Positions 1 through 64,000 of a DNA stretch of 64,000 nucleotides are shown here, one piece after another (the first letter of the stretch is position 1; every line of letters begins with the position of its first letter). The translations under genes were made by a program, and so were the position numbers. Under the pieces are notes generated by a model. That model was not told the origin of the DNA, did not search any database, and saw only the letters and a program-made list of their open reading frames with translations. Origin of the DNA: Mesorhizobium japonicum MAFF 303099 (GTDB lineage: Bacteria; Pseudomonadota; Alphaproteobacteria; Rhizobiales; Rhizobiaceae); the NCBI RefSeq assembly GCF_000009625.1, contig NC_002678.2, forward strand, positions 4,930,001 to 4,994,000, read 5' to 3'.

Positions 1-753
1 ATCGTACCAGAGATCAATCCGCTTGCCGTGCAAGCTTGGACCCGCAATACGCCAATCGATGGAAAGAATCTCAACCGAGTGTTTCCGGGCCGGTCGGATG
101 GCTCGGTAAGCGAACGGATCGCAGATGCGATTTCGCGTCTATTGTTGCCTGTGGTGGACACCGTACTCGATCTGCACAGTTTTGGGCCGACTTGGGATTG
201 TGCACCGTCGATCATCTCACACCCTATTGCCGATATCGATCAGATGACGAAGACGGTCAGCATTTCGAAGGCATTCAAGTTGCCGGTGACGTTGCTCTGG
301 GAGCACAACGAAACGGATGGAATGTTCGATACTTTGGTGCATAGACAAGGCAAGACATTCATTTGCACTGAATTTGGCGGCGGCGTAGTCAGCGCCGAAG
401 CACTCACTATCTACGAAGCCGGGGTGCGCAATGGCCTCATTGCGCTTGGCTTGGTCAAGGGCAAGGCCGAGTATCCAACCTTCCGTCAGCAGAAGACCGG
501 CCAAACACTGGAAACAACTTCCTCCGACCAGCTGAAATCGCCCTCACCGGGCATCTTCGAACCGCGCTGCTCGGTGATGGATGAAGTAGAGCAGGGAGAT
601 GTGGTAGGCGTCCTACATCCGATGGGTTCGCTGTCCGCTGCTTCCATCGATATTCGCGCGCAATCGAAATCTACCGTGTTTGCCATCCGATCAGCAATGT
701 ATGTCCAAGGCAACGAAGAAGTGGCGATACTCGCACGACCCTTAGCTCGTTGA
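1..753 (+). CDS. DoeB-like N-acetyl-diaminobutyrate deacetylase (5' end outside window)
   Basis: The frame is open from base 1, so the gene begins upstream and about 250 C-terminal residues are present. It reads as a succinylglutamate desuccinylase/aspartoacylase-type zinc deacylase (M14-like): NLNRVFPG near the start carries the conserved Asn-Arg substrate-binding pair, VLDLHSF gives the Asp-x-His zinc motif, and FICTEFGGG holds the catalytic Glu region. The C-terminal part is the beta-barrel typical of this family. The ectoine-degradation deacetylase DoeB/EutE has this architecture, and a DoeA-like remnant lies just downstream with an Lrp regulator and a class III aminotransferase at 8.4-10.5 kb, so a role in ectoine or related N-acyl amino acid breakdown is likely but inferred. 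Other M14 deacylases cannot be excluded without the N-terminal third. Confidence 0.75.
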   Translation: MVPEINPLAVQAWTRNTPIDGKNLNRVFPGRSDGSVSERIADAISRLLLPVVDTVLDLHSFGPTWDCAPSIISHPIADIDQMTKTVSISKAFKLPVTLLWEHNETDGMFDTLVHRQGKTFICTEFGGGVVSAEALTIYEAGVRNGLIALGLVKGKAEYPTFRQQKTGQTLETTSSDQLKSPSPGIFEPRCSVMDEVEQGDVVGVLHPMGSLSAASIDIRAQSKSTVFAIRSAMYVQGNEEVAILARPLAR

Positions 754-871
754 GGTCGGATGTTCGTCGTCAACCACCCGGGAGATTAAAACGGAACATG
801 CCCGGCGGTGTTAGGCGCAGCCGACCGGGGTGGCCTTCCAGCTGATGGCAGGTCTTTGACTCAAAAACACT

Positions 872-946
872 GGCATTGCGATCACCCAGTCGTTCGTCGT
901 CACTGAGGACGGCTACGAGCCACTCACCAAAAGCCCCGCGAGTTGA
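872..946 (+). pseudogene. C-terminal scrap of an M24 hydrolase (DoeA-like)
   Basis: A 24-codon in-frame stretch reads ITQSFVVTEDGYEPLTKSP and then stops. This resembles the C-terminus of M24 creatinase/aminopeptidase-P-like proteins, where a TFVVTEDG.E.LT..P motif closes the protein. Ectoine hydrolase DoeA belongs to this family and is usually next to doeB, so this is probably the tail of a deleted doeA. The region upstream (754-871) is not recognisable. Confidence 0.5.
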
Positions 947-962
947 TCGTTAAGGACTGACA

Positions 963-1202
963 ATGCGCGACGTGATACCGCAGGACATCTCCCAAAGCTT
1001 TTCCGACACGTATTCCATCGCGCGCCAGAAGTTCCTCGACCTAGCCAAGTCTGTGAAATCATATAAATCGCCAGCCGGGGGACCGGCTGGCGAGGAATTG
1101 TTCACCGATGTCGCTTGGTTCGGCAATCCAGACGCTTATCATGTGGGCGTATTGATCTCGGCTACGCACGGCGTAGAGGGCTACTGCGGCTCGGCAGGTT
1201 GA
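963..1202 (+). pseudogene. DUF2817 (M14-like) peptidase, truncated N-terminus
   Basis: This 79-codon frame starts with ATG behind an AAGGACTGAC stretch. It contains the DUF2817 family start and ends at ISATHGVEGYCGSAG, where the conserved HGxEG zinc-binding motif is followed at once by a stop. Family members run to about 350 residues, so roughly three quarters of the protein is missing. It lies downstream of the DoeB-like gene in the same orientation. It is most likely a decayed gene rather than a functional small protein. Confidence 0.6.
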
Positions 1203-1437
1203 CCTACGGTTAGACGTATGAGGACCGGATCAGCGAGCGAAGCAGACATATTGTAGTTGCAAAAACAAGAGAGGCGACGGCGGTCCTAAAAATAGGCACT
1301 GGCCATCTCAAAACGCGATGACATAGCCCGGAACATTATATTGGCGGACCCAATGCCAACTGGCACATACTTCGTAGGTAACGGAACCAACCGCATCCGC
1401 CCGTCAACACCGTCCGGCAGAAATCGAGTGAACTGAA

Positions 1438-2688
1438 GTGCAGATCAAAGATGTACTCCTCGCGCCAGGAAGCGGCGCGTTTTTCTACGACGATCAGGCA
1501 GCCATAAGAGCAGGTGCCACGCAGGACGGTTTTGTCTATGTGGGCCAACCCGCGACGCCAGCCTTCCAATCCATTCGCGTTCCGGCAAATTCGCTAAGTA
1601 TCGGGCTTGTCCTTGTCGATGACACCGTCGTTTGGGGCGATATGATGAGCGTTCAGTATTCTGGTGCCGGTGGGCGCGATGCGTTGTTTGAAACTTCTCA
1701 AATCTCGGATTTGACATCGCGGGTCGTGATGCCTCGGCTTATCGATGTCGATGTGTCTCGCTACCTCGATGCCTGCGCGAAGGTTTTCGAGCCCATCGGA
1801 CACAAGCGGTTACCTCTCGCGATTGAGTATGGCGTCAGCCAGGCGCTCCTTCGCGCAGCAGCCCACCTTCAACGTACGACAATGGCAGAGATTGTATGCA
1901 GTGAATTTGACCTACCGCTGCCAACGCACAGGGTGCCGATCTACTGCCAGAGTGGTGATGCTCGGGAACTTAACGTCGACAAGATGATTTTGAAAGCCGT
2001 GGATGTGCTTCCGCACGGTCTGATCAATTCACGGCAGAAATTCGGTGTCGACGGCCAGACCTTCATGGAGTTTGTGAAGTGGGTTGTGACGCGTACGCGT
2101 CAAATCGGCAGTCCAGGATATCATCCGGTGCTGCATTTCGACGTGTATGGGTGGATCGGCGAGGAAATCGGCCTAGAGCCGCAACGGATCGCCGACTTTA
2201 TCTGCAGGGTTGCAGATAGCGTCCCGGATTTCACGCTCAACATCGAGTCCCCGGCGGATTTTGGTTCGACGCAAGCTCAAATTGAGAACTACGCCAAGAT
2301 CGTATCGATTTTAGACAACCGGGGTTCCAGCGCGCGCATTGTCGTGGATGAGAGATGCAATACGTTTGAGGATATCCGGCTCTTTGCCGAAGCGAAGGCC
2401 ACGCATCTCGTTCAGATCAAGACCCCCGATGTCGGCTCAATTGCCGATACAGCGCGGGCAGTTCTTCTCTGCAAAACGAATAAGGTAGGCGCATATGTCG
2501 GGGGAAGCTGTACCGAGACAGATCTCTCCGCCCAAGCTTCCGTCCACGTATCCGTGGCAACCCAGGCCGACATGATGCTTGCAAAGCCTGGAATGGGTGT
2601 CGACGAGGCATTCTCAATTGTTGGGAACGAACAGAACCGCTTGCTGGCGATGCTGAACCGTCGTCGGACCCAAAACGAAAAAATTTGA
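1438..2688 (+). CDS. 3-methylaspartate ammonia-lyase
   Basis: This 416-residue protein of the enolase superfamily catalyses reversible deamination of (2S,3S)-3-methylaspartate to mesaconate. The expected active-site residues are visible in order: Asp in LHFDVYG, Glu in LNIESPAD and Asp in IVVDERCN as Mg2+ ligands, and the catalytic Lys in VQIKTPD, matching the well-studied clostridial enzyme (Asp238, Glu273, Asp307, Lys331). Length equals the family norm (about 413). The start is GTG at 1438; no strong ribosome-binding site is seen. A CoA-transferase follows after 18 bp, and a class I fumarase lies 4 kb downstream. No glutamate mutase genes are visible in the window, so the source of methylaspartate is not explained here. 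Confidence 0.92.
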   Translation: MQIKDVLLAPGSGAFFYDDQAAIRAGATQDGFVYVGQPATPAFQSIRVPANSLSIGLVLVDDTVVWGDMMSVQYSGAGGRDALFETSQISDLTSRVVMPRLIDVDVSRYLDACAKVFEPIGHKRLPLAIEYGVSQALLRAAAHLQRTTMAEIVCSEFDLPLPTHRVPIYCQSGDARELNVDKMILKAVDVLPHGLINSRQKFGVDGQTFMEFVKWVVTRTRQIGSPGYHPVLHFDVYGWIGEEIGLEPQRIADFICRVADSVPDFTLNIESPADFGSTQAQIENYAKIVSILDNRGSSARIVVDERCNTFEDIRLFAEAKATHLVQIKTPDVGSIADTARAVLLCKTNKVGAYVGGSCTETDLSAQASVHVSVATQADMMLAKPGMGVDEAFSIVGNEQNRLLAMLNRRRTQNEKI

Positions 2689-2706
2689 TGACAAGCACGG
2701 TGTTGT

Positions 2707-3870
2707 ATGCAGAACTCTCTTGAGGGGATCACTGTCGTAGCCGTGGAGCAGGCGGTGGCCGCGCCTTACGCATCGTCGCGCCTTGCGGACGCCGGCGCCC
2801 GGGTCATCAAGGTTGAGAGGCCCGAAGGGGATTTTGCCCGAAACTACGACAAGTTGGTGCGTGGGCAAAGCGCCTATTTCGTCTGGCTTAATCGGGGTAA
2901 GGAGTCGGTCTGTCTGGACCTGAGGTTGGAGGCGGATCGCGCCGTCCTGGACACGCTCATTGCCAGTGCTGACGTCTTTATCCAGAATCTGAAGCCGGGC
3001 AGTATCCAAAAACTGGGTTTCGCGTCTGCGGATCTGCGTCGACGTTTTCCGCGGCTGATCACCTGCGACATTTCTGGTTTCGGGGACATAGGGCCGTATT
3101 CCCATTTGAAAGCCTATGATCTCATCGTCCAGGCCGAAACAGGTCTATGCGCGATCACCGGCAACCAACAGGGTCCCGCGCGTGTAGGGGTCTCGGTTTG
3201 CGACATTTCGGCGGGCATGACGGCACATAGCGCCATTCTTCAGGCACTGTACCACCGCGAGGTTACCGGAGAAGGAACAGGCATCCAGGTGTCACTGTTC
3301 GATGCCGTCGCCGACTGGATGAATGTTCCGGTTTTGCAAAACGACTATAGCAGCTACCACACGGTACGCGCCGGCGTGAAACACCCGTCGCTTGCTCCAT
3401 ACGGCGCCTATCGTTGCGCCGACGGCAAAGAGGTCATCTTTTCGGTTCAGAACGACCGCGAATGGGTGAATTTTTGCGAGAAGTTCCTGAAGCAGCCCGG
3501 GCTGACCCGCGCATCTGGCTTCGCCGATAATATGGAGCGTCTCGGTCACCGAGCACAACTTGATGAGATCATTGAACGGCGGTTTTCCGAACTATCCTGC
3601 CACCAAGCGATGCAGGAGCTTGAGACGGCCGGCCTTGCATACGGCCGACTGAACGAAGTGGTGGATGTTTCAAATCATCCACACATTCGCAGGGTTGAGG
3701 TAAGCACACCCGAAGGAACCGTCGCGACGATAGCGCCGGCAGCGATTTTCAACTCGGAGCACCCCGCGCTGCGCCCAGTTCCGGCTCTTGGCGCCCATAC
3801 TGAGGCGGTCCGCGAGGAGGTTCTGGCGCTTTTGCGCGAAAGAGCCGCGTCAGCGGGAGACCGCGTCTGA
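2707..3870 (+). CDS. CaiB/BaiF family CoA-transferase
   Basis: A 387-residue class III CoA-transferase. The N-terminus (ITVVAVEQAVAAPYASSRLADAGARVIKVE, shown here only to mark the fold start) and the motif LKAYDLIVQAETGL, with the catalytic Asp at residue 138, identify the family. These enzymes move CoA between carboxylic acids through an aspartyl-CoA anhydride. The gene is 18 bp behind methylaspartate ammonia-lyase and is followed by a scrap of a citrate-lyase-like gene, so the acceptor is plausibly mesaconate or citramalate (for example mesaconyl-CoA or citramalyl-CoA formation). That substrate assignment is inference. Homologues act on formate/oxalate, carnitine and bile acids as well. Confidence 0.85.
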   Translation: MQNSLEGITVVAVEQAVAAPYASSRLADAGARVIKVERPEGDFARNYDKLVRGQSAYFVWLNRGKESVCLDLRLEADRAVLDTLIASADVFIQNLKPGSIQKLGFASADLRRRFPRLITCDISGFGDIGPYSHLKAYDLIVQAETGLCAITGNQQGPARVGVSVCDISAGMTAHSAILQALYHREVTGEGTGIQVSLFDAVADWMNVPVLQNDYSSYHTVRAGVKHPSLAPYGAYRCADGKEVIFSVQNDREWVNFCEKFLKQPGLTRASGFADNMERLGHRAQLDEIIERRFSELSCHQAMQELETAGLAYGRLNEVVDVSNHPHIRRVEVSTPEGTVATIAPAAIFNSEHPALRPVPALGAHTEAVREEVLALLRERAASAGDRV

Positions 3871-3990
3871 GTAGGGGGAGTGCGCTCGCGGTTTGCGAAA
3901 AGCCTGTTTGCCCGGATCATCTCAGCGTGTAGACCATTCAGCAAGCCTCCTGCCGTCACGTTCGCTAACATTGATTGCACAGGCGACTCC

Positions 3991-4110
3991 ATGATCAAGG
4001 ACACCTTTCCGGCCGTCGAAAGCGCGATGTCTGTGCCTCGCTGGAGATCCCTGCTCTTCGTACCCACTCACGTCCCGCGCTTTGTGGTGTGGAGGAGCGG
4101 CGCCGCGAGG
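3991..4110 (+). pseudogene. N-terminal remnant of an HpcH/HpaI (citrate lyase beta-like) gene
   Basis: The stretch from 4027 reads MSVPRWRSLLFVPTHVPRFV, which is the typical N-terminus of CitE/malyl-CoA lyase-like proteins (RSLLFVPG..P.. signature). After about 25 codons the similarity stops and the frame runs through unrelated sequence. Members of this family cleave citramalyl-CoA or malyl-CoA, which would complete a mesaconate-CoA route begun by the two upstream genes. The rest of this 356-bp gap before the LysR gene holds nothing else recognisable. Confidence 0.55.
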
Positions 4111-4226
4111 CGTCCCCCTATCCCGATCAATCCTGAATCCCTTAAATCGCGACACGCTTTAGTGGGACAGTTTTGTGGCTTGCCTGCCATCTCGTTTCGA
4201 GATAGATATAAGAGCACTGGGGAAAC

Positions 4227-5177
4227 ATGCCCCGGGTGGATTTCTTCATCGTGGACATCAGGCAGTTAAGATACTTTGTCGGCGTTGTCGAAGCCGGCAG
4301 TTTCACGAAGGCAGCTGCGACCCTCAATGTTGCTCAAAGCGCTTTAAGCCTGCATGTGCGTCAACTGGAGGAAGGATTCGGGACACAGCTGCTGGTTCGC
4401 GAGAGGACCGGTGTTAGTGTCACGGCGTCTGGAGACAAGCTGCTTGAGCGCGCGCGGAACATCCTTAAGGAAATTCGACTCACCGAGGCGGAATTGACCA
4501 ACACAGCCGCTTCCCCTGCCGGGGAGGTGACCATTGGCATTCCGTCCGGAGCCGCTCGCGTCCTTAGCGGCCCCCTGCTTGAATCAGTGAGAGCCGAACT
4601 GCCGAGGGTCTCACTAAAGATGATCGAGGGTATGACGGGACCGCTGGAGGAGTGGATGGCTGCTGGACGCTTCAATCTGGCAGTTCTCTACCGGACCGCG
4701 GACAGTGTGGGGCGAATGACAGTCCTGGCGCGCGAAGACCTCTGTCTGGTGGTGCCGTCAGGTGAGCCGCCTTTCGAAGAGTCGATATCTCTGGCGGACC
4801 TGCATGCGTTCCCGTTGGCGGTTCCCATGCGCAATAACAACGTCAGGCGTTCGGTGGCTGACGTCGTCGCACAACACGGCTGCGCGCTGGATGTCAAGTT
4901 TGAAGTGGACTCGCTCTCAACCATCATCAACATGGTCATAGAGGGAAAAGCCCATTCTATTCTCGCCCCCTCGGCCGTTCAAAAAGAGGCATCTCAAGGG
5001 CTGGTTAGGACGGTCAAAATCGTCGATCCGGTGATCACCCGTTCCGTCGTGCTTGCCGTAAATCCGAAAGATGAGCGTTCTGCGGCCGTCTCCGCGGTCC
5101 GCAAGCTCATCCCCAAGGTCGCCAGAGAATTAATTGAGAGTCGGGCCTGGGCAGCTGCGGCACCTGACGCGGCCTGA
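4227..5177 (+). CDS. LysR-family transcriptional regulator
   Basis: A 316-residue LysR regulator. Residues about 9-68 form the winged helix-turn-helix (DIRQLRYFVGVVEAGSFTKA, then AQSALSLHVRQLE), and the remainder is the periplasmic-binding-like effector domain (GEVTIGIPSG onward). The ATG at 4227 has a GGGGAA ribosome-binding site 5 bp upstream; a GTG at 4251 would give the more usual MDIRQLRYF start and cannot be excluded. It points the same way as the aldehyde dehydrogenase and fumarase genes and probably controls part of this catabolic cluster. NAC/Cbl-like or GltC-like LysR subfamilies are possible; the effector is unknown. Confidence 0.9.
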   Translation: MPRVDFFIVDIRQLRYFVGVVEAGSFTKAAATLNVAQSALSLHVRQLEEGFGTQLLVRERTGVSVTASGDKLLERARNILKEIRLTEAELTNTAASPAGEVTIGIPSGAARVLSGPLLESVRAELPRVSLKMIEGMTGPLEEWMAAGRFNLAVLYRTADSVGRMTVLAREDLCLVVPSGEPPFEESISLADLHAFPLAVPMRNNNVRRSVADVVAQHGCALDVKFEVDSLSTIINMVIEGKAHSILAPSAVQKEASQGLVRTVKIVDPVITRSVVLAVNPKDERSAAVSAVRKLIPKVARELIESRAWAAAAPDAA

Positions 5178-5376
5178 CAATCCATTCGACCTGTATGGCA
5201 ACGCCACGACCTCTTGCGGCCATCAGGATCAGATCGATCTGGATTCCAGATGGACTTCGGCAATATTCGATATTTGACCTGGCGCGACACTCGCGATGAA
5301 ACTGGCTCAGGCGAGTTACCGGGTTCGGTATCGAACGGCGCTCGTATGGCAAGAATTCACTTGAGTGGAGCACGCG

Positions 5377-6810
5377 ATGTTCGACGCCAGGACCTACGAG
5401 CTCTTCATTAACGGCAAATGGCGAGCCGGTGGCAGCAAAGCAACATTGCCGGTGATTAACCCGGCGACGGAGAAGGTATTTGCCTCGGTGGCCTCGGCCA
5501 CGGTGTCGGACTTGGATGAGGCTCTTGCTTCGGCAGAACGCAGCCGCAAGGCGTGGTCCTCGCGGCCAGCCAAAGATCGGGGCGAGATCCTCGTAGCAGC
5601 CGCAAGGATTCTAGCAGAGAAGGCTGCAGCCGCAGCCCGGGACCTGTCGGCCGAACAGGGAAAAACGATTGCCGAAGCGACAGGTGAGTACGCGCGCGCT
5701 GTCGAAACGCTGGAATGGAACGGCAGAAATGTTGAAGAGCTGTCGGCCTCGATTCCGTTGGGCCCGAACCGGATGATCGTCCCGGAGGCGCTCGGTGTCG
5801 TTGCTGCCTTTACGCCTTGGAACTATCCGGCCGTTCTCATCGCGCGCAAGCTCGCCCCCGCGCTGGCGGCAGGCTGCCCGGTGATCCTCAAAGGGGCTGA
5901 AGAGACACCGAGCGTGGCTGTCCATATCGTTGAATCGTTGCGCCAAGCAGGCATCCCCGACGGCGTGGTCAATCTGGTCTTCGGTATTCCGGTGCATATA
6001 TCGCGGCATCTCCTGAGTTCCCCAACCGTGAAGGTCTTGACTTTCACCGGTTCAACCGCGGTTGGAAAACAGCTGGCCATGCTCGCCGCGAATAATTTGC
6101 AGCGCTGCATTCTTGAACTCGGTGGGCACTCTCCGGTTATTGTGTGCGAGGATGCCGACCTGGCAAAGGCCATACCCGCGATCTCGGAATACAAGTTCGA
6201 GTGCGCGGGCCAGAGTTGCAATGCGCCCAGCAGGATTCTTGTCGCTCGGTCTCTCTATGAGCAATTCCTGTCCCGGATGACGGATGCGGCCCGCAAGATA
6301 AAGATCGGCGCACCGGACGACCCTGCAACGGAGATGGGTCCGATGGCAAATGCGCGGCGAATCGAGGCCATGCAGCGTCTGACCAAGGATGCGGTCGATC
6401 GTGGCGCCCGCATCGAGACCGGTGGAACCCGCCTCGACGGACCGGGCTTTTACTGGCCGCCAACCATCCTGACGGGTGTGCCAAAGGATGCCAGAGTGCT
6501 TCATGAAGAGCCGTTCGGGCCGATCCTCACGGTGGCGCCGTTCGACACGCTTGAGGAGGCCATCGAGGAAGCCAACGCCACCGAGTACGGCCTGGCCGCC
6601 TATTTCTTCACCGGCGCTGCCGATGCGCAACAGAAGCTTATCAACAGTCTTTCAGCAGGCGCTGTCAGTGTGAATTACCTGAAAGGGGTTTCCGCGGATG
6701 CGCCCTATGGGGGCGTCAAACAGAGCGGCTATGGATATGAAGGAGGCGAGCAGGGAGTGCGGAGCTTCCAGATCTTGAAAATGGTCAACGGCCTCAGCTC
6801 ATTTGGATGA
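5377..6810 (+). CDS. NAD(P)-dependent aldehyde dehydrogenase (succinate-semialdehyde type)
   Basis: A 477-residue aldehyde dehydrogenase. TPWNYP marks the Rossmann entry, FTGSTAVGK the cofactor loop, ELGGHSP carries the general-base Glu247, and GQSC carries the nucleophile Cys281. The start at ATG 5377 is preferred over GTG 5365 because GTGGAG lies about 7 bp upstream as a ribosome-binding site. It is followed after 6 bp by the fumarase gene, so both are probably co-transcribed. Best guess is succinate- or aspartate-semialdehyde oxidation, which would fit an aminotransferase product made by the gene at 9.1 kb (compare DoeD then DoeC in ectoine breakdown). The exact aldehyde is not decided by the sequence. 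Confidence 0.88.
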   Translation: MFDARTYELFINGKWRAGGSKATLPVINPATEKVFASVASATVSDLDEALASAERSRKAWSSRPAKDRGEILVAAARILAEKAAAAARDLSAEQGKTIAEATGEYARAVETLEWNGRNVEELSASIPLGPNRMIVPEALGVVAAFTPWNYPAVLIARKLAPALAAGCPVILKGAEETPSVAVHIVESLRQAGIPDGVVNLVFGIPVHISRHLLSSPTVKVLTFTGSTAVGKQLAMLAANNLQRCILELGGHSPVIVCEDADLAKAIPAISEYKFECAGQSCNAPSRILVARSLYEQFLSRMTDAARKIKIGAPDDPATEMGPMANARRIEAMQRLTKDAVDRGARIETGGTRLDGPGFYWPPTILTGVPKDARVLHEEPFGPILTVAPFDTLEEAIEEANATEYGLAAYFFTGAADAQQKLINSLSAGAVSVNYLKGVSADAPYGGVKQSGYGYEGGEQGVRSFQILKMVNGLSSFG

Positions 6811-6816
6811 AATCCG

Positions 6817-8361
6817 GTGGGAAATAGAACACGGACCATAGCCGGCAAGGACATCACAAGGAGCGTGGCCGACGCCCTTCAGTACATCTCGTACTACCAT
6901 CCTCCAGATTATATCCGGTCTCTTTCGCAGGCCTACGCGCGCGAACAGAGTCCAGCGGCGAAGAACGCAATAGGGCAGATTCTGCTGAACTCCCGCATGG
7001 CGGCCTTCGGGCGGCGGCCGATCTGCCAGGACACCGGCCTTGTGGTCGTCTTCGCGAAGGTCGGCATGGAAACCCGCATCAAATCAACGATCAGTTTCGC
7101 AGACCTCGTGAACGAGGGCGTCCGTCAGGCATATCTCGACCCGGACAATCCCCTTCGGGCCTCGATCGTTGCCGATCCGCTCGCCGGACGGGTCAATACT
7201 CGTGACAACACGCCGGCGGTCGTCCACGTTGACCTTGTACAAGGTAACCAGATTGAGATCACCATTGCCGCAAAAGGCGGCGGGTCAGAGAACAAAGCAC
7301 GTTTTACCACCTTGAACCCCAGCGCCTCCGTTTCCGACTGGGTGATTGACACAGTATCGACGCTTGGCAGTGGGTGGTGTCCGCCCGGCCTGATCTCCGT
7401 CGGCATCGGTGGTAGCGCTGAAAAGGCGATGCTGCTGGCCAAGGAGGCCATGAACAAGCCCATCGACATGTCGGAACTAATCGCCAGGGGGCCGTCAAGC
7501 GCGGAGGAGGCATTGCGGATTGAGCTTTATGAGCGGATTAACGCGCTGGGCATCGGCGCCCAAGGCCTCGGTGGCCTGACGACAGTCGTCGATGTCAAGG
7601 TTGCGACGTATCCTACCCATGCGGCGTCCAAGCCCGTGGCGCTCATTCCGCAATGCGCCGCCAACCGGCACCTGAAGTTTACCTTGGATGGCTCCGGACC
7701 AATCAGGGTGCAGCCGCCCGATTTGTGCGAATGGCCCGACATTGGAACCGACGAATTGAGTCCAGCCGGCGTGCGAAGAGTCAACCTCGATGCGTTGACC
7801 AAGGAAGAGACGGCATCGTGGCGCTGTGGTGAAACGCTCCTTCTGTCCGGAAAGATGCTGACAGGCCGTGACGCCGCCCACAAGCGAATGGTCGAGCTGA
7901 TCGACGCCGGCAAACCGCTTCCGTTCGATCTGCAGGGACGCGTGATATACTACGTTGGACCCGTCCGCGCCGTGCGAGATGAGGTCGTCGGACCGGCTGG
8001 CCCAACAACCTCCAGCCGCTTGGACGATTTTACGGACAAGGTGCTCGCCGAAACCGGGCTTTTCGCGATGGTGGGCAAAGCGGAGAGGGGACGAGCGGCC
8101 ATCGAGTCGATCGTAAGACATAAAACGCCGTATCTCATCGCAGTGGGTGGGGCTGCCTACCTGATATCAAAATCAATTAAGTCAGCGCGGCTCATTGCCT
8201 TCGAAGACCTGGGTATGGAAGCAGTCTATGAATTCGAGGTGCAGGATATGCCCGTGATCATGGCTGTCGATGTTGATGGAAACTCCATTCACAATTCAGG
8301 GCCTCTTGAGTGGCGCAAGCGCATGGCGGCCGACAGCATCGCACGCAACATCGGCGTTTGA
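6817..8361 (+). CDS. Class I (Fe-S) fumarate hydratase family; possible mesaconase
   Basis: A 514-residue one-polypeptide class I fumarase. The three Cys that hold the [4Fe-4S] cluster are visible: Cys70 in RPICQDTG, Cys188 in GSGWCPPG and Cys280 in IPQCAAN. The C-terminal beta domain begins near residue 325. Classical FumA runs to about 550 residues; the shorter ~510-residue form includes characterised mesaconases that hydrate mesaconate to (S)-citramalate. Because methylaspartate ammonia-lyase (which makes mesaconate) lies in the same cluster, mesaconase is the preferred activity, but fumarase activity is equally compatible with the residues. Start is GTG at 6817, 6 bp after the aldehyde dehydrogenase stop. 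Confidence 0.85.
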   Translation: MGNRTRTIAGKDITRSVADALQYISYYHPPDYIRSLSQAYAREQSPAAKNAIGQILLNSRMAAFGRRPICQDTGLVVVFAKVGMETRIKSTISFADLVNEGVRQAYLDPDNPLRASIVADPLAGRVNTRDNTPAVVHVDLVQGNQIEITIAAKGGGSENKARFTTLNPSASVSDWVIDTVSTLGSGWCPPGLISVGIGGSAEKAMLLAKEAMNKPIDMSELIARGPSSAEEALRIELYERINALGIGAQGLGGLTTVVDVKVATYPTHAASKPVALIPQCAANRHLKFTLDGSGPIRVQPPDLCEWPDIGTDELSPAGVRRVNLDALTKEETASWRCGETLLLSGKMLTGRDAAHKRMVELIDAGKPLPFDLQGRVIYYVGPVRAVRDEVVGPAGPTTSSRLDDFTDKVLAETGLFAMVGKAERGRAAIESIVRHKTPYLIAVGGAAYLISKSIKSARLIAFEDLGMEAVYEFEVQDMPVIMAVDVDGNSIHNSGPLEWRKRMAADSIARNIGV

Positions 8362-8428
8362 GCCTTCCGACTAAGCTCGGTTGGTGGGCGTCAATTCCGT
8401 TGTTGACAACGGCTAAGAGCAGAAGGTC

Positions 8429-8926
8429 ATGAAGTCGAAACCCAATCCTGCGCGCCTGGACGCTTGGGACTTCCGGATTCTCTCAGAGATTCAGTCAGAC
8501 GGCCGGATTTCAAAAAGCGAGCTTGCAAAACGCGTTCATCTTTCGGCGTCGGCCTGCTCGGAGCGGCTCCGTGCACTCGAGGTCGCAGGGATTATTGAGG
8601 GGTTCTACGCGCGGCTGAGTCCGGTCCTCATCAGCGGCATGGTCTTTGTCATGGTGGAGGTCGTGCTGGAACGTCATCGCCTCGAGGACCAAAGACACTT
8701 TGAGACTGCGATCGGAGAATTTCCGGAAATCTTGGATTGCTGGGCTATCGGCGGGCGGATCGATTATCTGATGCGCATCGCATCTCCTTCTATGGCTGCG
8801 TATCAGGATTTCATGGAGCGACTGCTGCAGGCAGGCTTGGGGATCGATCAATATTACAGTCTTGTCGTGACCAAACCTGTGAAATCCAATTCGCCGATCC
8901 CCTTGTCCGCACTAAGGGAACGGTGA
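8429..8926 (+). CDS. Lrp/AsnC family transcriptional regulator
   Basis: A 165-residue regulator. Residues 10-70 form the AsnC helix-turn-helix (AWDFRILSEIQSDGRISKSE, ASACSERLRALE), and residues 75-150 form the RAM ligand-binding domain. It sits 67 bp after the fumarase and 162 bp before a class III aminotransferase, all on the plus strand. An Lrp-type regulator (DoeX/AsnC) accompanies ectoine-utilisation genes in many proteobacteria, in line with the DoeB-like gene at the window start, but any amino acid could be the effector. Confidence 0.9.
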   Translation: MKSKPNPARLDAWDFRILSEIQSDGRISKSELAKRVHLSASACSERLRALEVAGIIEGFYARLSPVLISGMVFVMVEVVLERHRLEDQRHFETAIGEFPEILDCWAIGGRIDYLMRIASPSMAAYQDFMERLLQAGLGIDQYYSLVVTKPVKSNSPIPLSALRER

Positions 8927-9088
8927 ATGCCGAAGCCGTGGTTTCCACGGCGTTTGATGGCGATTCCGCCAATTCGTCGGCGAAAGACGTGCATTCCCGC
9001 GAAACTCAAAAGGCTGTTGCGGTATGCTTATTGCTAAGGAAGCGGCCGGCCGAGTGCCCTCCGCCAATCCATCGCGAGGAGAGGGACT

Positions 9089-10495
9089 ATGCGGTTGAGC
9101 AATCTGGGAACCGAGCAACTCAGAGAGAAGGATCGAAGCTTCGTCTTTCATCCGTCCACGCATCTGGCCAAGCACAGCCGAGGCGAGACCCCAAATCGGA
9201 TCATGGCCGGTGCGGAAGGCGTGTACATCTGGGATACCGAAGGCCGAAAGAGCCTCGACGGTTTCGGTGGGCTCTACTGCGTCAATATGGGATATGGCTG
9301 CACGGAAATTGCCGAGGCCATTGCCAGGCAAGCACACGAATTGCCGTTCGCCCATGTCTATGCAAGTCAAGGAACAGAGCCAGTCGCCCTCTTGGCAGAG
9401 GCCGTCGTCGAATATTTTGGCCAGAACATGCGAAGGGTCTTTTTCGGCCTTTCCGGCTCCGACGCCAACGAAACCAACATCAAGCTGGTCTGGTACTACA
9501 ACAACATTCTGGGCCGCCCCGAAAAGAAGAAGATCATCTCGCGACATCGCGGTTATCATGGGTCTGGGCTGGTCACCGGGAGCCTGACAGGCCTTGCCTT
9601 CTTCCATAATTTCTTCGACCTGCCGCTCGATTTGGTGCGCCATACCACGACGCCGCACCACTATCGCCAGGCGCATGACGGCGAAAGTGAGCAAGCGTTC
9701 TCGACACGCTGCGCGGATGAACTTGAAGGCCTTATCCTCGCTGAAGGCCCGGAGACCGTCGCAGCTTTTATCGGCGAGCCGGTGCTTGGGACAGGCGGTA
9801 TCGTTCCACCCCCAAAAGGATACTGGACCGCGATCCAAGGCGTGCTCGACAAGTACGATATCCTGCTGATCGCCGACGAGGTGGTCTGCGGGTTTGGACG
9901 AACCGGTGAGCAATTCGGTTCCCACCTCTATGGCATGCGGCCGGACTTCGTGACCATCGCCAAGGGTTTGAGTTCCGCCTACCTGCCCATCTCCGGGTCA
10001 ATCATTGGCGACCGCGTCTGGTCGGTCTTGGAACAAGGAACAGAGAAGCACGGCGCTCTCGGCCACGGCTGGACATATTCAGGTCACACGCTTTGCGCTG
10101 CGGCCGCGCTCGCCAATATTCGACTCCTAAAGGAAAGAAATATCCTGGAGCATGTCCGCGATGTCGGACCGTATTGGCATGCCCGTATGAATGCCGAACT
10201 GGCGGGACACCCCATCGTCGGAGAGGTTCGTGGTGTCGGAATCCTCGCCGCCGTAGAGCTGATGCGAGATCCAAAGCAGAGAATACCGTTTGAATCCGAT
10301 CTTCAGGTCGGCGTTCGCGCCGCCGCTGCTCTGTTCGAGAATGGTGTCATCGGCCGTGCCATGCCACACGGCGATATCCTCGGCTTTGCCCCGCCTTTGA
10401 TCATCACCCGTAAGGAGATCGACATAATCGTCGACGCAACCGCGAAATCAGTCGAGACGACCTATCGCGCGCTGAAGGCCGAGGGTGCGATATGA
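9089..10495 (+). CDS. Class III aminotransferase (PLP-dependent)
   Basis: A 468-residue class III (omega-type) aminotransferase. GLSGSDANETNIKL is the phosphate-binding region, LLIADEVVCGFGRTG carries the Asp that holds the pyridine nitrogen, and IAKGLSS contains the PLP Lys292. ATG 9089 follows GAGGAGAGG, a strong ribosome-binding site. Close relatives include putrescine-pyruvate, taurine-pyruvate and diaminobutyrate/DoeD-type enzymes. With the DoeB-like deacetylase, semialdehyde dehydrogenase and Lrp regulator nearby, transamination of diaminobutyrate is one reasonable proposal; it is inferred from context only. Confidence 0.9.
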   Translation: MRLSNLGTEQLREKDRSFVFHPSTHLAKHSRGETPNRIMAGAEGVYIWDTEGRKSLDGFGGLYCVNMGYGCTEIAEAIARQAHELPFAHVYASQGTEPVALLAEAVVEYFGQNMRRVFFGLSGSDANETNIKLVWYYNNILGRPEKKKIISRHRGYHGSGLVTGSLTGLAFFHNFFDLPLDLVRHTTTPHHYRQAHDGESEQAFSTRCADELEGLILAEGPETVAAFIGEPVLGTGGIVPPPKGYWTAIQGVLDKYDILLIADEVVCGFGRTGEQFGSHLYGMRPDFVTIAKGLSSAYLPISGSIIGDRVWSVLEQGTEKHGALGHGWTYSGHTLCAAAALANIRLLKERNILEHVRDVGPYWHARMNAELAGHPIVGEVRGVGILAAVELMRDPKQRIPFESDLQVGVRAAAALFENGVIGRAMPHGDILGFAPPLIITRKEIDIIVDATAKSVETTYRALKAEGAI

Positions 10496-11169
10496 ACATG
10501 CGAGTGCCGACGGAAGCGACCCCCGGGTTCGACGCCGTCCCGGGTAAAGTGGTCCTTGGGAGGAACTTCCAACGGACCAAACGCTTTGACGTCAGGCTGG
10601 CGTTAGGACTGGTCGCCCATTGGTGACGAGGGGTTGACAGCGCATTTCGCGCCGAGCCGACCGAAACCGCTAAACGTGAAGCCGTCAGATTCTAAGCATG
10701 CTTCGGATAACTTCGATCTCAAGCGATAACCAAATCAGTTCTGCCGCCGCTGTCCTGTTGCCCAACGATCAGGGTGTTTGTGCGGCGCGCCCTGCCGGTG
10801 TCCCTCCCCACCGGCAGGGCGCCTTTTTTGACCCGCTGGATCTCGGTGCCCCATTGGATCTGGGTGATTGTAGCGCGTCCGCAATCGATAGTTCGAGAAG
10901 GAGGTCATCTGCATATCCGGATGGCACATCGAGCTTCGATATTTCTACGACACCAGGGAAACCACCCACAATCGCAGCTTCGGACCCGCGGCTTGCGGCA
11001 GCCGGCGTCGAGGTCGCATCCACCTGCTTTCATATGATCGAAGGTCCGGGGAGTAGTCACCGTGGTGAATTTTCTCCAGCGTCGAATATCTTGGGGGGCG
11101 AGTCTTCTCGCCGTAGCTGCCAAGAAGCCAGAAAGTCCCATGTCTAATTGAAAACAGCCGCAGGAGAAA
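10496..11169. other. Non-coding gap before traR
   Basis: No gene is recognised in these 674 bases on either strand. The gap separates the catabolic block from the transfer-control genes and contains the strong terminator listed next. Several short open frames exist, none with a family signature. Confidence 0.6.
10787..10829 (+). terminator. Strong intrinsic terminator
   Basis: A perfect 14-bp stem, GCGCCCTGCCGGTG at 10787-10800 pairing with CACCGGCAGGGCGC at 10809-10822, encloses an 8-base loop and is followed by C and six T. It should stop plus-strand transcription about 340 bp ahead of traR, insulating the quorum-sensing genes from the catabolic block. Confidence 0.9.
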
Positions 11170-11895
11170 ATGCAGCTCGTCTTCGAAACATTGCTGGAAC
11201 AGTTGTCTTTGAGCGTTGATGAAGTCGACTTCCATAACGCACTGGCCAGCGCCGCTGGCGCCTTCGACATTCCCGCATTCGCCTATCTGTCTCTGGTGTC
11301 TGATCGCGTCACAAAACCCAGGCTGATATCGAACTATCATTCTGGCTGGACGTCGCACTACTTGCGCCACCAATATGAAAGGATCGACCCGGTCATAGAA
11401 TGGGCAAGATGCAGCGAATGTCCCTTTCAGTGGGGACCGGGATTGGGCCATGCCGGCATTTCAACGCGGCAGCAACAGCTTTTCGATGAGGCTGCCGAAT
11501 TCGGCATCTGCTGCGGACTGACGATACCACTTGTTGATCGCCGCGGCGGTGTCGCTGCGATGACCTTCGCGGCAGACAGGCTCGATCCGACCTTCCTGCG
11601 CGTCGCCGAGCAGTATGAGCAGGCGCTCGAGATTATGGCGATGTGCTTTCACATTGGCGTTCGCCGCAAGCTTGCGCGTGGTCTGGCGGTGGATGGTGTT
11701 TCGTTGACGCCCCGTGAGTACGAATGCCTGGAGTGGACGGCGAAGGGTAAGTCCGCATGGGAGATCGGCTGTATCCTGGGGATCAAGGAGCGCACGGCCG
11801 CTTTCCATTTGGACAATGCCAAGAAGAAGCTCGGCGTCCGCACCAAAAATCAGGCAGTGACACTGCTGGCCTCCTCACGATCATCAATTCTCTGA
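11170..11895 (+). CDS. traR: TraR-like LuxR-family quorum-sensing activator
   Basis: A 241-residue LuxR regulator. Residues about 1-165 form the autoinducer-binding domain with the conserved residues Trp, Tyr and Asp in SGWTSHYLRHQYERIDPV and a WGPG motif; residues about 176-240 are the LuxR helix-turn-helix beginning at LTPREYECLEWTAKGKSAWE. The ribosome-binding site GGAGAA precedes ATG 11170. It is followed directly by traI, the arrangement of traR-traI1 in ICEMlSymR7A, where TraR with acyl-homoserine lactone activates traI1 and the excision activator gene. In that system the antiactivator QseM binds TraR; a qseM-like gene is found here at 13.5 kb. Confidence 0.92.
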   Translation: MQLVFETLLEQLSLSVDEVDFHNALASAAGAFDIPAFAYLSLVSDRVTKPRLISNYHSGWTSHYLRHQYERIDPVIEWARCSECPFQWGPGLGHAGISTRQQQLFDEAAEFGICCGLTIPLVDRRGGVAAMTFAADRLDPTFLRVAEQYEQALEIMAMCFHIGVRRKLARGLAVDGVSLTPREYECLEWTAKGKSAWEIGCILGIKERTAAFHLDNAKKKLGVRTKNQAVTLLASSRSSIL

Positions 11896-11914
11896 GGGAC
11901 AGAATCCCTTTTTG
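11895..11914 (+). terminator. Short terminator-like hairpin after traR
   Basis: AGGGA (11895-11899) pairs with TCCCT (11905-11909) across a 5-base loop, followed by a run of T. The 5-bp stem is short. It could separate traR transcription from the regulated traI transcript that starts downstream. Confidence 0.4.
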
Positions 11915-11919
11915 ATCTA

Positions 11920-11937
11920 CCTGTACAAATGCACAGG
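11920..11937 (+). promoter_or_regulatory. tra-box-like TraR operator upstream of traI
   Basis: The 18-bp stretch CCTGTACAAATGCACAGG is an imperfect palindrome (14 of 18 positions symmetric) whose CTGTnCAnnTGnACAG-like pattern resembles tra/lux-type boxes. It ends 58 bp before the traI start and lies in the only gap between traR and traI, where TraR sites are found in related elements. Confidence 0.7.
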
Positions 11938-11995
11938 CAGTCGCGGCATGAAGGTTCGCCTCCAATGGCAGGGTCATACCTGCGAGGAGACCATC

Positions 11996-12637
11996 ATGAT
12001 TGAGCTTATTGCGCCCGGCTGGTACGGCGCGTTTGCTGACGAACTTCACGAAATGCACCGCCTGCGCTACCGCGTCTTTAAGGAACGGCTGGACTGGAAC
12101 GTGCGCACGACCGGCGGCTTCGAGATCGATTCATTCGATTCCCTGAAACCGCACTATCTCGTGTTGCGCGATTCCGCCGGTCGCGTCAGGGGCGGCGTAC
12201 GCCTTCTGCCCTCGACGGGGCCGACGATGCTGCGAGATGTCTTTTCGAGGCTGTTGGAAGGGAGAGCGGCACCCGAGGAACCGAGTGTCTGGGAAAGCAG
12301 CCGTTTCGCCCTTGATCTCCCACCGTCTGCACCGAAGGACAGTGGGAGTATAGCTGTTGCCACCTATGAACTTCTCGCTGGCATGATCGAGTTCGGTTTG
12401 TCACGGCTACTCACCCATATCGTCACGGTTACGGATTTGCGCATGGAGCGAATCCTGCGTCGCGCCGGGTGGCCGCTGGACCGGATCGGTCCGCCCCAGA
12501 CAATCGGCACCACGTGCGCCGTTGCCGGCTGTTTGGATGTCTCAGAGGAGAGCCTTGCTGCGGTCCGCCACAATGGCGGTCTTGGCGGTCCCGTACTGTG
12601 GGCCGGTGCTCTGCACGGGCGCCTGACATGGTTATGA
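11996..12637 (+). CDS. traI: Acyl-homoserine-lactone synthase TraI
   Basis: A 213-residue autoinducer synthase that makes N-acyl-homoserine lactone from S-adenosylmethionine and acyl-ACP. The N-terminal conserved residues are all present: Arg in MHRLRYRVFKERLDW with Trp, then FEIDSFD and RLLPSTGP, followed by VWESSRFA. The start ATG 11996 has GAGGAG 7 bp upstream; it gives the usual M-x-x-L N-terminus. The stop overlaps the start of the next gene, suggesting translational coupling with the fseA-like genes. Confidence 0.93.
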   Translation: MIELIAPGWYGAFADELHEMHRLRYRVFKERLDWNVRTTGGFEIDSFDSLKPHYLVLRDSAGRVRGGVRLLPSTGPTMLRDVFSRLLEGRAAPEEPSVWESSRFALDLPPSAPKDSGSIAVATYELLAGMIEFGLSRLLTHIVTVTDLRMERILRRAGWPLDRIGPPQTIGTTCAVAGCLDVSEESLAAVRHNGGLGGPVLWAGALHGRLTWL

Positions 12638-12969
12638 TAGGGAATGACGCCGACTGGCCGGACTGGCAAGATGAGAAATCCTATCGCTACACGCGGCACC
12701 TGACGCGACGCGGCTGGGCCTGGGAATTCCTACGGCGCAATCCGGCCTTCCAGCGTGACTGCAGGCTCTCGCTTGAGCAGGCAGAATTTGCAGAAAGGTG
12801 GTTCGAGGTAGAAGTGGTGAGATCGTCGCTCGATCTCACGCAGTGGGGGCTCCTTTTTCGCAGGCTCGTTGAGGCGCGATGCGGCTGTTTTCTGGTGCTT
12901 CCGCCAATGCCCGCATGTTCTGCCGCTCATTGCGGAAAAGGCATTGTCGGCCGAAACGCTTTCGTTTGA
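12628..12969 (+). CDS. FseA N-terminal half (Msi172-like, DUF6499)
   Basis: A 113-codon frame overlapping the end of traI by 10 bp (an in-frame ATG at 12634 is an alternative start). DWPDWQDEKSYRYTRHLTRR followed by WAWEFLRRNP is the typical N-terminal domain that precedes DUF2285 in rhizobial regulators. In ICEMlSymR7A the gene after traI1, msi172, is joined to msi171 by programmed +1 ribosomal frameshifting to make FseA, the activator of the excisionase gene. Here the downstream half lies in the +1 frame in the same way. Beyond about residue 80 this frame no longer looks like the family. Confidence 0.85.
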   Translation: MVMIGNDADWPDWQDEKSYRYTRHLTRRGWAWEFLRRNPAFQRDCRLSLEQAEFAERWFEVEVVRSSLDLTQWGLLFRRLVEARCGCFLVLPPMPACSAAHCGKGIVGRNAFV

Positions 12970-13429
12970 TCTCGCTGCATTGCCATGTCGGGCAGCACTC
13001 GTGATCACGGCGGACGGTTCCCAGCATGTCATGCTGCGAAATGCTCACCGGGATTTACAACTGGCTGTGGAGGGCGCGGACGTTTTGCGCCCCGTTCGCC
13101 TTTCCGTCGACGCGATCTGGCCCGCCGATCGGATGAGACATCACCTGAATGCGCTCGAATGCCTCAATGCTCTTCACGCGACCGGGCAACTTCCCGACAG
13201 GCTGTTTCCGCCCGAAGCGCGCGCCAGCCGTCTGCGCTTTGTCCTCCAGGCGCTTGACGGCTCGCTGGCCGGGGCATCGCACCGCCAAATCGCACTGGCC
13301 CTGTTGGGCCGACAACGCGTCCAGGCCGACTGGACGGATCCGCGCAACCACCTTCGCGATCGCATTCGCCGTGCCGTCCGGCGCGGTCACATGCTCATGG
13401 ATCGCGGCTATCAGGATTTCCTCGCCTGA
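12869..13429 (+). CDS. FseA C-terminal half (Msi171-like, DUF2285)
   Basis: This frame is shifted by +1 relative to the preceding one and is open from 12821. AAVFWCF begins the family region, and the C-terminal DUF2285 domain spans LRFVLQALDGSLAGASHRQI to LMDRGYQDFLA. The only early start codon is TTG 12869 with no ribosome-binding site, so translation as the second half of a frameshift fusion is more likely than separate initiation. A fusion would be about 266 residues. The shift must occur between 12821 and 12969, most likely around 12850-12880 where the two family-like stretches meet. Confidence 0.83.
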   Translation: MRRDAAVFWCFRQCPHVLPLIAEKALSAETLSFDLAALPCRAALVITADGSQHVMLRNAHRDLQLAVEGADVLRPVRLSVDAIWPADRMRHHLNALECLNALHATGQLPDRLFPPEARASRLRFVLQALDGSLAGASHRQIALALLGRQRVQADWTDPRNHLRDRIRRAVRRGHMLMDRGYQDFLA

Positions 13430-13459
13430 TGGTGATTGCAATAGCCCACCTGGAGCCGC

Positions 13460-13711
13460 TCAGCGCGCGAACAGTTCTTTGTATCCAGTCGTAACCATCC
13501 AGTTTGCCCGACCGAGATGGCTGCGAACCGCCATTCGAGCGCGCTCAGGTTCTCGCACCGGATCGATGCCGAGGACGAGCTGCGCCATTTCGTCCTCGGT
13601 GGCATCGTCGGCGGACGCGTCCAGGAGCCTCATATAGACAGTGAAGTGCTCGTTGTCGTAGGCGGTCAGGCGGTCCGACCACGGGACTTCGTCTTGAACT
13701 TTGGTTTTCAT
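13460..13711 (-). CDS. qseM: QseM-like antiactivator (DUF2285)
   Basis: An 83-residue small protein on the minus strand, convergent with the fseA-like genes. It is a single DUF2285 domain (EHFTVYMRLLDAS, then RARMAVRSHLGRANWMVTTG and YKELFAR). The size, domain and divergent XRE partner match QseM of ICEMlSymR7A, which binds both TraR and FseA and blocks transfer in most cells. The ATG at 13711 has GAGGTCGCG upstream. An upstream in-frame extension to 13780 overlaps the operator region and is not preferred. Confidence 0.88.
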   Translation of the reverse strand: MKTKVQDEVPWSDRLTAYDNEHFTVYMRLLDASADDATEDEMAQLVLGIDPVREPERARMAVRSHLGRANWMVTTGYKELFAR

Positions 13712-13788
13712 CGCGACCTCCTGGGGTTCGGGTTTGTCGTCATCGGATGGGGCAAGACATCTCCTCGTTGGGCTAATCATATTGAATA

Positions 13789-13817
13789 GGAACGATCGTT
13801 CCTAGAACGATAGTTCC
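13789..13817. promoter_or_regulatory. Tandem QseC-type operators
   Basis: Two inverted repeats stand one base apart: GGAACGATCGTTCC at 13789-13802 (a perfect 14-bp palindrome) and AGAACGATAGTTCC at 13804-13817. Both share GAAC-N4-GTTC. They lie in the 126-bp divergent gap between qseM and qseC, 21 bp upstream of the qseC ATG. In the related ICE the XRE protein QseC controls both promoters from two adjacent sites of different strength; the perfect and imperfect copies here suggest the same logic. Confidence 0.85.
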
Positions 13818-13837
13818 GGTTCTGGTCCCTTCTTGCC

Positions 13838-14047
13838 ATGGACCTCAAAGAGGTCATGGCGATCAACATGCGTCGTTTGCGCCATGATCAGGATCTGACG
13901 CAGGAAGAATTGGCTGCCCGCGCAGAGCTGAGCATGCGCTATGTGGGCTCGATCGAGCGTGCTCGTGTTTCCGCAAGCGTCAGTGTGCTTGGCCAGCTCG
14001 CAAAAGCGCTTGACGTTGATCCTTGTGAGTTGATTAGGCCGCAGTAA
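13838..14047 (+). CDS. qseC: QseC-like XRE regulator
   Basis: A 69-residue protein that is little more than one XRE helix-turn-helix (NMRRLRHDQDLTQEELAARA, then YVGSIERARVSASV). It is transcribed away from qseM across the tandem operators, as in ICEMlSymR7A where QseC represses or activates qseM and sets the on/off state of quorum sensing. No Shine-Dalgarno sequence is evident close to ATG 13838; transcripts with very short leaders would be compatible with the operator position. Confidence 0.88.
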   Translation: MDLKEVMAINMRRLRHDQDLTQEELAARAELSMRYVGSIERARVSASVSVLGQLAKALDVDPCELIRPQ

Positions 14048-14089
14048 CAAAGGCGATCCGGCCCATCCCGGATTGCCCCAATCGCTTTT

Positions 14090-14190
14090 GATGGCGCGCA
14101 GCCGGCCGCCGGTGAACTGAGCCCGCTTTCTTCGACTTGGATCTAGACCATTCGGCTTCGCTCCCTGGCGCAGCTTTCGTGACCTACAGC
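14090..14190. repeat. Diverged copy (R4) of the island repeat
   Basis: GTGAACTGAGCCCGCTTTCT and CGGCTTCGCTCCCTGGCGC correspond to the conserved parts of the repeats at 34930, 40936 and 48060, in the same order, with a divergent centre. It fills most of the gap between qseC and the next XRE gene; nothing else is seen in 14048-14349. Confidence 0.65.
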
Positions 14191-14349
14191 GCTGACCTTG
14201 AGCGATAATCATCGTCAGATTGCATCCGCGAAGTCGCGATCCCTAACAGCAGGTAGTTCGGGCAAAGTCGATGCTCGTGCGAGTTGCTCCTTAAGTTTGT
14301 AGAGTATACTCCGTGGTGAAATCCTCAACAAGAGGGTGGCCTCTCGCGT

Positions 14350-14565
14350 ATGGGAATCCGAGAGGTCTTTGCCCGCAATCTGCGTAGGCTTCGCGAGAAA
14401 AAGAAGCTGTCCCAGGAGGCGCTGGCACATGAAGCTGGTGTTGATCGAACCTACATCAGCGCTCTTGAGCGCAGTGTATATGCTGCTACCATCGACATGG
14501 TCGAGAAGCTCGCTACGGTGCTGGAGGTTGAGCCGGCAACGCTGCTCGATCCGCGATCTGAATAG
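14350..14565 (+). CDS. Small XRE-family regulator
   Basis: A 71-residue single-domain helix-turn-helix protein (NLRRLREKKKLSQEALAHEA, DRTYISALERSVYAATIDMV). It resembles QseC in size and layout but is a different paralogue. It stands 12 bp ahead of another XRE gene, so both may be co-transcribed. Its targets are unknown; a role in ICE gene control is a fair guess from location. Confidence 0.82.
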   Translation: MGIREVFARNLRRLREKKKLSQEALAHEAGVDRTYISALERSVYAATIDMVEKLATVLEVEPATLLDPRSE

Positions 14566-14577
14566 ACTTAAGCACTG

Positions 14578-14823
14578 ATGCCGGCATCCCTTCGTTCGCC
14601 CCGCCAACGCCGGCTGCTGGAACAGCTGATAGCGGCGCGCAAGAACAAGGGCTTAACCCAGGCCAAGGTTGCCGAAGCGCTTCGCCGCCCGCAGTCTTTC
14701 GTGGCCAAGTATGAGGGCGGTGAATGTCGCATGGACGTCATTGAGTTCCTCGATGTAGCGGAAGCGCTCGAAATCGACCCTTGCGAGGTTCTCGCACGTG
14801 TGCGTCGCTTGCGTGATCGATAG
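14578..14823 (+). CDS. Small XRE-family regulator
   Basis: An 81-residue XRE protein (RRLLEQLIAARKNKGLTQAK, QSFVAKYEGGECRMDVIEFL). Such proteins often begin with this LRSPRQRRLLEQL stretch in Mesorhizobium ICEs. A decayed paralogue of this very gene is found at 24487-24640. It follows the previous XRE gene after 12 bp. Confidence 0.82.
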   Translation: MPASLRSPRQRRLLEQLIAARKNKGLTQAKVAEALRRPQSFVAKYEGGECRMDVIEFLDVAEALEIDPCEVLARVRRLRDR

Positions 14824-14939
14824 CTTGTGCTGCTTGGCAAGCGACAAGTCACCAAAATCGTAGCCCTGGATTTGCTGCACCCCGGCGGCAGATGGTTCGG
14901 GCACATCGATGGCATAACTCAATGGCTTTGACTTGCTGA

Positions 14940-15107
14940 CCTTCGCATGGAGCGCGCAAGCTGGTCGGACGAAATGCACGCAGGATCAGGAAGAAGGCCG
15001 GCTTTACGCAGAAGCAGCTTGCCGAGATCTCCGGCTTCAGCCAGCAGTACATCAGCGGGCTGAAGAAGGGCAACAGGAACCCCACTATCGTCACGTCCTC
15101 CGTGTAG
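14940..15107 (+). pseudogene. XRE helix-turn-helix remnant
   Basis: A short open stretch reads NARRIRKKAGFTQKQLAEIS then GFSQQYISGLKKGNRNPTIV before a stop. It is a clear XRE helix-turn-helix but has no plausible start codon in frame after the preceding stop at 14937, and the C-terminal helices are cut. It is the third XRE-type unit in a row. Confidence 0.6.
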
Positions 15108-15129
15108 CCATATCGATCTGGTGCGACCT

Positions 15130-15510
15130 GACTGACCAGGGGTTAAGCGCTATTGGAGATGGCGCCGACGCGCCGCGGACATTTCGAACGCCGTATCCGT
15201 CGTGTAGATGATGTTGCGCACACTCGGAGGCGAAGAACGGCACGACGTGCTGGCAGCCGCGCCGCCAGCTCTGGATGATCGCCGGGTATCGCCGACCTCG
15301 AAGTCTTCCAGAGCCTTCATGCCGGCTTAGCGTCCGCCCCCCCGCAGATGGCGCTGAGCGTCGGCACAACGGTTTCGCGACCTTCCGCGACACGAACTCA
15401 AGCAGATGGCGGATCAGGTGCACGATGCATATGTGGACGGCCTCCTCCCTGCAAGATGTTGGGCAGCGGTTTGATCCCATCGCTTGCGATCATATGTCCG
15501 GCCTCTGATT
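15130..15510 (-). pseudogene. IS256-family transposase remnant
   Basis: On the minus strand CIVHLIRHLLEFVSRK and then RYPAIIQSWRRGCQHVVPFF match the conserved middle of IS256 (mutator-type) transposases, but in shifted frames and without the ends. The remaining gap to 15709 shows nothing else recognisable. Confidence 0.7.
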
Positions 15511-15709
15511 GCGGTCGTACATGACCGCGGGCCAAGATGGTTTCCGCAACATGAGTTCCAAACAGGTTTTGCGGCCTTTTGAGAGCCTTGCATCGTACGG
15601 ATTGTCTCACGTTTCGGATCGATCGATCACACCAACTGCTCGTTTCCCGCAAGTTCGGGTTCAGCCTACCAAGGTCGCGTCACATTGTGCTCCCCTGGAT
15701 GACTGATCT

Positions 15710-16753
15710 CTATGCTGCCTGGCCATAAGCCGACAATGCAGCGTTGGGATTGTATCGTTCGCCGGTGACCATCAGCTTCCAGGCGACGCGGGCGATTTTA
15801 TTGGCTAGCGCCACAGCGACGAGCTTCGGCGGTTTGCGGTTGAGCATGTCCAGCAGCCATGGGGACGCATTCTTCCCGCGGTCCTCCCGAACATGCCGGA
15901 GGACAGCGGTGGCGCCCGCGACGAGCACGCTTCGCAGATTTTCATCGCCAGCTCGGGTGATCACGCCAAGCCTGACCCTGCCAGCTGTCGAGTGATCCTT
16001 CGGCGTCAGGCCAAGCCAAGCCGCGAAGTGCCGCCCTGATCGGAACGTCTCGGGCGCCGGGGTCTTCATGACCATCATCAATGCGCCGATCGGTCCGACG
16101 CCAGGAATCCGTGTCAGGCGTCGACTGCATTCGTTTGTGCGATGCCACGCCATCAGCCGTGCTTCGACCTTTTCGATTTCGTCCTCCAGCCGATCATATT
16201 CGCGGCCGTGCAGCCCAAACAGTTCACGTGCCAGTTCAGGCAGCGTTTCATCAGTCGCGATACGCTCGAGCAATGATCTGACCTTCGATGTACCTGTGGC
16301 AGCGATCAATCCGAACTCGGCAGCGTATCCGCGGATGGCGTTGGCAAGTTGCGTGCGATTGCGAACCAGTCGGTCACGCATGCCGACCAGCATCAAAGCC
16401 GCCTGGTTGTCGGTGGTTTTTACCCGAACGAAGCGCATCGTCGGGCGGCTTACCGCTTCGCAAAGAGCCTCCGCATCGGCCGCGTCGTTCTTGCCGCGCT
16501 TTACGTACGGTTTGACATATTGCGGCGGGATCAGTTTCACGTCATGGCCAAGCGCCTCAAGCAGGCGGGCCCAATGATGCGATCCGCCGCACGCTTCGAG
16601 CGCGACCACCGTTGGCGCCGCCCTCTCGAAGAAAGCCACCATCTCCTTACGCCGCATTTTTTTGCGCAGCACGACCTCTTCGGCTGCATTCACACCATGC
16701 AGTTGAAAGACGTGCTTTGACGTGTCCATGCCAATTCGAATAATTTGCTCCAC
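15710..16753 (-). CDS. IS110-family transposase
   Basis: A 347-residue IS110-type transposase/recombinase. GMDTSKHVFQLHGV holds the first acidic residue of the N-terminal DEDD RuvC-like domain; KNDAADAEAL follows; the C-terminal transposase_20 domain contains RLTRIPGVGPIGALMM and HFAAWLGLTPKDHSTAGR. The start is GTG 16753 with AGGAGA 7 bp upstream. The frame appears intact and may be functional. It is placed between two fragments of IS256 transposase. IS110 elements usually lack terminal inverted repeats, so the element ends could not be fixed. Confidence 0.9.
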   Translation of the reverse strand: MEQIIRIGMDTSKHVFQLHGVNAAEEVVLRKKMRRKEMVAFFERAAPTVVALEACGGSHHWARLLEALGHDVKLIPPQYVKPYVKRGKNDAADAEALCEAVSRPTMRFVRVKTTDNQAALMLVGMRDRLVRNRTQLANAIRGYAAEFGLIAATGTSKVRSLLERIATDETLPELARELFGLHGREYDRLEDEIEKVEARLMAWHRTNECSRRLTRIPGVGPIGALMMVMKTPAPETFRSGRHFAAWLGLTPKDHSTAGRVRLGVITRAGDENLRSVLVAGATAVLRHVREDRGKNASPWLLDMLNRKPPKLVAVALANKIARVAWKLMVTGERYNPNAALSAYGQAA

Positions 16754-16799
16754 GGGGCGGTCTCCTTTGCTTGAGGTCTCCGATGACCTCATTCTGGCA

Positions 16800-16960
16800 C
16801 ATTGATGCCGTGCAGGAGGCCGTCCACACCAACAGGTCTGGACCACGGTCTGCGGGAAGACGGCGTTGATCGCCTCCCTCTCGGCGAAGGAGTTCGCCAG
16901 CTTGCCGTCTTACCAGCACCTCGCCAATCTCGTTGCGTTCATGTTTAGGCACTGCAACAG
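16800..16960 (-). pseudogene. IS256-family transposase fragment
   Basis: On the minus strand a frame reads REAINAVFPQTVVQTC, which is the IS256 motif just before the CIVHLIR block found at 15.4 kb. It abuts the IS110 element. TGTGGACGGCCTCCT occurs both here (near 16820) and near 15435, so the IS110 element probably entered an IS256-like copy. Nothing is recognised between 16960 and 17159. Confidence 0.6.
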
Positions 16961-17159
16961 ATCTTTCAAGAAAATTCATGGAATCTTTGCGACCGCAAAT
17001 CGCTGTCAATGGTACGCTCACCACAACTCTCAGGTTCAGTGGCGGCAAAAATCTGGTGTCGTTTTATGTTTCGCCGCCGAACAGCATTTGCGAAGAGCGC
17101 GAAATGATAAAGACAGCAGGACGAGGGTTTGGTTCTTCTATTTGGCGTCGTGCTGACCA

Positions 17160-17503
17160 ATGATGATACTTGTCGATCGCCTAATGACAGCAGCACATCT
17201 TGATCGCCTTCGGATCCTGGGCCTTTGCGCGCATGCCGACCTGACTGTCTGCGAGCTAGCGGAAATTCTCGATCTTCGTCGGGAGCGCTTGCGCGACACG
17301 TCCGGATGCTCGCCAGAGCCGACTTTCTTTGCGGCAACGGACAACGTCCTTGGTCCTCATATCATCTCAATGCAGGGGGCAAGGACGGGGGGTTGGTTCA
17401 ATTCTTGGTCGATCTCCTGCCCCACGACGATGGGTATCATAAGCGGGACCTGGAGCGGCTCGAGGCGGTGCAAGATGCGTGGTCGACGGGGACTGCTGCT
17501 TGA
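17160..17503 (+). pseudogene. ArsR-family regulator, frameshifted
   Basis: The first frame gives an ArsR-like helix-turn-helix start (HLDRLRILGLCAHADLTVCE), and the continuation lies in another frame (GGLVQFLVDLLPHDDGYHKR). This is the layout of ArsR/SmtB regulators that precede methionine-cycle genes in alphaproteobacteria. The reading frame change and a shortened recognition helix indicate loss of function. It stands right before glyA and may once have controlled the methyl-cycle genes. Confidence 0.6.
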
Positions 17504-17542
17504 TCGTGAAAAGATCTGCCTAAGTGGGAGTGCGAAACTACC

Positions 17543-18880
17543 ATGAAGAACTCCGCTGACGTAGCCATGGCAGAGCCCGGCACATACGGACGGTCTTCCT
17601 TGGTCCAGGTCGATTGCCGCGTTCATGAACTGCTTCTACGACAGAGGCGGCAAGAGCGGACGATGCTCAAACTTATCGCATCTGAGAACTTTGCCTCCTC
17701 AGCCGTACTGGAAGCGACCGGCTCTATCTTCGCGAACAAGTATGCCGAGGGCTACCCGGGTGCGCGCTACTACGCGGGAAATGAGATCGTCGATGAGCTT
17801 GAGACCCTCGCGATCGAGCGCCTGAAAGCGCTATTTGGCAGTGAGCACGCCAACGTCCAGCCTTATTCGGGCTCACCAGCCAACCAGGCTGTCTATCGCG
17901 CGCTTTTGAGCCCCCGTGACAAAGTCATGGGGCTGCCGTTGCCCGAAGGGGGCCATCTGACTCATGGGTGGTCCGTCAACTTTTCCGGCACTGATTATCA
18001 ACGCGTCCCCTATGGGCTGCACGATAAGACGCAGCAAATTGACTATGACCGCTTGCGCGAGACCGCCAGGCGGGAACGGCCGAAACTCATTTGGGTCGGC
18101 GGAACTTCCTACCCGCGTGTCTTTGACTACGCGGCAATGGCAGAAATCGCTCTGGAGGCGAACTCTTATCTCGTGGCCGACATCGCCCACATCAGCGGCC
18201 TGATTGTCGCTGGAGCGCATCCGAATCCCGTGGTCCATTGCGACGTCGTCACCAGCACATCTCACAAGTCGATCCGCGGCCCCCGTGGAGGCTTTATTTT
18301 GTCGAAGAATGAAGATCGTTATCAGGCGCTCTATCATTCCACGAGCAAACACAATCTCGCCAAACGGATTGATCGCGCGGTGTTTCCTCAACTGCAAGGT
18401 GGGCCGCACATGAATACCATCGCCGCGCTCGCTGTTGCTTTGCAGGAAGCCGCGACCCCCTCTTTCCGCACCTACGGTCACCAGATCGTCAAGAATGCCA
18501 AGGCGCTGGCCGAGGCGCTTCTGGGTCGTGGTTATTATCTGGTCACCGGCGGGACTGACAATCACATGCTGATCCTTGATCTTCGGGACCGGCCGCTATC
18601 AGGCAAAGCCTATGCCGAGCGCCTGGCAAGGGCAGGCATCATTACGAACTTTGATATGGTGCCGGGCGACCCGCGCGACCCGACGGTCACAAGCGGAATC
18701 CGCTTGGGGTCGCCGGCAGTGACGTCCATGGGCATGCGTGAGGCGGAAATGGTGCAGATCGCCGCTTTCATCGACTCCGTCTGCCGCCAGCCCGACGACC
18801 AGGAAGTTCATGCGAGCGTACGAAGAGACGTTGCCGACTTCTGCACTGCGTTCGACGTCCCCGGCATCAGCGACCGGTAA
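17543..18880 (+). CDS. glyA: Serine hydroxymethyltransferase
   Basis: A 445-residue PLP enzyme that converts serine and tetrahydrofolate to glycine and 5,10-methylene-tetrahydrofolate. LIASENFAS, NKYAEGYPGARYYAGNE and the PLP motif TSTSHKSIRGPRGG (Lys242) are diagnostic. The length is slightly above the family norm (417-438) because of an N-terminal extension; ATG 17567 (MAEPG) is an alternative start. It heads a glyA-metK-adoK series that with metE makes up a methyl-group cycle. A housekeeping copy surely exists elsewhere, so this is likely an island-borne paralogue. Confidence 0.93.
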   Translation: MKNSADVAMAEPGTYGRSSLVQVDCRVHELLLRQRRQERTMLKLIASENFASSAVLEATGSIFANKYAEGYPGARYYAGNEIVDELETLAIERLKALFGSEHANVQPYSGSPANQAVYRALLSPRDKVMGLPLPEGGHLTHGWSVNFSGTDYQRVPYGLHDKTQQIDYDRLRETARRERPKLIWVGGTSYPRVFDYAAMAEIALEANSYLVADIAHISGLIVAGAHPNPVVHCDVVTSTSHKSIRGPRGGFILSKNEDRYQALYHSTSKHNLAKRIDRAVFPQLQGGPHMNTIAALAVALQEAATPSFRTYGHQIVKNAKALAEALLGRGYYLVTGGTDNHMLILDLRDRPLSGKAYAERLARAGIITNFDMVPGDPRDPTVTSGIRLGSPAVTSMGMREAEMVQIAAFIDSVCRQPDDQEVHASVRRDVADFCTAFDVPGISDR

Positions 18881-18937
18881 GACCGCCCCAGTCCAGAAAC
18901 TCCCATCCAACTCCAACACTTGAAGCGAGGACATTCC

Positions 18938-20113
18938 ATGACCAGGCAGTTCGTGTTCTCTTCCGAATCCGTCGGCGCGGGACACCCCGATAAGATGGCA
19001 GATAACATCTCGGATGCCATCCTCGATGCCATCCTCCGCACCGACCCGAAGGCGCGCGTCGCCTGTGAAACGTTGGTGAAGACAGGGATGGTCGTTCTGG
19101 CTGGAGAGATCACCAGCCACGCGGTGATCGATTATACTCAAGTTGCCCGCGATACGATCCTCGATATTGGCTACGACGACGATGGCATCGGCTTTGATGG
19201 TCGACGTTGCGCCGTCGTTCTGGCTCTCACCGAGCAGTCGCCCGACATAAGCCAGGGCGTTGATGAGGGACGAGGGCAGGATCTCGAGCAGGGGGCGGGG
19301 GATCAGGGCCTCATGTTTGGATTCGCATGCAACGAGACGGATACATTGATGCCCTTGCCGATCCAACTCGCTCATCATTTGACGAAAAGACAGGCTGAGG
19401 TCCGGAAAACGGGACAGCTTGGCTGGCTGCGTCCGGATGTGAAATCTCAAGTGTCCGTACGCTACGAGGGTTTGCGCCCGGTGGCGCTGGATACCATTGT
19501 CCTGTCGACGCAGCATGATGAGGCGGTCTCACAAGCCACGGTCCGGGAAGGGGTCATTGAGGAGATCATAAAACCGGTCCTGCCGACCCACCTGGATACG
19601 ACAGGGATCAGATTTCTGGTCAACCCAACAGGGCGGTTCGTGGTCGGTGGGCCTGCCGGCGACTGCGGCCTCACTGGACGCAAGATCATCGTCGATTCCT
19701 ACGGTGGAACGGGGCGTCACGGCGGCGGCGCCTTTTCGGGCAAGGACCCATCCAAGGTTGACCGCTCGGCCGCCTATGCCGCCCGGTATGTCGCGAAGAA
19801 TATCGTTGCCAGCGGCCTTGCCGAGGTCTGCGAGGTTCAACTCGCCTACGCGATCGGCGTGGCCAGTCCGGTTTCTGTCATGGTCAACACCTTCGGAACT
19901 GCAAGGATCGAGGAAAAAAGGATCGAGTGCCTTGTTCTTGAGCTTTTCGATCTCCGACCGAAAGGCATCATCAAGATGCTTGATCTCGTACGCCCGATAT
20001 ACCGCAACACGGCGACATACGGACACTTCGGCCGTGAAGAGCCTGAGTTCACCTGGGAGAAGACGGACAGAGCCGACGACTTGCTGCGTGAAGCAGGACC
20101 GGCAGCTGCGTGA
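18938..20113 (+). CDS. metK: S-adenosylmethionine synthetase
   Basis: A 391-residue enzyme making S-adenosylmethionine from methionine and [29 protein letters not shown] and [20 protein letters not shown] plus [19 protein letters not shown] are the signature motifs. ATG 18938 is chosen over TTG 18920 because GCGAGGAC lies about 8 bp upstream and [11 protein letters not shown] is the normal N-terminus. It follows glyA by 57 bp. The product is the methyl donor of NodS and the substrate of TraI, both encoded in this window. Confidence 0.94.
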
Positions 20114-20211
20114 GGGCCGCTGGATCAAGCGCATGCGGCAACCCTTTTCCTCGCTAGACCCCCGCCCGGCCGGCATAGCAGAAAGCCGCTGGGTAGTAGG
20201 CGGAGACATTG

Positions 20212-21205
20212 ATGCCGGATTATGACGTGCTTTGTATCGGCAATGCCATCGTCGACATCATCGCCCAGTGCGACGAGGCGTTCCTGGAGACGAACGGCAT
20301 CATCAAGGGCGCGATGAACCTGATCGACACGAGGCGCGCCGAGCTGCTCTACAGCCGCATGGGCCCGGCCATCGAAGCCTCCGGCGGCAGCGCCGGCAAC
20401 ACGGCGGCTGGCGTTGGGTCTTTCGGCGGCCGCGCCGCCTTCTTCGGCAAGGTCTCCAACGATGGGCTGGGCGAAATCTACGCCCACGACATCCGCGCGC
20501 AGGGCGTCGCCTTCGACACCAAGCCGCTCACGGGCGAGCCGCCGACGGCGCGCTCGATGATCTTCGTCACACCCGACGGCGAACGCTCGATGAACACCTA
20601 TCTCGGCGCCTGCGTCGAGCTTGGGCCGGAGGATGTCGAGGCCGACAAGGCATCGGGCGCCAAGGTCACCTATTTCGAAGGCTATCTGTGGGACCCGCCG
20701 CGCGCCAAGGAGGCGATCCGGCAGACGGCCAGGCTGGCGCATGCCGCAGGCCGCGAAGTCTCCATGACGCTGTCGGATTCGTTCTGCGTCGACCGCTACC
20801 GCGACGAATTCCTCGAGCTGATGCCGCTCGGGCACGGTCGACATCGTCTTTGCCAACAGCCACGAGATCAAGTCGCTCTACCAGACATCGTCCTTCGACG
20901 AGGCGCTGGCCAAGATCCGCAAGGACTGCAGAATAGCCGCCGTCACCCGCTCGGAAAAAGGCTCGGTCATCGTGCGCGGCGACGAGACCGTGGTGATCCA
21001 GGCGACGGCGATCCGGGAACTGGTCGACACGACGGGCGCCGGCGATCTCTACGCCGCCGGTTTCCTGCATGGCTATACGCAAGGCCGCGACCTCAAGACC
21101 TGCGGCGACCTTGGCTCACTGGCGGCCGGATTGGTGATCCAGCAGATCGGACCCAGGCCACGGCAGAACCTGCGCCGCGAGGCGGAACAGGTGGGGTTGC
21201 TGTAG
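20212..21205 (+). pseudogene. Adenosine kinase (PfkB family), frameshifted
   Basis: The first 210 codons read as a PfkB sugar/nucleoside kinase of the rhizobial adenosine kinase type (YDVLCIGNAIVDIIAQCDE, GGSAGNTAAGVGSFGG). At about 20835 the frame shifts: GTVDIVFANSHEIKSL and the C-terminal active-site motif DTTGAGDLYAAGF continue in the next frame to 21205. Both halves together are full length (about 330 residues), so a single recent indel is enough. The base composition is more GC-rich than the neighbours, as in chromosomal Mesorhizobium genes. Adenosine kinase removes adenosine left from S-adenosylhomocysteine breakdown, which fits the metK neighbour. Confidence 0.85.
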
Positions 21206-21269
21206 GGGGGCGATTTAGTGACGAGCTGCCCGTCTGCCCTCCTGGAGGCTGTGCGGAAAAGTGCGCGTA

Positions 21270-21450
21270 AATCGAAATGTCGGCTGCGCATCCGCATAAG
21301 ACGCAGCCGCGGCACGTCACGAACGAAACAGTTGATGGCGGTGCCGCCCTTCAGCGCGACCCTTTTGCCGTGCGATATGGGGAACGCGTTCGGATCAGCA
21401 GGTCGACCTGTCGCATATTGCTCATCCGCCATCGTCGACTTCGTGTGCAA
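21270..21450 (-). pseudogene. AbiEii/AbiGii nucleotidyltransferase toxin remnant
   Basis: On the minus strand GKRVALKGGTAINCFVRDVP matches the start of AbiEii-type nucleotidyltransferases (LKGGTAL.L.....R.S.DID). The catalytic Asp pair that should follow is absent because the similarity breaks off. A cognate antitoxin is not seen. The rest of the gap 21206-21581 is not recognised. Confidence 0.5.
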
Positions 21451-21581
21451 CAGGTCGGCCGGGATCGTGATGCGATAGAGCGGGTGAAGCGGCCAACTGG
21501 TGAATTGACATCAATGCATCGCCCGATTGAGATTATCCTGCCGGGAGGCGCAATGAGGTGTTCAGCCGAGTCGAGACGATC

Positions 21582-22181
21582 ATGGGAAAATATAAAGACC
21601 ATCGTGAGCCACGCCGGCATCGTCATGACGATGACCCGGTTTCTTTTGCGGAACGGCCTTCCGAGCTAAGCTACTTTCAGCGTTCGTCCACTGTAACCGC
21701 GGATCCTGTCGACGCCGAAGTGGTGTGGTTCAACACCAGCAAGGGTTTTGGCTTTGTCAAATTGCCGGAAGGCATCGAGGCCTATCTGCACATCCGGGTG
21801 CTGGAGGCGGCCGGGAGCCGCGGTGTTTCCGAGGGAACGCGTCTGAAGGTCACAACGGAAGAAAGTCCAAGAGGTCATCAGGTCGCGCAAGTGCTGGAGG
21901 TCAGCGATCAGACCGCGAGAACTCAGCTACATACGCGTCGCACTGGAGAGTCCACCGCCGGGACGAGTGCCCAGGTGGAGAGCGAGGGCACGGTCAAGTG
22001 GTACAATCCCCAAAAGGGCTTCGGCTTCATTGCTCCTGAAAACGGTGAGAAGGACATCTTCGTTCATGCCACCGCGCTGACCCGCTCAGGACTGAGCATG
22101 CTGATGGAGGGTCAGAAGGTGTTTGTCCAATGCGGGCAGGGCAAGAAAGGCCTGGAAGTTCGGAGCATTCGCCTCGCTTAG
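21582..22181 (+). CDS. Double cold-shock-domain protein
   Basis: A 199-residue protein with two cold-shock (OB-fold) domains. The first, at about residues 45-105, has KGFGFVKL and AYLHIRV; the second, at about 132-198, has GTVKWYNPQKGFGFI and DIFVHATAL. The second domain keeps the usual RNA-binding aromatics; the first has lost one (LHI instead of FVH). Tandem CSD proteins of this size are common in Rhizobiales. ATG 21582 gives a 40-residue charged N-terminus. No operon partner is evident. Confidence 0.88.
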   Translation: MGKYKDHREPRRHRHDDDPVSFAERPSELSYFQRSSTVTADPVDAEVVWFNTSKGFGFVKLPEGIEAYLHIRVLEAAGSRGVSEGTRLKVTTEESPRGHQVAQVLEVSDQTARTQLHTRRTGESTAGTSAQVESEGTVKWYNPQKGFGFIAPENGEKDIFVHATALTRSGLSMLMEGQKVFVQCGQGKKGLEVRSIRLA

Positions 22182-22227
22182 AGCCAAATGCGTTGGCCTA
22201 CCAAGATTGCGCCTCAGACAAAGAAAA

Positions 22228-22259
22228 AGCCCGCTACCGGGAGGAGGTGGCAGCGGGCT
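22228..22259 (-). terminator. Intrinsic terminator, stronger on the minus strand
   Basis: AGCCCGCT (22228-22235) pairs with AGCGGGCT (22252-22259). On the minus strand the stem is followed by a T-rich run (TTTTTCTT), so it would end leftward transcripts, for instance from the MucR-like gene at 22.9-22.4 kb. Plus-strand readthrough from the cold-shock gene would meet the same hairpin but with fewer T. Confidence 0.65.
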
Positions 22260-22438
22260 CGATTTAGAATGAGACGCGGGAGGAGGTGCGCCCCATTCAG
22301 CGTCGGCACCACATCTGGGAGGAGTAGATGGCCGACACCATGATCATACCGATAGCCCTGGATATTGCAACGCACAAATTTTATCTCGCGAGTGCGAAAT
22401 GATGCCTGATCCGCTTAGCCTATCCTGAAAAAGTGTGG

Positions 22439-22903
22439 TCAGGCTGCCGCTTTCTTGCGGGCACGCTTGGCAGGTGCCGGCGTTTCCGGTTCCTTCGGCT
22501 TGCGGCCCAGACCCATGGTCTTGGCCAATGCCGAGCGCGCCGCAGCGTAGTTCGGCGCCACCATAGGATAGTCCGCCGGCAGCTCCCATTTCGCGCGATA
22601 TTCGTCGGGCGTGAGGCCATAGTGGGTGGCCAGGTGACGCTTGAGCGACTTGAACTTCTTACCGTCCTCAAGGCTGATAATGTAGTCGGGTGTAACCGAT
22701 TTTCTGATCGGTACGGCAGGCTTGAGAGCTTCCGATTTTTCTGGTGCGGCACCACCAGCAGTGCCTTTCAATGCGATGTGGATCTGGCCGATAAGCCCAG
22801 GCAGTTCACCGACGGGAACCGGATTGTTCGAAACATAGGCTGAGACGACATGGGCGGTGAGTTCGATGAGGTTGTCGGCTTTGCTCTCGGTTTCTTCGGT
22901 CAT
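22439..22903 (-). CDS. MucR/Ros-family regulator without zinc-ligand cysteines
   Basis: A 154-residue MucR/Ros protein. The N-terminal half holds the oligomerisation region ([20 protein letters not shown]), and the DNA-binding domain contains [20 protein letters not shown] with both His. Ros has CLEC before this motif and MucR has CLED; here the corresponding residues are SLED, so both Cys ligands are absent. Zinc-free Ros/MucR domains have been described from Mesorhizobium, so the protein can still be functional. MucR-type proteins act as H-NS-like silencers of AT-rich promoters. The C-terminus is Lys/Ala-rich. Confidence 0.9.
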
Positions 22904-23148
22904 GAAAACGCTCCTGCGGAATTAGAGTAGCCGGGTAAGAATCATCTCGTAGCTTAATAGTGACGACCGCGTTTGATGGCAACCAAAGCCATTGCATGAT
23001 GTGTTGGCGGATCGCTGCACGCCCGGTCGCCGTCGCGGATCTTCCTCTTGAACCGTCATCGCCCTGACAACACATTGTGTCAGGGTCGCCGTGTCGATGC
23101 GGCGCCTCTTCACCGCAAATTGGCTATTTAGAAAGTTGGGAGAAACCA

Positions 23149-23451
23149 ATGAACGCTGAGGCTTTCAGCAGCCCCCTTTTTGTGAAGCGCGCAACGCACA
23201 TCATCCAAGAGATCGCCGGCCTTGCGGATGCAATCGATTTTCTCAATGAATGGCCGGAAGATCGCAGAGACATGATCCACGAAGCCGCCCTGAGGGCATG
23301 CTACGATGCGTACGATGGGCGCAAGCCGGTAAGCACGGCGCGCAATGCCTTTTTCGGCTTTGCGAAGCGGGTCGCCATCTTGGAAGATTCAACCTCCGCG
23401 ATGCAGTGGATCGCCGCCTGCAGATCGGGCAGTGGAAAAGTGCAGGTGTAG
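23149..23451 (+). CDS. DUF982 family protein
   Basis: A 100-residue protein with GGGAGA 5 bp ahead of ATG 23149. It carries the DUF982 pattern: an N-terminal strand (FVKRATHIIQEIAGLADAID), WPEDRR, and AALRACYDAYDGRKPVSTAR. The family is abundant in Mesorhizobium and of unknown function. A second member follows 280 bp downstream; between them nothing is recognised. Confidence 0.8.
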   Translation: MNAEAFSSPLFVKRATHIIQEIAGLADAIDFLNEWPEDRRDMIHEAALRACYDAYDGRKPVSTARNAFFGFAKRVAILEDSTSAMQWIAACRSGSGKVQV

Positions 23452-23727
23452 ATTTCGACGACGAGTTTGAGACTGGCGCGAGCCGCGTCGAATAGTGCAG
23501 TATGCACAGGTTTCACGGTTAGACCACGCGAATGAGAAGCAGTTCCTCACCACCAACTGCAAAACCGCAGATCGCACGCAAGCTGACCATGGCCAGACGC
23601 GCCTCATGGCGATGGCTTGCTCGCCAATGGCCAGGCTCAGTGGCGCAGATGCAGCGGTCCCGTTCGGCTGAGTAAAGAAATGCGACCCGGGCTGTTTGCC
23701 GCATAGTGGCTGTGGAGAAGGGGAGAG

Positions 23728-23976
23728 ATGACCGGCTTGATCAGATTTGAGAGGCCAGTCGTTGTTCAGCTTAGCCGCCGCAGCTCGGAGCGTATCGTGT
23801 TCGACGTCAACGACGCGGCCGCTATCTTGCTCCGGGATCTGCATCATGAGACCGATAAACGCAGAATAGCGATGGACACCTGTCTGCAGGTGTTACGCGG
23901 TAAGACCCATCCCCCAGCCGCTCGACGAGCTTTCGTCGCAGCGGCACTCGAAGCACGCATTCTGCGCAGCGATTGA
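23728..23976 (+). CDS. DUF982 family protein
   Basis: An 82-residue protein behind GGGGAGAG at ATG 23728. It matches the same family (RPVVVQLSRRSSERIVFDVN, then AMDTCLQVLRGKTHPPAARR). It shares only the family pattern with the gene at 23149, so the two are old paralogues. Function unknown. Confidence 0.75.
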   Translation: MTGLIRFERPVVVQLSRRSSERIVFDVNDAAAILLRDLHHETDKRRIAMDTCLQVLRGKTHPPAARRAFVAAALEARILRSD

Positions 23977-24486
23977 GATTTGGGATGCCGCTCGTGAATT
24001 TCGGCCGTCTGCACATCGCTATTGAGCGCGGTCCGAACACCCCTGCCGGCTCCGCCAGGAGCGAGCCAACCCCGCAATTTCCGCGACGGCTTTCCTGGTC
24101 CGGCGCCGGATCTTGACCATCAAAACACAAGGGGTCCGCCTGCCAGCTGCGGCCGCTCGGCTTCGCCGTCGCGGTGATCGTGATTGAAGCCAGAGGCAGA
24201 CAGAGCCATCGAGCGGGAATTGGCCCGGTGCAGATGGCGGAGCGTCGATGCCGCCTCAAAAGTCTAGAAGCGCTGTTTGACCCTTGCCCCAGCTTGGCCC
24301 TGCATCCGATCTCCCGCAACACGCTCCGCGGACCGGCGCCGCGTGATCGCTGATGCTTCTCCCGATGGTCGGGACCGGGGGGTTCGGCGACCAAGGTCGG
24401 GGAGATGATGGTGATGCTGGATTATCCCAATCCGGAATAATCCGAAACTGGCTGGCGGTGAGCCGTCTCGTTTCTGGCCGGCTCAT
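23977..24486. other. Gap without recognised gene
   Basis: Roughly 510 bases with short open frames on both strands but no family signature. Composition is GC-rich and similar to other remnant zones of the island. Confidence 0.5.
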
Positions 24487-24640
24487 TTGGGGCCCAAGCC
24501 TCCTTCGATCGCCAGCCAACGGCGGCCTCTGGAACAGCTGACTTCGACGCGCCATGACAAGGGCCTCGGCCAGGCCAAGCTTGCCGAGGCGCTTTCGTCA
24601 CGGGCAGCTCGATTGCCTTGGGCGCGCCGGATAGACTCCC
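24487..24640 (+). pseudogene. Decayed XRE regulator
   Basis: The bases around 24525-24600 align with the start of the XRE gene at 14578 (RRPLEQLTSTRHDKGLGQAK against RRLLEQLIAARKNKGLTQAK), then diverge before the recognition helix. It is a truncated paralogue left at a former recombination point and overlaps the 3' flank of metE. Confidence 0.6.
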
Positions 24641-24696
24641 CCAAGGATGCCCGGTGTGTGGCGTTGCCGCTCACCGCCGGCGAGTGGCACCGAGCC

Positions 24697-27051
24697 CTAC
24701 GCCGTCTGCGCTTTTTGCCGAATTGCGCGTGCCGCAGCCACCATGTTCACCAGGGCAGGGCGGACCTCCTCCCACCTGCGCGTTTTGAGACCGCAGTCGG
24801 GATTCACCCACAGTTGGCCATCCGACAATCGCTTGCGCGCAAGCATGATGAGGTTGGAAATTTCGCCCACTTCCGGGACCCGCGGCGAGTGAATGTCATA
24901 GACGCCGGGACCGATCTCGTTCGGATACTTGAAGGTTCGCAGCGTATCGAGCAGTTCCAACTGCGAGCGCGAGGTTTCAATGGAGATCACATCGGCATCC
25001 ATTGCAGCAATCGCGTCCACGATGTCGCCGAACTCGGAGTAGCACATATGGGTGTGAATCTGGGTCGCATCGCCAACCGCCGTTGAAGCCAGCCGGAAGC
25101 ATTCGACGGCCCAGTCGAGATAGGCCTGCCAGTCGGCCTCGCGCAGCGGCAAGCCCTCGCGCAGTGCGGCTTCGTCGATCTGGATCATCTTGGCGCCGGC
25201 CTTTTCGAGGTCGCTCACTTCATCGCGAATGGCGAGCGCGACTTGGCGGCAGACGGCTGAGCGCGGAAGGTCGTCTCGGACGAAGGACCAGTTGAGGATC
25301 GTCACCGGGCCGGTAAGCATGCCCTTCACCGGCTTTGGCGTCAGCGACTGGGCGTATCGCCACCAGTGTAGTGTCATCGGATTTTGTCGCGACACATCGC
25401 CAATGATGATCGGGGGTCGCACAAAGCGCGAGCCATAGCTCTGCACCCACCCATGCTGCGTGAAGGCAAAGCCGCGGAGCTGCTCGGCGAAATACTGCAC
25501 CATATCGTTGCGCTCGAATTCGCCGTGGACCAGCACGTCGAGTCCGATCTCTTCTTGCCAGCGAACGGCGGCTTCTATCTCTTTTTTCAGGAAGGCCTCA
25601 TAGTCGACGTAACTCAGCTCGCCCTTGGCATGGGCTGCCCGCGCCTTGCGAACCTCGGCTGTTTGCGGGAAGGAGCCGATCGTCGTGGTGGGGAAGGATG
25701 GCAAGCCAAACGTGTCGCCCTGAAGCTTGGAGCGCACGTCGAATGCGCTCTTCCGGCGCGTCATGGCGACCTTGATGCTGGCGACCCGACCTTCGACGAG
25801 CGGATCATGCACCTTAGCGGATGTCGCGCGAGCGGCGGCAGCCTCAGCCGACGCCTCCAGTTCGGCGGCGACCGCGTCCCGGCCTTCAGCCAGGGCACGG
25901 GCGAGCACGACCAGCTCGTCGGTTTTTTGCGCCGCGAAGGCGAGCCACGATTTCACGTCCGCATCGAGGGCCGTCTCCATGTCCAGGTCGATCGGCACAT
26001 GCAGCATCGAGCAGGACGGGGCGATCTCCACTCGGTCCAGCGGCCAGCCGGCGACGATCGGCTTGATGCGGTCAAGTATGGCAGGCAGGTTCGCGCGCCA
26101 GACGTTGCGGCCGTCGATCAGCCCGAGCGAGAGGACAAGGTCCTTCTGCGCAAGCCGGCCGACGGTCTCCAACTGCTCTGGAGCGCGCACGAGATCGACG
26201 TGCAGTCCCGCCACGGGCAGAGAAATTGCGGTCTCGAGATTGTCTCCCAGCGATCCGAAATAGATAGCGACCATGATCTTCAACTCCGGTGCTGCTTTTG
26301 ACAGCCGGCAGTAGGCGAATTGGAGCGCATCCCGTTCGTTGGGAACCAGATCGACCACGAGCGCCGGCTCATCGATCTGCACCCAATCGGCTCCCGCGAG
26401 CTTCAGCCTCCGCAGGAGCTCCTCGTAGACGGGCAGCAGCCGTGGCAGGAGCGCGATAGGGTTGAAACCTTCCTCAGGTGACTTCGCCAACTTGAGAAAG
26501 GTAACCGGTCCAAGCAGGACCGGGCGCGTGTGGATGCCGAGCGCCTTGGCCTCGAGGAAATGATCGACCGGTTTCGCCGACGAGAGGGCAAAGCTCTGAT
26601 CGTCGGTAAGTTCCGGCACAATGTAGTGATAGTTGGTGTCGAACCATTTGGTCATTTCCATCGCGGCAAGGCCATGCCCGTTGGCCGCATGCTCGTCACC
26701 GGCATGTCCGCAATCAGCGGCCTGATCTTGGTTGCCGCGCGCCATTGCGAAATAGGTATCGAGTGGGACCTCGCCGTCAGTCCAAGTGTATCGTGCCGGC
26801 ACGGCGCCGACCATGGCGACGGTGTCGAGCACATGGTCATAAAGCGAGAAATCGTTGGACGGGATTTTCGACACGCCGCGATCGTGCTGCTCCCTCCAGC
26901 TGGCGGCGCGTAGCGCCTTCGCCGTCGCGAGCAGGTCGGCAGCGGGAGATTTTCCGGACCAGTAGCTTTCAAGCGCGAATTTGAGTTCCCGCCGTCGACC
27001 GATACGCGGCACGCCGAGCGTTGCCACTGGAATTTGTTGAGAGACAGTCAT
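24697..27051 (-). CDS. metE: Cobalamin-independent methionine synthase
   Basis: A 784-residue enzyme that transfers the methyl group of 5-methyltetrahydropteroyl-triglutamate to homocysteine. Two TIM-barrel halves are present: the N-terminal folate-side domain (residues about 1-390) and the C-terminal catalytic domain with zinc ligands in IHTHMCYSEF (His, Cys), IQIDEAALRE and NPDCGLKTR. ATG 27051 is chosen over an upstream start at 27105 since it begins MTVSQQIPVATLGVPRIG, the normal N-terminus. A cobalamin riboswitch lies upstream, so expression should be shut off when B12 is available and the B12-dependent MetH can be used. Confidence 0.95.
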   Translation of the reverse strand: MTVSQQIPVATLGVPRIGRRRELKFALESYWSGKSPAADLLATAKALRAASWREQHDRGVSKIPSNDFSLYDHVLDTVAMVGAVPARYTWTDGEVPLDTYFAMARGNQDQAADCGHAGDEHAANGHGLAAMEMTKWFDTNYHYIVPELTDDQSFALSSAKPVDHFLEAKALGIHTRPVLLGPVTFLKLAKSPEEGFNPIALLPRLLPVYEELLRRLKLAGADWVQIDEPALVVDLVPNERDALQFAYCRLSKAAPELKIMVAIYFGSLGDNLETAISLPVAGLHVDLVRAPEQLETVGRLAQKDLVLSLGLIDGRNVWRANLPAILDRIKPIVAGWPLDRVEIAPSCSMLHVPIDLDMETALDADVKSWLAFAAQKTDELVVLARALAEGRDAVAAELEASAEAAAARATSAKVHDPLVEGRVASIKVAMTRRKSAFDVRSKLQGDTFGLPSFPTTTIGSFPQTAEVRKARAAHAKGELSYVDYEAFLKKEIEAAVRWQEEIGLDVLVHGEFERNDMVQYFAEQLRGFAFTQHGWVQSYGSRFVRPPIIIGDVSRQNPMTLHWWRYAQSLTPKPVKGMLTGPVTILNWSFVRDDLPRSAVCRQVALAIRDEVSDLEKAGAKMIQIDEAALREGLPLREADWQAYLDWAVECFRLASTAVGDATQIHTHMCYSEFGDIVDAIAAMDADVISIETSRSQLELLDTLRTFKYPNEIGPGVYDIHSPRVPEVGEISNLIMLARKRLSDGQLWVNPDCGLKTRRWEEVRPALVNMVAAARAIRQKAQTA

Positions 27052-27149
27052 GCCATACCCCGATGGTTGGGGCGTGGGGACAAGGAACGCGCGAGCAGGC
27101 GGCACGAAGCCAGGCTACCGCGGCCACCGAGACACCCCGCCCGTGGACG

Positions 27150-27345
27150 TTGTTCGTCGTGGCAGGTCTCCTGGCTCGCGGGTCAAAGCCTCTGCCCGTC
27201 TTCCCGAGGCCGTTCGCCTCAGTGACACCAATGGGCTTGGCTCGCCGCTAACAGTTGCGGGGGCAGCGCCGGCATCGCACCGGCTTCCCTCTTAGCTCCG
27301 CTACGGCAGTGCCGCGCGGAGAACCACGACATGCGCACAATCACA
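27150..27345 (-). promoter_or_regulatory. Cobalamin riboswitch ahead of metE
   Basis: Read on the minus strand, the hallmark stretches appear in order: GGGAAGCCGGTGCGA, GCTGCCCCCGCAACTGT (the B12 box), and, nearer to metE, GCCAGGAGACCTGCCA. It ends about 100 bp before the metE start. Adenosylcobalamin binding normally lowers expression of the gene behind it. Confidence 0.92.
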
Positions 27346-27524
27346 GCAGCTTCGCTTCTTGTCAATACATATAACGAGATGTTTATGTGATGATGCGAAT
27401 AATGCCCTTGCGCTGATCGGTCTCTTTCGCCCAAAGCCGCTTACGATGCCGCCTCTTATCAGTGCAGGCTCGGAGAGATCCTTGTCCCCATCGGCGACGC
27501 CGGATCAGATCGAGGTCGCCGGGC

Positions 27525-27881
27525 TCAAAGGGCGTAAAGTCGGGCCAGGTCGTCACGGTCAGCCGGGAATCCCGGTACTTGTTCCCGCTCGGCTTCGCTC
27601 AGCGTCCTTGCGCACTCGCCCATCAGCACGCTGATAACCATGTCCGGAAGCGGAAAGGAGAGGTGGCGCCTCAGGTCGGCGGACTGGGGCTGGGCCGCCA
27701 GCGTCTCGAACAACTGCGCGGCGATCGCCTCGACCTGCTGCGCGAGCAGCTTCACCCTGCGATTGCTGAAGGCCGGCGCCACGATCGAGCGTAACCGGGC
27801 ATGCTCGCCCCCCTCGTGCGAGACCAGCCACCCCGGCGAACCGAGAATCACCGAATCCGGGGTGAATGCCGCACTCTCTAA
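27525..27881 (-). pseudogene. Internal fragment of a second cytochrome P450
   Basis: About 118 residues resemble the B' to F helix region of bacterial P450s (GWLVSHEGGEHARLRSIVAP with the usual H-x-x-x-R, then FSNRRVKLLAQQVE and FPLPDMVISVLMG). The N-terminal ~65 residues and everything after helix F, including the heme-binding Cys, are missing. It starts exactly at the stop codon of the intact P450 gene, so a deletion fused the two. Bases 27346-27524 hold the metE promoter area and nothing else recognised. Confidence 0.75.
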
Positions 27882-29110
27882 GCGACGGAAGGGCGGAAGC
27901 TGACCGGCAGGCGCTGCGGGCAGCGAATGACGTAAGACGGCATGTAGACGACGTCCTCCGCAGCGATGGTCAGCGCCAGATCCTCCAGCCGCCCGAACAG
28001 CGGGGGGAAGGCGCAGCGCAATTCCAGGCGCGCCAGCGCAGCGCCCAGGCAGGAATGCGGCCCCTCGCCGAATGACAAATGCGGGTTGTGCCGCCGGGTG
28101 ACATCGAACCTGTTGGCGCCGGGACCGAAGGCCTTTTCGTCCCGGTTCGCCGCATGGAACGCCATCAGGACGGCATCGCCGCGGCGGACCAGGCATCCGT
28201 CGATCTCCACGTCCTGGGTGGCATAGCGGAACGGCAGATTGGCCGCTGAGGTGCCCCAGCGCAGGATCTCCTCGATCGCCTGTGACCACGGAACTTGGCC
28301 GCTGCGCACCAAGTGCAGTTGCTGCGGATGCGTCAGCAATGCCAGCACGCCATTGCCGATGACGCCGGCGGTGGTCACGAAGCCCGCAGAGAGCACCATG
28401 AACAGCATGTCGATGAGCTCGGTGTCGGAAACGAGCTCGCCTTTGTCACGCGCGACGATCAGGGCCGAAGCCAGATCATCGCCGAGCTGGCCCCGCTTGA
28501 GCGCGATCAGGCGACGGAAGAACTCCGGGATGCGCTGCCGCGTCTGTCGCACCTCTTCGGCTGTGGCGGAGGTGCTGGCCAGGCTGTAGGTGAGCGCGAC
28601 GATCTCTTCGCGCTGTTCGTCCGGCAAACCGAACAGTTCGGCGATCACGTTGGTGGGCAGCGGAGCGGCGAACTCGCTCATCAGATCGGCACTGCCGCCG
28701 CGCTGCGCCATCTCGGCCAGGAGTCGATCGACGCATTGTTCGACCCGTGGCGCCAGCAAGGCGATACGACTGGGCGCGAAGCTGCTGGACAGCAGGCCGC
28801 GCAAGCGCCGGTGATCGGCGCCGTGCGCCGTGGTCATGTTGTCCACTTTGCATATCCCGATCAGCGGATGATCCTCGGGAATCTCGCCGTCCTGCAGCGC
28901 CCGCCACTGTCGCCAGTCCTTGTTGAAACGCTGGTCGGAAAGCATCTGCCTGAGCGTCTGGTGACGGGCTGCCGCCCAGGTCACCACATCGCCTGGCAGC
29001 GACACTCGCGCCATCCCCCCCTGCCGCAGAATCGCAGAAGAAAGACGATCAAGTTGCGTGGGAGCGGCCGGCACACCGATCACGTCGCAATGATCGTTTT
29101 CTACGCGCAT
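27878..29110 (-). CDS. Cytochrome P450
   Basis: A 410-residue soluble bacterial P450. Visible motifs: HGADHRRLRGLLSSSFAPSR (C helix), the I-helix stretch VLSAGFVTTAGVIGN, where the usual AGxxT becomes AGFVTT, EILRW of the K helix ExxR, and the heme-ligand loop LSFGEGPHSCLGAALARLE with the axial Cys. Start ATG 29110 is favoured over 29155. Such enzymes take electrons from a ferredoxin; none is encoded nearby. Rhizobial symbiosis islands carry P450s in the gibberellin operon (CYP112, CYP114, CYP117, CYP115) and others; this gene with a truncated second P450 downstream could be a leftover of such an operon, but the subfamily is not settled. Confidence 0.88.
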   Translation of the reverse strand: MRVENDHCDVIGVPAAPTQLDRLSSAILRQGGMARVSLPGDVVTWAAARHQTLRQMLSDQRFNKDWRQWRALQDGEIPEDHPLIGICKVDNMTTAHGADHRRLRGLLSSSFAPSRIALLAPRVEQCVDRLLAEMAQRGGSADLMSEFAAPLPTNVIAELFGLPDEQREEIVALTYSLASTSATAEEVRQTRQRIPEFFRRLIALKRGQLGDDLASALIVARDKGELVSDTELIDMLFMVLSAGFVTTAGVIGNGVLALLTHPQQLHLVRSGQVPWSQAIEEILRWGTSAANLPFRYATQDVEIDGCLVRRGDAVLMAFHAANRDEKAFGPGANRFDVTRRHNPHLSFGEGPHSCLGAALARLELRCAFPPLFGRLEDLALTIAAEDVVYMPSYVIRCPQRLPVSFRPSVA

Positions 29111-29201
29111 GCCAACAACTCCTTTAAGAACCATCGCGGGTCCACTTCTCGGCACGGAAGATTCCGCGCGCGGACTTCGAAAAGTGCCCCGTGCTTCGTC
29201 C

Positions 29202-29894
29202 TCAGAAGCGGTAGGTCAGACCTGCGCCTATCACCCAGGGATCGAGCTTGGCCTTGCCCGTGAGCTTGGCGCCGGCGACAGTGACGTCGAAGTCGGGCTT
29301 GAGGAAAAGCTTCTTCACGTCGAAGTTGACGCCCCAGTGCTGGTCCACCATGTAGTCGAATCCGACCTGCAGCGCGGCGCCGAATGTGTTCTTGACCTTG
29401 AGATCATCGGCGCTGCCGACTTGCTGATGATAGAAGATCGTATAGTTCACGCCGGCGCCGATATAGGGCTCGAAGGCGCCGAAATCGGTAAAATGATACT
29501 GCAATGTGAGCGTGGGCGGCAGCAGCCAAACCTTGCCGACCTTGCCAAGCCCGCCGATCGCACCTTGGCCATCGATGTTGGCATAGGTGGTGCCGAGTAT
29601 GAGTTCGGCGGCGATGTTGTCCGTGAAGAAGTACGAAATATCGAGTTCCGGCGTCACGGTGTTCGAATAGGAAAGACCGGAGCCGGGCACCGCATTGACA
29701 TAGCCCGAATCCTCGGTGATCACCCCCAACGCACGCAGACGGATCTGCCAGGGGCTTGGCGCTTCCGCGACGCAGGCTTCTGCCTGCGGGACGCTCGCGG
29801 CTTGCCCAACATCTGCCGCGCCGGCCTGTCCCGCAACGATGAGGACGACAGCCGCTGTCATTGCCCGCGCCACGCCAATTCGCGCTCTCGCCAT
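29202..29894 (-). CDS. OmpW-family outer-membrane protein
   Basis: A 230-residue protein with a signal peptide (AVVLIVAGQAGA, cleavage before ADV) and an eight-stranded OmpW barrel: WQIRLRALGVI at the mature start, DISYFFTDNIAAELILG, PTLTLQYHF, FEPYIGAGVNYT, and the terminal WVIGAGLTYRF ending in Phe as needed for BAM recognition. OmpW proteins form narrow hydrophobic channels. It lies 91 bp from the start of the P450 gene on the same strand, transcribed toward it. Confidence 0.9.
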   Translation of the reverse strand: MARARIGVARAMTAAVVLIVAGQAGAADVGQAASVPQAEACVAEAPSPWQIRLRALGVITEDSGYVNAVPGSGLSYSNTVTPELDISYFFTDNIAAELILGTTYANIDGQGAIGGLGKVGKVWLLPPTLTLQYHFTDFGAFEPYIGAGVNYTIFYHQQVGSADDLKVKNTFGAALQVGFDYMVDQHWGVNFDVKKLFLKPDFDVTVAGAKLTGKAKLDPWVIGAGLTYRF

Positions 29895-30757
29895 ACTTTT
29901 CTCTCCTTGATCTTCAGAAGCGACGCACTGCGCCTTGATTGAATCCTGCTCGCATCAATCGAGATTGACGGAGCGCTCATGCGGGATAGCCCCCGCATGT
30001 GTCGTGCCAAATGAGAAAATCGTTGCAGAACAATGCGGTCACTCCGATAGCGCTGTGTCTCATGTCCGACTTCGTCGAAGATCCGACAATGAGTGCAGCC
30101 GTAGCCGCCCCTGGTAGCCGTTCGTCAACATCGGCCGGCAGTTCGTTGGCATGCTCGTACTCGGCTTCGAGTTTTGGCGTATTCTGCGTTCAGCGCTTTG
30201 ATCGGCGCCTGCTGCTTCGCCGTCAGGCCGGGGAACGTTCCAGCCAGTTGGCGCAGTTCGTGGGCATGTCCGTAAGGCGTCTCGACCGCGACCGATATGG
30301 GCGGGAAATCCTTTGGCAGCATGCGCCAGCCGCCATCTGATCGGGCCATGTAGCGGATCGCGTTCAAGACCTCGCGCAGGTCCGTCACCACGCGCCGCCC
30401 GGTCTTGGGCGCGCCCGGCAGGAACGGTTTATCCGCGACCATTCCTCATGCGTCAGATCGGAGGGGATAGCGCTTGGTCTTCTTCTTGATATCGGCCACA
30501 CGGCCACGCGTCGCTCGGGTCCACATCCCAAGCTTGAAACACGATTAATCCCGCCAATCCGCTGCCCGCCCTGCAGCAGGCCCCTCTTCGGGCGGCAATT
30601 AATCCTGCTTCGGTTTGAAATTCGCGACGTGTGCACGATATCGTTGTGACGACCGACCTGGATTGATCATCAAGTGGCCGATACCGCCATAGAATGCGGC
30701 GAAAAGGCGCGCGGCCGTTCTGAACCTCCGGGCCGACCGCCGCGCAATCGTGCGGTG
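29895..30757. other. Gap with IS remnant ahead of the AraC gene
   Basis: Apart from the IS5-type fragment listed next, no gene is recognised here. The AraC gene could start earlier, at GTG 30674, which would use the right end of this gap. Confidence 0.5.
30125..30468 (-). pseudogene. IS5-family transposase remnant
   Basis: The minus strand reads SDLTHEEW at about 30465, then after a frame change FLPGAPKTGRRVVTDLREVL and NAIRYMARSDGGWRMLPKDF, the standard N-terminus of IS5/IS427-type transposases. The following catalytic DDE domain is absent or scrambled. Confidence 0.75.
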
Positions 30758-31549
30758 ATGAAGCACTCCGATGTCCTTGGCGGGCTCGATTACCTGGCGG
30801 CGGATTATCACCGGCAGGATTTCTCCAAGCATATCCACAACGAGTATCTGATCGGGCTGATCGAGCGAGGCATCCATGATGTCTGGTGCCGAGGTGAGGT
30901 TTGGCACGCCGGTAGCGGCACGGTCGCGACCTTCGCGCCCGGCGAACCGCATTTCGGGGGTGCTGGTGACGATCTTGGCTGGAGCCAGAAAATCTTCTAC
31001 ATGCCCGAAGGCCTTATCCGGCAAGTCCTTGGAGACAGCGGCCAAAACGAACCCGGAACGATCGACTTCAGGAGCCCGTTCCAGGAGAATGCGGTCGTTG
31101 CGCACGGCCTCGGCACGCTATGGCGCCTGCTTGAACATGGGCGTAGCTCGGCACTGGAGATCGAGGAGTATCTGATCCGTTTCCTGCCCCACGTCTTCGC
31201 ACAGGCCGGCGGGTCGCGCGTTGCAGGGCCAAAATTCGTGCCATCGAGGTTCCGCGACGTATGTGACTTCATCCATGCCCACTTTGACGAAGTTCTGCAG
31301 CTCGCCGCCCTGGCCGCCCTCGCCGGATGCTCCAAGGCGACGTTGATCGATGGCTTCAAGGCGCATTTCGGGTTGCCCCCCACCCGTTACCTGATCCAGG
31401 TCCGCATCGACGAGGCGCGACGGCTGCTGAGGCGAGGCCAGCACGTCGCCGATGTCGCCGTCGCGGTCGGGTTCGCGGACCAGAGCCACCTGACCCGGCA
31501 CTTCAAGGCGGTGTTGGGGGTGACGCCGGCGCGTTACCTCTCGGTTTGA
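30758..31549 (+). CDS. AraC-family transcriptional regulator
   Basis: A 263-residue AraC regulator. An N-terminal cupin-like sensing domain (FSKHIHNEYLIGLIERGIHD, FAPGEPH) is followed from about residue 165 by two helix-turn-helix motifs (LAALAALAGCSKATLIDGFK and VADVAVAVGFADQSHLTRHF). The ATG at 30758 matches the usual family N-terminus; GTG 30674 would add 28 residues. It precedes a threonine aldolase gene by 70 bp on the same strand and may regulate it. Confidence 0.9.
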   Translation: MKHSDVLGGLDYLAADYHRQDFSKHIHNEYLIGLIERGIHDVWCRGEVWHAGSGTVATFAPGEPHFGGAGDDLGWSQKIFYMPEGLIRQVLGDSGQNEPGTIDFRSPFQENAVVAHGLGTLWRLLEHGRSSALEIEEYLIRFLPHVFAQAGGSRVAGPKFVPSRFRDVCDFIHAHFDEVLQLAALAALAGCSKATLIDGFKAHFGLPPTRYLIQVRIDEARRLLRRGQHVADVAVAVGFADQSHLTRHFKAVLGVTPARYLSV

Positions 31550-31619
31550 ATATCGTTCAATAAAGCGCGCGGCGAACCGTCTAGCTTGGACGCTCAATGG
31601 ATGAAAAGAGCGTCAGACC

Positions 31620-32711
31620 ATGAACGAAAGCAAGCAGACCCGCCCCCGCGGCTTTACCAGCGACAACATCGCCGGCGTCTCCCCCGAGGTGATCGCAGCC
31701 ATCACCGCGTGCGCGTCAGGTCAGGCGCTTCCCTACGGCAACGATGAGCTGACGCATACCGTCGAGCACCAGCTCGCCGAGGTGTTCGAGCATGCGGTCG
31801 ACGTGTTCCTCGTTTCGACGGGGTCGGCGGCGAACGCGCTGGCGCTCGCGGCGATTACGCCGCCATGGGGCAGCATCCTCTCGCACGCCGACGCACACAT
31901 CAACCGCGACGAGTGCGGCGCGCCGGAGTTCTACACCGCCGGTGCGAAGTTGGTGCAGCTTCCAGGCGAGGCTGGCAAAATCGACATCGACGCCTTGGCG
32001 GCCAATGCCATGCGCATGGTGGGCGATATCCACTCGGTCCAGCCCTCCAGCGTCAGCATCACGCAGGCGACCGAGATGGGATCGGTCTACGCGCTCGACG
32101 AGATCAAGGCCATCAGCCATATCTGCCGGTCAGCGAACCTGCCGCTCCACATGGACGGTGCTCGCTTCGCCAACGCCCTCGTCACTCTGCGCTGCTCGCC
32201 GGCCGAGATGACGTGGAAGGCCGGCGTCGACCTTGTGTCATTTGGCGCCACGAAGAATGGAACGTTTGGGGTCGATGCGGTCGTCTCGTTCCGCGGAGAT
32301 CTCGCGAGCACGATCGCCTTTCGCCAAAAGCGGGCCGGCCAGTTGAGTTCCAAGATGCGCTTCATGGCGGCGCAAATGGACGGTTATCTGAGGGACGGTG
32401 TCTGGCTTCGCAACGCGGTCCATGCCAATGCGATGGCATCGGCGCTCGCGCGGGGGTTGGCCCTGGTGCCAGGCGTGAAGATCCAGCAGCGTCCCGAGGC
32501 CAACATCCTGTTCTGCCGACTTCCCACGTCCCTGATCCGGGGGCTGCTCGACATGGGATTCCGCTTCTACCATGATCGCTGGGAGCCCGGGATCGTGAGG
32601 TTCGTCACCTCTTTCGCGACGACCGAGGCCGACGTGTCCGACTTGATCGGCGCGGCAACCAGCCTCTGCGCACCGGTCGGCTCGGCTCGTGTTCCGGCTG
32701 GCGCCGAATGA
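31620..32711 (+). CDS. Low-specificity L-threonine aldolase family enzyme
   Basis: A 363-residue PLP-dependent aldolase of the beta-eliminating lyase group that cleaves threonine or other beta-hydroxy amino acids to glycine and an aldehyde. FTSDNIAGVSPEV, STGSAANALALA (phosphate loop), LHMDGARFANA (PLP Asp) and SFGATKNGTFG with Lys212 are the family motifs. The protein may feed glycine to the one-carbon pool served by glyA; that link is inferred. The length is about 20 residues above the family norm owing to the C-terminus. Confidence 0.9.
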   Translation: MNESKQTRPRGFTSDNIAGVSPEVIAAITACASGQALPYGNDELTHTVEHQLAEVFEHAVDVFLVSTGSAANALALAAITPPWGSILSHADAHINRDECGAPEFYTAGAKLVQLPGEAGKIDIDALAANAMRMVGDIHSVQPSSVSITQATEMGSVYALDEIKAISHICRSANLPLHMDGARFANALVTLRCSPAEMTWKAGVDLVSFGATKNGTFGVDAVVSFRGDLASTIAFRQKRAGQLSSKMRFMAAQMDGYLRDGVWLRNAVHANAMASALARGLALVPGVKIQQRPEANILFCRLPTSLIRGLLDMGFRFYHDRWEPGIVRFVTSFATTEADVSDLIGAATSLCAPVGSARVPAGAE

Positions 32712-33103
32712 GTGTGGCGACCGTCGAGCGCTCTCGCCGCCCGTCACGGATGTCCTCTTTGCTCGACTGCATTGATGATCCGAGCGTTCTGGCCGCACGG
32801 GCATCTCAGGCTGTATCTTTTGTCTCAGGCCTTTTAGACTTGCAGCTTCATCCTACCTCGGCAAGGCGGCTTCACCGTACGGTTACGAAGTAACCGGGTT
32901 GATTTTCTGTAAGAAGGTCCCCTATCTGCGCAATTCACTTCAAGTCATCCGTAATCCGGCATGCCTGTAATATTTATTTTGCATTTTTTTATCATATTTT
33001 TGATGAAAAATGCTGTCCATTGGTCAGAGTTACCTAAAAGAGTGAGTCGGATCTGCGCGGATAGCAGCATGAATCGGGATTTTGACCACTAGCAGGAGAA
33101 AAT
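32712..33103. other. AT-rich intergenic region
   Basis: No gene is recognised. Bases 32960-33010 are strikingly AT-rich (TATTTATTTTGCATTTTTTT) in a GC-rich setting, which suits a promoter or a MucR/H-NS-like binding zone. The next gene starts behind AGGAGAAAAT. Confidence 0.5.
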
Positions 33104-33559
33104 ATGCCTTCCATATCTACGCGCCGCGCCAACGCAACGGACGCAGGGATGGTCGTCCGTTTTATTCACGCGCTACTCGATGAACTCACTGGCGGGAAAG
33201 CGCCCGCGCCCGACGACGTGAGACAAAGCGCGCAGATAATGCTTGCCGACGCTGGCGTGGTCGCAGTGATCGCAAGTGCAGATGACGAGCCGGTCGGCAT
33301 CATGGTGCTGAATGAATGCACGGCGATTTATGCAGGAGGTAAGTTCGGCTATATTTCGGAGCTGTATGTTCGACCCGAAAAGCGCTCCAAAGGGATTGCC
33401 CCTCAACTGCTTGAGGTCGCCTCGCGGGAAGGCCATGCGCGTGGTTGGAAGCGACTTGAGCTTGCAGCGCCCAGGCAACCAAAATGGAAGCGCACGCTCG
33501 ATTTCTACCTGCGCAACGGGTTCGAGGAACTCGGCCCTCGGCTCTTTCGGATTATCTAG
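33104..33559 (+). CDS. GNAT-family N-acetyltransferase
   Basis: A 151-residue acetyltransferase with a good ribosome-binding site (CAGGAGAAAAT before ATG 33104). The acetyl-CoA site is visible as ISELYVRPEKRSKGIAPQLL, with the arginine/glycine loop R-S-K-G-I-A in place of Q/R-x-x-G-x-G/A, followed by TLDFYLRNGFEELG. The substrate cannot be told; relatives act on small amines and peptides. Confidence 0.85.
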   Translation: MPSISTRRANATDAGMVVRFIHALLDELTGGKAPAPDDVRQSAQIMLADAGVVAVIASADDEPVGIMVLNECTAIYAGGKFGYISELYVRPEKRSKGIAPQLLEVASREGHARGWKRLELAAPRQPKWKRTLDFYLRNGFEELGPRLFRII

Positions 33560-33903
33560 ACTAGAGAGTTTGCTATGGGCTGCTCAAAGCAACCTGCACG
33601 ATCTCAGCGGATTGAGGTCCGGCGTGGTCGCTGCCTGCCGCTGCAATCGAACCAGCATCGTCATCGTAAATGTGTGCCTCGGATAATGCAGGGTTCCCGT
33701 CACGCCGGCCGCCCGGAACGCATCGGCAAAAACCGCCCGTTAATCGGGTCACGCTAACGGCGTTTCCTTGAGTGTTGAGGAACAGAGCCGAGGGCGGCGA
33801 TTTTGCCAACCTACAGGGGCGCTGCATAGACGACCGCACCTGACGTGCACCCGGTTACGCTGCGTATAACCAAATGGCGGATCATTCCCATGAGGGTAGT
33901 CCT
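33560..33903. other. Gap without recognised gene
   Basis: Short open frames exist on both strands but none carries a family signature. The end of the gap holds the leader of the omptin gene. Confidence 0.5.
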
Positions 33904-34872
33904 ATGAAATTGTACGCGAAAGTCTTTGGTGGAGCGGCAGCGTTGCTCGCTGCCTGGCCGGCGATGGCCAGCGACGCGGTGGCGAGCGAACCGGCGCCCT
34001 ACAATCCCAATTTCTCTTTCGTTGGCGGCGTCGGCGTCATCGACATCCAGGCCAACGAGCTGGTCTATCAGGCTCCCGGCAGCGGCTCGAAGCTGAGCCA
34101 CCTTATCTGGGAATCCACCTCTGCGGTCATTTCAGCCGAGATGACGGCGCGCAGCGAGGCCGGCTGGACCGCCAAGCTTTCCGGCCAGATCGCCTTCAGC
34201 GGCAACAGCTACATGGAAGACTATGACTGGAACCCGTCATTCTCGACCAATGATGGCTGGAACGACTGGAGCAACCGTTCGCGCCACTGCGACACCGATC
34301 TTGATTACTTCTATTCGGCAACCGTCGCGCTCGGCCACGATTTCCAGTTCAGCGACCAGCTGCTGATCAACGTCAACGGTGGTTTCAAGTACACCTCGGT
34401 CAAGTGGACTGCCTATGGCGGCTCCTATGTCTACAGCGTTGCCGGCTTCCGGGATTCGGTTGGCGACTTCCCAGGAGACGCAAAGGCCATCAGCTACCAG
34501 CAGAAATTGCCGGTCGCCTTCGCCGGCATCGATGCGACCTATGTCCAGGATCGCTGGAACTTCGGCTTTGCGCTGAAGGGCGGCACGACCTTCTCGGCCG
34601 GCGCTACCGATCATCACTGGATGCGTGACCTGCGCTTCGAGGATGATTTCGAATCGGCGCCGGTTCTGATGGTCGGCGGCAGCGTCGGCTACCAGTACAA
34701 CGAGCGGACCAGCTTCTTCGTCTCCGGTTCCTACGTAAAGGTGTTCACCGCTCGCGGCGACTACAACACCTATGACATTGCGACCGGCGCAGAGACTGGC
34801 GGCGAAGACGACTGGATCGGCGGCGATTTTGCCGCGGCGACAGTGATGGTCGGCATCAAGACCTCGTTCTGA
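33904..34872 (+). CDS. Omptin-family outer-membrane protease
   Basis: A 322-residue protein with a signal peptide (AAALLAAWPAMA, cleavage before SDA) and a ten-stranded omptin barrel. Catalytic residues of OmpT (Asp83, Asp85, Asp210, His212) have counterparts: Asp106 and Asp108 in MEDYDW, and Asp236 and His238 in ATDHHW. SRHCDTDLDY and GGSYVYS match other conserved blocks, and the protein ends in Phe (GIKTSF). The ATG at 33904 is preferred over 33874 since the signal peptide begins there. Omptins cut between basic residues, often host antimicrobial peptides; a role against plant peptides is possible but unproven. Confidence 0.92.
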   Translation: MKLYAKVFGGAAALLAAWPAMASDAVASEPAPYNPNFSFVGGVGVIDIQANELVYQAPGSGSKLSHLIWESTSAVISAEMTARSEAGWTAKLSGQIAFSGNSYMEDYDWNPSFSTNDGWNDWSNRSRHCDTDLDYFYSATVALGHDFQFSDQLLINVNGGFKYTSVKWTAYGGSYVYSVAGFRDSVGDFPGDAKAISYQQKLPVAFAGIDATYVQDRWNFGFALKGGTTFSAGATDHHWMRDLRFEDDFESAPVLMVGGSVGYQYNERTSFFVSGSYVKVFTARGDYNTYDIATGAETGGEDDWIGGDFAAATVMVGIKTSF

Positions 34873-34929
34873 TTGAACGAGTGCGACCGGAACGCCAAAC
34901 CGATGTCCGCACGGCGCAGAAATCTGACG

Positions 34930-35052
34930 CGCCCGCGCGCCTGACGGCGCGTGCCGGGTGCTCGTGAACCGAGCCCGCTTTTTCTTCGGCAGGCTCAGGC
35001 GGTCTCGGCCATCCGGCTTCGCCCCCTGGCGCGGGCAGCCTGTCGGCTGCTG
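34930..35052. repeat. Island repeat copy R1
   Basis: About 120 bp nearly identical to 48060-48178 and closely similar to 40936-41035. It contains GCGCGCCTGACGGCGCG (a small dyad), GCTCGTGAACCGAGC (a hairpin followed by CCGCTTTTTC, terminator-like) and CCATCCGGCTTCGCCCCCTG. It starts 57 bp after the omptin stop. Confidence 0.85.
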
Positions 35053-35464
35053 TCGGATTTGTGTGGTCGCCCTGACAGCAGTTTCGATCCGTCGGACCGC
35101 ATCTCGCAGCTGGTCTGCTCCGGCTGCGAGGCGAAGCGGGGAAAACCCGGTTTCCAACGAAGGCAGCGATCCTTACGGGCATCTGTCAGATCCGCCGTTT
35201 TCAAAGCCACGGCAGGTAGGTCCTCGAGGGTTTACTGATCGACTCGACCGTTTGGCCGCTGATGGGCCGCTATCTGCAGCGCGTTCAGGCCTCCCGACAA
35301 GGCAAAATACGGCTACCGAATCCCACAGCTCTCAACAGTTCGTCCGCTTCAAAGAGCGCAACGATCGACTGAGCGGCTGGAATGCGGGGCATTGCTTTCC
35401 GGCAGCCTCGGGCCGCAAGCGGCCGCCTTTGGCTGTCATCGGGCACTTGAAATAACCGTCTGAA
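35053..35464. other. Gap without recognised gene
   Basis: Some 410 bases between the repeat and the stop of the ImmA/IrrE gene show no recognisable gene on either strand. Confidence 0.5.
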
Positions 35465-36421
35465 TCAGGCTGCCCTGTAGCCGACGGGGGAAATGCGTTG
35501 GTGTTTCTTCTTGTAGATGCAGTAAGTGAGCAAATCATAGGTATTTGAGAAGCTGTGCAACCAGAATATGTGAGGTTCGCCGTTCGCATCATAAAAGATG
35601 CTTTCGCCTTCGCCTACCGGACCCCGCTTGCGGTTGGTTGCGTGATCGCAGATCGCGGAATAGGCAACTTCGGTGGTGATTCCGGGAAAGTGCTCAGCAA
35701 GCGCTTTCGATCTCGGGAAATAGGCCACGTTGTCATTCCCCGCCTTCTCGCAGATATCTCTGTGATAGGGATGCCGGCTGACAACGCCGAAGGCAGGAAA
35801 GTCCGGATCGCGTTCGCAAACCATTTGCCAAAGCGTTGTCGTAAGGGTGTTCCCGTAGCGCTTGCGAAGCTGCTCGATGCTCTTCCATTCAAATGAGCAG
35901 TCCAGCGCTTCGGGACGAAATCTTCCCCCGAGAAACAAGAGGTGGCGCCCGCCATAATTGGCTTCCGCCTCCATTGCCTGATGGAATGTCGGGTTCAGCG
36001 TGGACTCATTGTCGCCCAGAAGCAGGGAGCGATGCCAAGGCAGAAGATCATGTGTAATCTCATGTGCGATGAGGAAGCGTCGCTTCAGCTCGGCTACATC
36101 ATCATCGATGAAGATTCGCTTGTCGCCTTCCTTCAGCATCAGGATACCACGAAGGCCATATTGCTGGACTACATCGACCATGCGCTTGGCCGTGCTGGTG
36201 ATCTCGTTGCCAGCGATTCGCGCCCGGTGGGCGATCTCATCCAGTAGGCTCAGGTTCGCTTTGCTATAATAGGTAAGGTCAAGCTTTTGCAGCGCGCGTA
36301 CCTGCTCGAGCCGTAACGGGGGCTCTGGATTGCCGAGATCACGCAGCAGACGTGATATGTGCTCATGGATATCTCGGCGCTCAAAGTCCCCGATTATCGG
36401 CTCAATCGCGGACATGGTCAT
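35465..36421 (-). CDS. ImmA/IrrE-family metallopeptidase
   Basis: A 318-residue protein. The zinc protease site is HEITHDLLPWH (HExxH) with a downstream Glu in EAEANYGGRHLLF, the ImmA/IrrE pattern. ImmA-type peptidases cleave a partner XRE repressor; here the start overlaps the stop of an XRE gene by 4 bp, the classical pairing. It is the last gene of a four-gene minus-strand operon (RHH, GNAT, XRE, ImmA) facing away from the ubiquitin-like operon. The C-terminal 130 residues are not recognised; SFSNTYDLLTYCIYKKK shows it is well formed and not decayed. Confidence 0.85.
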   Translation of the reverse strand: MTMSAIEPIIGDFERRDIHEHISRLLRDLGNPEPPLRLEQVRALQKLDLTYYSKANLSLLDEIAHRARIAGNEITSTAKRMVDVVQQYGLRGILMLKEGDKRIFIDDDVAELKRRFLIAHEITHDLLPWHRSLLLGDNESTLNPTFHQAMEAEANYGGRHLLFLGGRFRPEALDCSFEWKSIEQLRKRYGNTLTTTLWQMVCERDPDFPAFGVVSRHPYHRDICEKAGNDNVAYFPRSKALAEHFPGITTEVAYSAICDHATNRKRGPVGEGESIFYDANGEPHIFWLHSFSNTYDLLTYCIYKKKHQRISPVGYRAA

Positions 36422-36945
36422 CCATTCTTCTTATCGATTGACGCCAGTACCTTGACGAAATCGTTGAGGTCGCGCCTTTCAGCCTGGCTTAGCTTCGACA
36501 GGTCGTCCGAACTCGCGGCAAAACGATGCGCCGCTTCGGTGAGATTGTCGTTCTGCGCAAACGACGCCGCGGTCAGCTGTTCCACAGCACGTGCTGAAAC
36601 CCCAATGAACTCGGCTAGCTGATGAACGGTACGCGGGCCTGGAACATAGCAGGGATCCTTCTCCACCTTCTCCAATTCCGCCGCATCAACACGAATTTTG
36701 GCAGCCAACTGCGCAATACTCAATCCGTCCTTGCGTCGAAGCTGATGCACCAATTTAAACAGCACAACAGTTTTGTGTTCAGAGGCAGCCGAAGGCTGCC
36801 CCGCAGTTGCTTGGTGACGAGACTTCTCCTGCATAAGACGCTCAAGCGGAGCTGCATCGCGCAGCGGGAGTCCCGCGTCGCAATCGACATCTGGATCATG
36901 TTCGATATGGCTGCGTAGCCAATCGGCAGTGAAATGTAATTTCAT
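36418..36945 (-). CDS. XRE-family regulator
   Basis: A 175-residue protein with a central XRE-like helix-turn-helix (LVHQLRRKDGLSIAQLAAKI, then VPGPRTVHQLAEFIGVSARA). The N-terminal 60 residues and a C-terminal tail of about 45 residues are not recognised. It overlaps the ImmA/IrrE gene by 4 bp and lies 15 bp downstream of the GNAT gene. By analogy with ImmR-ImmA pairs it is the probable target of the neighbouring peptidase. Confidence 0.8.
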   Translation of the reverse strand: MKLHFTADWLRSHIEHDPDVDCDAGLPLRDAAPLERLMQEKSRHQATAGQPSAASEHKTVVLFKLVHQLRRKDGLSIAQLAAKIRVDAAELEKVEKDPCYVPGPRTVHQLAEFIGVSARAVEQLTAASFAQNDNLTEAAHRFAASSDDLSKLSQAERRDLNDFVKVLASIDKKNG

Positions 36946-36960
36946 GGTCGACTCCTCTTG

Positions 36961-37608
36961 CTAGTGTTGCACGGATAGGAAAGTCGCAGCATCGCTGCTG
37001 GAAAGCTCGAAGTATCTCAGCCCTTTATGCACTCCTTCGCTATCCGCTCCAAGATCCGTCATTCCGATCGCATCCCGGTAGAAAACTTCTGCGCCAGGAA
37101 GGGAATGCAGACCGATCCGGCCACCAAACTCTTCTTCCAGGCTCAAGCTGACGGCCGTGCCAACGAGCGCACGCCCCGCACCCTTGTAAGTCGGCTCAGC
37201 AACCAGCTTTGGTCGATTCCATGGCGCCGTCGCCAGAAACTCCACGTAGATCAGCGGCACTCGCTGATGCTCGGGATGGCGACTGAAGCAGTCTTGGCCA
37301 CCTTTGCGTGTCATCATGATGGCCTGTGTGCTGCCACCACATTCGAGCACGAAGAAATCGAACAGGAACGGGTCGTTCAGCGCAGCCAGCGCCTTCTTGC
37401 CCCATTCCCAATGGGCGTCTTCGGCATTGACCTCCGCTAGAGTCTGAAGAGAGGCCTTGGCTTCCCTGCGACGCAGCTCAAAAAGCGGCCGCCAGCGTCC
37501 TTCGATATGCGCCAGATTCGTGCTGTCCAGGCCATGATACAGATCTGCATCTTCGAACCGGCCTGTTGCGCGATTTAAGAGAAAGACGCGATCGATCAGC
37601 TCTTTCAT
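36961..37608 (-). CDS. GNAT-like acetyltransferase
   Basis: A 215-residue protein whose C-terminal half has the GNAT features: strand IYVEFLATAPWNR, the acetyl-CoA loop YKGAGRALVGTAV and PGAEVFYRDAIGMTDLG near the end. The N-terminal ~90 residues, with RRREAKASLQTLAEV, are not recognised. The start overlaps the stop of the RHH gene by 4 bp, the arrangement of RHH-GNAT toxin-antitoxin pairs, although this protein is longer than typical toxins (about 160-180). Function not known. Confidence 0.65.
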   Translation of the reverse strand: MKELIDRVFLLNRATGRFEDADLYHGLDSTNLAHIEGRWRPLFELRRREAKASLQTLAEVNAEDAHWEWGKKALAALNDPFLFDFFVLECGGSTQAIMMTRKGGQDCFSRHPEHQRVPLIYVEFLATAPWNRPKLVAEPTYKGAGRALVGTAVSLSLEEEFGGRIGLHSLPGAEVFYRDAIGMTDLGADSEGVHKGLRYFELSSSDAATFLSVQH

Positions 37609-37811
37609 AGAACCATCAGCTCTACTTTTTCTGACTTATCCGCGCTTTCGACAAACACCTTTTCGCCACGCGCCAGTCGATCGTCGACTGATTTGTACAG
37701 CCGCAGCGCCTGGCGAACGAGCGCGGTTTTGGACAGTCCTTTTTCTTCACACATGGTTTCAAGGACGCTCATTTCCGCGTCCGACAAGTTAAGCGTCATC
37801 GTGCGCTTCAT
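37605..37811 (-). CDS. Ribbon-helix-helix regulator (antitoxin-like)
   Basis: A 68-residue protein of the CopG/RHH type: strand MTLNLSDAEM, then helices VLETMCEEKGLSKTALVRQALRL (shown only as landmarks). It is the first gene of the four-gene minus-strand operon, with GGAGGCGCC before ATG 37811. The gap to the divergent ubiquitin-like operon carries three TAGCTA motifs that could be its operators. It could be an antitoxin to the overlapping GNAT protein or simply an autoregulator. Confidence 0.8.
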   Translation of the reverse strand: MKRTMTLNLSDAEMSVLETMCEEKGLSKTALVRQALRLYKSVDDRLARGEKVFVESADKSEKVELMVL

Positions 37812-37839
37812 AGGCGCCTCCTAACCAGTGTTTTTTATG

Positions 37840-37900
37840 TAGCTATAAAGTCCACAATTGTCAATCAAAAAATGAGGATAAAATAGCTATTAACTAGCTA
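37840..37900. promoter_or_regulatory. TAGCTA triplet in the divergent promoter region
   Basis: TAGCTA, itself a palindrome, occurs at 37840-37845, 37884-37889 and 37895-37900, the last two as TAGCTATTAACTAGCTA. The 147-bp gap is AT-rich and must hold both promoters of the module, so these are likely binding sites for the RHH or XRE protein encoded alongside. Confidence 0.55.
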
Positions 37901-37958
37901 GACATTGGCTAAAAATTGCATATATGTCTTGTGCAGAATGAGAGACAAGGAGGCTTCG

Positions 37959-38615
37959 ATGCCTGACGTGACGAACTTTACATTCAAGCTGGACGGCCGC
38001 GTGGTGGCTACCAATGACGCCATCATTTCTGGTCGCGAGGTCCGCGCCCTCGGTGGGCTTGATCCGGCCAGCGACTATATTCTCATCCAGATAGCGGACA
38101 GGACATCGCGTTCGATCGGCCTTGAGGAAGCGATCGACTTCAGGGAGATGCCCCACTCTGAGTTCCTTTCATTCCAAGGCGACAGGGCCTTTTCTTTCAC
38201 CGTCAACGAGCGTGGCTGGGAGTGGGGATCGGCGACAATCTCCGCGGCCGACATCTATCGCTACGCGAGCATCGACGAGGATCTCGAGCTGATCCTGGAC
38301 AGCGCCGGCGATACGGTCATTCCCGCTGACGGCGCGGTGACTCTTGGCGGACAGGGCGTGGAGCGCATCCGCAGCCGCGAGGCGAAAACGGTGGTCATCA
38401 AGGTCAACGGTCGATCGCGCACGGTACCCAGGAGAAAGCACAGCTATCGCGAGATTGCACTGCTCGCCTACCCCGACGCCAACTTTGAGAAGTTCAAGTA
38501 CACGATCACCTACCTGAAAGGTGTCCACGGCGCGGAAGGTGATCTGGTGGAGGGCGAGAACATCGAAGTCAAGAACGGGATGGTCTTCAATGTCCGCCGA
38601 TCTGATAAGTCGTGA
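37959..38615 (+). CDS. Tandem ubiquitin-like (multiubiquitin domain) protein
   Basis: A 218-residue protein built from three beta-grasp repeats of the multiubiquitin type: residues about 3-62 (FTFKLDGRVV), 66-140 (FSFTVNERGWEWGSATISAA) and 143-216 (VVIKVNGRSRTV, then FKYTITYLKG and IEVKNGMVFNVRRSDKS). The last repeat has the typical L-x-x-G-x-x-x-x-V-K-x-G-M-x-F ending. The C-terminus is Arg-Ser-Asp-Lys-Ser and has no Gly-Gly. ATG 37959 is chosen since AAGGAGG lies 6 bp upstream; 37938 and 37905 are unlikely. The stop overlaps the start of the E1-like gene by 26 bp. Confidence 0.87.
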   Translation: MPDVTNFTFKLDGRVVATNDAIISGREVRALGGLDPASDYILIQIADRTSRSIGLEEAIDFREMPHSEFLSFQGDRAFSFTVNERGWEWGSATISAADIYRYASIDEDLELILDSAGDTVIPADGAVTLGGQGVERIRSREAKTVVIKVNGRSRTVPRRKHSYREIALLAYPDANFEKFKYTITYLKGVHGAEGDLVEGENIEVKNGMVFNVRRSDKS

Positions 38616-39780
38616 TCCGCATCTGAAGCGGCTGCTGGACGAGGGGTTCGAGCTCGAGATGCGCGAGCTCGTTCTTCTCCTCGTTCACAGCGTCCCCTAC
38701 GTGAAGCGCGACAAGTCGCTTGGCCGCGGCACGCTTGTCTGCACTCTGTCGCTGGATACCCAAGGCCTGACCGCATCTCCACAGACCGACCACACCATGT
38801 GGTTCACCGGAGAGACGCCTTGCCATCGCGATGGTGCGCCGATGACCAATATCATTCACAACAGCAACGAGGCGACTGTCGGGTCCGACATCAAGGTCCA
38901 CCACTATTTCTCGTCGAAGCCAGAAGGGACCGGCCAGTATGCCAACATTTACGACAAGGTTGTCACCTACGAATCGCACCTCGGCGCCGCCGCGCGGTCG
39001 CACGACAAGACCGCGAACGCGCGCACAGGCGTCACGCTAGCCAGCGCGCAGGACGATAGCCCCTTCGCGATCCCCGATTCTGCGTCAGCCCGCTACGGAA
39101 TCGTTGCCGCCAATCGCAAGCTCAGAGGCCGCGTCGCGATCATCGGCCTCGGCGGCACCGGTGCCTATCTGCTCGATCTCGCCGCCAAGACCCGCGTTGC
39201 CGAGATCCACCTCTACGACGACGACCAACTTCTCAACCACAATCTTTTCCGTTCGCCTGGTGCTCCCGAACCGGTGCTGGCGAAGAATTTTCCCCGCAAG
39301 GTCGATTATTACGCAGCGCTTTACGCGCGCATGCACAAGGGCGTGAAGCCGCACCCCACCAGGGTCAAGGCTGACAACATTGACGAATTTGCGGGATATG
39401 ACTTCGTCTTCGTCTGTGTTGACAAGGGATCGTCGCGGCGCGTGATTGCCGAAGGGTTGGTTCGCCTGGGCATTCCATTCGTCGACACTGGCATTGGTCT
39501 TGGACTCGAACACAACACGCTCGACGGTTGCGCACGGGCGACTTTCATTGCCCCCGGCACGCCGTGGGCGGAGGTGGCGACCCATCTGTCGTTCGGTGAC
39601 GACGATGAAGAGGCCGATGTGTACGGAACCGAGATCCAGACCGCCGAGCTCAATTCGTTGAACGCGATCATGGCGATCATGCGCTGGAAGCGCTGGCTGA
39701 CCTTCTATCGTGATGAGCGCAACGAAAGAAACGCGACATACATGATCGAGGGCAACAACATCACCAACCGGGGGGCATGA
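38590..39780 (+). CDS. ThiF/E1-like adenylyltransferase with N-terminal DUF6791-type domain
   Basis: A 396-residue protein. The C-terminal part from about residue 180 is a ThiF/MoeB/E1 fold: VAIIGLGGTGAYLLD is the ATP-binding loop, LYDDDQLLNHNLFRS the D-x(n)-N-x-x-R block that positions ATP, and DGCARATF (Cys314) sits where E1 enzymes keep the thioester Cys. The N-terminal ~170 residues (VHSVPYVKRDKSLGRGTLVC, FTGETPCHRDGAPM) match a domain found fused to bacterial E1s in multiubiquitin operons. No separate E2 or JAB protease gene is seen. The gene overlaps both neighbours, so the three products are surely made together. Confidence 0.85.
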   Translation: MSADLISRDPHLKRLLDEGFELEMRELVLLLVHSVPYVKRDKSLGRGTLVCTLSLDTQGLTASPQTDHTMWFTGETPCHRDGAPMTNIIHNSNEATVGSDIKVHHYFSSKPEGTGQYANIYDKVVTYESHLGAAARSHDKTANARTGVTLASAQDDSPFAIPDSASARYGIVAANRKLRGRVAIIGLGGTGAYLLDLAAKTRVAEIHLYDDDQLLNHNLFRSPGAPEPVLAKNFPRKVDYYAALYARMHKGVKPHPTRVKADNIDEFAGYDFVFVCVDKGSSRRVIAEGLVRLGIPFVDTGIGLGLEHNTLDGCARATFIAPGTPWAEVATHLSFGDDDEEADVYGTEIQTAELNSLNAIMAIMRWKRWLTFYRDERNERNATYMIEGNNITNRGA

Positions 39781-40181
39781 TGGCTCGGGTGGATTGTCTT
39801 ACAACGGTCTTTGTCGAAGACATTCCCGAACAGCTGGACGACGGGGTTCTTTACGTGTCGCGCCAATGCCACGTTGCCCTCCACAATTGCGCCTGTGGCT
39901 GTGGCGAGGAGGTTTCGACACCGCTCGTTCCAACCGAATATGACCTTGTCATGGAGGACGAGGGCGCTTCGATCTGGCCGTCGATCGGCAACCACGACTT
40001 CCCTTGTGGCTCACACTACATTGTCAAACGTGGCCGAATCCATTGGGCGGGCAAGATGTCTCGCGAGCAGATCGAAGCCGGCCGCGCCTACGACCGCCTT
40101 CTCAAACGCGGCGCCCAGCCAAAGGGGCTCAGGGCCATCCTCGCATGGATCAAGCGCCTGTGGATCAAGTTCATCGGCTAA
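39777..40181 (+). CDS. DUF6527 family protein of the ubiquitin-like operon
   Basis: A 134-residue protein overlapping the E1-like gene by ATGA. HNCACGCGEEV holds three closely spaced Cys, and DFPCGSHY a fourth, suggesting a metal site; LYVSRQCHVALHNC and SIWPSIGNHDFPCGSHY are the DUF6527 hallmarks, and the C-terminus is basic (WIKRLWIKFIG). Proteins of this family recur with multiubiquitin and E1 genes in bacteria; processing or removal of the ubiquitin-like protein has been proposed for this position, which is not shown by the sequence. The last 46 codons are repeated, diverged, at 47144-47288. Confidence 0.78.
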   Translation: MMARVDCLTTVFVEDIPEQLDDGVLYVSRQCHVALHNCACGCGEEVSTPLVPTEYDLVMEDEGASIWPSIGNHDFPCGSHYIVKRGRIHWAGKMSREQIEAGRAYDRLLKRGAQPKGLRAILAWIKRLWIKFIG

Positions 40182-40185
40182 TCAG

Positions 40186-40910
40186 CTGCGGCCGATGGCA
40201 TCGCCTTTGCAAGCATAGATCAGGTTGACGAAGCCTTCGGGAAAGCCGGCCTCCGCCGCGAGCGCAATCATTGCGCCTGCAACAACAAGCGGCGTCTGTT
40301 CGGCAGTTTGAGGATGACCGCGCAGCCCGCCGCCAGCACCGGCGGGATCCTGCGCGCGACCATCGAGGCAGCAACGCCGACCGGCTGCTTGACCACCAGC
40401 ATGCGCCGGTCCGACGAGGGCGGGGGAGATCGTCTCGCCATAGACACGATTGGCCTTCGGCGTACCAATGCAGATACGCGGGCCGCGTGAGGGACTTCGA
40501 ACTGGCTTCGCAAGCGGCTCGCCCATCTCCGCGTCAAGAATGGCAGCAAGGCCGACGGCATGGTCTATGATCAGCTGATGCCAGCGCCACAGCATGTCGC
40601 AGCACTCCCGGGCGGTCATGGCCGCCCATCCAGCCTGCGCCATATACGCTTGGTCGACCGCTGCGCGCCTCCTCGACCCCATGTCGGGAAATTTCCGCCA
40701 GCACGTCGCCAGTGGATGGATCAAGACCTCGAAAATTCGCTCGCCAGGCGGCGTGCCGAGTGGCGGCATGCGGTCGATAGCGCCGAACAGCTATGCAGAT
40801 TTCAGGTGCAAGCGGTTGGCACAGAGGCACGCCTGGCGGGGGCATCGGCCGTTGAGCCTGCGAGCTGATAAAACGGCAGCGCAAGGCGTGGCGTCCAGGC
40901 GGCCGCGGCA
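40186..40910 (-). pseudogene. Succinate-semialdehyde dehydrogenase remnant, copy A
   Basis: Minus-strand frames read AYMAQAGWAAMTARECCDML, WRWHQLIIDHAVGLAAILDA, EMGEPLAK and later AGFPEGFVNLIYACKGDAIG, corresponding to about residues 30-220 of GabD-type enzymes. Several frame changes are needed and the catalytic Glu and Cys regions are missing. It is the same fragment as at 47282-48050 with independent mutations. Confidence 0.8.
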
Positions 40911-40935
40911 AGCGGCAATCTGCCGGCACTTGATG

Positions 40936-41035
40936 GCGCCCGCGCGCCTGAAGGCGCGTGCCGGGCGCTCGTGAACCGAGCCCGCTTTTTCTTCGCGAGG
41001 CTCAGACGGCCTCGGCCATCCGGCTTCGCCGTCTC
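40936..41035. repeat. Island repeat copy R2
   Basis: Closely similar to R1 and R3 (GCGCGCCTGAAGGCGCG, GCTCGTGAACCGAGC then CCGCTTTTTC, CCATCCGGCTTCGCC) but truncated on the right by IS5-like sequence. It forms the end of duplication copy A. Confidence 0.85.
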
Positions 41036-41170
41036 CTAAGCGCCAAGGGAGGACGGTCGCCCTTCGATACGGTGATGATGTTGAAGATCATGGTGCTTCA
41101 GGCGCTCTACTGTCTCTCGGACGATCAGGCCGAGTTTCAGATCCAGGACCGGCTGTCGCCGGTGGGCATG
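41036..41170 (+). pseudogene. IS5-family transposase remnant
   Basis: The plus strand reads GRSPFDTVMMLKIMVLQALY and CLSDDQAEFQIQDRLS, the N-terminal block of IS5-group transposases. Both ends are lost. It lies directly between repeat R2 and a nod box. Confidence 0.75.
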
Positions 41171-41177
41171 GCCCCAT

Positions 41178-41225
41178 ATCCATCCCATGGATGCATTATA
41201 TCCAAACAATCAAGTTCACCCATCC
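41178..41225 (+). promoter_or_regulatory. nod box upstream of the nolL-like gene
   Basis: The 48 bp begin ATCCATCCCATGGATG and continue ATATCCAAACAATCAAG to CACCCATCC, matching the nod box layout ATCCA-GATG-ATCnAAACAATC-CCAATC. It differs from consensus mainly in the last third. NodD binding here would drive the acyltransferase gene 120 bp downstream. Confidence 0.85.
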
Positions 41226-41346
41226 GTCATGATGCTGCATAGCGCAGGAAAGCCAATGTCCCGTGCTTTCCAGCTCACGTTCACGAGCGTGGACTTTGTA
41301 GGAAGAACCAAGTCGAAACCGGCGCATCATAAGGGGCAGAGTATCC

Positions 41347-42568
41347 ATGAACGCAATGGCGGCGGGGCAGGCCGGATCTGAACGTTTTATTGCTTTAGAG
41401 GGGTTGAGGGGGCTGGCTGCAGTTGGCGTCCTCTTGTCTCACGCCCTCTTCGCTGTCGAGCCAGGGATATTCAAAACCATGTACCCGTTGGCGCAAGCAG
41501 CGTGGCCAGAAATCGGATGGCCTGCTCAGCTTCTAACTCTCCCCCCACTCAGCATGCTTATCAACGGAAGCTTTGCGGTTTGTGTATTCTTCGTTCTAAG
41601 CGGCTTCGTCCTTACCAAGTCTTTTGCTGACACTGGAAATGCGTCGGTGCTTTGTATCCAGAGCAATCCGACGGATACCCCGCCTCGGCATTCCAATCGC
41701 GGCTTCAATCGTTTTTGCCGGTGCCATTTTTGCCATGGGGCTGATGAGAAATCTTGAAGTTGCTCCACTCACGGGCTCGATCTGGCTGACCTGGTATTAC
41801 CCTAGCTCAATTACGGCCGCGAACATCGCCAAGGAGGCCCTATATGAGTCCTTATTTCTCGGTAAGAACAAACTCAATTCACCACTCTGGACGATGTCCA
41901 TTGAGCTCGTCGGTTCATACTTAGCCTTCATGTTCGCCTTCGCTACGAGGTGGTTCACCTTCGCCCTCGTCACAGTTTTTGCCGCGGCTCTCTCTTTTGC
42001 GGTCCATATAGCTTACCTGCCCTTCGCCTTGTCGTTCGGGGTCGGCGTCCTCCTGACTCGCGTTTCTCCAGCGAAATGGTCTCACAAAGCCAAGATCGCA
42101 ATCTTTCTTGCTGCCATCTATCTTGGCGGCTTCTCAAACGACATCTTGTATGAGCCGATCATCAAACTCTCCCCAATCGACTTTAATCCCCTGAAGGACG
42201 CAATGCACTGCGTCGGTGCAACCTTCCTTGTCGCTAGCGTTCTCGCGCTTCCGTCGCTTCAGCGAGCCTTCTCGTCATACTTTTTCCCACTCCTGGGTCG
42301 ATTGTCGTTCTCGGTCTACCTTCTTCATTTCCCTATCCTTTGTTCCCTCGGGTGCTTTGTCTATCTCTGGACTATCCAATGGGGGCATGCCATTGCGGCT
42401 AGTAGCACTGTCGTCATTGTACTTGTAACCACCATCATTGCTGCGGTGCCTTTTCTGCGCCTTGTAGACGTGAAGTCCATGAAAGTGGCCAAGAGGGTGG
42501 ACCAATACCTGAGAGGTTTTTGTGTAAGACTGCGGAGCCGTAGACTGGCGCTGCGCTCAACCATTTGA
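41347..42568 (+). pseudogene. NolL/NodX-like acyltransferase 3, frameshifted
   Basis: An integral-membrane O-acyltransferase of about 406 residues when both frames are joined. The first frame (41347 to about 41640) has FIALEGLRGLAAVGVLLSHA and GSFAVCVFFVLSGFVLTKSF; the second frame, from about 41630, continues with RRIPRLGIPIAAS, SPLWTMSIELVGSYLAFMF and several transmembrane helices up to LGRLSFSVYLLHFPIL. A single-base shift near 41635 separates them. In M. loti the acetyltransferase NolL decorates the Nod factor fucose and belongs to this family; the nod box upstream supports a Nod-factor role. Unless the shift is a sequencing error, the gene is inactive. Confidence 0.8.
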
Positions 42569-42623
42569 GCGGGACAAACATAGCTAATCATTCTGACCTC
42601 AATAAAACGAAAGGTGCCCTGCC

Positions 42624-42995
42624 TTGGAAGAATTCGTATCACGCATCGCCACCAATGTCGGCGTCGACCCGGCTCTCGCAGACAAGGCCGTTGGCATGAT
42701 GCTGGGTTTCCTGCAACGCGAGGCAGCCGACGGTGCCGCTGCGCGCATGATCGAGGCCATTCCCGGAGCTTCGGAATTAGTGGCGAAGCATGATGGTGAG
42801 GACGCAGAGGGCGGCAGCGTCCTCGCCGGAGGCGGCGTGGTGGGTTTCGGCCAGCAATTGATGAACGAGGGTCTCAGCCTGGGAAATATCGCCGGCCTTG
42901 CTAACGAGATGATCGCCTTCGCCAAGGAACATGCCGGCGACGAACTCGTGGACGAGGTCCTCAATTCCGTTCCCGGCCTTCCCCAGTTCGCCTGA
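42624..42995 (+). CDS. Small hypothetical protein (DUF2780-like)
   Basis: A 123-residue acidic protein starting at TTG 42624 with GAAAGG about 10 bp upstream. The sequence EEFVSRIATNVGVDPALADK and VGMMLGFLQREAADGAAARM, a Gly-rich linker near residue 65 and AKEHAGDELVDEVLNSVPGL form two helical halves, a pattern seen in small Mesorhizobium proteins of the DUF2780/DUF937 kind. Function unknown. It overlaps the decayed end of the IS630 pseudogene on the other strand. Confidence 0.65.
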   Translation: MEEFVSRIATNVGVDPALADKAVGMMLGFLQREAADGAAARMIEAIPGASELVAKHDGEDAEGGSVLAGGGVVGFGQQLMNEGLSLGNIAGLANEMIAFAKEHAGDELVDEVLNSVPGLPQFA

Positions 42996-43011
42996 TCAGC
43001 AGCAGCCGGGT

Positions 43012-44012
43012 GGCGTACGATGTCGTGCGCCCGTCTCGGCCCTCTTGCGCAGCTAGAGCAGATTCGACGTATTCCGGGTCATAGCCGTCTGCCTCGAAAT
43101 AGTGGCTGCATTCCTCGGCTGTGAAAGCTGCGAGGCAGTTGGCCACGACCGACCAGAGTTCGTCGATGGTTCGGGTTGCAGCCTTTCTCAGGAGAGCCTG
43201 GAGTTTCGAGAAAGCCATCTCGATCGGGTTGAAGTCGGGAAGCGGCGGCAGGAACAGGAGCCGCGCCAACCTTCTCGATCACCTCGCGCACGCCGCTGAT
43301 CTTGTGGGCGGGCAGGTTGTCCACGACCACGATGTCGCCGGGGCGAAGCTCGGGTGCGCGGACCTGCTGCGCGTAGGCGAGGAAGGCAGAACCATTCATG
43401 GGCCATCGAGCAGCATTAGCGCCGCCAAGCCGCCCAGCCGCAGGCCGGCCGTGAATGTGGTGGTCTTCCCATGGCCGTGAGGAACGGCCGCCCGACAATC
43501 GTTCGCCGCGCAGGCTGCGGCCACGCAACCGCGCCATCTTTGTGGATGCTGCGGTCTCATTGATGAAAATCAGCCTCTCGGGGTCGAGATCGAGCTGGCC
43601 ATCGAACCAGGTTCTGCGGCGGCGCAGAACATTGGGGGCGCTGCTGTGAGGCGGCGTGCGCCGTCTTCTTTTGAAACGTGATGCCGCGCCGGTCGAGGTA
43701 CAGCCGGACCGTGGACGACGCTGCCCGCACGCCGCGCTCGGCGGCAAGGCGCTCCCCGATCTCAGCAAGCGTGATGTCCGGCGCGTCCTCGATAAGGCCA
43801 AGAATGAAGGGGCGCATCGAGCTTCGAACGCGACGGCTGGCCCTGCTTGCGCGCTTCCATCTGGCCGGTCTCGCGATAGCGGCGATACCAACTCCCGGCC
43901 GTCGAAATACCGATCCGGAAGCGACGCGTCGCCTCGCGCGTCGAAACCCCCGACTTCAATGGCCGCAATCCCGCGCCCACGAAGGACCGCCCTTAGGCTC
44001 CTCGTCATCATC
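43012..44012 (-). pseudogene. IS630-family transposase, multiple frameshifts
   Basis: Pieces in three minus-strand frames follow the IS630 order: [20 protein letters not shown] (helix-turn-helix), [40 protein letters not shown] (first catalytic Asp replaced by Asn), [13 protein letters not shown] (second Asp) and [20 protein letters not shown] (final Glu). At least four frame changes are needed, so it is dead. Confidence 0.85.
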
Positions 44013-44181
44013 ACATCCTCGTAAATCACCGGGACAGTGAATCAGACAGGATCTATCGCGTGATTCCCAAACCGACTCTGTGTTCATCAAAAGATGCTCA
44101 AGGTATTCTCCGCCGCGTGTTCCGTACAGACCCTGCCAGACTACCAACCGCCGGGCGCGCAAAGCGAATGAACTTTGGAGT

Positions 44182-45031
44182 TCATTCGTCTACCCCAAAA
44201 TCGACTGCAGGCGTACCGATGTGCATAACTTTAGGCGGCAAAGGCTTATCCTGAACGCTTTCGATGAAGCCCGCGAGATAAGCAAATGTATTGTATTTCT
44301 CAAGTACCAACCGCTTCGCCTCTCGTATTGCATCGCGACGTTCCTTCCAGAGGTCCGATTCGATGATTTCTCGGATCTTTTGAATTACATTCTTGTCCTC
44401 TGGATCAATCAGAACCATTGAGTCCGGGGGAAAGAACCTCGTGATTGCCGGGCTGCCGTAATTGATCGGCATTGTTTCAGCAACGAAGCAGTCCATAAGC
44501 TTCTCTGTAAAATAGTAATCAGCTCTAGTATTCTCAAAAGCTATACTGTAGCGGTAAGGTGCAAGTGCGTCCCATTTATCTCCAATCAGGTGAAAGCCTC
44601 GGCCGAACAGGTCGAACTCGAGCTCCCCTCTCAGCCGTTCCAAAAACGCCAGCCGATATCGATGTCCTTTAAGCATGGCGATGTTGCTGGTAATCCATGA
44701 GAGCCGACGCGGCTTGTCAACGACTTCGCTGACCAGAAGTTGGTCATACGTCTTTCTTACAGACCAAGACCGAGTGATGGGTGGAGACAAGACGAATCGA
44801 CGCCCTGCATTCTGCCGAGCTACCAGCTCTGCGTCAGACGTCAGAACGATGGTATTTTCCCCCTGCCCAAGATGGAGGGCGCGATGAGCTTTCGTCGGCG
44901 GTTCGCCGATTGCAAAAATGGTCCTGTTCGGGCTCGCCTCAATATCAACAGGAAGTCCAAAAACAGAAGGAGAGTTAAAGATTATATGCCAATCCGGCGT
45001 GAAGGACGTCTTGCGTACAAAAGCGACATTG
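44182..45031 (-). pseudogene. GT10 glycosyltransferase, 3' part (gene split by IS3)
   Basis: The C-terminal 283 residues of a fucosyltransferase-type (GT10) enzyme. YSIAFENTRADYYFTEKLMD followed by ETMPINYGSPAITRFFPPDS is the GDP-sugar binding signature of the family. The frame enters the IS3 element at 45032 and would appear to start at 45057 inside it. The missing N-terminus is found on the other side of the element, at 46274-46395 on the same strand. Removing the element and one copy of TTG restores one continuous frame of 323 codons. GT10 enzymes add fucose or similar sugars to surface glycans; acceptor unknown. Confidence 0.85.
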
Positions 45032-45092
45032 TGGCCTGCTGCCGGTTTCGTGGACACCGAGATAAGGTGTTTAACGGAACTGGAGAGTGGGA

Positions 45093-45383
45093 ATGCAGAG
45101 AAGGAAGTTCAGCCGCGAGTTCAAGCTTGAGGCGGTGAGATTGATCGAGGATCGGGGCGTTGCGGTGGCCCAGGCTGCCCGCGACCTCGATGTCCACGAG
45201 AATGTGCTGCGCAAATGGGTGCGCGAGCTATCGGCCGATCCGCAGCGTGCGTTTCCCGGTCATGGGCAGATGAAGCCGGAGCAGCAGGAGATTGACCGGC
45301 TGCGTAAGGAAGTCGCGAAGCTGAAGGCGGAGCGCGACATCCTAAAAAAGGCCGCAGCCTACTTCGCGAGGGAAGTGACATGA
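45093..45383 (+). CDS. IS3 transposase OrfA
   Basis: A 96-residue helix-turn-helix protein (RKFSREFKLEAVRLIEDRGV, then a leucine-zipper-like RLRKEVAKLKAERDILKKAA). ATG 45093 follows GAGAGTGG. The heptamer AAAAAAG at 45344-45350, read A-AAA-AAG in the OrfA frame, is the classical -1 slippery site, and orfB lies in the -1 frame, so an OrfAB fusion transposase is expected. Confidence 0.93.
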   Translation: MQRRKFSREFKLEAVRLIEDRGVAVAQAARDLDVHENVLRKWVRELSADPQRAFPGHGQMKPEQQEIDRLRKEVAKLKAERDILKKAAAYFAREVT

Positions 45384-46240
45384 GGTTCGCTTTCATCGCG
45401 AGGCACCGGAACATCTGGCCGGTGGCATGGCTGTGCAGTGCGCTGGATGTGTCCCGCTCGGGCTTCCATGCCTGGCTCAACCGCAGCCCTAGCGTTCGCT
45501 CCCAGCATGACGAGATCCTCGTTTCCAGGATCGACCGAAGCTTCAAGAGCAGCGACCGCACCTACGGCGCGCGTCGGGTCTGGCACGACGTTCTGGCAGA
45601 GGGGCTTTCCTGCGGACTGCATCGCATCGAACGCCTCATGCGGGAGAACGGCCTCCGGGCACGTCCACGCCGGCGCGGACTGCCGAAGGATACCGGCGAG
45701 CGAGCCGCCGTGTCGGACAACCTCCTCGATCGCGCCTTCGAGGCATCGGCCCCGAACCAGAAGTGGGTCGCCGACTTCACCTATATCTGGACTGCGGAAG
45801 GATGGATCTACGTTGCCGCCGTCGTCGATCTGTTCTCCCGCCGTGTCGTCGGCTGGGCGATGAAGGCCGAGATGACCGCGCAGCTCGTCACCGACGCTCT
45901 CATCATGGCGATCTGGAGGAGAGGCAAGCCCGACAGCCTGCTGCACCACTCCGACCAGGGATCGCAATATACGAGCGAGCAGTTCCAGCGACTGATGGCC
46001 GACCACGGCATCACCTGCTCGATGAGCCGGTCGGGCAACGTCTGGGACAACGCTGCGATGGAGAGCTTTTTCTCGTCGCTCAAGACCGAGCGGACAGCCC
46101 GCAAGGTCTACAGGACGAGAGATGATGCGAGGGCGGATGTGTTCGATTACATCGAGCGCTTCTATAACCCTCGGCGAAGGCACTCGACGCTGGGCTATCT
46201 GAGCCCCGTGGAGTTCGAGGAACAAGCTATGTTAGCTTAA
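45380..46240 (+). CDS. IS3 transposase OrfB
   Basis: A 286-residue DDE integrase-core protein. WVADFTYIWTAEGWIYVAAV gives the first Asp, LLHHSDQGSQYTSEQF the second, and DNAAMESFFSSLKTE the catalytic Glu, followed by YNPRRRHSTLGYLSPVEFE. It overlaps orfA by 4 bp (ATGA) and is translated mostly by -1 frameshifting in this family. Confidence 0.94.
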   Translation: MRFAFIARHRNIWPVAWLCSALDVSRSGFHAWLNRSPSVRSQHDEILVSRIDRSFKSSDRTYGARRVWHDVLAEGLSCGLHRIERLMRENGLRARPRRRGLPKDTGERAAVSDNLLDRAFEASAPNQKWVADFTYIWTAEGWIYVAAVVDLFSRRVVGWAMKAEMTAQLVTDALIMAIWRRGKPDSLLHHSDQGSQYTSEQFQRLMADHGITCSMSRSGNVWDNAAMESFFSSLKTERTARKVYRTRDDARADVFDYIERFYNPRRRHSTLGYLSPVEFEEQAMLA

Positions 46241-46273
46241 CCTCGTGTCCGAAAAACCGGCAGCAGGCCATTG

Positions 46274-46395
46274 TTCCAGATTCCGCTGCCCTTTGGAGTG
46301 AGATGGTGGATTGCGTCTTCCAGACCGCCCCAAGAATCGAGGCAGGCAGCAACTATGGGCGCCGGACGTTCCGTCAGCAATTTGGCGCTAGACAA
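46274..46395 (-). pseudogene. GT10 glycosyltransferase, 5' part
   Basis: Minus-strand codons from TTG 46395 read SSAKLLTERPAPIVAACLDS, then WGGLEDAIHHLTPKGSGIWN up to the insertion point, and continue in frame with NVAFVRKTSF on the other side of the IS3 element. AAGGAG stands 9 bp upstream of the TTG, so this is a credible start. The next in-frame codon upstream region contains a stop. Confidence 0.75.
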
Positions 46396-46738
46396 AGCAG
46401 TTCGACTCCTTCACTTCGGTGGTACCGGCAGTAATTTCGGCACCAGGATCAGACCTCTCTGCGCCTATTCCCGTCGTGAGATGAAGCTAAAACGATCGGA
46501 ATCGATGGCTAAACGGTACGCAGGTAAGCCCTTCGATATCGAAAAGTCTGGGAGAACTATGCTTGTAACCCCTGCTCCTCCATCTCAATCGGCTTCCATA
46601 ATCTAGCTCTGACGATTTTTGATGCAGTTTGGGAGTTCTGTCGAGAGTCTTCTGCAAATTTGCGATCACGGTCGCCGGTGTTGGCGGGTCAGGCGCGGCG
46701 TCTTCAAGTAACGCAAGCGCCCAGCCCGCCCGCCGCCG

Positions 46739-47143
46739 TCAGGAGGCCTTGGGCTCCTCCAGCTTGCGCGGCATCTCCTTGCTCGGCCAGGTGCTCCCTG
46801 TTGAGATAGCGAATCGCCTCCAGCAGTTTTCGTGTGTTTCGACGGCGAGCGCGCGGACGAGCCGCAGGCAGTTCTCGGCGCTGGGAAAGATGCGCACCAC
46901 ATGGGTGCGCCGCTTGATCTCCTGATTGAGCCGCTCCAGGCTGTTGGCGCTCTTCAGGCTGTTGTGATGCTGGCGTGGCAGCCGGTTGAAGGTGAGCGTC
47001 TCCTCGACGTTGTCCTCCGCCCACTGGCACAGCTTGGGGCAGCGCGTCTCCCACTTGGCCAGCCATTGGGCGAGGTCGCGCCGCATTTCGGAAAGGTCGC
47101 GCCGGTCATACATCCAGCGCAGTTCCTGCAGGCAGTCATCATC
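46739..47143 (-). pseudogene. IS256-family transposase, C-terminal part
   Basis: About 135 residues of the C-terminal end of an IS256-type transposase: LAQWLAKWETRCPKLCQWAE, RLPRQHHNSLKSANSLERLN, QEIKRRTHVVRIFPSAENCL and LRLVRALAVETHENCWRR. It is cut on its N-terminal side exactly where duplication copy B begins. Nothing else is recognised between 46396 and 46738. Confidence 0.85.
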
Positions 47144-47281
47144 GATCCATTGGGCCGGCAAGATGTCTCGCGAGCAGATCGAAGCCGGCCGTGCCTATGA
47201 CGCCTTCTCAAGCGCGGCGCCCAGCCGAAAGGGCTCAAGGCCATCGTCGCATGGTTCAAGCGCCTGTGGATCAAGTTCATC

Positions 47282-48050
47282 GGTTGATCAGCGTGCGGCC
47301 GACGGCATCGCCTTTGCAAGCATGGATCAGGTTGACGACGCCTTCGGGAAAGCCGGCCGCGCACATTGCGCCTGCAACAAGCGGCGTCTGTTCGGCAGGT
47401 TTCAATATCACGGTGCAGCCGCCGCCAGCGCCGGTGAGATCTTGCGCGCCACCATTGAAGCCGGGAAATTCCATAGCGTGATCGTGCCAACAACGCCGGC
47501 TGGCTGCTTGATCACCAGCATTCCCGGTCGGTCGAGGGCGGGGAGATCGTCTCGCCATAGATGCGGTTGGCCTCTTTGGCATACCATTGCAGATATGCCG
47601 CCGCATGCGAGACCTCCGACTTGGCTTCGGCAAGCGGCTTGCCCATCTCAGCTGTGAGGATGGCAGCGAGGTCGGCGGCGTGGTCGATGATCAATTGATG
47701 CCAGCGCCAGAGCATGTCCCTGCGATCCCGGGCGGTCAACGCCGCCCATCCAGCCTGGGCCGTATAAGCCTCGTCGATCGCCGTGCTCGTCTCAGCGCCC
47801 ATGTCGGGTAGCTCTGCCAACACTTCGCCAGTGGATGGATCAAGCCCTCGAAAGTTCGCTCGCCAGGCGGCGTGCCGAGTGCCGGCATGCGTCCATAGAG
47901 ACGAACAGCTATGCAGATTTCAGGTGGAGCATCAGCGGTTGGCACAGAGGCACGCCCGGCGGGGGCACCGGGCGTTGAGCCCTGCGAGCTGATAAAACCG
48001 CAGCGCAAGGCATGGCATCCAGGCGTCCGCGACAAGCGGCAATCTGCCGG
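47282..48050 (-). pseudogene. Succinate-semialdehyde dehydrogenase remnant, copy B
   Basis: Minus-strand frames read [60 protein letters not shown] and, after frame changes, [17 protein letters not shown] and AAGFPEGVVNLIHACKGDAV. It is better preserved than copy A but also lacks the catalytic half. Confidence 0.83.
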
Positions 48051-48059
48051 CACTTGATG

Positions 48060-48178
48060 GCGCCCGCGCGCCTGACGGCGCGTGCCGGGTGCTCGTGAAC
48101 CGAGCCCGCTTTTTCTTCGCCAGGCTCAGGCGGTCTCGGCCATCCGGCTTCGCCCCCTGGCGCGGGCAGCCTTCGGCT
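48060..48178. repeat. Island repeat copy R3
   Basis: Nearly identical to R1 over about 115 bp, including GCTCGTGAACCGAGC followed by CCGCTTTTTC and the end CCCTGGCGCGGGCAGCC. It closes duplication copy B and lies 250 bp ahead of ardC. Confidence 0.88.
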
Positions 48179-48427
48179 GCTGGCGGTCGCCGGCCTATCG
48201 GCCGGCGCGGTTGGTTCGTTGGCCTTTCCCGGCGGCGCGGGGTGGGCGGCACTCCCTTCTGGGCCCGCCGCGGCATCCCGCAACCCTTCGCTTGCGCTTC
48301 GGGTCCTCCTCTTCGTTCCGGTCCTTCGGATGCGGTCCGCCTCCGACGGCGGGCCTTTCCGGTCGGGTCTCGCCGCCCACCCCGCTTCCGGGGAAAGGCG
48401 CGGGATTGAAGAGCGGAGGACCAGACG

Positions 48428-49390
48428 ATGCGTGCAAAACACCAGCGTTCCGGCAGCCGAGAGGCTGGCGCGGGCAGGGGCGGGCGCCCGGGCGCCAGCC
48501 TTTATCAGGAAATCACGGACCGCATCATTGCCGAACTGGAGCGCGGCACCGTGCCATGGGTCAAGCCATGGGGCAGCGCAAAGGCCGACCTCGGCCTGCC
48601 CAGCAACGCGGCCACCGGGCGCCGCTATTCCGGCATCAACATCCTCATCCTGTGGGGCGCCGTCATCGAGCGCAGCTATCCCGGCCAGAACTGGCTGACC
48701 TTCCGGCAGGCGCTTGCCCTTGGCGGCAATGTCAGGAAGGGCGAGCGCGGCACAACAATCGTGCATGCCGACCGCTTTGTCCCAAAGGGCGAGCAGGAGC
48801 GCGCCAAGACAGACGGCGACGAGCCGCAGGCGGTGCCGTACTTGAAGCGCTTCACCGTCTTCAACGTCGCGCAGTGCGACGGCCTGCCCGAGCACCTTTA
48901 CGGCAACGCCGAACCGCTGCCCGAACGCGAGATCGTCCCGCAGGCCGAGGCACTTATTCGAGCAAGCGGCGCGGATTTCCGCATCGGCGGCGATCGCGCT
49001 TTCTACATGCCGGGCAGTGACTCCATTCAGGTGCCGCCGCAGCCGGCATTCTTTCAGCAGATCGACTATTACCGCACCTGCTTCCACGAACTTGGCCACT
49101 GGACCGGCCACCCGGCACGGCTGGCGCGCGACCTCTCCGGCGCCTTCGGTTCCAAGACCTATGCGCGCGAGGAACTGGTTGCCGAAATCACTGCTGCCTT
49201 TGTCTGCTCGACCCTCGGCATCGAGCCGACCGTGCGCCATGCCGACTATATCGGCACATGGCTGAAGGTGCTGCGCGAGGACAATCGCGCCATCTTCCGC
49301 GCCGCCAGCCTTGCCTCCAAGGCCGCCGATTTTCTTCTGGGCTTCAACGCCGAGGCCGAAGGCGCGCAACAAGACGAGATCGCGGCATGA
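48428..49390 (+). CDS. ArdC-type antirestriction protein
   Basis: A 320-residue protein with the ArdC layout: an N-terminal single-strand DNA-binding domain (YQEITDRIIAELERGTVPWV, KPWG, NAATGRRYSGINILILWGA, TFRQALALGGNVRKGERGT) and a C-terminal zincin peptidase with CFHELGHWTGHPARL (HExxH) and ELVAEITAAF. Such proteins shield incoming conjugative DNA from host restriction. It leads a set with two small genes and a ParB-like gene, typical of ICE maintenance regions. The 250-bp GC-rich leader shows no other feature. Confidence 0.92.
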   Translation: MRAKHQRSGSREAGAGRGGRPGASLYQEITDRIIAELERGTVPWVKPWGSAKADLGLPSNAATGRRYSGINILILWGAVIERSYPGQNWLTFRQALALGGNVRKGERGTTIVHADRFVPKGEQERAKTDGDEPQAVPYLKRFTVFNVAQCDGLPEHLYGNAEPLPEREIVPQAEALIRASGADFRIGGDRAFYMPGSDSIQVPPQPAFFQQIDYYRTCFHELGHWTGHPARLARDLSGAFGSKTYAREELVAEITAAFVCSTLGIEPTVRHADYIGTWLKVLREDNRAIFRAASLASKAADFLLGFNAEAEGAQQDEIAA

Positions 49391-49583
49391 GCGCGCGCGA
49401 TCCCGACACCCTGCGGACCGAGCCAACGCCGCAAGGCGAGCAGACGCTCATTCCCGGTGTCCAGCCACCACGCGCGACCGCCTCGCCCTTTTGGCCGACG
49501 CGCCGATGCGCCCACGCGCGGCGCAAAAGCCGCTCGATATCGGGCTGTTCGATGACGCCAGAAATCAACGCGACCTGTTTTGA
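49387..49583 (+). pseudogene. Small ardC-linked gene, frameshifted
   Basis: The frame begins with ATG overlapping the ardC stop (ATGA) and reads TEPTPQGEQTLIPGVQP; the natural continuation TRDRLALLADAPMRPRAAQK and PLDIGLFDDARNQRDLF lies in the next frame, ending 49583. Small proteins with the ending GLFD..AR.Q.DLF commonly follow ardC in rhizobial elements. A one-base change near 49465 has broken it, unless this is a sequencing error. Confidence 0.65.
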
Positions 49584-49596
49584 GAGGAGTTTTCCC

Positions 49597-50016
49597 ATGA
49601 TCCTGATCACCGACGACCTTCGCGCCCCGCTGCTCGCCAATGGCGCAACCGACACTGAAACCGACCATGTCCCGGTGGTCAAACTGTTCGATCCGACCGG
49701 GCCAGCAACCTGGCTTCTCACCGAACTCGACGCCGACGGCGACACCCTTTTCGGCCTTTGCGACCTCGGCTTCGGCTTCCCCGAACTCGGCAGCGTCAGT
49801 CTTGCCGAGCTTGCAAGCGTCAAGGGGCGGCTTGGCCTCGGCATCGAGCGCGACCTCTGGTTCAAGGCGCGCTTTCCGCTCTCCGTCTACGCGCAGGCAG
49901 CGTGCAGCGCCGGCCACATCACCGAAGCCGAGCGGCTGCTGCGACAGGCGGCAGAGGCCCTTGGCAACGCCCATTCCAAGCTTCCGCTCGACACGGCGGA
50001 ACAGACGCGCCGCTAG
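49597..50016 (+). CDS. DUF2958 family protein
   Basis: A 139-residue protein with GAGAGGAG about 7 bp before ATG 49597. VKLFDPTGPATWLLTELDAD, LFGLCDLGFGFPELGSVSLA and KGRLGLGIERDLWF are the DUF2958 hallmarks. It belongs to the ardC group of ICE and plasmid accessory genes. Function not known. Confidence 0.88.
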   Translation: MILITDDLRAPLLANGATDTETDHVPVVKLFDPTGPATWLLTELDADGDTLFGLCDLGFGFPELGSVSLAELASVKGRLGLGIERDLWFKARFPLSVYAQAACSAGHITEAERLLRQAAEALGNAHSKLPLDTAEQTRR

Positions 50017-50094
50017 GCGCGAAAACCGTCCCGCCGCGCCGGCTTGCAGCCTCTGCGGCGGGGCAATCCCACCCCGCAACGAAGGAGACAAACC

Positions 50095-51825
50095 ATGCAA
50101 CTTGCCCACATTCCGCTTGATAAGCTCAACATTTCCGCGCTCAACATGCGCCATTCCAAACGCGCGCCCGACGTGTCGGACATCCTGCCGTCGGTTCGCG
50201 CGCGCGGCGTCCTGGTGCCGCTTTTGGTGCGGCCCAACGGCACGCCGGAAAGCTTCGAGATCGTCGCCGGCCGGCGCCGCTATTTCGCCGCCAAATCGCT
50301 CGCCGACGAGCGCGGCGAGGGCAATGCCTTGCCCTGCGCCATCATGGAAGACGGCGACGACGCCGACGCGCTCGAGGCCTCGCTGATCGAAAACTTCGCC
50401 CGGCTCGATCCCGACGAGGTGTCGCAGTGGGAGACGTTTTCGCGGCTGATCAAGGAGGGCCGCAGCGTTGGTGACATCGCCGCCACTTTCGGCATCACCG
50501 AGCTTCTGGTCAAACGCATTCTGGCGCTCGGCGATCTTCTCCCCAAAATCCGCGAGGCCTATCGGCGCGAGGACATCGACGCCGAGACGGCGCGCCATCT
50601 GACCATGGCCTCCAAGGCGCAGCAGAAGGATTGGCTGGCGCTTTATGCCGACCCCGAGCAATACGCTCCGCGCGGCCACCAATTGAAGCAATGGCTGTTC
50701 GGCGGCCAGTCGATTTCTACCAAGGTGGCGCTGTTTGCCATCGAGGACTATCCGGGCCTGATCGTCTGCGACCTGTTCGGCGAGGACAGCTATTTCGCCG
50801 ATGCCGACCTGTTCTGGCAAAAGCAGAACGAGGCGATTGCCGCCAAACGCGATGCCTATCTGGAAGCCGGCTGGCCCGAGGTCGCCGTGCTGGAACCGGG
50901 ACAGCATTTCCAGTCATGGGACCATGAAAAGACGCCGAGGAAGAAGGGCGGCAAGGTCTTCATCTCGGTCTCGCATCGCGGCGCGGTCGAGTGCCACGAG
51001 GGCTGGCTGTCGCGCAAGGATGCCCGCCGCGCCCGCGCGCAAGGCGAGGGCGGCGAGCACGATGAAACCCCCGCCAGGCCGTTGCGGCCGGAACTCACCG
51101 GGCCGATGCAGAACTATCTCGATCTGCACCGCCATGGTGCCGTGCGTACCGCCATGCTCGACCATCCTTGTGTCGCGCTGCGCCTGATGGTGGCGCATGC
51201 CATCACAGGTTCGGGCCTGTGGCAGGTTCGCCGCGAGCCGCAGCGCACCGCCAATGAAGCGGTGGCGGCAAGCATCGCAGCCTGCAGGGCCGAAGCCGCA
51301 TTCGCCGAAAAACGGCGCGCGGTGCTGGCGCTGCTTGGGCAGGCCGACGAGGAGGGCGCGATAGCCGGCGGCAATGGCGACGCCTTTGCGCTTGCCGCAG
51401 TCTTTGCCCGTTTGCTGGCACTTTGCGACGACGACGTCATGCGCGTTCTCAGCCTTGTCATGGCCGAGACGCTCGAAGCCGGCAGCGCCGTCGTCGAGGC
51501 GCTCGGCAACCATCTGGGCATCGACATGGGCGCGTGGTGGCAAGCGGACGACGCCTTCTTCGACCTGCTGCGCGACAGGGAGATCGCCAATGCGATGCTG
51601 GCCGACCTCGCCGGCAAGCCTGTCGCCGACGGCAATGTCGCCGAGAAGGTCAAGACGCAAAAGAAGATCATCCGCGATTGCCTGTCGGGCGAGAACGGCC
51701 GCGAGAAAACCGACAACTGGATGCCCAACTGGATGAAATTCCCGGTCGAAAGCTACACGAAACGCGGCGGCTTCCGCACCGCCGATCAATGGGCGAGCGT
51801 GCAGCCGCTGTTCGTCCGCCAATAG
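50095..51825 (+). CDS. ParB/RepB-like nuclease-domain protein
   Basis: A 576-residue protein. The N-terminal ParB domain contains IPLDKLNISALNMRHSKRAP, VPLLVRPNGTPESFEIVAGR, RRYFAAKSLAD and LIENFARLDPDEVSQWETFS; a helix-turn-helix follows (GRSVGDIAATFGITELLVKR). The C-terminal ~370 residues form a large extension common to ICE-borne ParB proteins and rich in helices. ATG 50095 is set by GAAGGAGAC; upstream starts lack a ribosome-binding site. No parA is seen here. Such proteins may act in ICE transfer or stability rather than plasmid partition. Confidence 0.9.
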   Translation: MQLAHIPLDKLNISALNMRHSKRAPDVSDILPSVRARGVLVPLLVRPNGTPESFEIVAGRRRYFAAKSLADERGEGNALPCAIMEDGDDADALEASLIENFARLDPDEVSQWETFSRLIKEGRSVGDIAATFGITELLVKRILALGDLLPKIREAYRREDIDAETARHLTMASKAQQKDWLALYADPEQYAPRGHQLKQWLFGGQSISTKVALFAIEDYPGLIVCDLFGEDSYFADADLFWQKQNEAIAAKRDAYLEAGWPEVAVLEPGQHFQSWDHEKTPRKKGGKVFISVSHRGAVECHEGWLSRKDARRARAQGEGGEHDETPARPLRPELTGPMQNYLDLHRHGAVRTAMLDHPCVALRLMVAHAITGSGLWQVRREPQRTANEAVAASIAACRAEAAFAEKRRAVLALLGQADEEGAIAGGNGDAFALAAVFARLLALCDDDVMRVLSLVMAETLEAGSAVVEALGNHLGIDMGAWWQADDAFFDLLRDREIANAMLADLAGKPVADGNVAEKVKTQKKIIRDCLSGENGREKTDNWMPNWMKFPVESYTKRGGFRTADQWASVQPLFVRQ

Positions 51826-52069
51826 GTGCCAAGCCGGGCGGCGGCTCTTTTCAAGTGCCGCCGCCCCGTTTGCCTGCCGCTGGAATATTGGCTGATGCGC
51901 ACGGCGATCCGAACAGCATGTGCCACGCGCAAGGCTATTGTGCGTTGCACAAAAACCGACGCGCGGCTACACGTCCTTCCGTTGCGGGAATCGGGCTTGG
52001 ACCAGCGGCGAGGCAGTGAGAACCGATGCTTCGTCGATATCATATTGCATTCATAGCTGAGGACCCTTC

Positions 52070-53044
52070 ATGACCCTTTCGAGCCCTGACAAATCCGGCG
52101 CCGCCAGTCTCGAGGCCATCGCGCGAAACGGCGGCGTGCTGCGCCGCATCGCCGTGCGCATTCCGACCTATCTGTCGGACATTCGCGAGAACCCGGCATG
52201 GCTGCCGATGTTCGTGCTCGCCCGCACCATGCCGGCGCGCCGGATGCACTGGCGTGGGGCTAAGCCGGTTCGCGTGTCGCAAAAAGCCCACGACACGATG
52301 TTTGCCGGCGTCGATCGCCAGGAAATTGTCGAGGCGCTGCGGTCGGACGGGCTGTTTTGCGGGCTCGTCCTGCCGACTTCCATCCATAAGGAGATCGCCG
52401 CCTTCGCCCGCTACACGCCTTGTTTCGGCAATTTCGATCGCCGTCTCGAATTCATGGCTGAGGACCATGCCGAGGCCGAGAAGCGTTTCGGCCGCCCCTT
52501 GCTCAGCGGCCACTTATTCGAACACATCCTCGGCTGCAAGGCAGCGGTCGCCATCCAGAACGATCCGCTGCTGCTCGACATCGCCGCGCATTATCTGGGC
52601 GCTCAGGCGAAATTGATCACCACACGCGTGTGGTGGAGCTTCCCGACCAGCGAGGCTTCCGACGCCGACAAGAACCGTGCCTCGCTCGGCAAGTATCATT
52701 TCGACCTCGATGACTGGCGGATGCTGAAATTCTTCTTCTACCTGACGCCGGTCGACGAAGGCACCGGCCCGCATGTCTATGTCCGTGGCAGTCATAACCG
52801 CCGCGCCATCAAGCATCAGCTGACGCTGCTTGTCGGCCATCCGGCGCAGGAGGTTCTCAAGGTCTATGGCGACGACAGTCCCGTCACGCTGACCGGCGAA
52901 GCCGGCCTCGGCTTCGTCGAGGATCCGTTCGGCTTCCATATGGGCACCGTGCCTTCGCGCACGCCACGACTGATGATGGAAGTCGGCTTCGGCGTCTCGC
53001 CGCCCTCGCGCCGGCGCTTCCATGGCGAGCCGGTTATTCGCTGA
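52070..53044 (+). CDS. Phytanoyl-CoA dioxygenase (PhyH) family oxygenase
   Basis: A 324-residue 2-oxoglutarate/Fe(II)-dependent oxygenase. The iron-binding His-x-Asp is in YHFDLDDW and the distal His in FGFHMGTVP, with the Arg for 2-oxoglutarate in RTPRLMMEVG. TPVDEGTGPHVYVRGSHNRR is the typical loop. The substrate is unknown; it is set between ICE maintenance genes and the nod genes and may act on a small lipid or amino acid. The gap 51826-52069 holds nothing recognised. Confidence 0.85.
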   Translation: MTLSSPDKSGAASLEAIARNGGVLRRIAVRIPTYLSDIRENPAWLPMFVLARTMPARRMHWRGAKPVRVSQKAHDTMFAGVDRQEIVEALRSDGLFCGLVLPTSIHKEIAAFARYTPCFGNFDRRLEFMAEDHAEAEKRFGRPLLSGHLFEHILGCKAAVAIQNDPLLLDIAAHYLGAQAKLITTRVWWSFPTSEASDADKNRASLGKYHFDLDDWRMLKFFFYLTPVDEGTGPHVYVRGSHNRRAIKHQLTLLVGHPAQEVLKVYGDDSPVTLTGEAGLGFVEDPFGFHMGTVPSRTPRLMMEVGFGVSPPSRRRFHGEPVIR

Positions 53045-53460
53045 TCTCGCAAAAAGTCCTTAATAGCCTTCCCCAGATCAGACGCCTGGTTCTCCCTTGG
53101 GCTGGCTGGTGCCATGGCGTCGTCATGGGATCAGCTGGCACGACTGGATTGGATCGATGTCATCTGACGCCGGTTCCGCCTCGACTGACCCAGATCAAGG
53201 CCACGCCCTTGTCGGCGTGGTTTGATCGCCCAGTCCTTCACGGGAAAACGCATGGGCTGACCGACAGCCTGGTCGTCGCTCCCATCATCTTGACAATCCA
53301 GATCATACAGCAGGCAAATGACGCTTCACCAGCCAGGAACCGACGTGAGAACCGCGCTTGAGGCGATGCGGGCAATAGATCACAGCGCAATCGATGCACG
53401 ACCTGCGGCTCGACTCCCCCAACATCTCACGAAGAGAACCGACGCGCTGGCGGCACGCTG
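53045..53460. other. Gap without recognised gene
   Basis: Some 415 bases between the PhyH-type and UbiM-type genes with no family signature on either strand and no clear terminator. Confidence 0.5.
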
Positions 53461-54642
53461 ATGGCCGGCTGTGACGACAGCTTCGACATTATTGTCGTGG
53501 GCGCCGGGCCGGTCGGACTTTCCTTCGCCGCATCGCTTGCCTATAGCCAGCTCAAACTGGCGGTTGTGGAAGGGCAGGCCCTGGAAAGACTGGCAAGTCC
53601 GGCTTTCGACGGCCGCGAGATCGCGCTCACCCACGCCTCGATTGGAATCCTTCGCGAGCTCGGCGCCTGGGATGTTATCTCCGCTTCGGACAAGTCACCG
53701 CTTCAAGGCGCACGCGTCCTCAACGGATCGAGCCCGTTTGCGTTGTGTTTCGATTCCCCCGGCGGATCCGCGGAACCACTGGGCGTTCTGGTCCCGAATT
53801 GCCAGATCCGCGATGCCCTGTTCAAGATCATCCGCTTGCGGGGCCATGCCCGGCTGCTGTGCGGCCACTCGGTCGTGCGTGCAACAAACAGCCGTCAAGG
53901 AGCAGTGATAACGCTCTCCAATGGCAGGCAGCTGAGCGCTCGCCTTCTCGTTGCAGCCGATTCGCGTTTTTCCGCCACCCGCAATCTGCTCGGCATCGGC
54001 GCCGATATCAATCGGCTTGGCAACTCGATGCTGATTTGCCGGGTGAGGCACGAGCGCCCCCACCACCAGATCGCGATCGAATGGTTCGATCACCATCAGA
54101 CGGTGGCGATGTTGCCCCTCGCGCCAGGCGTGTCGTCGCTGCTTTTGACTTTGCCCTCAAACGAGGCCGACGGACTGCTTGCCCTCGACGACGAGTTGTT
54201 CCTGAGGGAGTTGACAAAGCGCTGTCGAGGGCGCCTCGGCACCATGAGCCTGGCAAGCCAACGCTATATCTATCCGTTGGCCACGACCTGGGCGCACAGG
54301 TTCCGGGCGCCGAGCTTCGCATTGATCGGCGACGCTGCCATCGGCATGCATCCGGTGACCGCGCATGGCTTCAACATCGGCCTTGGCGGCCAGAAGCAGC
54401 TCGCCCGGGGTATAGAGACCGCATGGCGCGACCGTCGCGACATTGCCGACCCCGACATGCTCCACAGATATGAAAGCCGACTGCGCCTGTCGGCGGCGCC
54501 GCTCTACCATGCTACGAATATCCTCGTCGGACTCTACTCAAGCGAGCATCCGGCGGCACGGCTTGCAAGGCATGTCGGGCTGCGCCTCGGCCAACATCTT
54601 CCCTTTGTCCGTCATGGCATTGCGGCCATGCTGAGGCGGTGA
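53461..54642 (+). CDS. UbiH/UbiM-type FAD-dependent hydroxylase
   Basis: A 393-residue flavoprotein monooxygenase. DIIVVGAGPVGLSFAASLAY is the FAD-binding GxGxxG; REIALTHASIGILRELGAWD is the UbiH/COQ6 block; ALIGDAAIGMHPVTAHGFNI is the GD motif with H-P. Alphaproteobacterial UbiM carries out ubiquinone-ring hydroxylation and has this length. A second copy on a symbiosis island could serve respiration in nodules; that is inference. Start ATG 53461; no strong ribosome-binding site is seen. Confidence 0.85.
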   Translation: MAGCDDSFDIIVVGAGPVGLSFAASLAYSQLKLAVVEGQALERLASPAFDGREIALTHASIGILRELGAWDVISASDKSPLQGARVLNGSSPFALCFDSPGGSAEPLGVLVPNCQIRDALFKIIRLRGHARLLCGHSVVRATNSRQGAVITLSNGRQLSARLLVAADSRFSATRNLLGIGADINRLGNSMLICRVRHERPHHQIAIEWFDHHQTVAMLPLAPGVSSLLLTLPSNEADGLLALDDELFLRELTKRCRGRLGTMSLASQRYIYPLATTWAHRFRAPSFALIGDAAIGMHPVTAHGFNIGLGGQKQLARGIETAWRDRRDIADPDMLHRYESRLRLSAAPLYHATNILVGLYSSEHPAARLARHVGLRLGQHLPFVRHGIAAMLRR

Positions 54643-55014
54643 ACCCCGGTCACCATAGTCTCATCATCAGCGTGCTGGCGTCGTAGCAGGCGGGCGCGTG
54701 TGGTTCGATGGGAGCGGTCGCGGCTGCGCGGGATCAGCTTGATGAAGACGGGGCTGCTGAATGCCGCGAGCCTCTTCCATCGCGGATCGTCAACGTGTCA
54801 ATCGCCGTGTGTGTGCGAATCCACGCCCAATTCCGCCTTCGATGTGTTCACTGCGTGGATGGTTGTCATCCAAACAATCAATTTTGCCAATCCTGCGGAC
54901 CCAATTAGGAGCGTGACCGAAATCAACTGCCTCGGCCCGCAGTACGGTCCCGACCCTACCGACATCTGACGGCATTTGCAGCGCCGGTGATTGCTGCCTT
55001 AGCTAGGTGCGAAT
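54643..55014. other. nodS leader region
   Basis: A 370-bp gap holding the nod box listed next and no recognised gene. Confidence 0.6.
54846..54893 (+). promoter_or_regulatory. nod box upstream of nodS
   Basis: GTTCACTGCGTGGATG, then ATCCAAACAATCAATTTTGC and CAATCC: a near-consensus 48-bp nod box. It ends 121 bp before the nodS start and should make the gene NodD- and flavonoid-dependent. Confidence 0.92.
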
Positions 55015-55620
55015 TTGACCCAAATCGATCATGAACTGCTGAATCGAGAAATGGCCGCAGACGATCCATGGCGGCTCGATGGCAACCCGTTCGAGCGGGA
55101 GCGCCACACCCAAATTCTCCGGTTGTCACTTGCGCAAGGTCGAGTCGCGAATGCGCTCGAAGTCGGGTGCGCTGCCGGCGCTTTTACGGAGCGGCTAGCC
55201 CCCATTTGCCAGCGGCTCACTGTGATCGATGTCGTGGAGCCAGCGATTACCCGAGCACGTTTACGCATGAAGGAGACGCCGCACATCAGCTGGATAATTT
55301 CCGATGTTCAACAGTTTTCGAGTGATGAGCTGTTCGACCTGATCGTCGTTGCGGAGGTTCTTTACTACGTCGGAGACCTCGTTCAGATCCGCGCGGCAGT
55401 CCGCAACCTGGTAGGTCTGCTTGCGCCAGGCGGGCAGCTGGTTTTCGGGTCGGCACGTGACGCCAATTGCCAACGCTGGGGGCACGCTGCTGGTGCAGAG
55501 ACCACCATCGCCATGCTGAACGAATCGTTGACCGAGATCGAGTGCATCGAGTGCCGGGGCGCGTCGATCAATGAAGACTGCCTGCTGGCTCTCTTCCGAA
55601 AGCCGATTTCCGCTGCCTGA
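55015..55620 (+). CDS. nodS: Nod factor N-methyltransferase NodS
   Basis: A 201-residue S-adenosylmethionine-dependent methyltransferase that methylates the amino group of the terminal glucosamine before NodA acylates it. ADDPWRLDGNPFERERHTQI is a NodS hallmark; NALEVGCAAGAFTERLAPIC is SAM motif I, LFDLIVVAEVLYYVGD the later motif. The start is TTG 55015; no ATG fits before residue 13, and the TTG gives the usual length. The gene is alone behind its own nod box. Confidence 0.92.
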   Translation: MTQIDHELLNREMAADDPWRLDGNPFERERHTQILRLSLAQGRVANALEVGCAAGAFTERLAPICQRLTVIDVVEPAITRARLRMKETPHISWIISDVQQFSSDELFDLIVVAEVLYYVGDLVQIRAAVRNLVGLLAPGGQLVFGSARDANCQRWGHAAGAETTIAMLNESLTEIECIECRGASINEDCLLALFRKPISAA

Positions 55621-56731
55621 TAAAACACTGGGAGACACTGTGCGCTTCTGCGGTGTCAAGCTGACCCAATATGCGGACGTATAAGAGCGCCCGATGCAAC
55701 AAGTAGCTGGATCCGGTTGATGGTAACAACCGCTGACTACATCCGGCTTCTTCATGCGGCTCGATGTTCAGCGCCGCGAGCCTCGAGGGGTTTTCGCCCG
55801 CTTCCACCTCAACGGCCCCAGACGTCGGCCGAAGCCTTTCCGGTCCAGACATCAGGTTCGGAAGCGGCGGGGTGACCGTTCCCCACCTCTGCCATTTTGC
55901 GTAACGGCTTTACCCAATAAATGACCCATAGATGCCCACATGAAGCGAAGTCCTTATTTTGCATGGCTCCCTATGCGGGACGGGCTCTACGGCTGCCGCC
56001 ACCGAACCTCAAAGGTGTTTCGGCCCAGGTAGGTGACGATCCCTAGCCGGGAAAGCGGCACTCCTCGTCGGGGGCCGTCGGTCCCGTGTCCCGCCTTATG
56101 CGGCGCTATGCTGACACTCCTACGGCTGCCCTTTTAACCGATCTCGTCGTTGCAGTCAGTCCCGCGTCCCGGCCCTTCGGCCGGCGCAAGTGCTGACGCT
56201 CCTTAGGCTGCCTTTCTGTGTGCGGCGATTTTTGATCCCTCGCACGGAATGAAGACTTAGGGGCCAGCTCCTTCGCGCACTTCAGGCCTCAGGTGCTCAA
56301 GCTGTGTGTTCCAGTCGGCCAAAACCTCAAACAATTCGTTCGAAGTAGCGCCATCCGGGCGCGCCCTCCTTCCCGCTCTCCAGGTGCTTTCACCGACAGT
56401 CCGGTTGACCGGCAACACTCGAAAGCATTGACCAGACGATTCCTGTTGGCGAGCGCGATAGAGCTTCGCGGAACCTGTTTGCCGCCGGCGATCCAGAGCT
56501 GCGCGATCGCCATGCATCATCGCGTGCGCCAACGGTCGCCGCGTTTGCTGACGCCTAACAGTCGGGCCGTCCTCCACTTGATCGCTGCTTCGGCACGGGC
56601 GCAGCCACGCGCTGGCGGCCGCTCTTGAATCAGGTTGTGTCACCGACAGCTGCCATCGGTGCCGCCGCTTATCGGGCCAATCGAGCACGACCAGAAGGTT
56701 CAGATCAGGCTTTGAAAGGCATGGTTTTAAC
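55621..56731. other. Gap between nodS and nodA with tandem repeat
   Basis: About 1.1 kb without a recognised gene. Open frames around 56257-56763 on the minus strand have no family signature. The only clear structure is a pair of related 60-bp units, listed separately. Confidence 0.55.
56077..56217. repeat. Diverged tandem pair of ~60-bp units
   Basis: Unit 1 (56077-56135) and unit 2 (56155-56217) share GTCnGTCCCGnGTCCCG, a GC-rich centre with GGCGC, and TGCTGACnCTCC followed by GGCTGCC and T-rich ends. Unit 2 has a GGCC-TTC-GGCC hairpin. The units are about 75 percent alike by eye. Confidence 0.65.
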
Positions 56732-56779
56732 ATCCATAGCGTGGATGCTCGCGATCTAAACAATCAATTTTACCAATCC
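56732..56779 (+). promoter_or_regulatory. nod box of the nodA operon
   Basis: ATCCATAGCGTGGATG, then ATCTAAACAATCAATTTTAC and CAATCC: an almost perfect 48-bp nod box, ending 90 bp before nodA. Confidence 0.95.
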
Positions 56780-56869
56780 GGGAGGGCCGTTCATAGACCC
56801 ATGACATGCACCGCCATTGCTCTATCGCGTGGGGTGCACAAAAGAACCCGAAAAAGAGGAAGTCTTCGC

Positions 56870-57463
56870 ATGCGCCCTGACGTGCAGTGGAGGTTATGCT
56901 GGGAAAATGAGTTGCAGCTTCCCGATCACCTCGAACTCTCTGAGTTCTTCCGGAAGACCTATGAGCCGACCGGAGCCTTTAATGGGAAGCAATTCGCAGG
57001 CGGTCGAAGTTGGGCCGGTGCAAGGCCGGAGCTCCGCGTAATCGGCCGTGATGTGCACGGGGTAGCGGCTCACTTGGGCCTGCTGCGCCGATACATCAAA
57101 GTTGGCGACGATGATCTGCTTGTCGCTGAACTCGGTCTATACGGGGTGCGTCCGGATCTTGAGGGGCTGGGAATCGCCCATTCGATCAGCGTGATGTATC
57201 CGGTGCTGCAGCAGCTTGGCGTTCCATTCGCGTTCGGCTCGGTGCGGCCCGCGCTCCGGAACCATGTTTCGAGGTTCTGCCGCAAAGGCTTGGCGAACAT
57301 TTTGTCGGGCGTTCGCGTGCGTTCAACCCACCCGGACGTGTACCTCGATCTGCCTCCCACGCGAGTCGACGACAACGTACTCGTCCTGGTGCTCCCAATT
57401 GGACGCTCAATGAGCGAGTGGCCGGCCGGCACTTTGATCGATCGGAACGGTCCAGAGCTATGA
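56870..57463 (+). CDS. nodA: Nod factor N-acyltransferase NodA
   Basis: A 197-residue acyltransferase that attaches the fatty acid to the de-N-acetylated end of the chitin oligomer. [20 protein letters not shown] is the classic NodA start, followed by [20 protein letters not shown] and [23 protein letters not shown] 56870 has AAAAAGAGGA about 7 bp upstream; the frame is open further up but that part crosses the nod box. It is followed by nodC with 127 bp between and no nodB, as in M. loti. Confidence 0.97.
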
Positions 57464-57590
57464 AGGACGCCCGCTACGACGTCAGTCAGCGCGACCCGCC
57501 CCCATGGCGTTGATCGAGCTGATTCCAGCATTGGCCGCGGTTTTACTATCCGCCCGCTTCCCTCAAATTCACTGAAAAATCTGACATCTC

Positions 57591-58865
57591 ATGAACCTAT
57601 TTGCCTCAGCCAGTACTGTTGCCATCTGCTCTTACGCGCTGCTGTCGACCGTCTATAAAACCGCGCAGGTCTTTTATACCCTGCCTACAAACGTACCGCC
57701 GACCTCGGGCGACCCGCCCAGCGGTGAGCCTTGGCCGAGCGTCGATGTCATTATCCCGTGCTACAACGAGGCGCCTCGCACCCTCTCGGACTGCCTGGCT
57801 TCCATTGCAAGTCAGGACTACGCCGGCAAACTGCAGGTCTATGTTGTTGATGACGGTTCTGCAAACCGCGATGCCCTCGTGGGTGTACACGAGGAATACG
57901 CGGGCGACCCGAGGTTCAACTTCGTTGCGCTCCCAAAGAATGTCGGAAAGCGCAAGGCGCAGATTGCCGCCATTCGCCGCTCGTGCGGAGATTTGGTGCT
58001 GAATGTAGATTCGGACACGATACTCGCCCCGGACGTCATCACCAGGCTTGCGCTAAAGATGCAAGATCAAGCGGTCGGCGCCGCCATGGGCCAGTTGGCG
58101 GCTAGCAATCGCAGTGAAACTTGGCTGACGCGGTTGATCGACATGGAATACTGGCTCGCCTGCAACGAAGAGCGCGCAGCGCAGGCTCGGTTCGGTGCCG
58201 TCATGTGTTGCTGCGGTCCGTGTGCCATGTACCGGCGATCCGCGCTTGTTTCGCTGCTGGATCAGTACGAGACGCAGCGCTTTCGAGGGAAGCCGAGCGA
58301 CTTCGGCGAGGACCGCCACCTTACGATCCTGATGCTGAAAGCAGGCTTTCGAACAGAGTATGTCCCGGAGGCCGTCGCGGCAACAGTCGTTCCCAACAGC
58401 ATGGGTCCCTATCTGCGCCAACAGCTTCGCTGGGCCCGGAGCACTTTCCGTGACACGTTGCTGGCGTTCCAACTGCTGCGCGGCCTTAATATTTATCTCA
58501 CATTGGACGTGATTGGCCAGAATATTGGCCCATTATTGCTCTCTTTGTCGATTCTGGCGGGGCTCGCGCAATTCGTAACGACAGGTACTGTGCCTTGGAC
58601 GGCATGCCTGATGATTGCAGCCATGACTATAGTTCGCTGCAGCGTGGCAGCGTTTCGTGCGCGCCAACTTCGATTTCTCGGGTTCTCGCTCCACACACTC
58701 ATCAACATCTTTCTCTTGCTACCTTTGAAAGCATACGCGCTGTGTACATTAAGCAACAGCGATTGGTTGTCGCGAAGCTCTGCGGCCAATGTGCAAGACA
58801 CCGGCGACGCCCTTCCAAAGCCAAACCTGGTGGGATCTGACGCCGCTTACAGCGAACAGCAATAG
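57591..58865 (+). CDS. nodC: Chitin oligosaccharide synthase NodC
   Basis: A 424-residue processive GT2 glycosyltransferase in the inner membrane that makes the N-acetylglucosamine backbone. N-terminal membrane helix (residues 5-25), [37 protein letters not shown] and QQLRWARS (QxxRW) are all present, followed by C-terminal helices from about 295 to 390. Length agrees with other NodC proteins. Confidence 0.97.
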
Positions 58866-58890
58866 TTACTTGATCGCAGGTAGAAGAGTT

Positions 58891-59937
58891 TTGAGCCAGG
58901 ACCAGAAACATCAAGTGTTGAAGCGTAAGTTGGGCCCAGAGGATTTGCGGCGGCTCGAGACTCCTGCGATCGAACGGGAGTCTCACGGGCAAACAAGCGC
59001 GAAAAGCTCCGTGCCTGACTCTGCGTCAACCGTGGCAGTCGATTTTGCCGGCGTAACCAAGTCGTATGGGAACAAGATCGTTGTCGACGAACTGTCGTTC
59101 TCCGTTGCGTCGGGAGAGTGTTTCGGCCTCCTCGGACCAAACGGGGCGGGCAAAAGCACGATTGCGCGTATGCTCCTCGGCATGACATGCCCTGACGCGG
59201 GCACGATCACGGTGCTTGGCGTCCCGGTGCCGGCGCGCGCTCGGCTGGCACGCAGGGGCATTGGCGTGGTCCCGCAATTCGACAATCTTGACCAGGAATT
59301 CACCGTACGCGAGAACCTGCTGGTGTTCGGACGCTACTTCGGCATGAGCACACGTCAGAGCGAAGCGGTCATCCCGTCGCTTCTCGAGTTCGCTCGCCTC
59401 GAGCGCAAGGCGGATGCGCGCGTCTCGGAACTGTCCGGCGGCATGAAGCGATGCCTGACAATGGCGCGGGCGTTGATCAACGACCCCCAGCTCATTGTGA
59501 TGGACGAGCCGACCACCGGCCTCGATCCGCACGCGCGCCACCTGATCTGGGAGCGGCTGCGCGCCCTGTTGGCACGCGGCAAGACGATTATCCTGACGAC
59601 GCATTTCATGGAAGAGGCTGAGCGATTATGCGATCGGCTGTGCGTGCTCGAAAAGGGCCGCAACATCGCCGAAGGCGGCCCGCAGGCGCTGATCGACGAG
59701 CATATCGGATGCCAGGTCATGGAGATTTATGGCGGCGATCCGCACGAGTTGCTTTCGCTGGTCAAGCCACATTCCCAGCGCATCGAGGTCAGCGGCGAAA
59801 CCCTTTATTGCTATGCGCCAGACCCTGACCAGGTGCGCACGCAACTGCAGGGGCGAGCAGGTCTGCGTCTTCTTCTGCGTCCAGCCAATCTCGAGGATGT
59901 TTTCTTGCGGCTGACCGGGCGCGAGATGGAGGAGTGA
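58891..59937 (+). CDS. nodI: Nod factor export ATP-binding protein NodI
   Basis: A 348-residue ABC ATPase. [13 protein letters not shown] is Walker [19 protein letters not shown] the signature, [13 protein letters not shown]alker B. The N-terminal ~50 residues ([20 protein letters not shown]) are the extension seen in mesorhizobial NodI. The start TTG 58891 has AGGTAGAAGAG just upstream and lies 25 bp after nodC. Works with NodJ to export the lipochitooligosaccharide. Confidence 0.95.
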
Positions 59938-59940
59938 GCG

Positions 59941-60729
59941 ATGATTGAAGGTTTTGCGGCGGCGCTGCCGGCCAATGCGTGGAACTGGGTTGCGGTATGG
60001 CGACGCAACTATCTGGCATGGAAGAAAGTCGCACTCGTGTCGCTTCTCGGTAACCTCGCCGATCCTATGATCTACCTTTTCGGCCTAGGCACCGGCCTCG
60101 GCATAATGGTCGGCCGCGTCGACGGTGCGTCGTATATCGCCTTTTTGGCGGCCGGCATGGTCGCGGTAAGTGCGATGACCGCCTCTACCCTGGAAACATT
60201 GTACGCGGCTTTCGCTCGCATGCATTCTCAACGCACATGGGAAGCCATGCTGTATACGCACGTTACCCTCGGCGACATCGTTCTGGGTGAACTGGCGTGG
60301 GCAGCCACCAAGGCCTTCATGGCCGGTACGGCTATTACCATCGTCACCGCAACCTTGGGCTATGCCGCCTGGCCGTCCGTCCTCTATGCGCTGCCAATCA
60401 TTGCTCTGACAGGGTGCGTATTTGCGAGCCTCGCGATGATCGTCACCGCACTTTCGCCCAGCTACGATTACTTCGTGTTTTACCAGACGCTTGTCCTCAC
60501 ACCTATGCTGTTCCTGTCGGGCGCCGTTTTCCCATTGAACCAGCTGCCTGGCGCCTTTCAGCAGATAGCGCGATGCATGCCGCTGTCACATGCGATCGAC
60601 CTCATTCGTCCGGTTATGCTTGATCGCCCGATCAGCGGCATCGCCCTGCACGTCGGTGTGCTCGGCCTGTACGCGCTGTTGCCATTCTTCCTCTCGATGG
60701 CGCTGTTGCGCCGCCGACTAATGCGCTGA
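59941..60729 (+). CDS. nodJ: Nod factor export permease NodJ
   Basis: A 262-residue ABC-2 type permease with six membrane segments. [47 protein letters not shown] and [11 protein letters not shown] are NodJ features. It begins 3 bp after nodI (GAGTGAGCG before ATG 59941), so the two are translated together. Confidence 0.96.
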
Positions 60730-60750
60730 CGAAAGAGAGTGAGATAAACA

Positions 60751-60915
60751 ATGCGCTACGGACTTCGTGCTGCAAATAAAAACGACATCGCCAACGCAAA
60801 TCGGCATCCAACCCAGGGTCTTCGTGGCATCCACTCAATCTCTCAACGTTATGGAACGCCCGGGACCTCGATCACAGGATCTCATGTTGATCCAGGCGTA
60901 AGAGAATTTCTTTGA
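60751..60915 (+). CDS. Short open frame between nodJ and nolO
   Basis: A 54-codon frame with GAGAGTGAG upstream of ATG 60751. No family is recognised. It sits in the nod operon leader of nolO (303-bp gap) and may be non-coding. Confidence 0.25.
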   Translation: MRYGLRAANKNDIANANRHPTQGLRGIHSISQRYGTPGTSITGSHVDPGVREFL

Positions 60916-61032
60916 GGTTGGTGATGTCTGACTGGCGTTCGCGGCGGCGAACGACAACGCAGCCTGTGTTTTTGATCAAACGGCCTTGAGACAGGCCAAT
61001 TCAGTCTTCCTGTACGATAAACGGAGAGCGAG

Positions 61033-63054
61033 ATGCTGTGTCTAGGATTGAGCGGCGGATTAGACAAAGTCTATGAAAACCGATTCCAGATTGCGAATAC
61101 ATTCATGCACGATGGCGCTGCGGTGCTCGTCCGAGACGGACAGGTCATCGCGGCCGTAGAAGAGGAGCGCCTCAATCGGATCAAGCACTCCAACAAGCTC
61201 CCAATCAGTTCGGTTCAATACTGTCTTTCAGCCGCTGGGGTTCAGCTCGGCGAAATCGATCATGTGGCGTACTACGCTACCGAAGCCTATTGCAACGCCA
61301 TGCTCGAAAACATGCTTGCTTCCGAGCCCGACGCCTCCATTCCGTTGGATGCCAAATTTTTGGTGCAGCAGCTGTTGGCGCAGGAGTTCGGTAGCGAGCT
61401 CGACCCTTCGCGTATCTCATTCGTAAGTCATCATCAGGCGCACGCCGTGAGTGCTTTTGCAATGTCGGGCTTCGAGCAAAGTCTGATTTTCGCGATTGAT
61501 GGCTCTGGTGATTTCCAGTCGGGTCTTGTGGCGGTAGGATCTGGTGCTGAAATTTCGCAACTCGCGACTTTCCCAGAGAACAATTCCCTTGGGCTATTTT
61601 ATCTCGAGGTGATCCGGTATCTTGGCTACGGCTTGTTCGATGAATATAAGGTAATGGGGCTTGCCCCCTACGGCGATCCCGCTCCCTATCGCGAGCTTTT
61701 CGAGCAGTTCTATGAACTGTCTGCAAACGGCGAGTATCGCGTCCACCTGGACCGCATCGGTCCGACTTTGCTTCGCACCATTCAGGTCCGGCAAAAGGGA
61801 ATGCCATTCACTCAGCAGCACAAAGATGTGAGTGCGTCGCTACAGGAAGCACTCGAACGCATCGTGTTTCACATTCTTCGGCATCATCGTGAGGCCACGG
61901 GGATGACGCGGCTGTGCCTGGCCGGTGGCGTTGCGCACAATTGCTCCATGAACGGCAAGCTGCTCTATTCAGGCCTTTTCGAAGACATCTTCGTGCAGCC
62001 CGCGTCGCATGACGCTGGCTGCGCATTGGGCGCTGCATTAATCGTGTCTGGTGAGTTGGGCCGCCCCGCGCCGCGTGCGCGATTGCAGGAGGTTTATTGG
62101 GGGCCGGATCTCGCGAGCGATCATGCTGTGGAAGAGGAACTAAAGGCATGGGCGGGGCACCTGGAGTTTGAACGCACTGAGGAGGTGGCGGATAGGGCAG
62201 CCGAGTGGATGGCCGGTGGCGCCGTGATCGGCTGGGTGCAAGGTCGTTCGGAGTTCGGGCCGCGCGCGCTCGGAAATCGCAGCATTCTTGCCGACCCCAG
62301 GCCCGCCACAAACAAGGACCGGATCAACGCCATGGTCAAGAAGCGGGAAGGGTATCGCCCGTTCGCCCCATCAGTGCTGGAGGAGGATGCGCGCGAATTT
62401 TTCGACCTCCCAGGCAGTGCGTGCGAATTTCCCTTCATGAATTTCGTGGTCCGTGTGCGCGACTCCAAGCGTGGTTTGCTCGGCGCCATCACGCACGTCG
62501 ACGGTACGGCTCGGCTGCAAACAGTATCGCGCAAGGCCAGTCCGGCCTACTGGGACGTCATCAATGCCTTCAAGCAGCGCACTGGCATCCCAATTCTGCT
62601 CAACACGTCCTTTAACAACAATGCCGAGCCGATCGTGGATTCAGTTGCAGACTCGATTGCCACGTTCCTGACGACAGGGTTGGATGGACTTGTGGTCGGG
62701 CCGTTCCTCGTCAAAAAACGGGCCGCAACGCTGGAGGATTGGACTGCGCTAGCGGTTTCATTGCCGCCTTATGTATCCCTGTATAAGGTCCGCGCTCACA
62801 CGGCGCTGGATCGCCAGGAGACCATCTGCGAAATCCGAACGGATCACTCCAGCCGTGACGGTGTGCGTATTTCACCTGAATTGTTCGATCTGCTGACGCG
62901 AATCGAGGGCGAAGCCGTGCTCGCGGATCTCCTCGATACAATTACGCTGGATCAGGCCCAGCGCGAGGCTCTCACAGGAGAACTGCGACGGTTGTGGGAG
63001 CAGCGCCGCGTTCGGATGCGTCCCTCGCAAGCTGCTCGCGTCCATCAAAACTGA
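61033..63054 (+). CDS. nolO: Nod factor O-carbamoyltransferase NolO
   Basis: A 673-residue carbamoyltransferase of the NodU/NolO/TobZ group. The N-terminal Kae1-like domain shows LCLGLSGGLDKVYENRFQIA, FVSHHQAHAVSAFAMSGF and LCLAGGVAHNCSMNGKL; the C-terminal carbamoyl domain has WVQGRSEFGPRALGNRSILA and KKREGYRPFAPSVL. At this length it fits NolO (about 680) rather than NodU (about 560), and nolO follows nodJ in M. loti. NolO adds a carbamoyl group to the non-reducing end of the Nod factor. ATG 61033 follows GGAGAGCG. Confidence 0.93.
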   Translation: MLCLGLSGGLDKVYENRFQIANTFMHDGAAVLVRDGQVIAAVEEERLNRIKHSNKLPISSVQYCLSAAGVQLGEIDHVAYYATEAYCNAMLENMLASEPDASIPLDAKFLVQQLLAQEFGSELDPSRISFVSHHQAHAVSAFAMSGFEQSLIFAIDGSGDFQSGLVAVGSGAEISQLATFPENNSLGLFYLEVIRYLGYGLFDEYKVMGLAPYGDPAPYRELFEQFYELSANGEYRVHLDRIGPTLLRTIQVRQKGMPFTQQHKDVSASLQEALERIVFHILRHHREATGMTRLCLAGGVAHNCSMNGKLLYSGLFEDIFVQPASHDAGCALGAALIVSGELGRPAPRARLQEVYWGPDLASDHAVEEELKAWAGHLEFERTEEVADRAAEWMAGGAVIGWVQGRSEFGPRALGNRSILADPRPATNKDRINAMVKKREGYRPFAPSVLEEDAREFFDLPGSACEFPFMNFVVRVRDSKRGLLGAITHVDGTARLQTVSRKASPAYWDVINAFKQRTGIPILLNTSFNNNAEPIVDSVADSIATFLTTGLDGLVVGPFLVKKRAATLEDWTALAVSLPPYVSLYKVRAHTALDRQETICEIRTDHSSRDGVRISPELFDLLTRIEGEAVLADLLDTITLDQAQREALTGELRRLWEQRRVRMRPSQAARVHQN

Positions 63055-63424
63055 TGCCAAAAGCTGGACGACAGATAACAGTTGCCGAAACACCGTTCTG
63101 TCCAAGCATCTTCATATGACTGTGCCCAGGCTGCGAGCATGCATAACGCCTATGGCAGTCGAGGATCAGTAATGGATTTGCTTGCCGGTGGCTCAAGACA
63201 GCACCAATTCGTCGTTTCTCGACGGCGGACCCGGTTCGGTGACTGCCTATGGTCTTCGGCATCAGCCTGGTGTTACGCATAGCGGACGGGACGTGCGAGC
63301 GGGCTGCGCCGCTCGCGGGATAAGGCGGCGGCCCTACGGCGCGCCAAGCCGGCATATTCGTCGTTGAGATGCTTTTGGCAAAATGCGTTGGTGAGGCGAC
63401 GATCATGTCTTAGCGCGCCTTGAC
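63055..63424. other. Gap with a doubtful DUF6398-like fragment
   Basis: On the minus strand near 63280-63400 LTNAFCQKHLNDEYAGLARR followed by RAAALSRERRSPLARP recalls the start of DUF6398 proteins (FC..HLN.EY..L...LAA.L.RK.PSPL). The rest is not found. Nothing else is recognised. Confidence 0.35.
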
Positions 63425-63860
63425 CCTTCGGCCCCCTCGTTGGCGATGCCCGACATCTCCTTTCGGGCAATCGCCTGATCGGGATGCGAGTCGAGGAAGG
63501 GGAGCTCACCTAACCCACGGCCGAATGCCCGTCGCGCACCTGCGCGATCGCAAGCGCCGTGGTGCTGTGCCATTCCATGCGAAGCGCGAGAGTCCTTTTC
63601 AGCCCGCGCAGAACCAGGAAGGAGGACATGGTCGAGAGCGCCGCGCCGGTGATGTAGCGCAAGCCCGTTTCGTACAGCGTGTGGAGGCTTCCGCGTCGCC
63701 GAGGATTGCGCCGCCAATGCGGCGGCCTCATTCGCCGCAACACTTTCGATCGTAGGTCGAGCTCAGGAAGACGCGTGGTTGACCGGCATTGGGAAAACCA
63801 GCCGGATCGTAGCCGTGATGGATCGCGAGGGTAGCGAAGCCGAATTTGGCATCGTTCGCA
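63425..63860 (-). pseudogene. O-acetylhomoserine sulfhydrylase-type (Cys/Met PLP enzyme) remnant
   Basis: Minus-strand pieces: FGFATLAIHHGYDPA at about 63850-63800 is the family N-terminus; after a large internal deletion ETGLRYITGAALSTMSSFLV, LRGLKRTLALRMEWHS and ELPFLDSHPDQAIARKEMSG follow in two frames. The PLP Lys and centre are missing. It is a dead copy of a methionine-pathway gene. Confidence 0.7.
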
Positions 63861-64000
63861 GATGTGCCACTTTCCGGTCTTGGATTGCGGTCTCGGGCAT
63901 CGGCTTCAGACGTGCCTTGGCTTTCGGAAGGAGTGGCTGCAAACTGGTTGATATGGAATGTCCAGTTGGCAGGAAAAGAAATGGTCCAGTCTCCAGGTCC

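Follow-up and report, generated by a model that had tools for sequence, protein, structure and literature searches.

A divergent RHH-GNAT-XRE-ImmA cassette with its own TAGCTA array: a probable exchangeable switch for bacterial immune systems

Why does an operon for a ubiquitin-like protein (Ubl) lie back to back with an RHH-GNAT-XRE-ImmA cassette, and do the two belong together? The question is raised by seven open reading frames in a 64,000-nucleotide stretch of the Mesorhizobium japonicum MAFF 303099 genome (contig NC_002678.2; the window), all of which were found where a sequence-only reading had placed them (Table 1). The leftward arm encodes ImmA, XRE, GNAT and RHH on the minus strand, and the rightward arm encodes Ubl, E1 and DUF6527 on the plus strand. 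Overlaps of 4 nt tie XRE to ImmA, RHH to GNAT and E1 to DUF6527, and 15 nt with no overlap separate the GNAT and XRE genes. The surroundings of the seven-gene module contain mobile-element remnants.

Table 1. Features of the locus, in window coordinates
Feature	Position	Strand	Basis or remark
ImmA/IrrE-type metallopeptidase, CapP-like	35465..36421	-	Peptidase_M78 1.3e-6; PADLOC capP 1.2e-12
XRE-type regulator, weakly CapH-like	36418..36945	-	HTH_31 8.2e-8; PADLOC capH 8.4e-5 (weak)
GNAT-fold protein	36961..37608	-	Fold search and alignment; own Pfam match absent
RHH (CopG-type) regulator	37605..37811	-	RHH_1 1.1e-4; CopG structure 3.3e-5
Divergent control region, 147 bp	37812..37958	.	Between RHH and Ubl starts
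TAGCTA palindrome, candidate RHH site	37840..37845	.	44 bp (4 x 11) to next copy
TTGACA, candidate -35 of RHH promoter	37859..37864	-	Position: 47 bp from outermost array site
Candidate RHH operator array	37884..37911	.	Sites 11 bp apart, absent from polyUbl loci without RHH
Array members: TAGCTA; TAGCTA; one-mismatch copy	37884-37889; 37895-37900; 37906-37911		
PolyUbl, three Multi_ubiq stretches, C-terminal Ser	37959..38615	+	Pfam 7.7e-29
Ubl/E1 overlap, 26 nt: same DNA codes Ubl tail and E1 N-terminus	38590..38615	+	78/79 sources, codon analysis
E1-like protein, DUF6791 (11-163) and ThiF (179-310)	38590..39780	+	Pfam, NF004804, model
DUF6527 protein, Cys-rich	39777..40181	+	Pfam 1.2e-20

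The two operons are not chance neighbours, because both recur together elsewhere (L004, L005, L021, L022 and L150), and the earlier proposal that they are linked therefore stands. RHH and GNAT accompany only 5 of 81 E1 sources, so that the Ubl operon is usually without them, and the seven-gene set was rejected as a conserved unit. A search that began from GNAT gave 17 non-duplicate plasmid loci. The full cassette was present in 15 of them, and in 13 of the 17 a divergent gap was common to the cassette and a defence-type operon (polyUbl in 9, Bil-like in 1 and CBASS in 3). The count of 17 leaves aside H7, whose species and identity values equal those of H6, H12, which shares its strain with H11, and the 32 records, out of 51, where GNAT coverage nowhere reached 80%; H22 alone was examined among these, and has a shorter GNAT and no Ub operon. 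A GNAT locus with no other cassette gene was also seen (H18), as was a decayed cassette adjoining an efflux pump (G581). We found no description in the literature of this four-gene cassette changing partners.

The proteins of the cassette resemble two kinds of known pair. Residues G143, G145, H168 and Y177 of the GNAT protein are invariant across 22 relatives, only one of which matches a Pfam model, and that weakly. Its predicted structure (pLDDT 91, pTM 0.88) gave 134 PDB matches (E<=0.001); of the 50 listed, the majority are described as acetyltransferases or GNAT toxins, with AtaT, AtaT2 and GmvT among them. As in RHH-GNAT toxin-antitoxin pairs (AtaR/AtaT, GmvT), a small RHH gene overlaps a GNAT-fold gene; here, however, the GNAT lies outside Pfam models and is followed by XRE-ImmA. 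As with CapH and CapP, an XRE protein and an ImmA-type protease adjoin a candidate defence operon (the capH match being weak), but at this locus RHH and GNAT precede them in a single cassette with an operator array.

The sequence-only reading had proposed control by RHH, and the candidate array in the gap backs it. Palindromes of TAGCTA at 11-bp spacing were found in 19 of 21 cassette regions, a set that leaves out the near-duplicates L004, L005 and L140; across the 21, exact copies numbered 40 where 1.44 would be expected, and pairs at 11 bp numbered 30 where 0.15 would be. A consensus promoter scan of the 147-bp gap found nothing. No description of the cassette carrying its own TAGCTA operator was found in the literature. 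Given that the switch, its own DNA sites included, fronts other antiviral systems in other bacteria, it looks exchangeable.

Could the left arm instead be an addiction module, in which RHH-GNAT and XRE-ImmA act as toxin-antitoxin pairs that stabilise the Ubl operon and the mobile element and have no part in control? This we consider unlikely, though it has several points in its favour. Stabilisation by the XRE-DUF955 pair adjoining polyUbl cassettes has been proposed in print, in the available text of PMC4963859; known toxins are among the GNAT fold matches; and mobile-element remnants lie around the module. In addition, the divergent slot is occupied in 9 of 81 E1 sources by two genes, the larger encoding a RES protein (Pfam-confirmed for L012 only) and the smaller, judged by eye, an Xre/DUF2384-type antitoxin. 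Nevertheless, the cassette stands one short gap from the operon with the array between both gene starts, which fits control of both, and its divergent partners are mostly defence operons, as counted above.

A second alternative accepts the array but gives it to a protein other than RHH, such as XRE or a host factor, leaving RHH as GNAT antitoxin only. RptR is a helical protein of 79 aa that represses type I R-M operons, and it binds TAGCTA in 9-bp repeats according to the portion of PMC12255303 available, and there too the palindromes form direct repeats in a defence promoter; the hexamer alone therefore cannot name its protein. RptR is, however, unrelated and helical and its repeats are of 9 bp, whereas here the candidate is an RHH protein and the spacing 11 bp. 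XRE is always present alongside RHH in the scored cassettes, as this alternative would have it, but not one TAGCTA pair occurs in the 75 polyUbl loci that lack RHH, and ImmA or XRE is present in many of these. Moreover, in L131 an altered RHH N-terminus goes with an altered hexamer, TGGCC(C/A), in copies 22 bp apart as judged by eye. Binding by another protein thus seems improbable, and RHH remains the preferred candidate for the array.

In the rightward arm, polyUbl, DUF6791-E1 and DUF6527 form a single conserved unit, with Ubl in 80 of 81 E1 sources and DUF6527 likewise in 80 of 81. This operon appears to lack separate E2 and JAB genes, as first read: no E2 gene recurs around E1, and a Prok-E2_E profile found no match in the genome, a scan in which the positive control was silent too. 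The E1 protein matches DUF6791 (4.6e-42) and ThiF (2.8e-14) in Pfam but not JAB, and scores 651.6 bits against NF004804. The closest folds to its model are BubCD and ThiF, by a match list that spans residues 147-396 only, and BubCD is the best match by both Foldseek and profile. A sulfur-carrier or peptide-modifying pathway based on Ubl, in place of conjugation, is very improbable, since these E1 matches point to BubCD, the Ubl is a polyUbl whose nearest solved relatives are multi-ubiquitin domain proteins (9cd2 the nearest, 1.5e-22), and genes for thiamine, cofactor or peptide biosynthesis do not recur in the neighbourhood of E1.

Conjugation remains the preferred reading of this arm, although Cys314, put forward earlier as the E1 cysteine, did not hold up. 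In an alignment without L019 and L056 it is cysteine in just 15 of 79 relatives, so the conserved catalytic residue of a thioester-forming E1 is missing at this place; Cys276 is kept in 65 of 79, and Cys78, within DUF6791, in 75 of 79. Lacking a conserved cysteine where one is expected, this E1 would have an unusual transfer chemistry, in which Ubl passes either without an E1 thioester or through the near-invariant Cys78. The order of strands and helices of DUF6791 in the E1 model looks, by eye, like an E2/RWD-type fold; comparison of the DUF6791 profile with a single Prok-E2_E protein gave no similarity. In DUF6527, H36, C38, C42, S79 and H80 are present in all 80 rows and C77 in 79. A search of the PDB by its sequence gave no meaningful match, and we found no paper on the family.

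Among 79 loci from bacteria and archaea, 78 have a Ubl/E1 overlap of exactly 26 nt, and in all 79 the last residue of Ubl is serine. The tally is without L019, where the E1 frame is broken, and L063, which has no Ubl and lies at a contig edge, and the codon analysis additionally without L081 (23-nt overlap). Joint inheritance of the Ubl tail and E1 across both domains is indicated by the overlap, which also directs attention to the terminal serine. Neither the overlap nor a serine-ended Ubl was found described in the literature.

For five of the seven genes the combination is not new, contrary to the earlier claim, because both an E1 of class 6e without JAB (PMC1779556) and the linkage of XRE with DUF955 (PMC4963859) are in print, as the accessible parts of these papers attest. 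On that text, the Ubl-E1-DUF6527 arm is class 6e of Iyer 2006, in the variant where domain X, which we ourselves equate with DUF6791, replaces JAB. The paper lists M. loti and names mlr6139 as a three-repeat Ubl, very probably the Ubl gene of the present locus. Common to both are a polyUbl with two to three repeats (three Multi_ubiq stretches here), an E1 with the JAB-replacing domain, and a metal-binding protein, protein Y, comparable to DUF6527. The motif of protein Y, however, is C-x3-C-x(35-38)-H-x2-C, whereas DUF6527 has C38, C42, C77 and H80, in another order; class 6e also has an inactive E2-like domain, fused or separate, and none was seen here. RHH and GNAT go unmentioned in the class 6e description as available. 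The available text of PMC4963859 (2016) gives XRE and DUF955 as adjoining 70% of PF14452 proteins, and describes on Synechocystis pSYSX (slr6057-slr6056) a cassette that likewise has multiubiquitin, E1, metal-binding protein and XRE+DUF955, but with an E2 gene and no mention there of RHH-GNAT. In comparison with the Citrobacter Bub operons (BubA, BubB, BubCD), the E1 fold is nearest to BubCD, and relatives were found for Ubl and E1. By its entry titles, BubCD has a JAB-type part and acts with BubB, whereas here DUF6791 is present, and counterparts of BubB and BubD were not found at this locus. CapW or CapH+CapP adjoins 219 of 544 Bub operons, according to the portion of PMC13373217 available.

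Taken together, we lean slightly towards a Ubl operon that is a candidate for phage defence and is kept silent by two controls, an RHH/GNAT lock and a CapH/CapP-like XRE/ImmA switch. RHH dimers would occupy the TAGCTA array and close both promoters, and RHH would restrain a presumably toxic GNAT, as in AtaR/AtaT-type pairs. XRE and ImmA would provide the second switch, with ImmA cleaving XRE upon DNA damage. Infection would lift repression and raise expression of the Ubl operon. E1 would then adenylate the serine-ended Ubl and transfer would follow one of the two routes given above, with DUF6791 in the position of JAB in other class-6e E1 proteins, no Prok-E2_E gene alongside, and DUF6527 as a putative metal-binding partner. 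More broadly, we give an even chance to the view that RHH-GNAT-XRE-ImmA and its 11-bp TAGCTA array are an unnamed class of defence controller, moved as a block before polyUbl, Bil-like and CBASS operons, that sets a double lock (one part a pair of toxin-antitoxin type, the other a repressor cleaved by a protease) on one promoter; the operon guarded here would be one whose serine-ended Ubl is tied to an E1 of unusual transfer chemistry by the 26-nt overlap.

Phage protection by Bub operons is not demonstrated according to PMC13373217, as far as its available text goes. The same regulator block before CBASS, which is established as antiviral, and before polyUbl is an independent, sequence-based argument for polyUbl in immunity. 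With an identical operator, identical four genes and interchangeable partners, the immunity question becomes testable by one reporter.

All seven open reading frames of the sequence-only reading, along with their strands, the 147-bp divergent gap and the domain calls, were confirmed in the window. The RHH protein matches CopG. We found no Pfam match to the GNAT protein of the window, and only one of 22 members of its family gave a match, a weak one. Therefore, the GNAT call is based on fold, and it was borne out: for the predicted model (pLDDT 91), the PDB yielded 134 matches at E<=0.001, and the 50 listed are mostly described as acetyltransferases or GNAT toxins, including AtaT, AtaT2 and GmvT. 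A passage of Iyer et al. 2006 (PMC1779556), the only source for this locus tag that we found in the open-licence literature, takes mlr6139 of M. loti as type member of a family whose proteins carry three Ub-like domains in tandem, and the Ubl of the window is therefore very probably mlr6139.

The cassette formed by RHH, GNAT, XRE and ImmA also occurs on plasmids, where its partner changes. A tblastn search with GNAT matched 51 plasmid records, 19 of them with one place covering >=80% of the query and 17 after duplicate removal; with the shorter match H22, 18 plasmid regions were examined. The order RHH-GNAT-XRE-ImmA is present in 15 of the 17 loci (by annotation, or by profiles for H2 and H4). 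H1 has RHH, GNAT and XRE with a weak ImmA match (3e-7, profile), and H18 has GNAT with no other cassette gene and no recognisable neighbours. The proposed co-occurrence of Ubl operons with the four-gene cassette held, as a polyUbl operon lies across the gap in nine of the 17 loci. Overall, a polyUbl, Bil-like or CBASS operon shares the cassette gap in 13 of 17 (see table; CBASS at H6 and H16 is assigned by annotation), with a small annotated ORF between cassette and operon at H11. Cas9 is located downstream of the cassette in H2, a gene for an R-M endonuclease lies roughly 1 kb away in H1, and in H19 a polyUbl-E2-E1 operon lies past the ImmA end with a transposase upstream. H22 (Nostoc) has GNAT without ImmA or Ub genes. 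Among the fetched regions, PADLOC supports cyclase, HORMA, TRIP13 and effector in L138, BilC (1.4e-12) and BilD (3.3e-9) in L131 and Cas9 in L130, and gave no match for the L129 endonuclease; Pfam supports Multi_ubiq and JAB in L135.

GNAT is rare in sampled genomes, at 2/297 for the order, 2/385 for the class and 3/398 for the phylum, counting its own genome each time and, for class and phylum, scoring at most seven candidates per genome. Four other genomes carry it: G918 has a complete seven-gene copy; in G085 the cassette faces a polyUbl/JAB-E1/DUF6527 operon that has an XRE-ImmA of its own; in G581 a decayed cassette adjoins an efflux pump; and G964 has a distant GNAT-ImmA pair and a Beta_protein gene. 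A pair similar to that of G964 is found on one IMG/VR contig. Such distant pairs accompany a Beta_protein gene in L147, an IMG/VR contig whose ORFs include phage packaging-like ones, and in L151 (PF14350, 6.5e-44).

TAGCTA palindromes at 11-bp steps lie upstream of the RHH start, and three of the five copies in the 64-kb window fall within the 147-bp gap. Across 21 regions (24 minus three near-duplicates), which are related so that shuffles overstate their independence, exact TAGCTA occurs 40 times versus 1.44 expected from 500 shuffles (shuffle maximum 6), and 11-bp-spaced pairs in which neither copy has more than one mismatch occur 30 times versus 0.15 (maximum 2). The argument for the array is therefore carried by the change of partner and by the loci lacking RHH: the array is also present in cassette regions beside CBASS, Cas9 and R-M, and 75 polyUbl loci without RHH (33,750 bases) contain no TAGCTA pair and five single hexamers. 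A pair is found in 19 of the 21 regions, distances peak at 11, 22 and 33 bp (30, 15 and 9), and 12 regions have a site whose distance to a downstream TTGAC is 46 or 47 bp. The regions without a pair are L131, which by eye has both TGGCC(C/A) 22 bp apart and a different RHH N-terminus, and L146. PMC12255303 gives TAGCTA as the target of RptR, an unrelated protein.

For the Ubl-E1-DUF6527 core, we took the best 80 E1 relatives from named genomes, each with flanks of up to 8 kb on both sides; they represent the nearer members of a larger family. Counts with profiles grown from the window proteins, scored anywhere in the fetched stretch, are lower bounds. Including the window, Ubl and DUF6527 each accompany E1 at at least 80 of 81 loci, ImmA at at least 49, XRE at at least 41, and RHH and GNAT at at least 5 each. 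By record title, these 80 relatives include members of Alpha- and Gammaproteobacteria, Bacteroidota, Nostoc, Streptomyces, Acidobacteria, Chloroflexi and archaea. Clustering of the remaining neighbours at these 81 loci, with the families already named and overlapping antisense frames set aside, gave no E2 or JAB cluster, and placed a RES protein paired with a small protein near E1 in nine sources. A protein of about 213 aa lies between ImmA and Ubl at eight loci (L029, L033, L047, L048, L057, L061, L067 and L082); a Pfam search with the L029 copy gave no match. Multi_ubiq is present in 22 of the 297 genomes sampled from the order, and E1 in 112 of 72,556 plasmid records and none of 50,697 phage records. 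On a Rhizobium sp. 32-5/1 plasmid (L019) the E1 frame is split into three pieces, and the archaeal L056 has, about 2 kb from a DUF6791-type operon, a second E1 with an apparent N-terminal JAB part (by eye).

The Ubl and E1 genes share exactly 26 nt in 78 of the 79 sources that could be measured (23 nt in L081), and Ubl ends in Ser in all 79. In 63 distinct overlap sequences the last Ubl residue is always Ser while the third base of its codon varies, and E1 residue 8 tracks that base (Arg 38, Leu 15, His 9, Pro 1). E1 residue 9 is Ser (35), Asn (20) or Asp (8), each of which keeps a TAG, TAA or TGA stop in the Ubl frame. Therefore, the Ubl tail is the part held by selection, with E1 residues 8-9 following. 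Mean column entropy is 0.76 bits within the overlap versus 1.18 and 1.13 in the 60 nt on either side. Because plasmid operons with a longer E1 (JAB confirmed for L132) have annotated overlaps of 4 nt (H5, H9, H10, H14, H15 and H17) or 11 nt (H13), the 26-nt overlap marks the DUF6791 class.

Repeat pieces and a DUF6527 profile match to the right of the module indicate a remnant of a second DUF6527 copy, and since nod-like ORFs lie further right, the module is probably within a symbiosis island.

Features around the module (window coordinates unless a locus is named) and operons sharing the cassette gap on plasmids
Feature	Location	Observation
Omptin-family protein	33874-34872	PF01278, 1.6e-44; directly left of module
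DUF6527 3' end and ~0.85 kb downstream	40038-41030	repeated ~7.1 kb away, pieces of 80-96% identity
Repeat of the preceding	47145-48154	remnant of second DUF6527 copy
Frame in the same remnant	46986-47657	matches DUF6527 profile
nodS-, nodC-, nodI-, nodJ-, nodU-like ORFs	55015-63054	by eye
Prok-JAB gene	L152, G000:C1:5015032-5015325	~45 kb right of module; adjoins ORFs interpreted as a second Ubl operon of a different kind
polyUbl operon across shared gap	H4, H5, H9, H10, H11, H13, H14, H15, H17	
Bil-like operon across shared gap	H3	
CBASS operon across shared gap	H6, H8, H16	

Parts of this arrangement are known. Class 6e with domain X is described in a passage of Iyer et al. 2006 (PMC1779556), XRE+DUF955 is located beside 70% of PF14452 proteins (PMC4963859), and 219 of 544 Bub operons have CapW or CapH+CapP as neighbours (PMC13373217). 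In the open-licence literature we found no report of RHH-GNAT-XRE-ImmA as a unit, of the 11-bp array, of the partner change or of the 26-nt Ubl/E1 overlap. Beside the linkage, partner change, array, overlap, conservation and folds established here, we propose a mechanism in which RHH would occupy the array and repress both directions, and would also neutralise GNAT. Upon DNA damage, ImmA would cleave XRE, as CapP does CapH. Ubl would be adenylated by E1 and carried on by Cys78 of DUF6791 or by an ester route, and targets may be recognised or released by DUF6527. The module as a whole may protect against phage.
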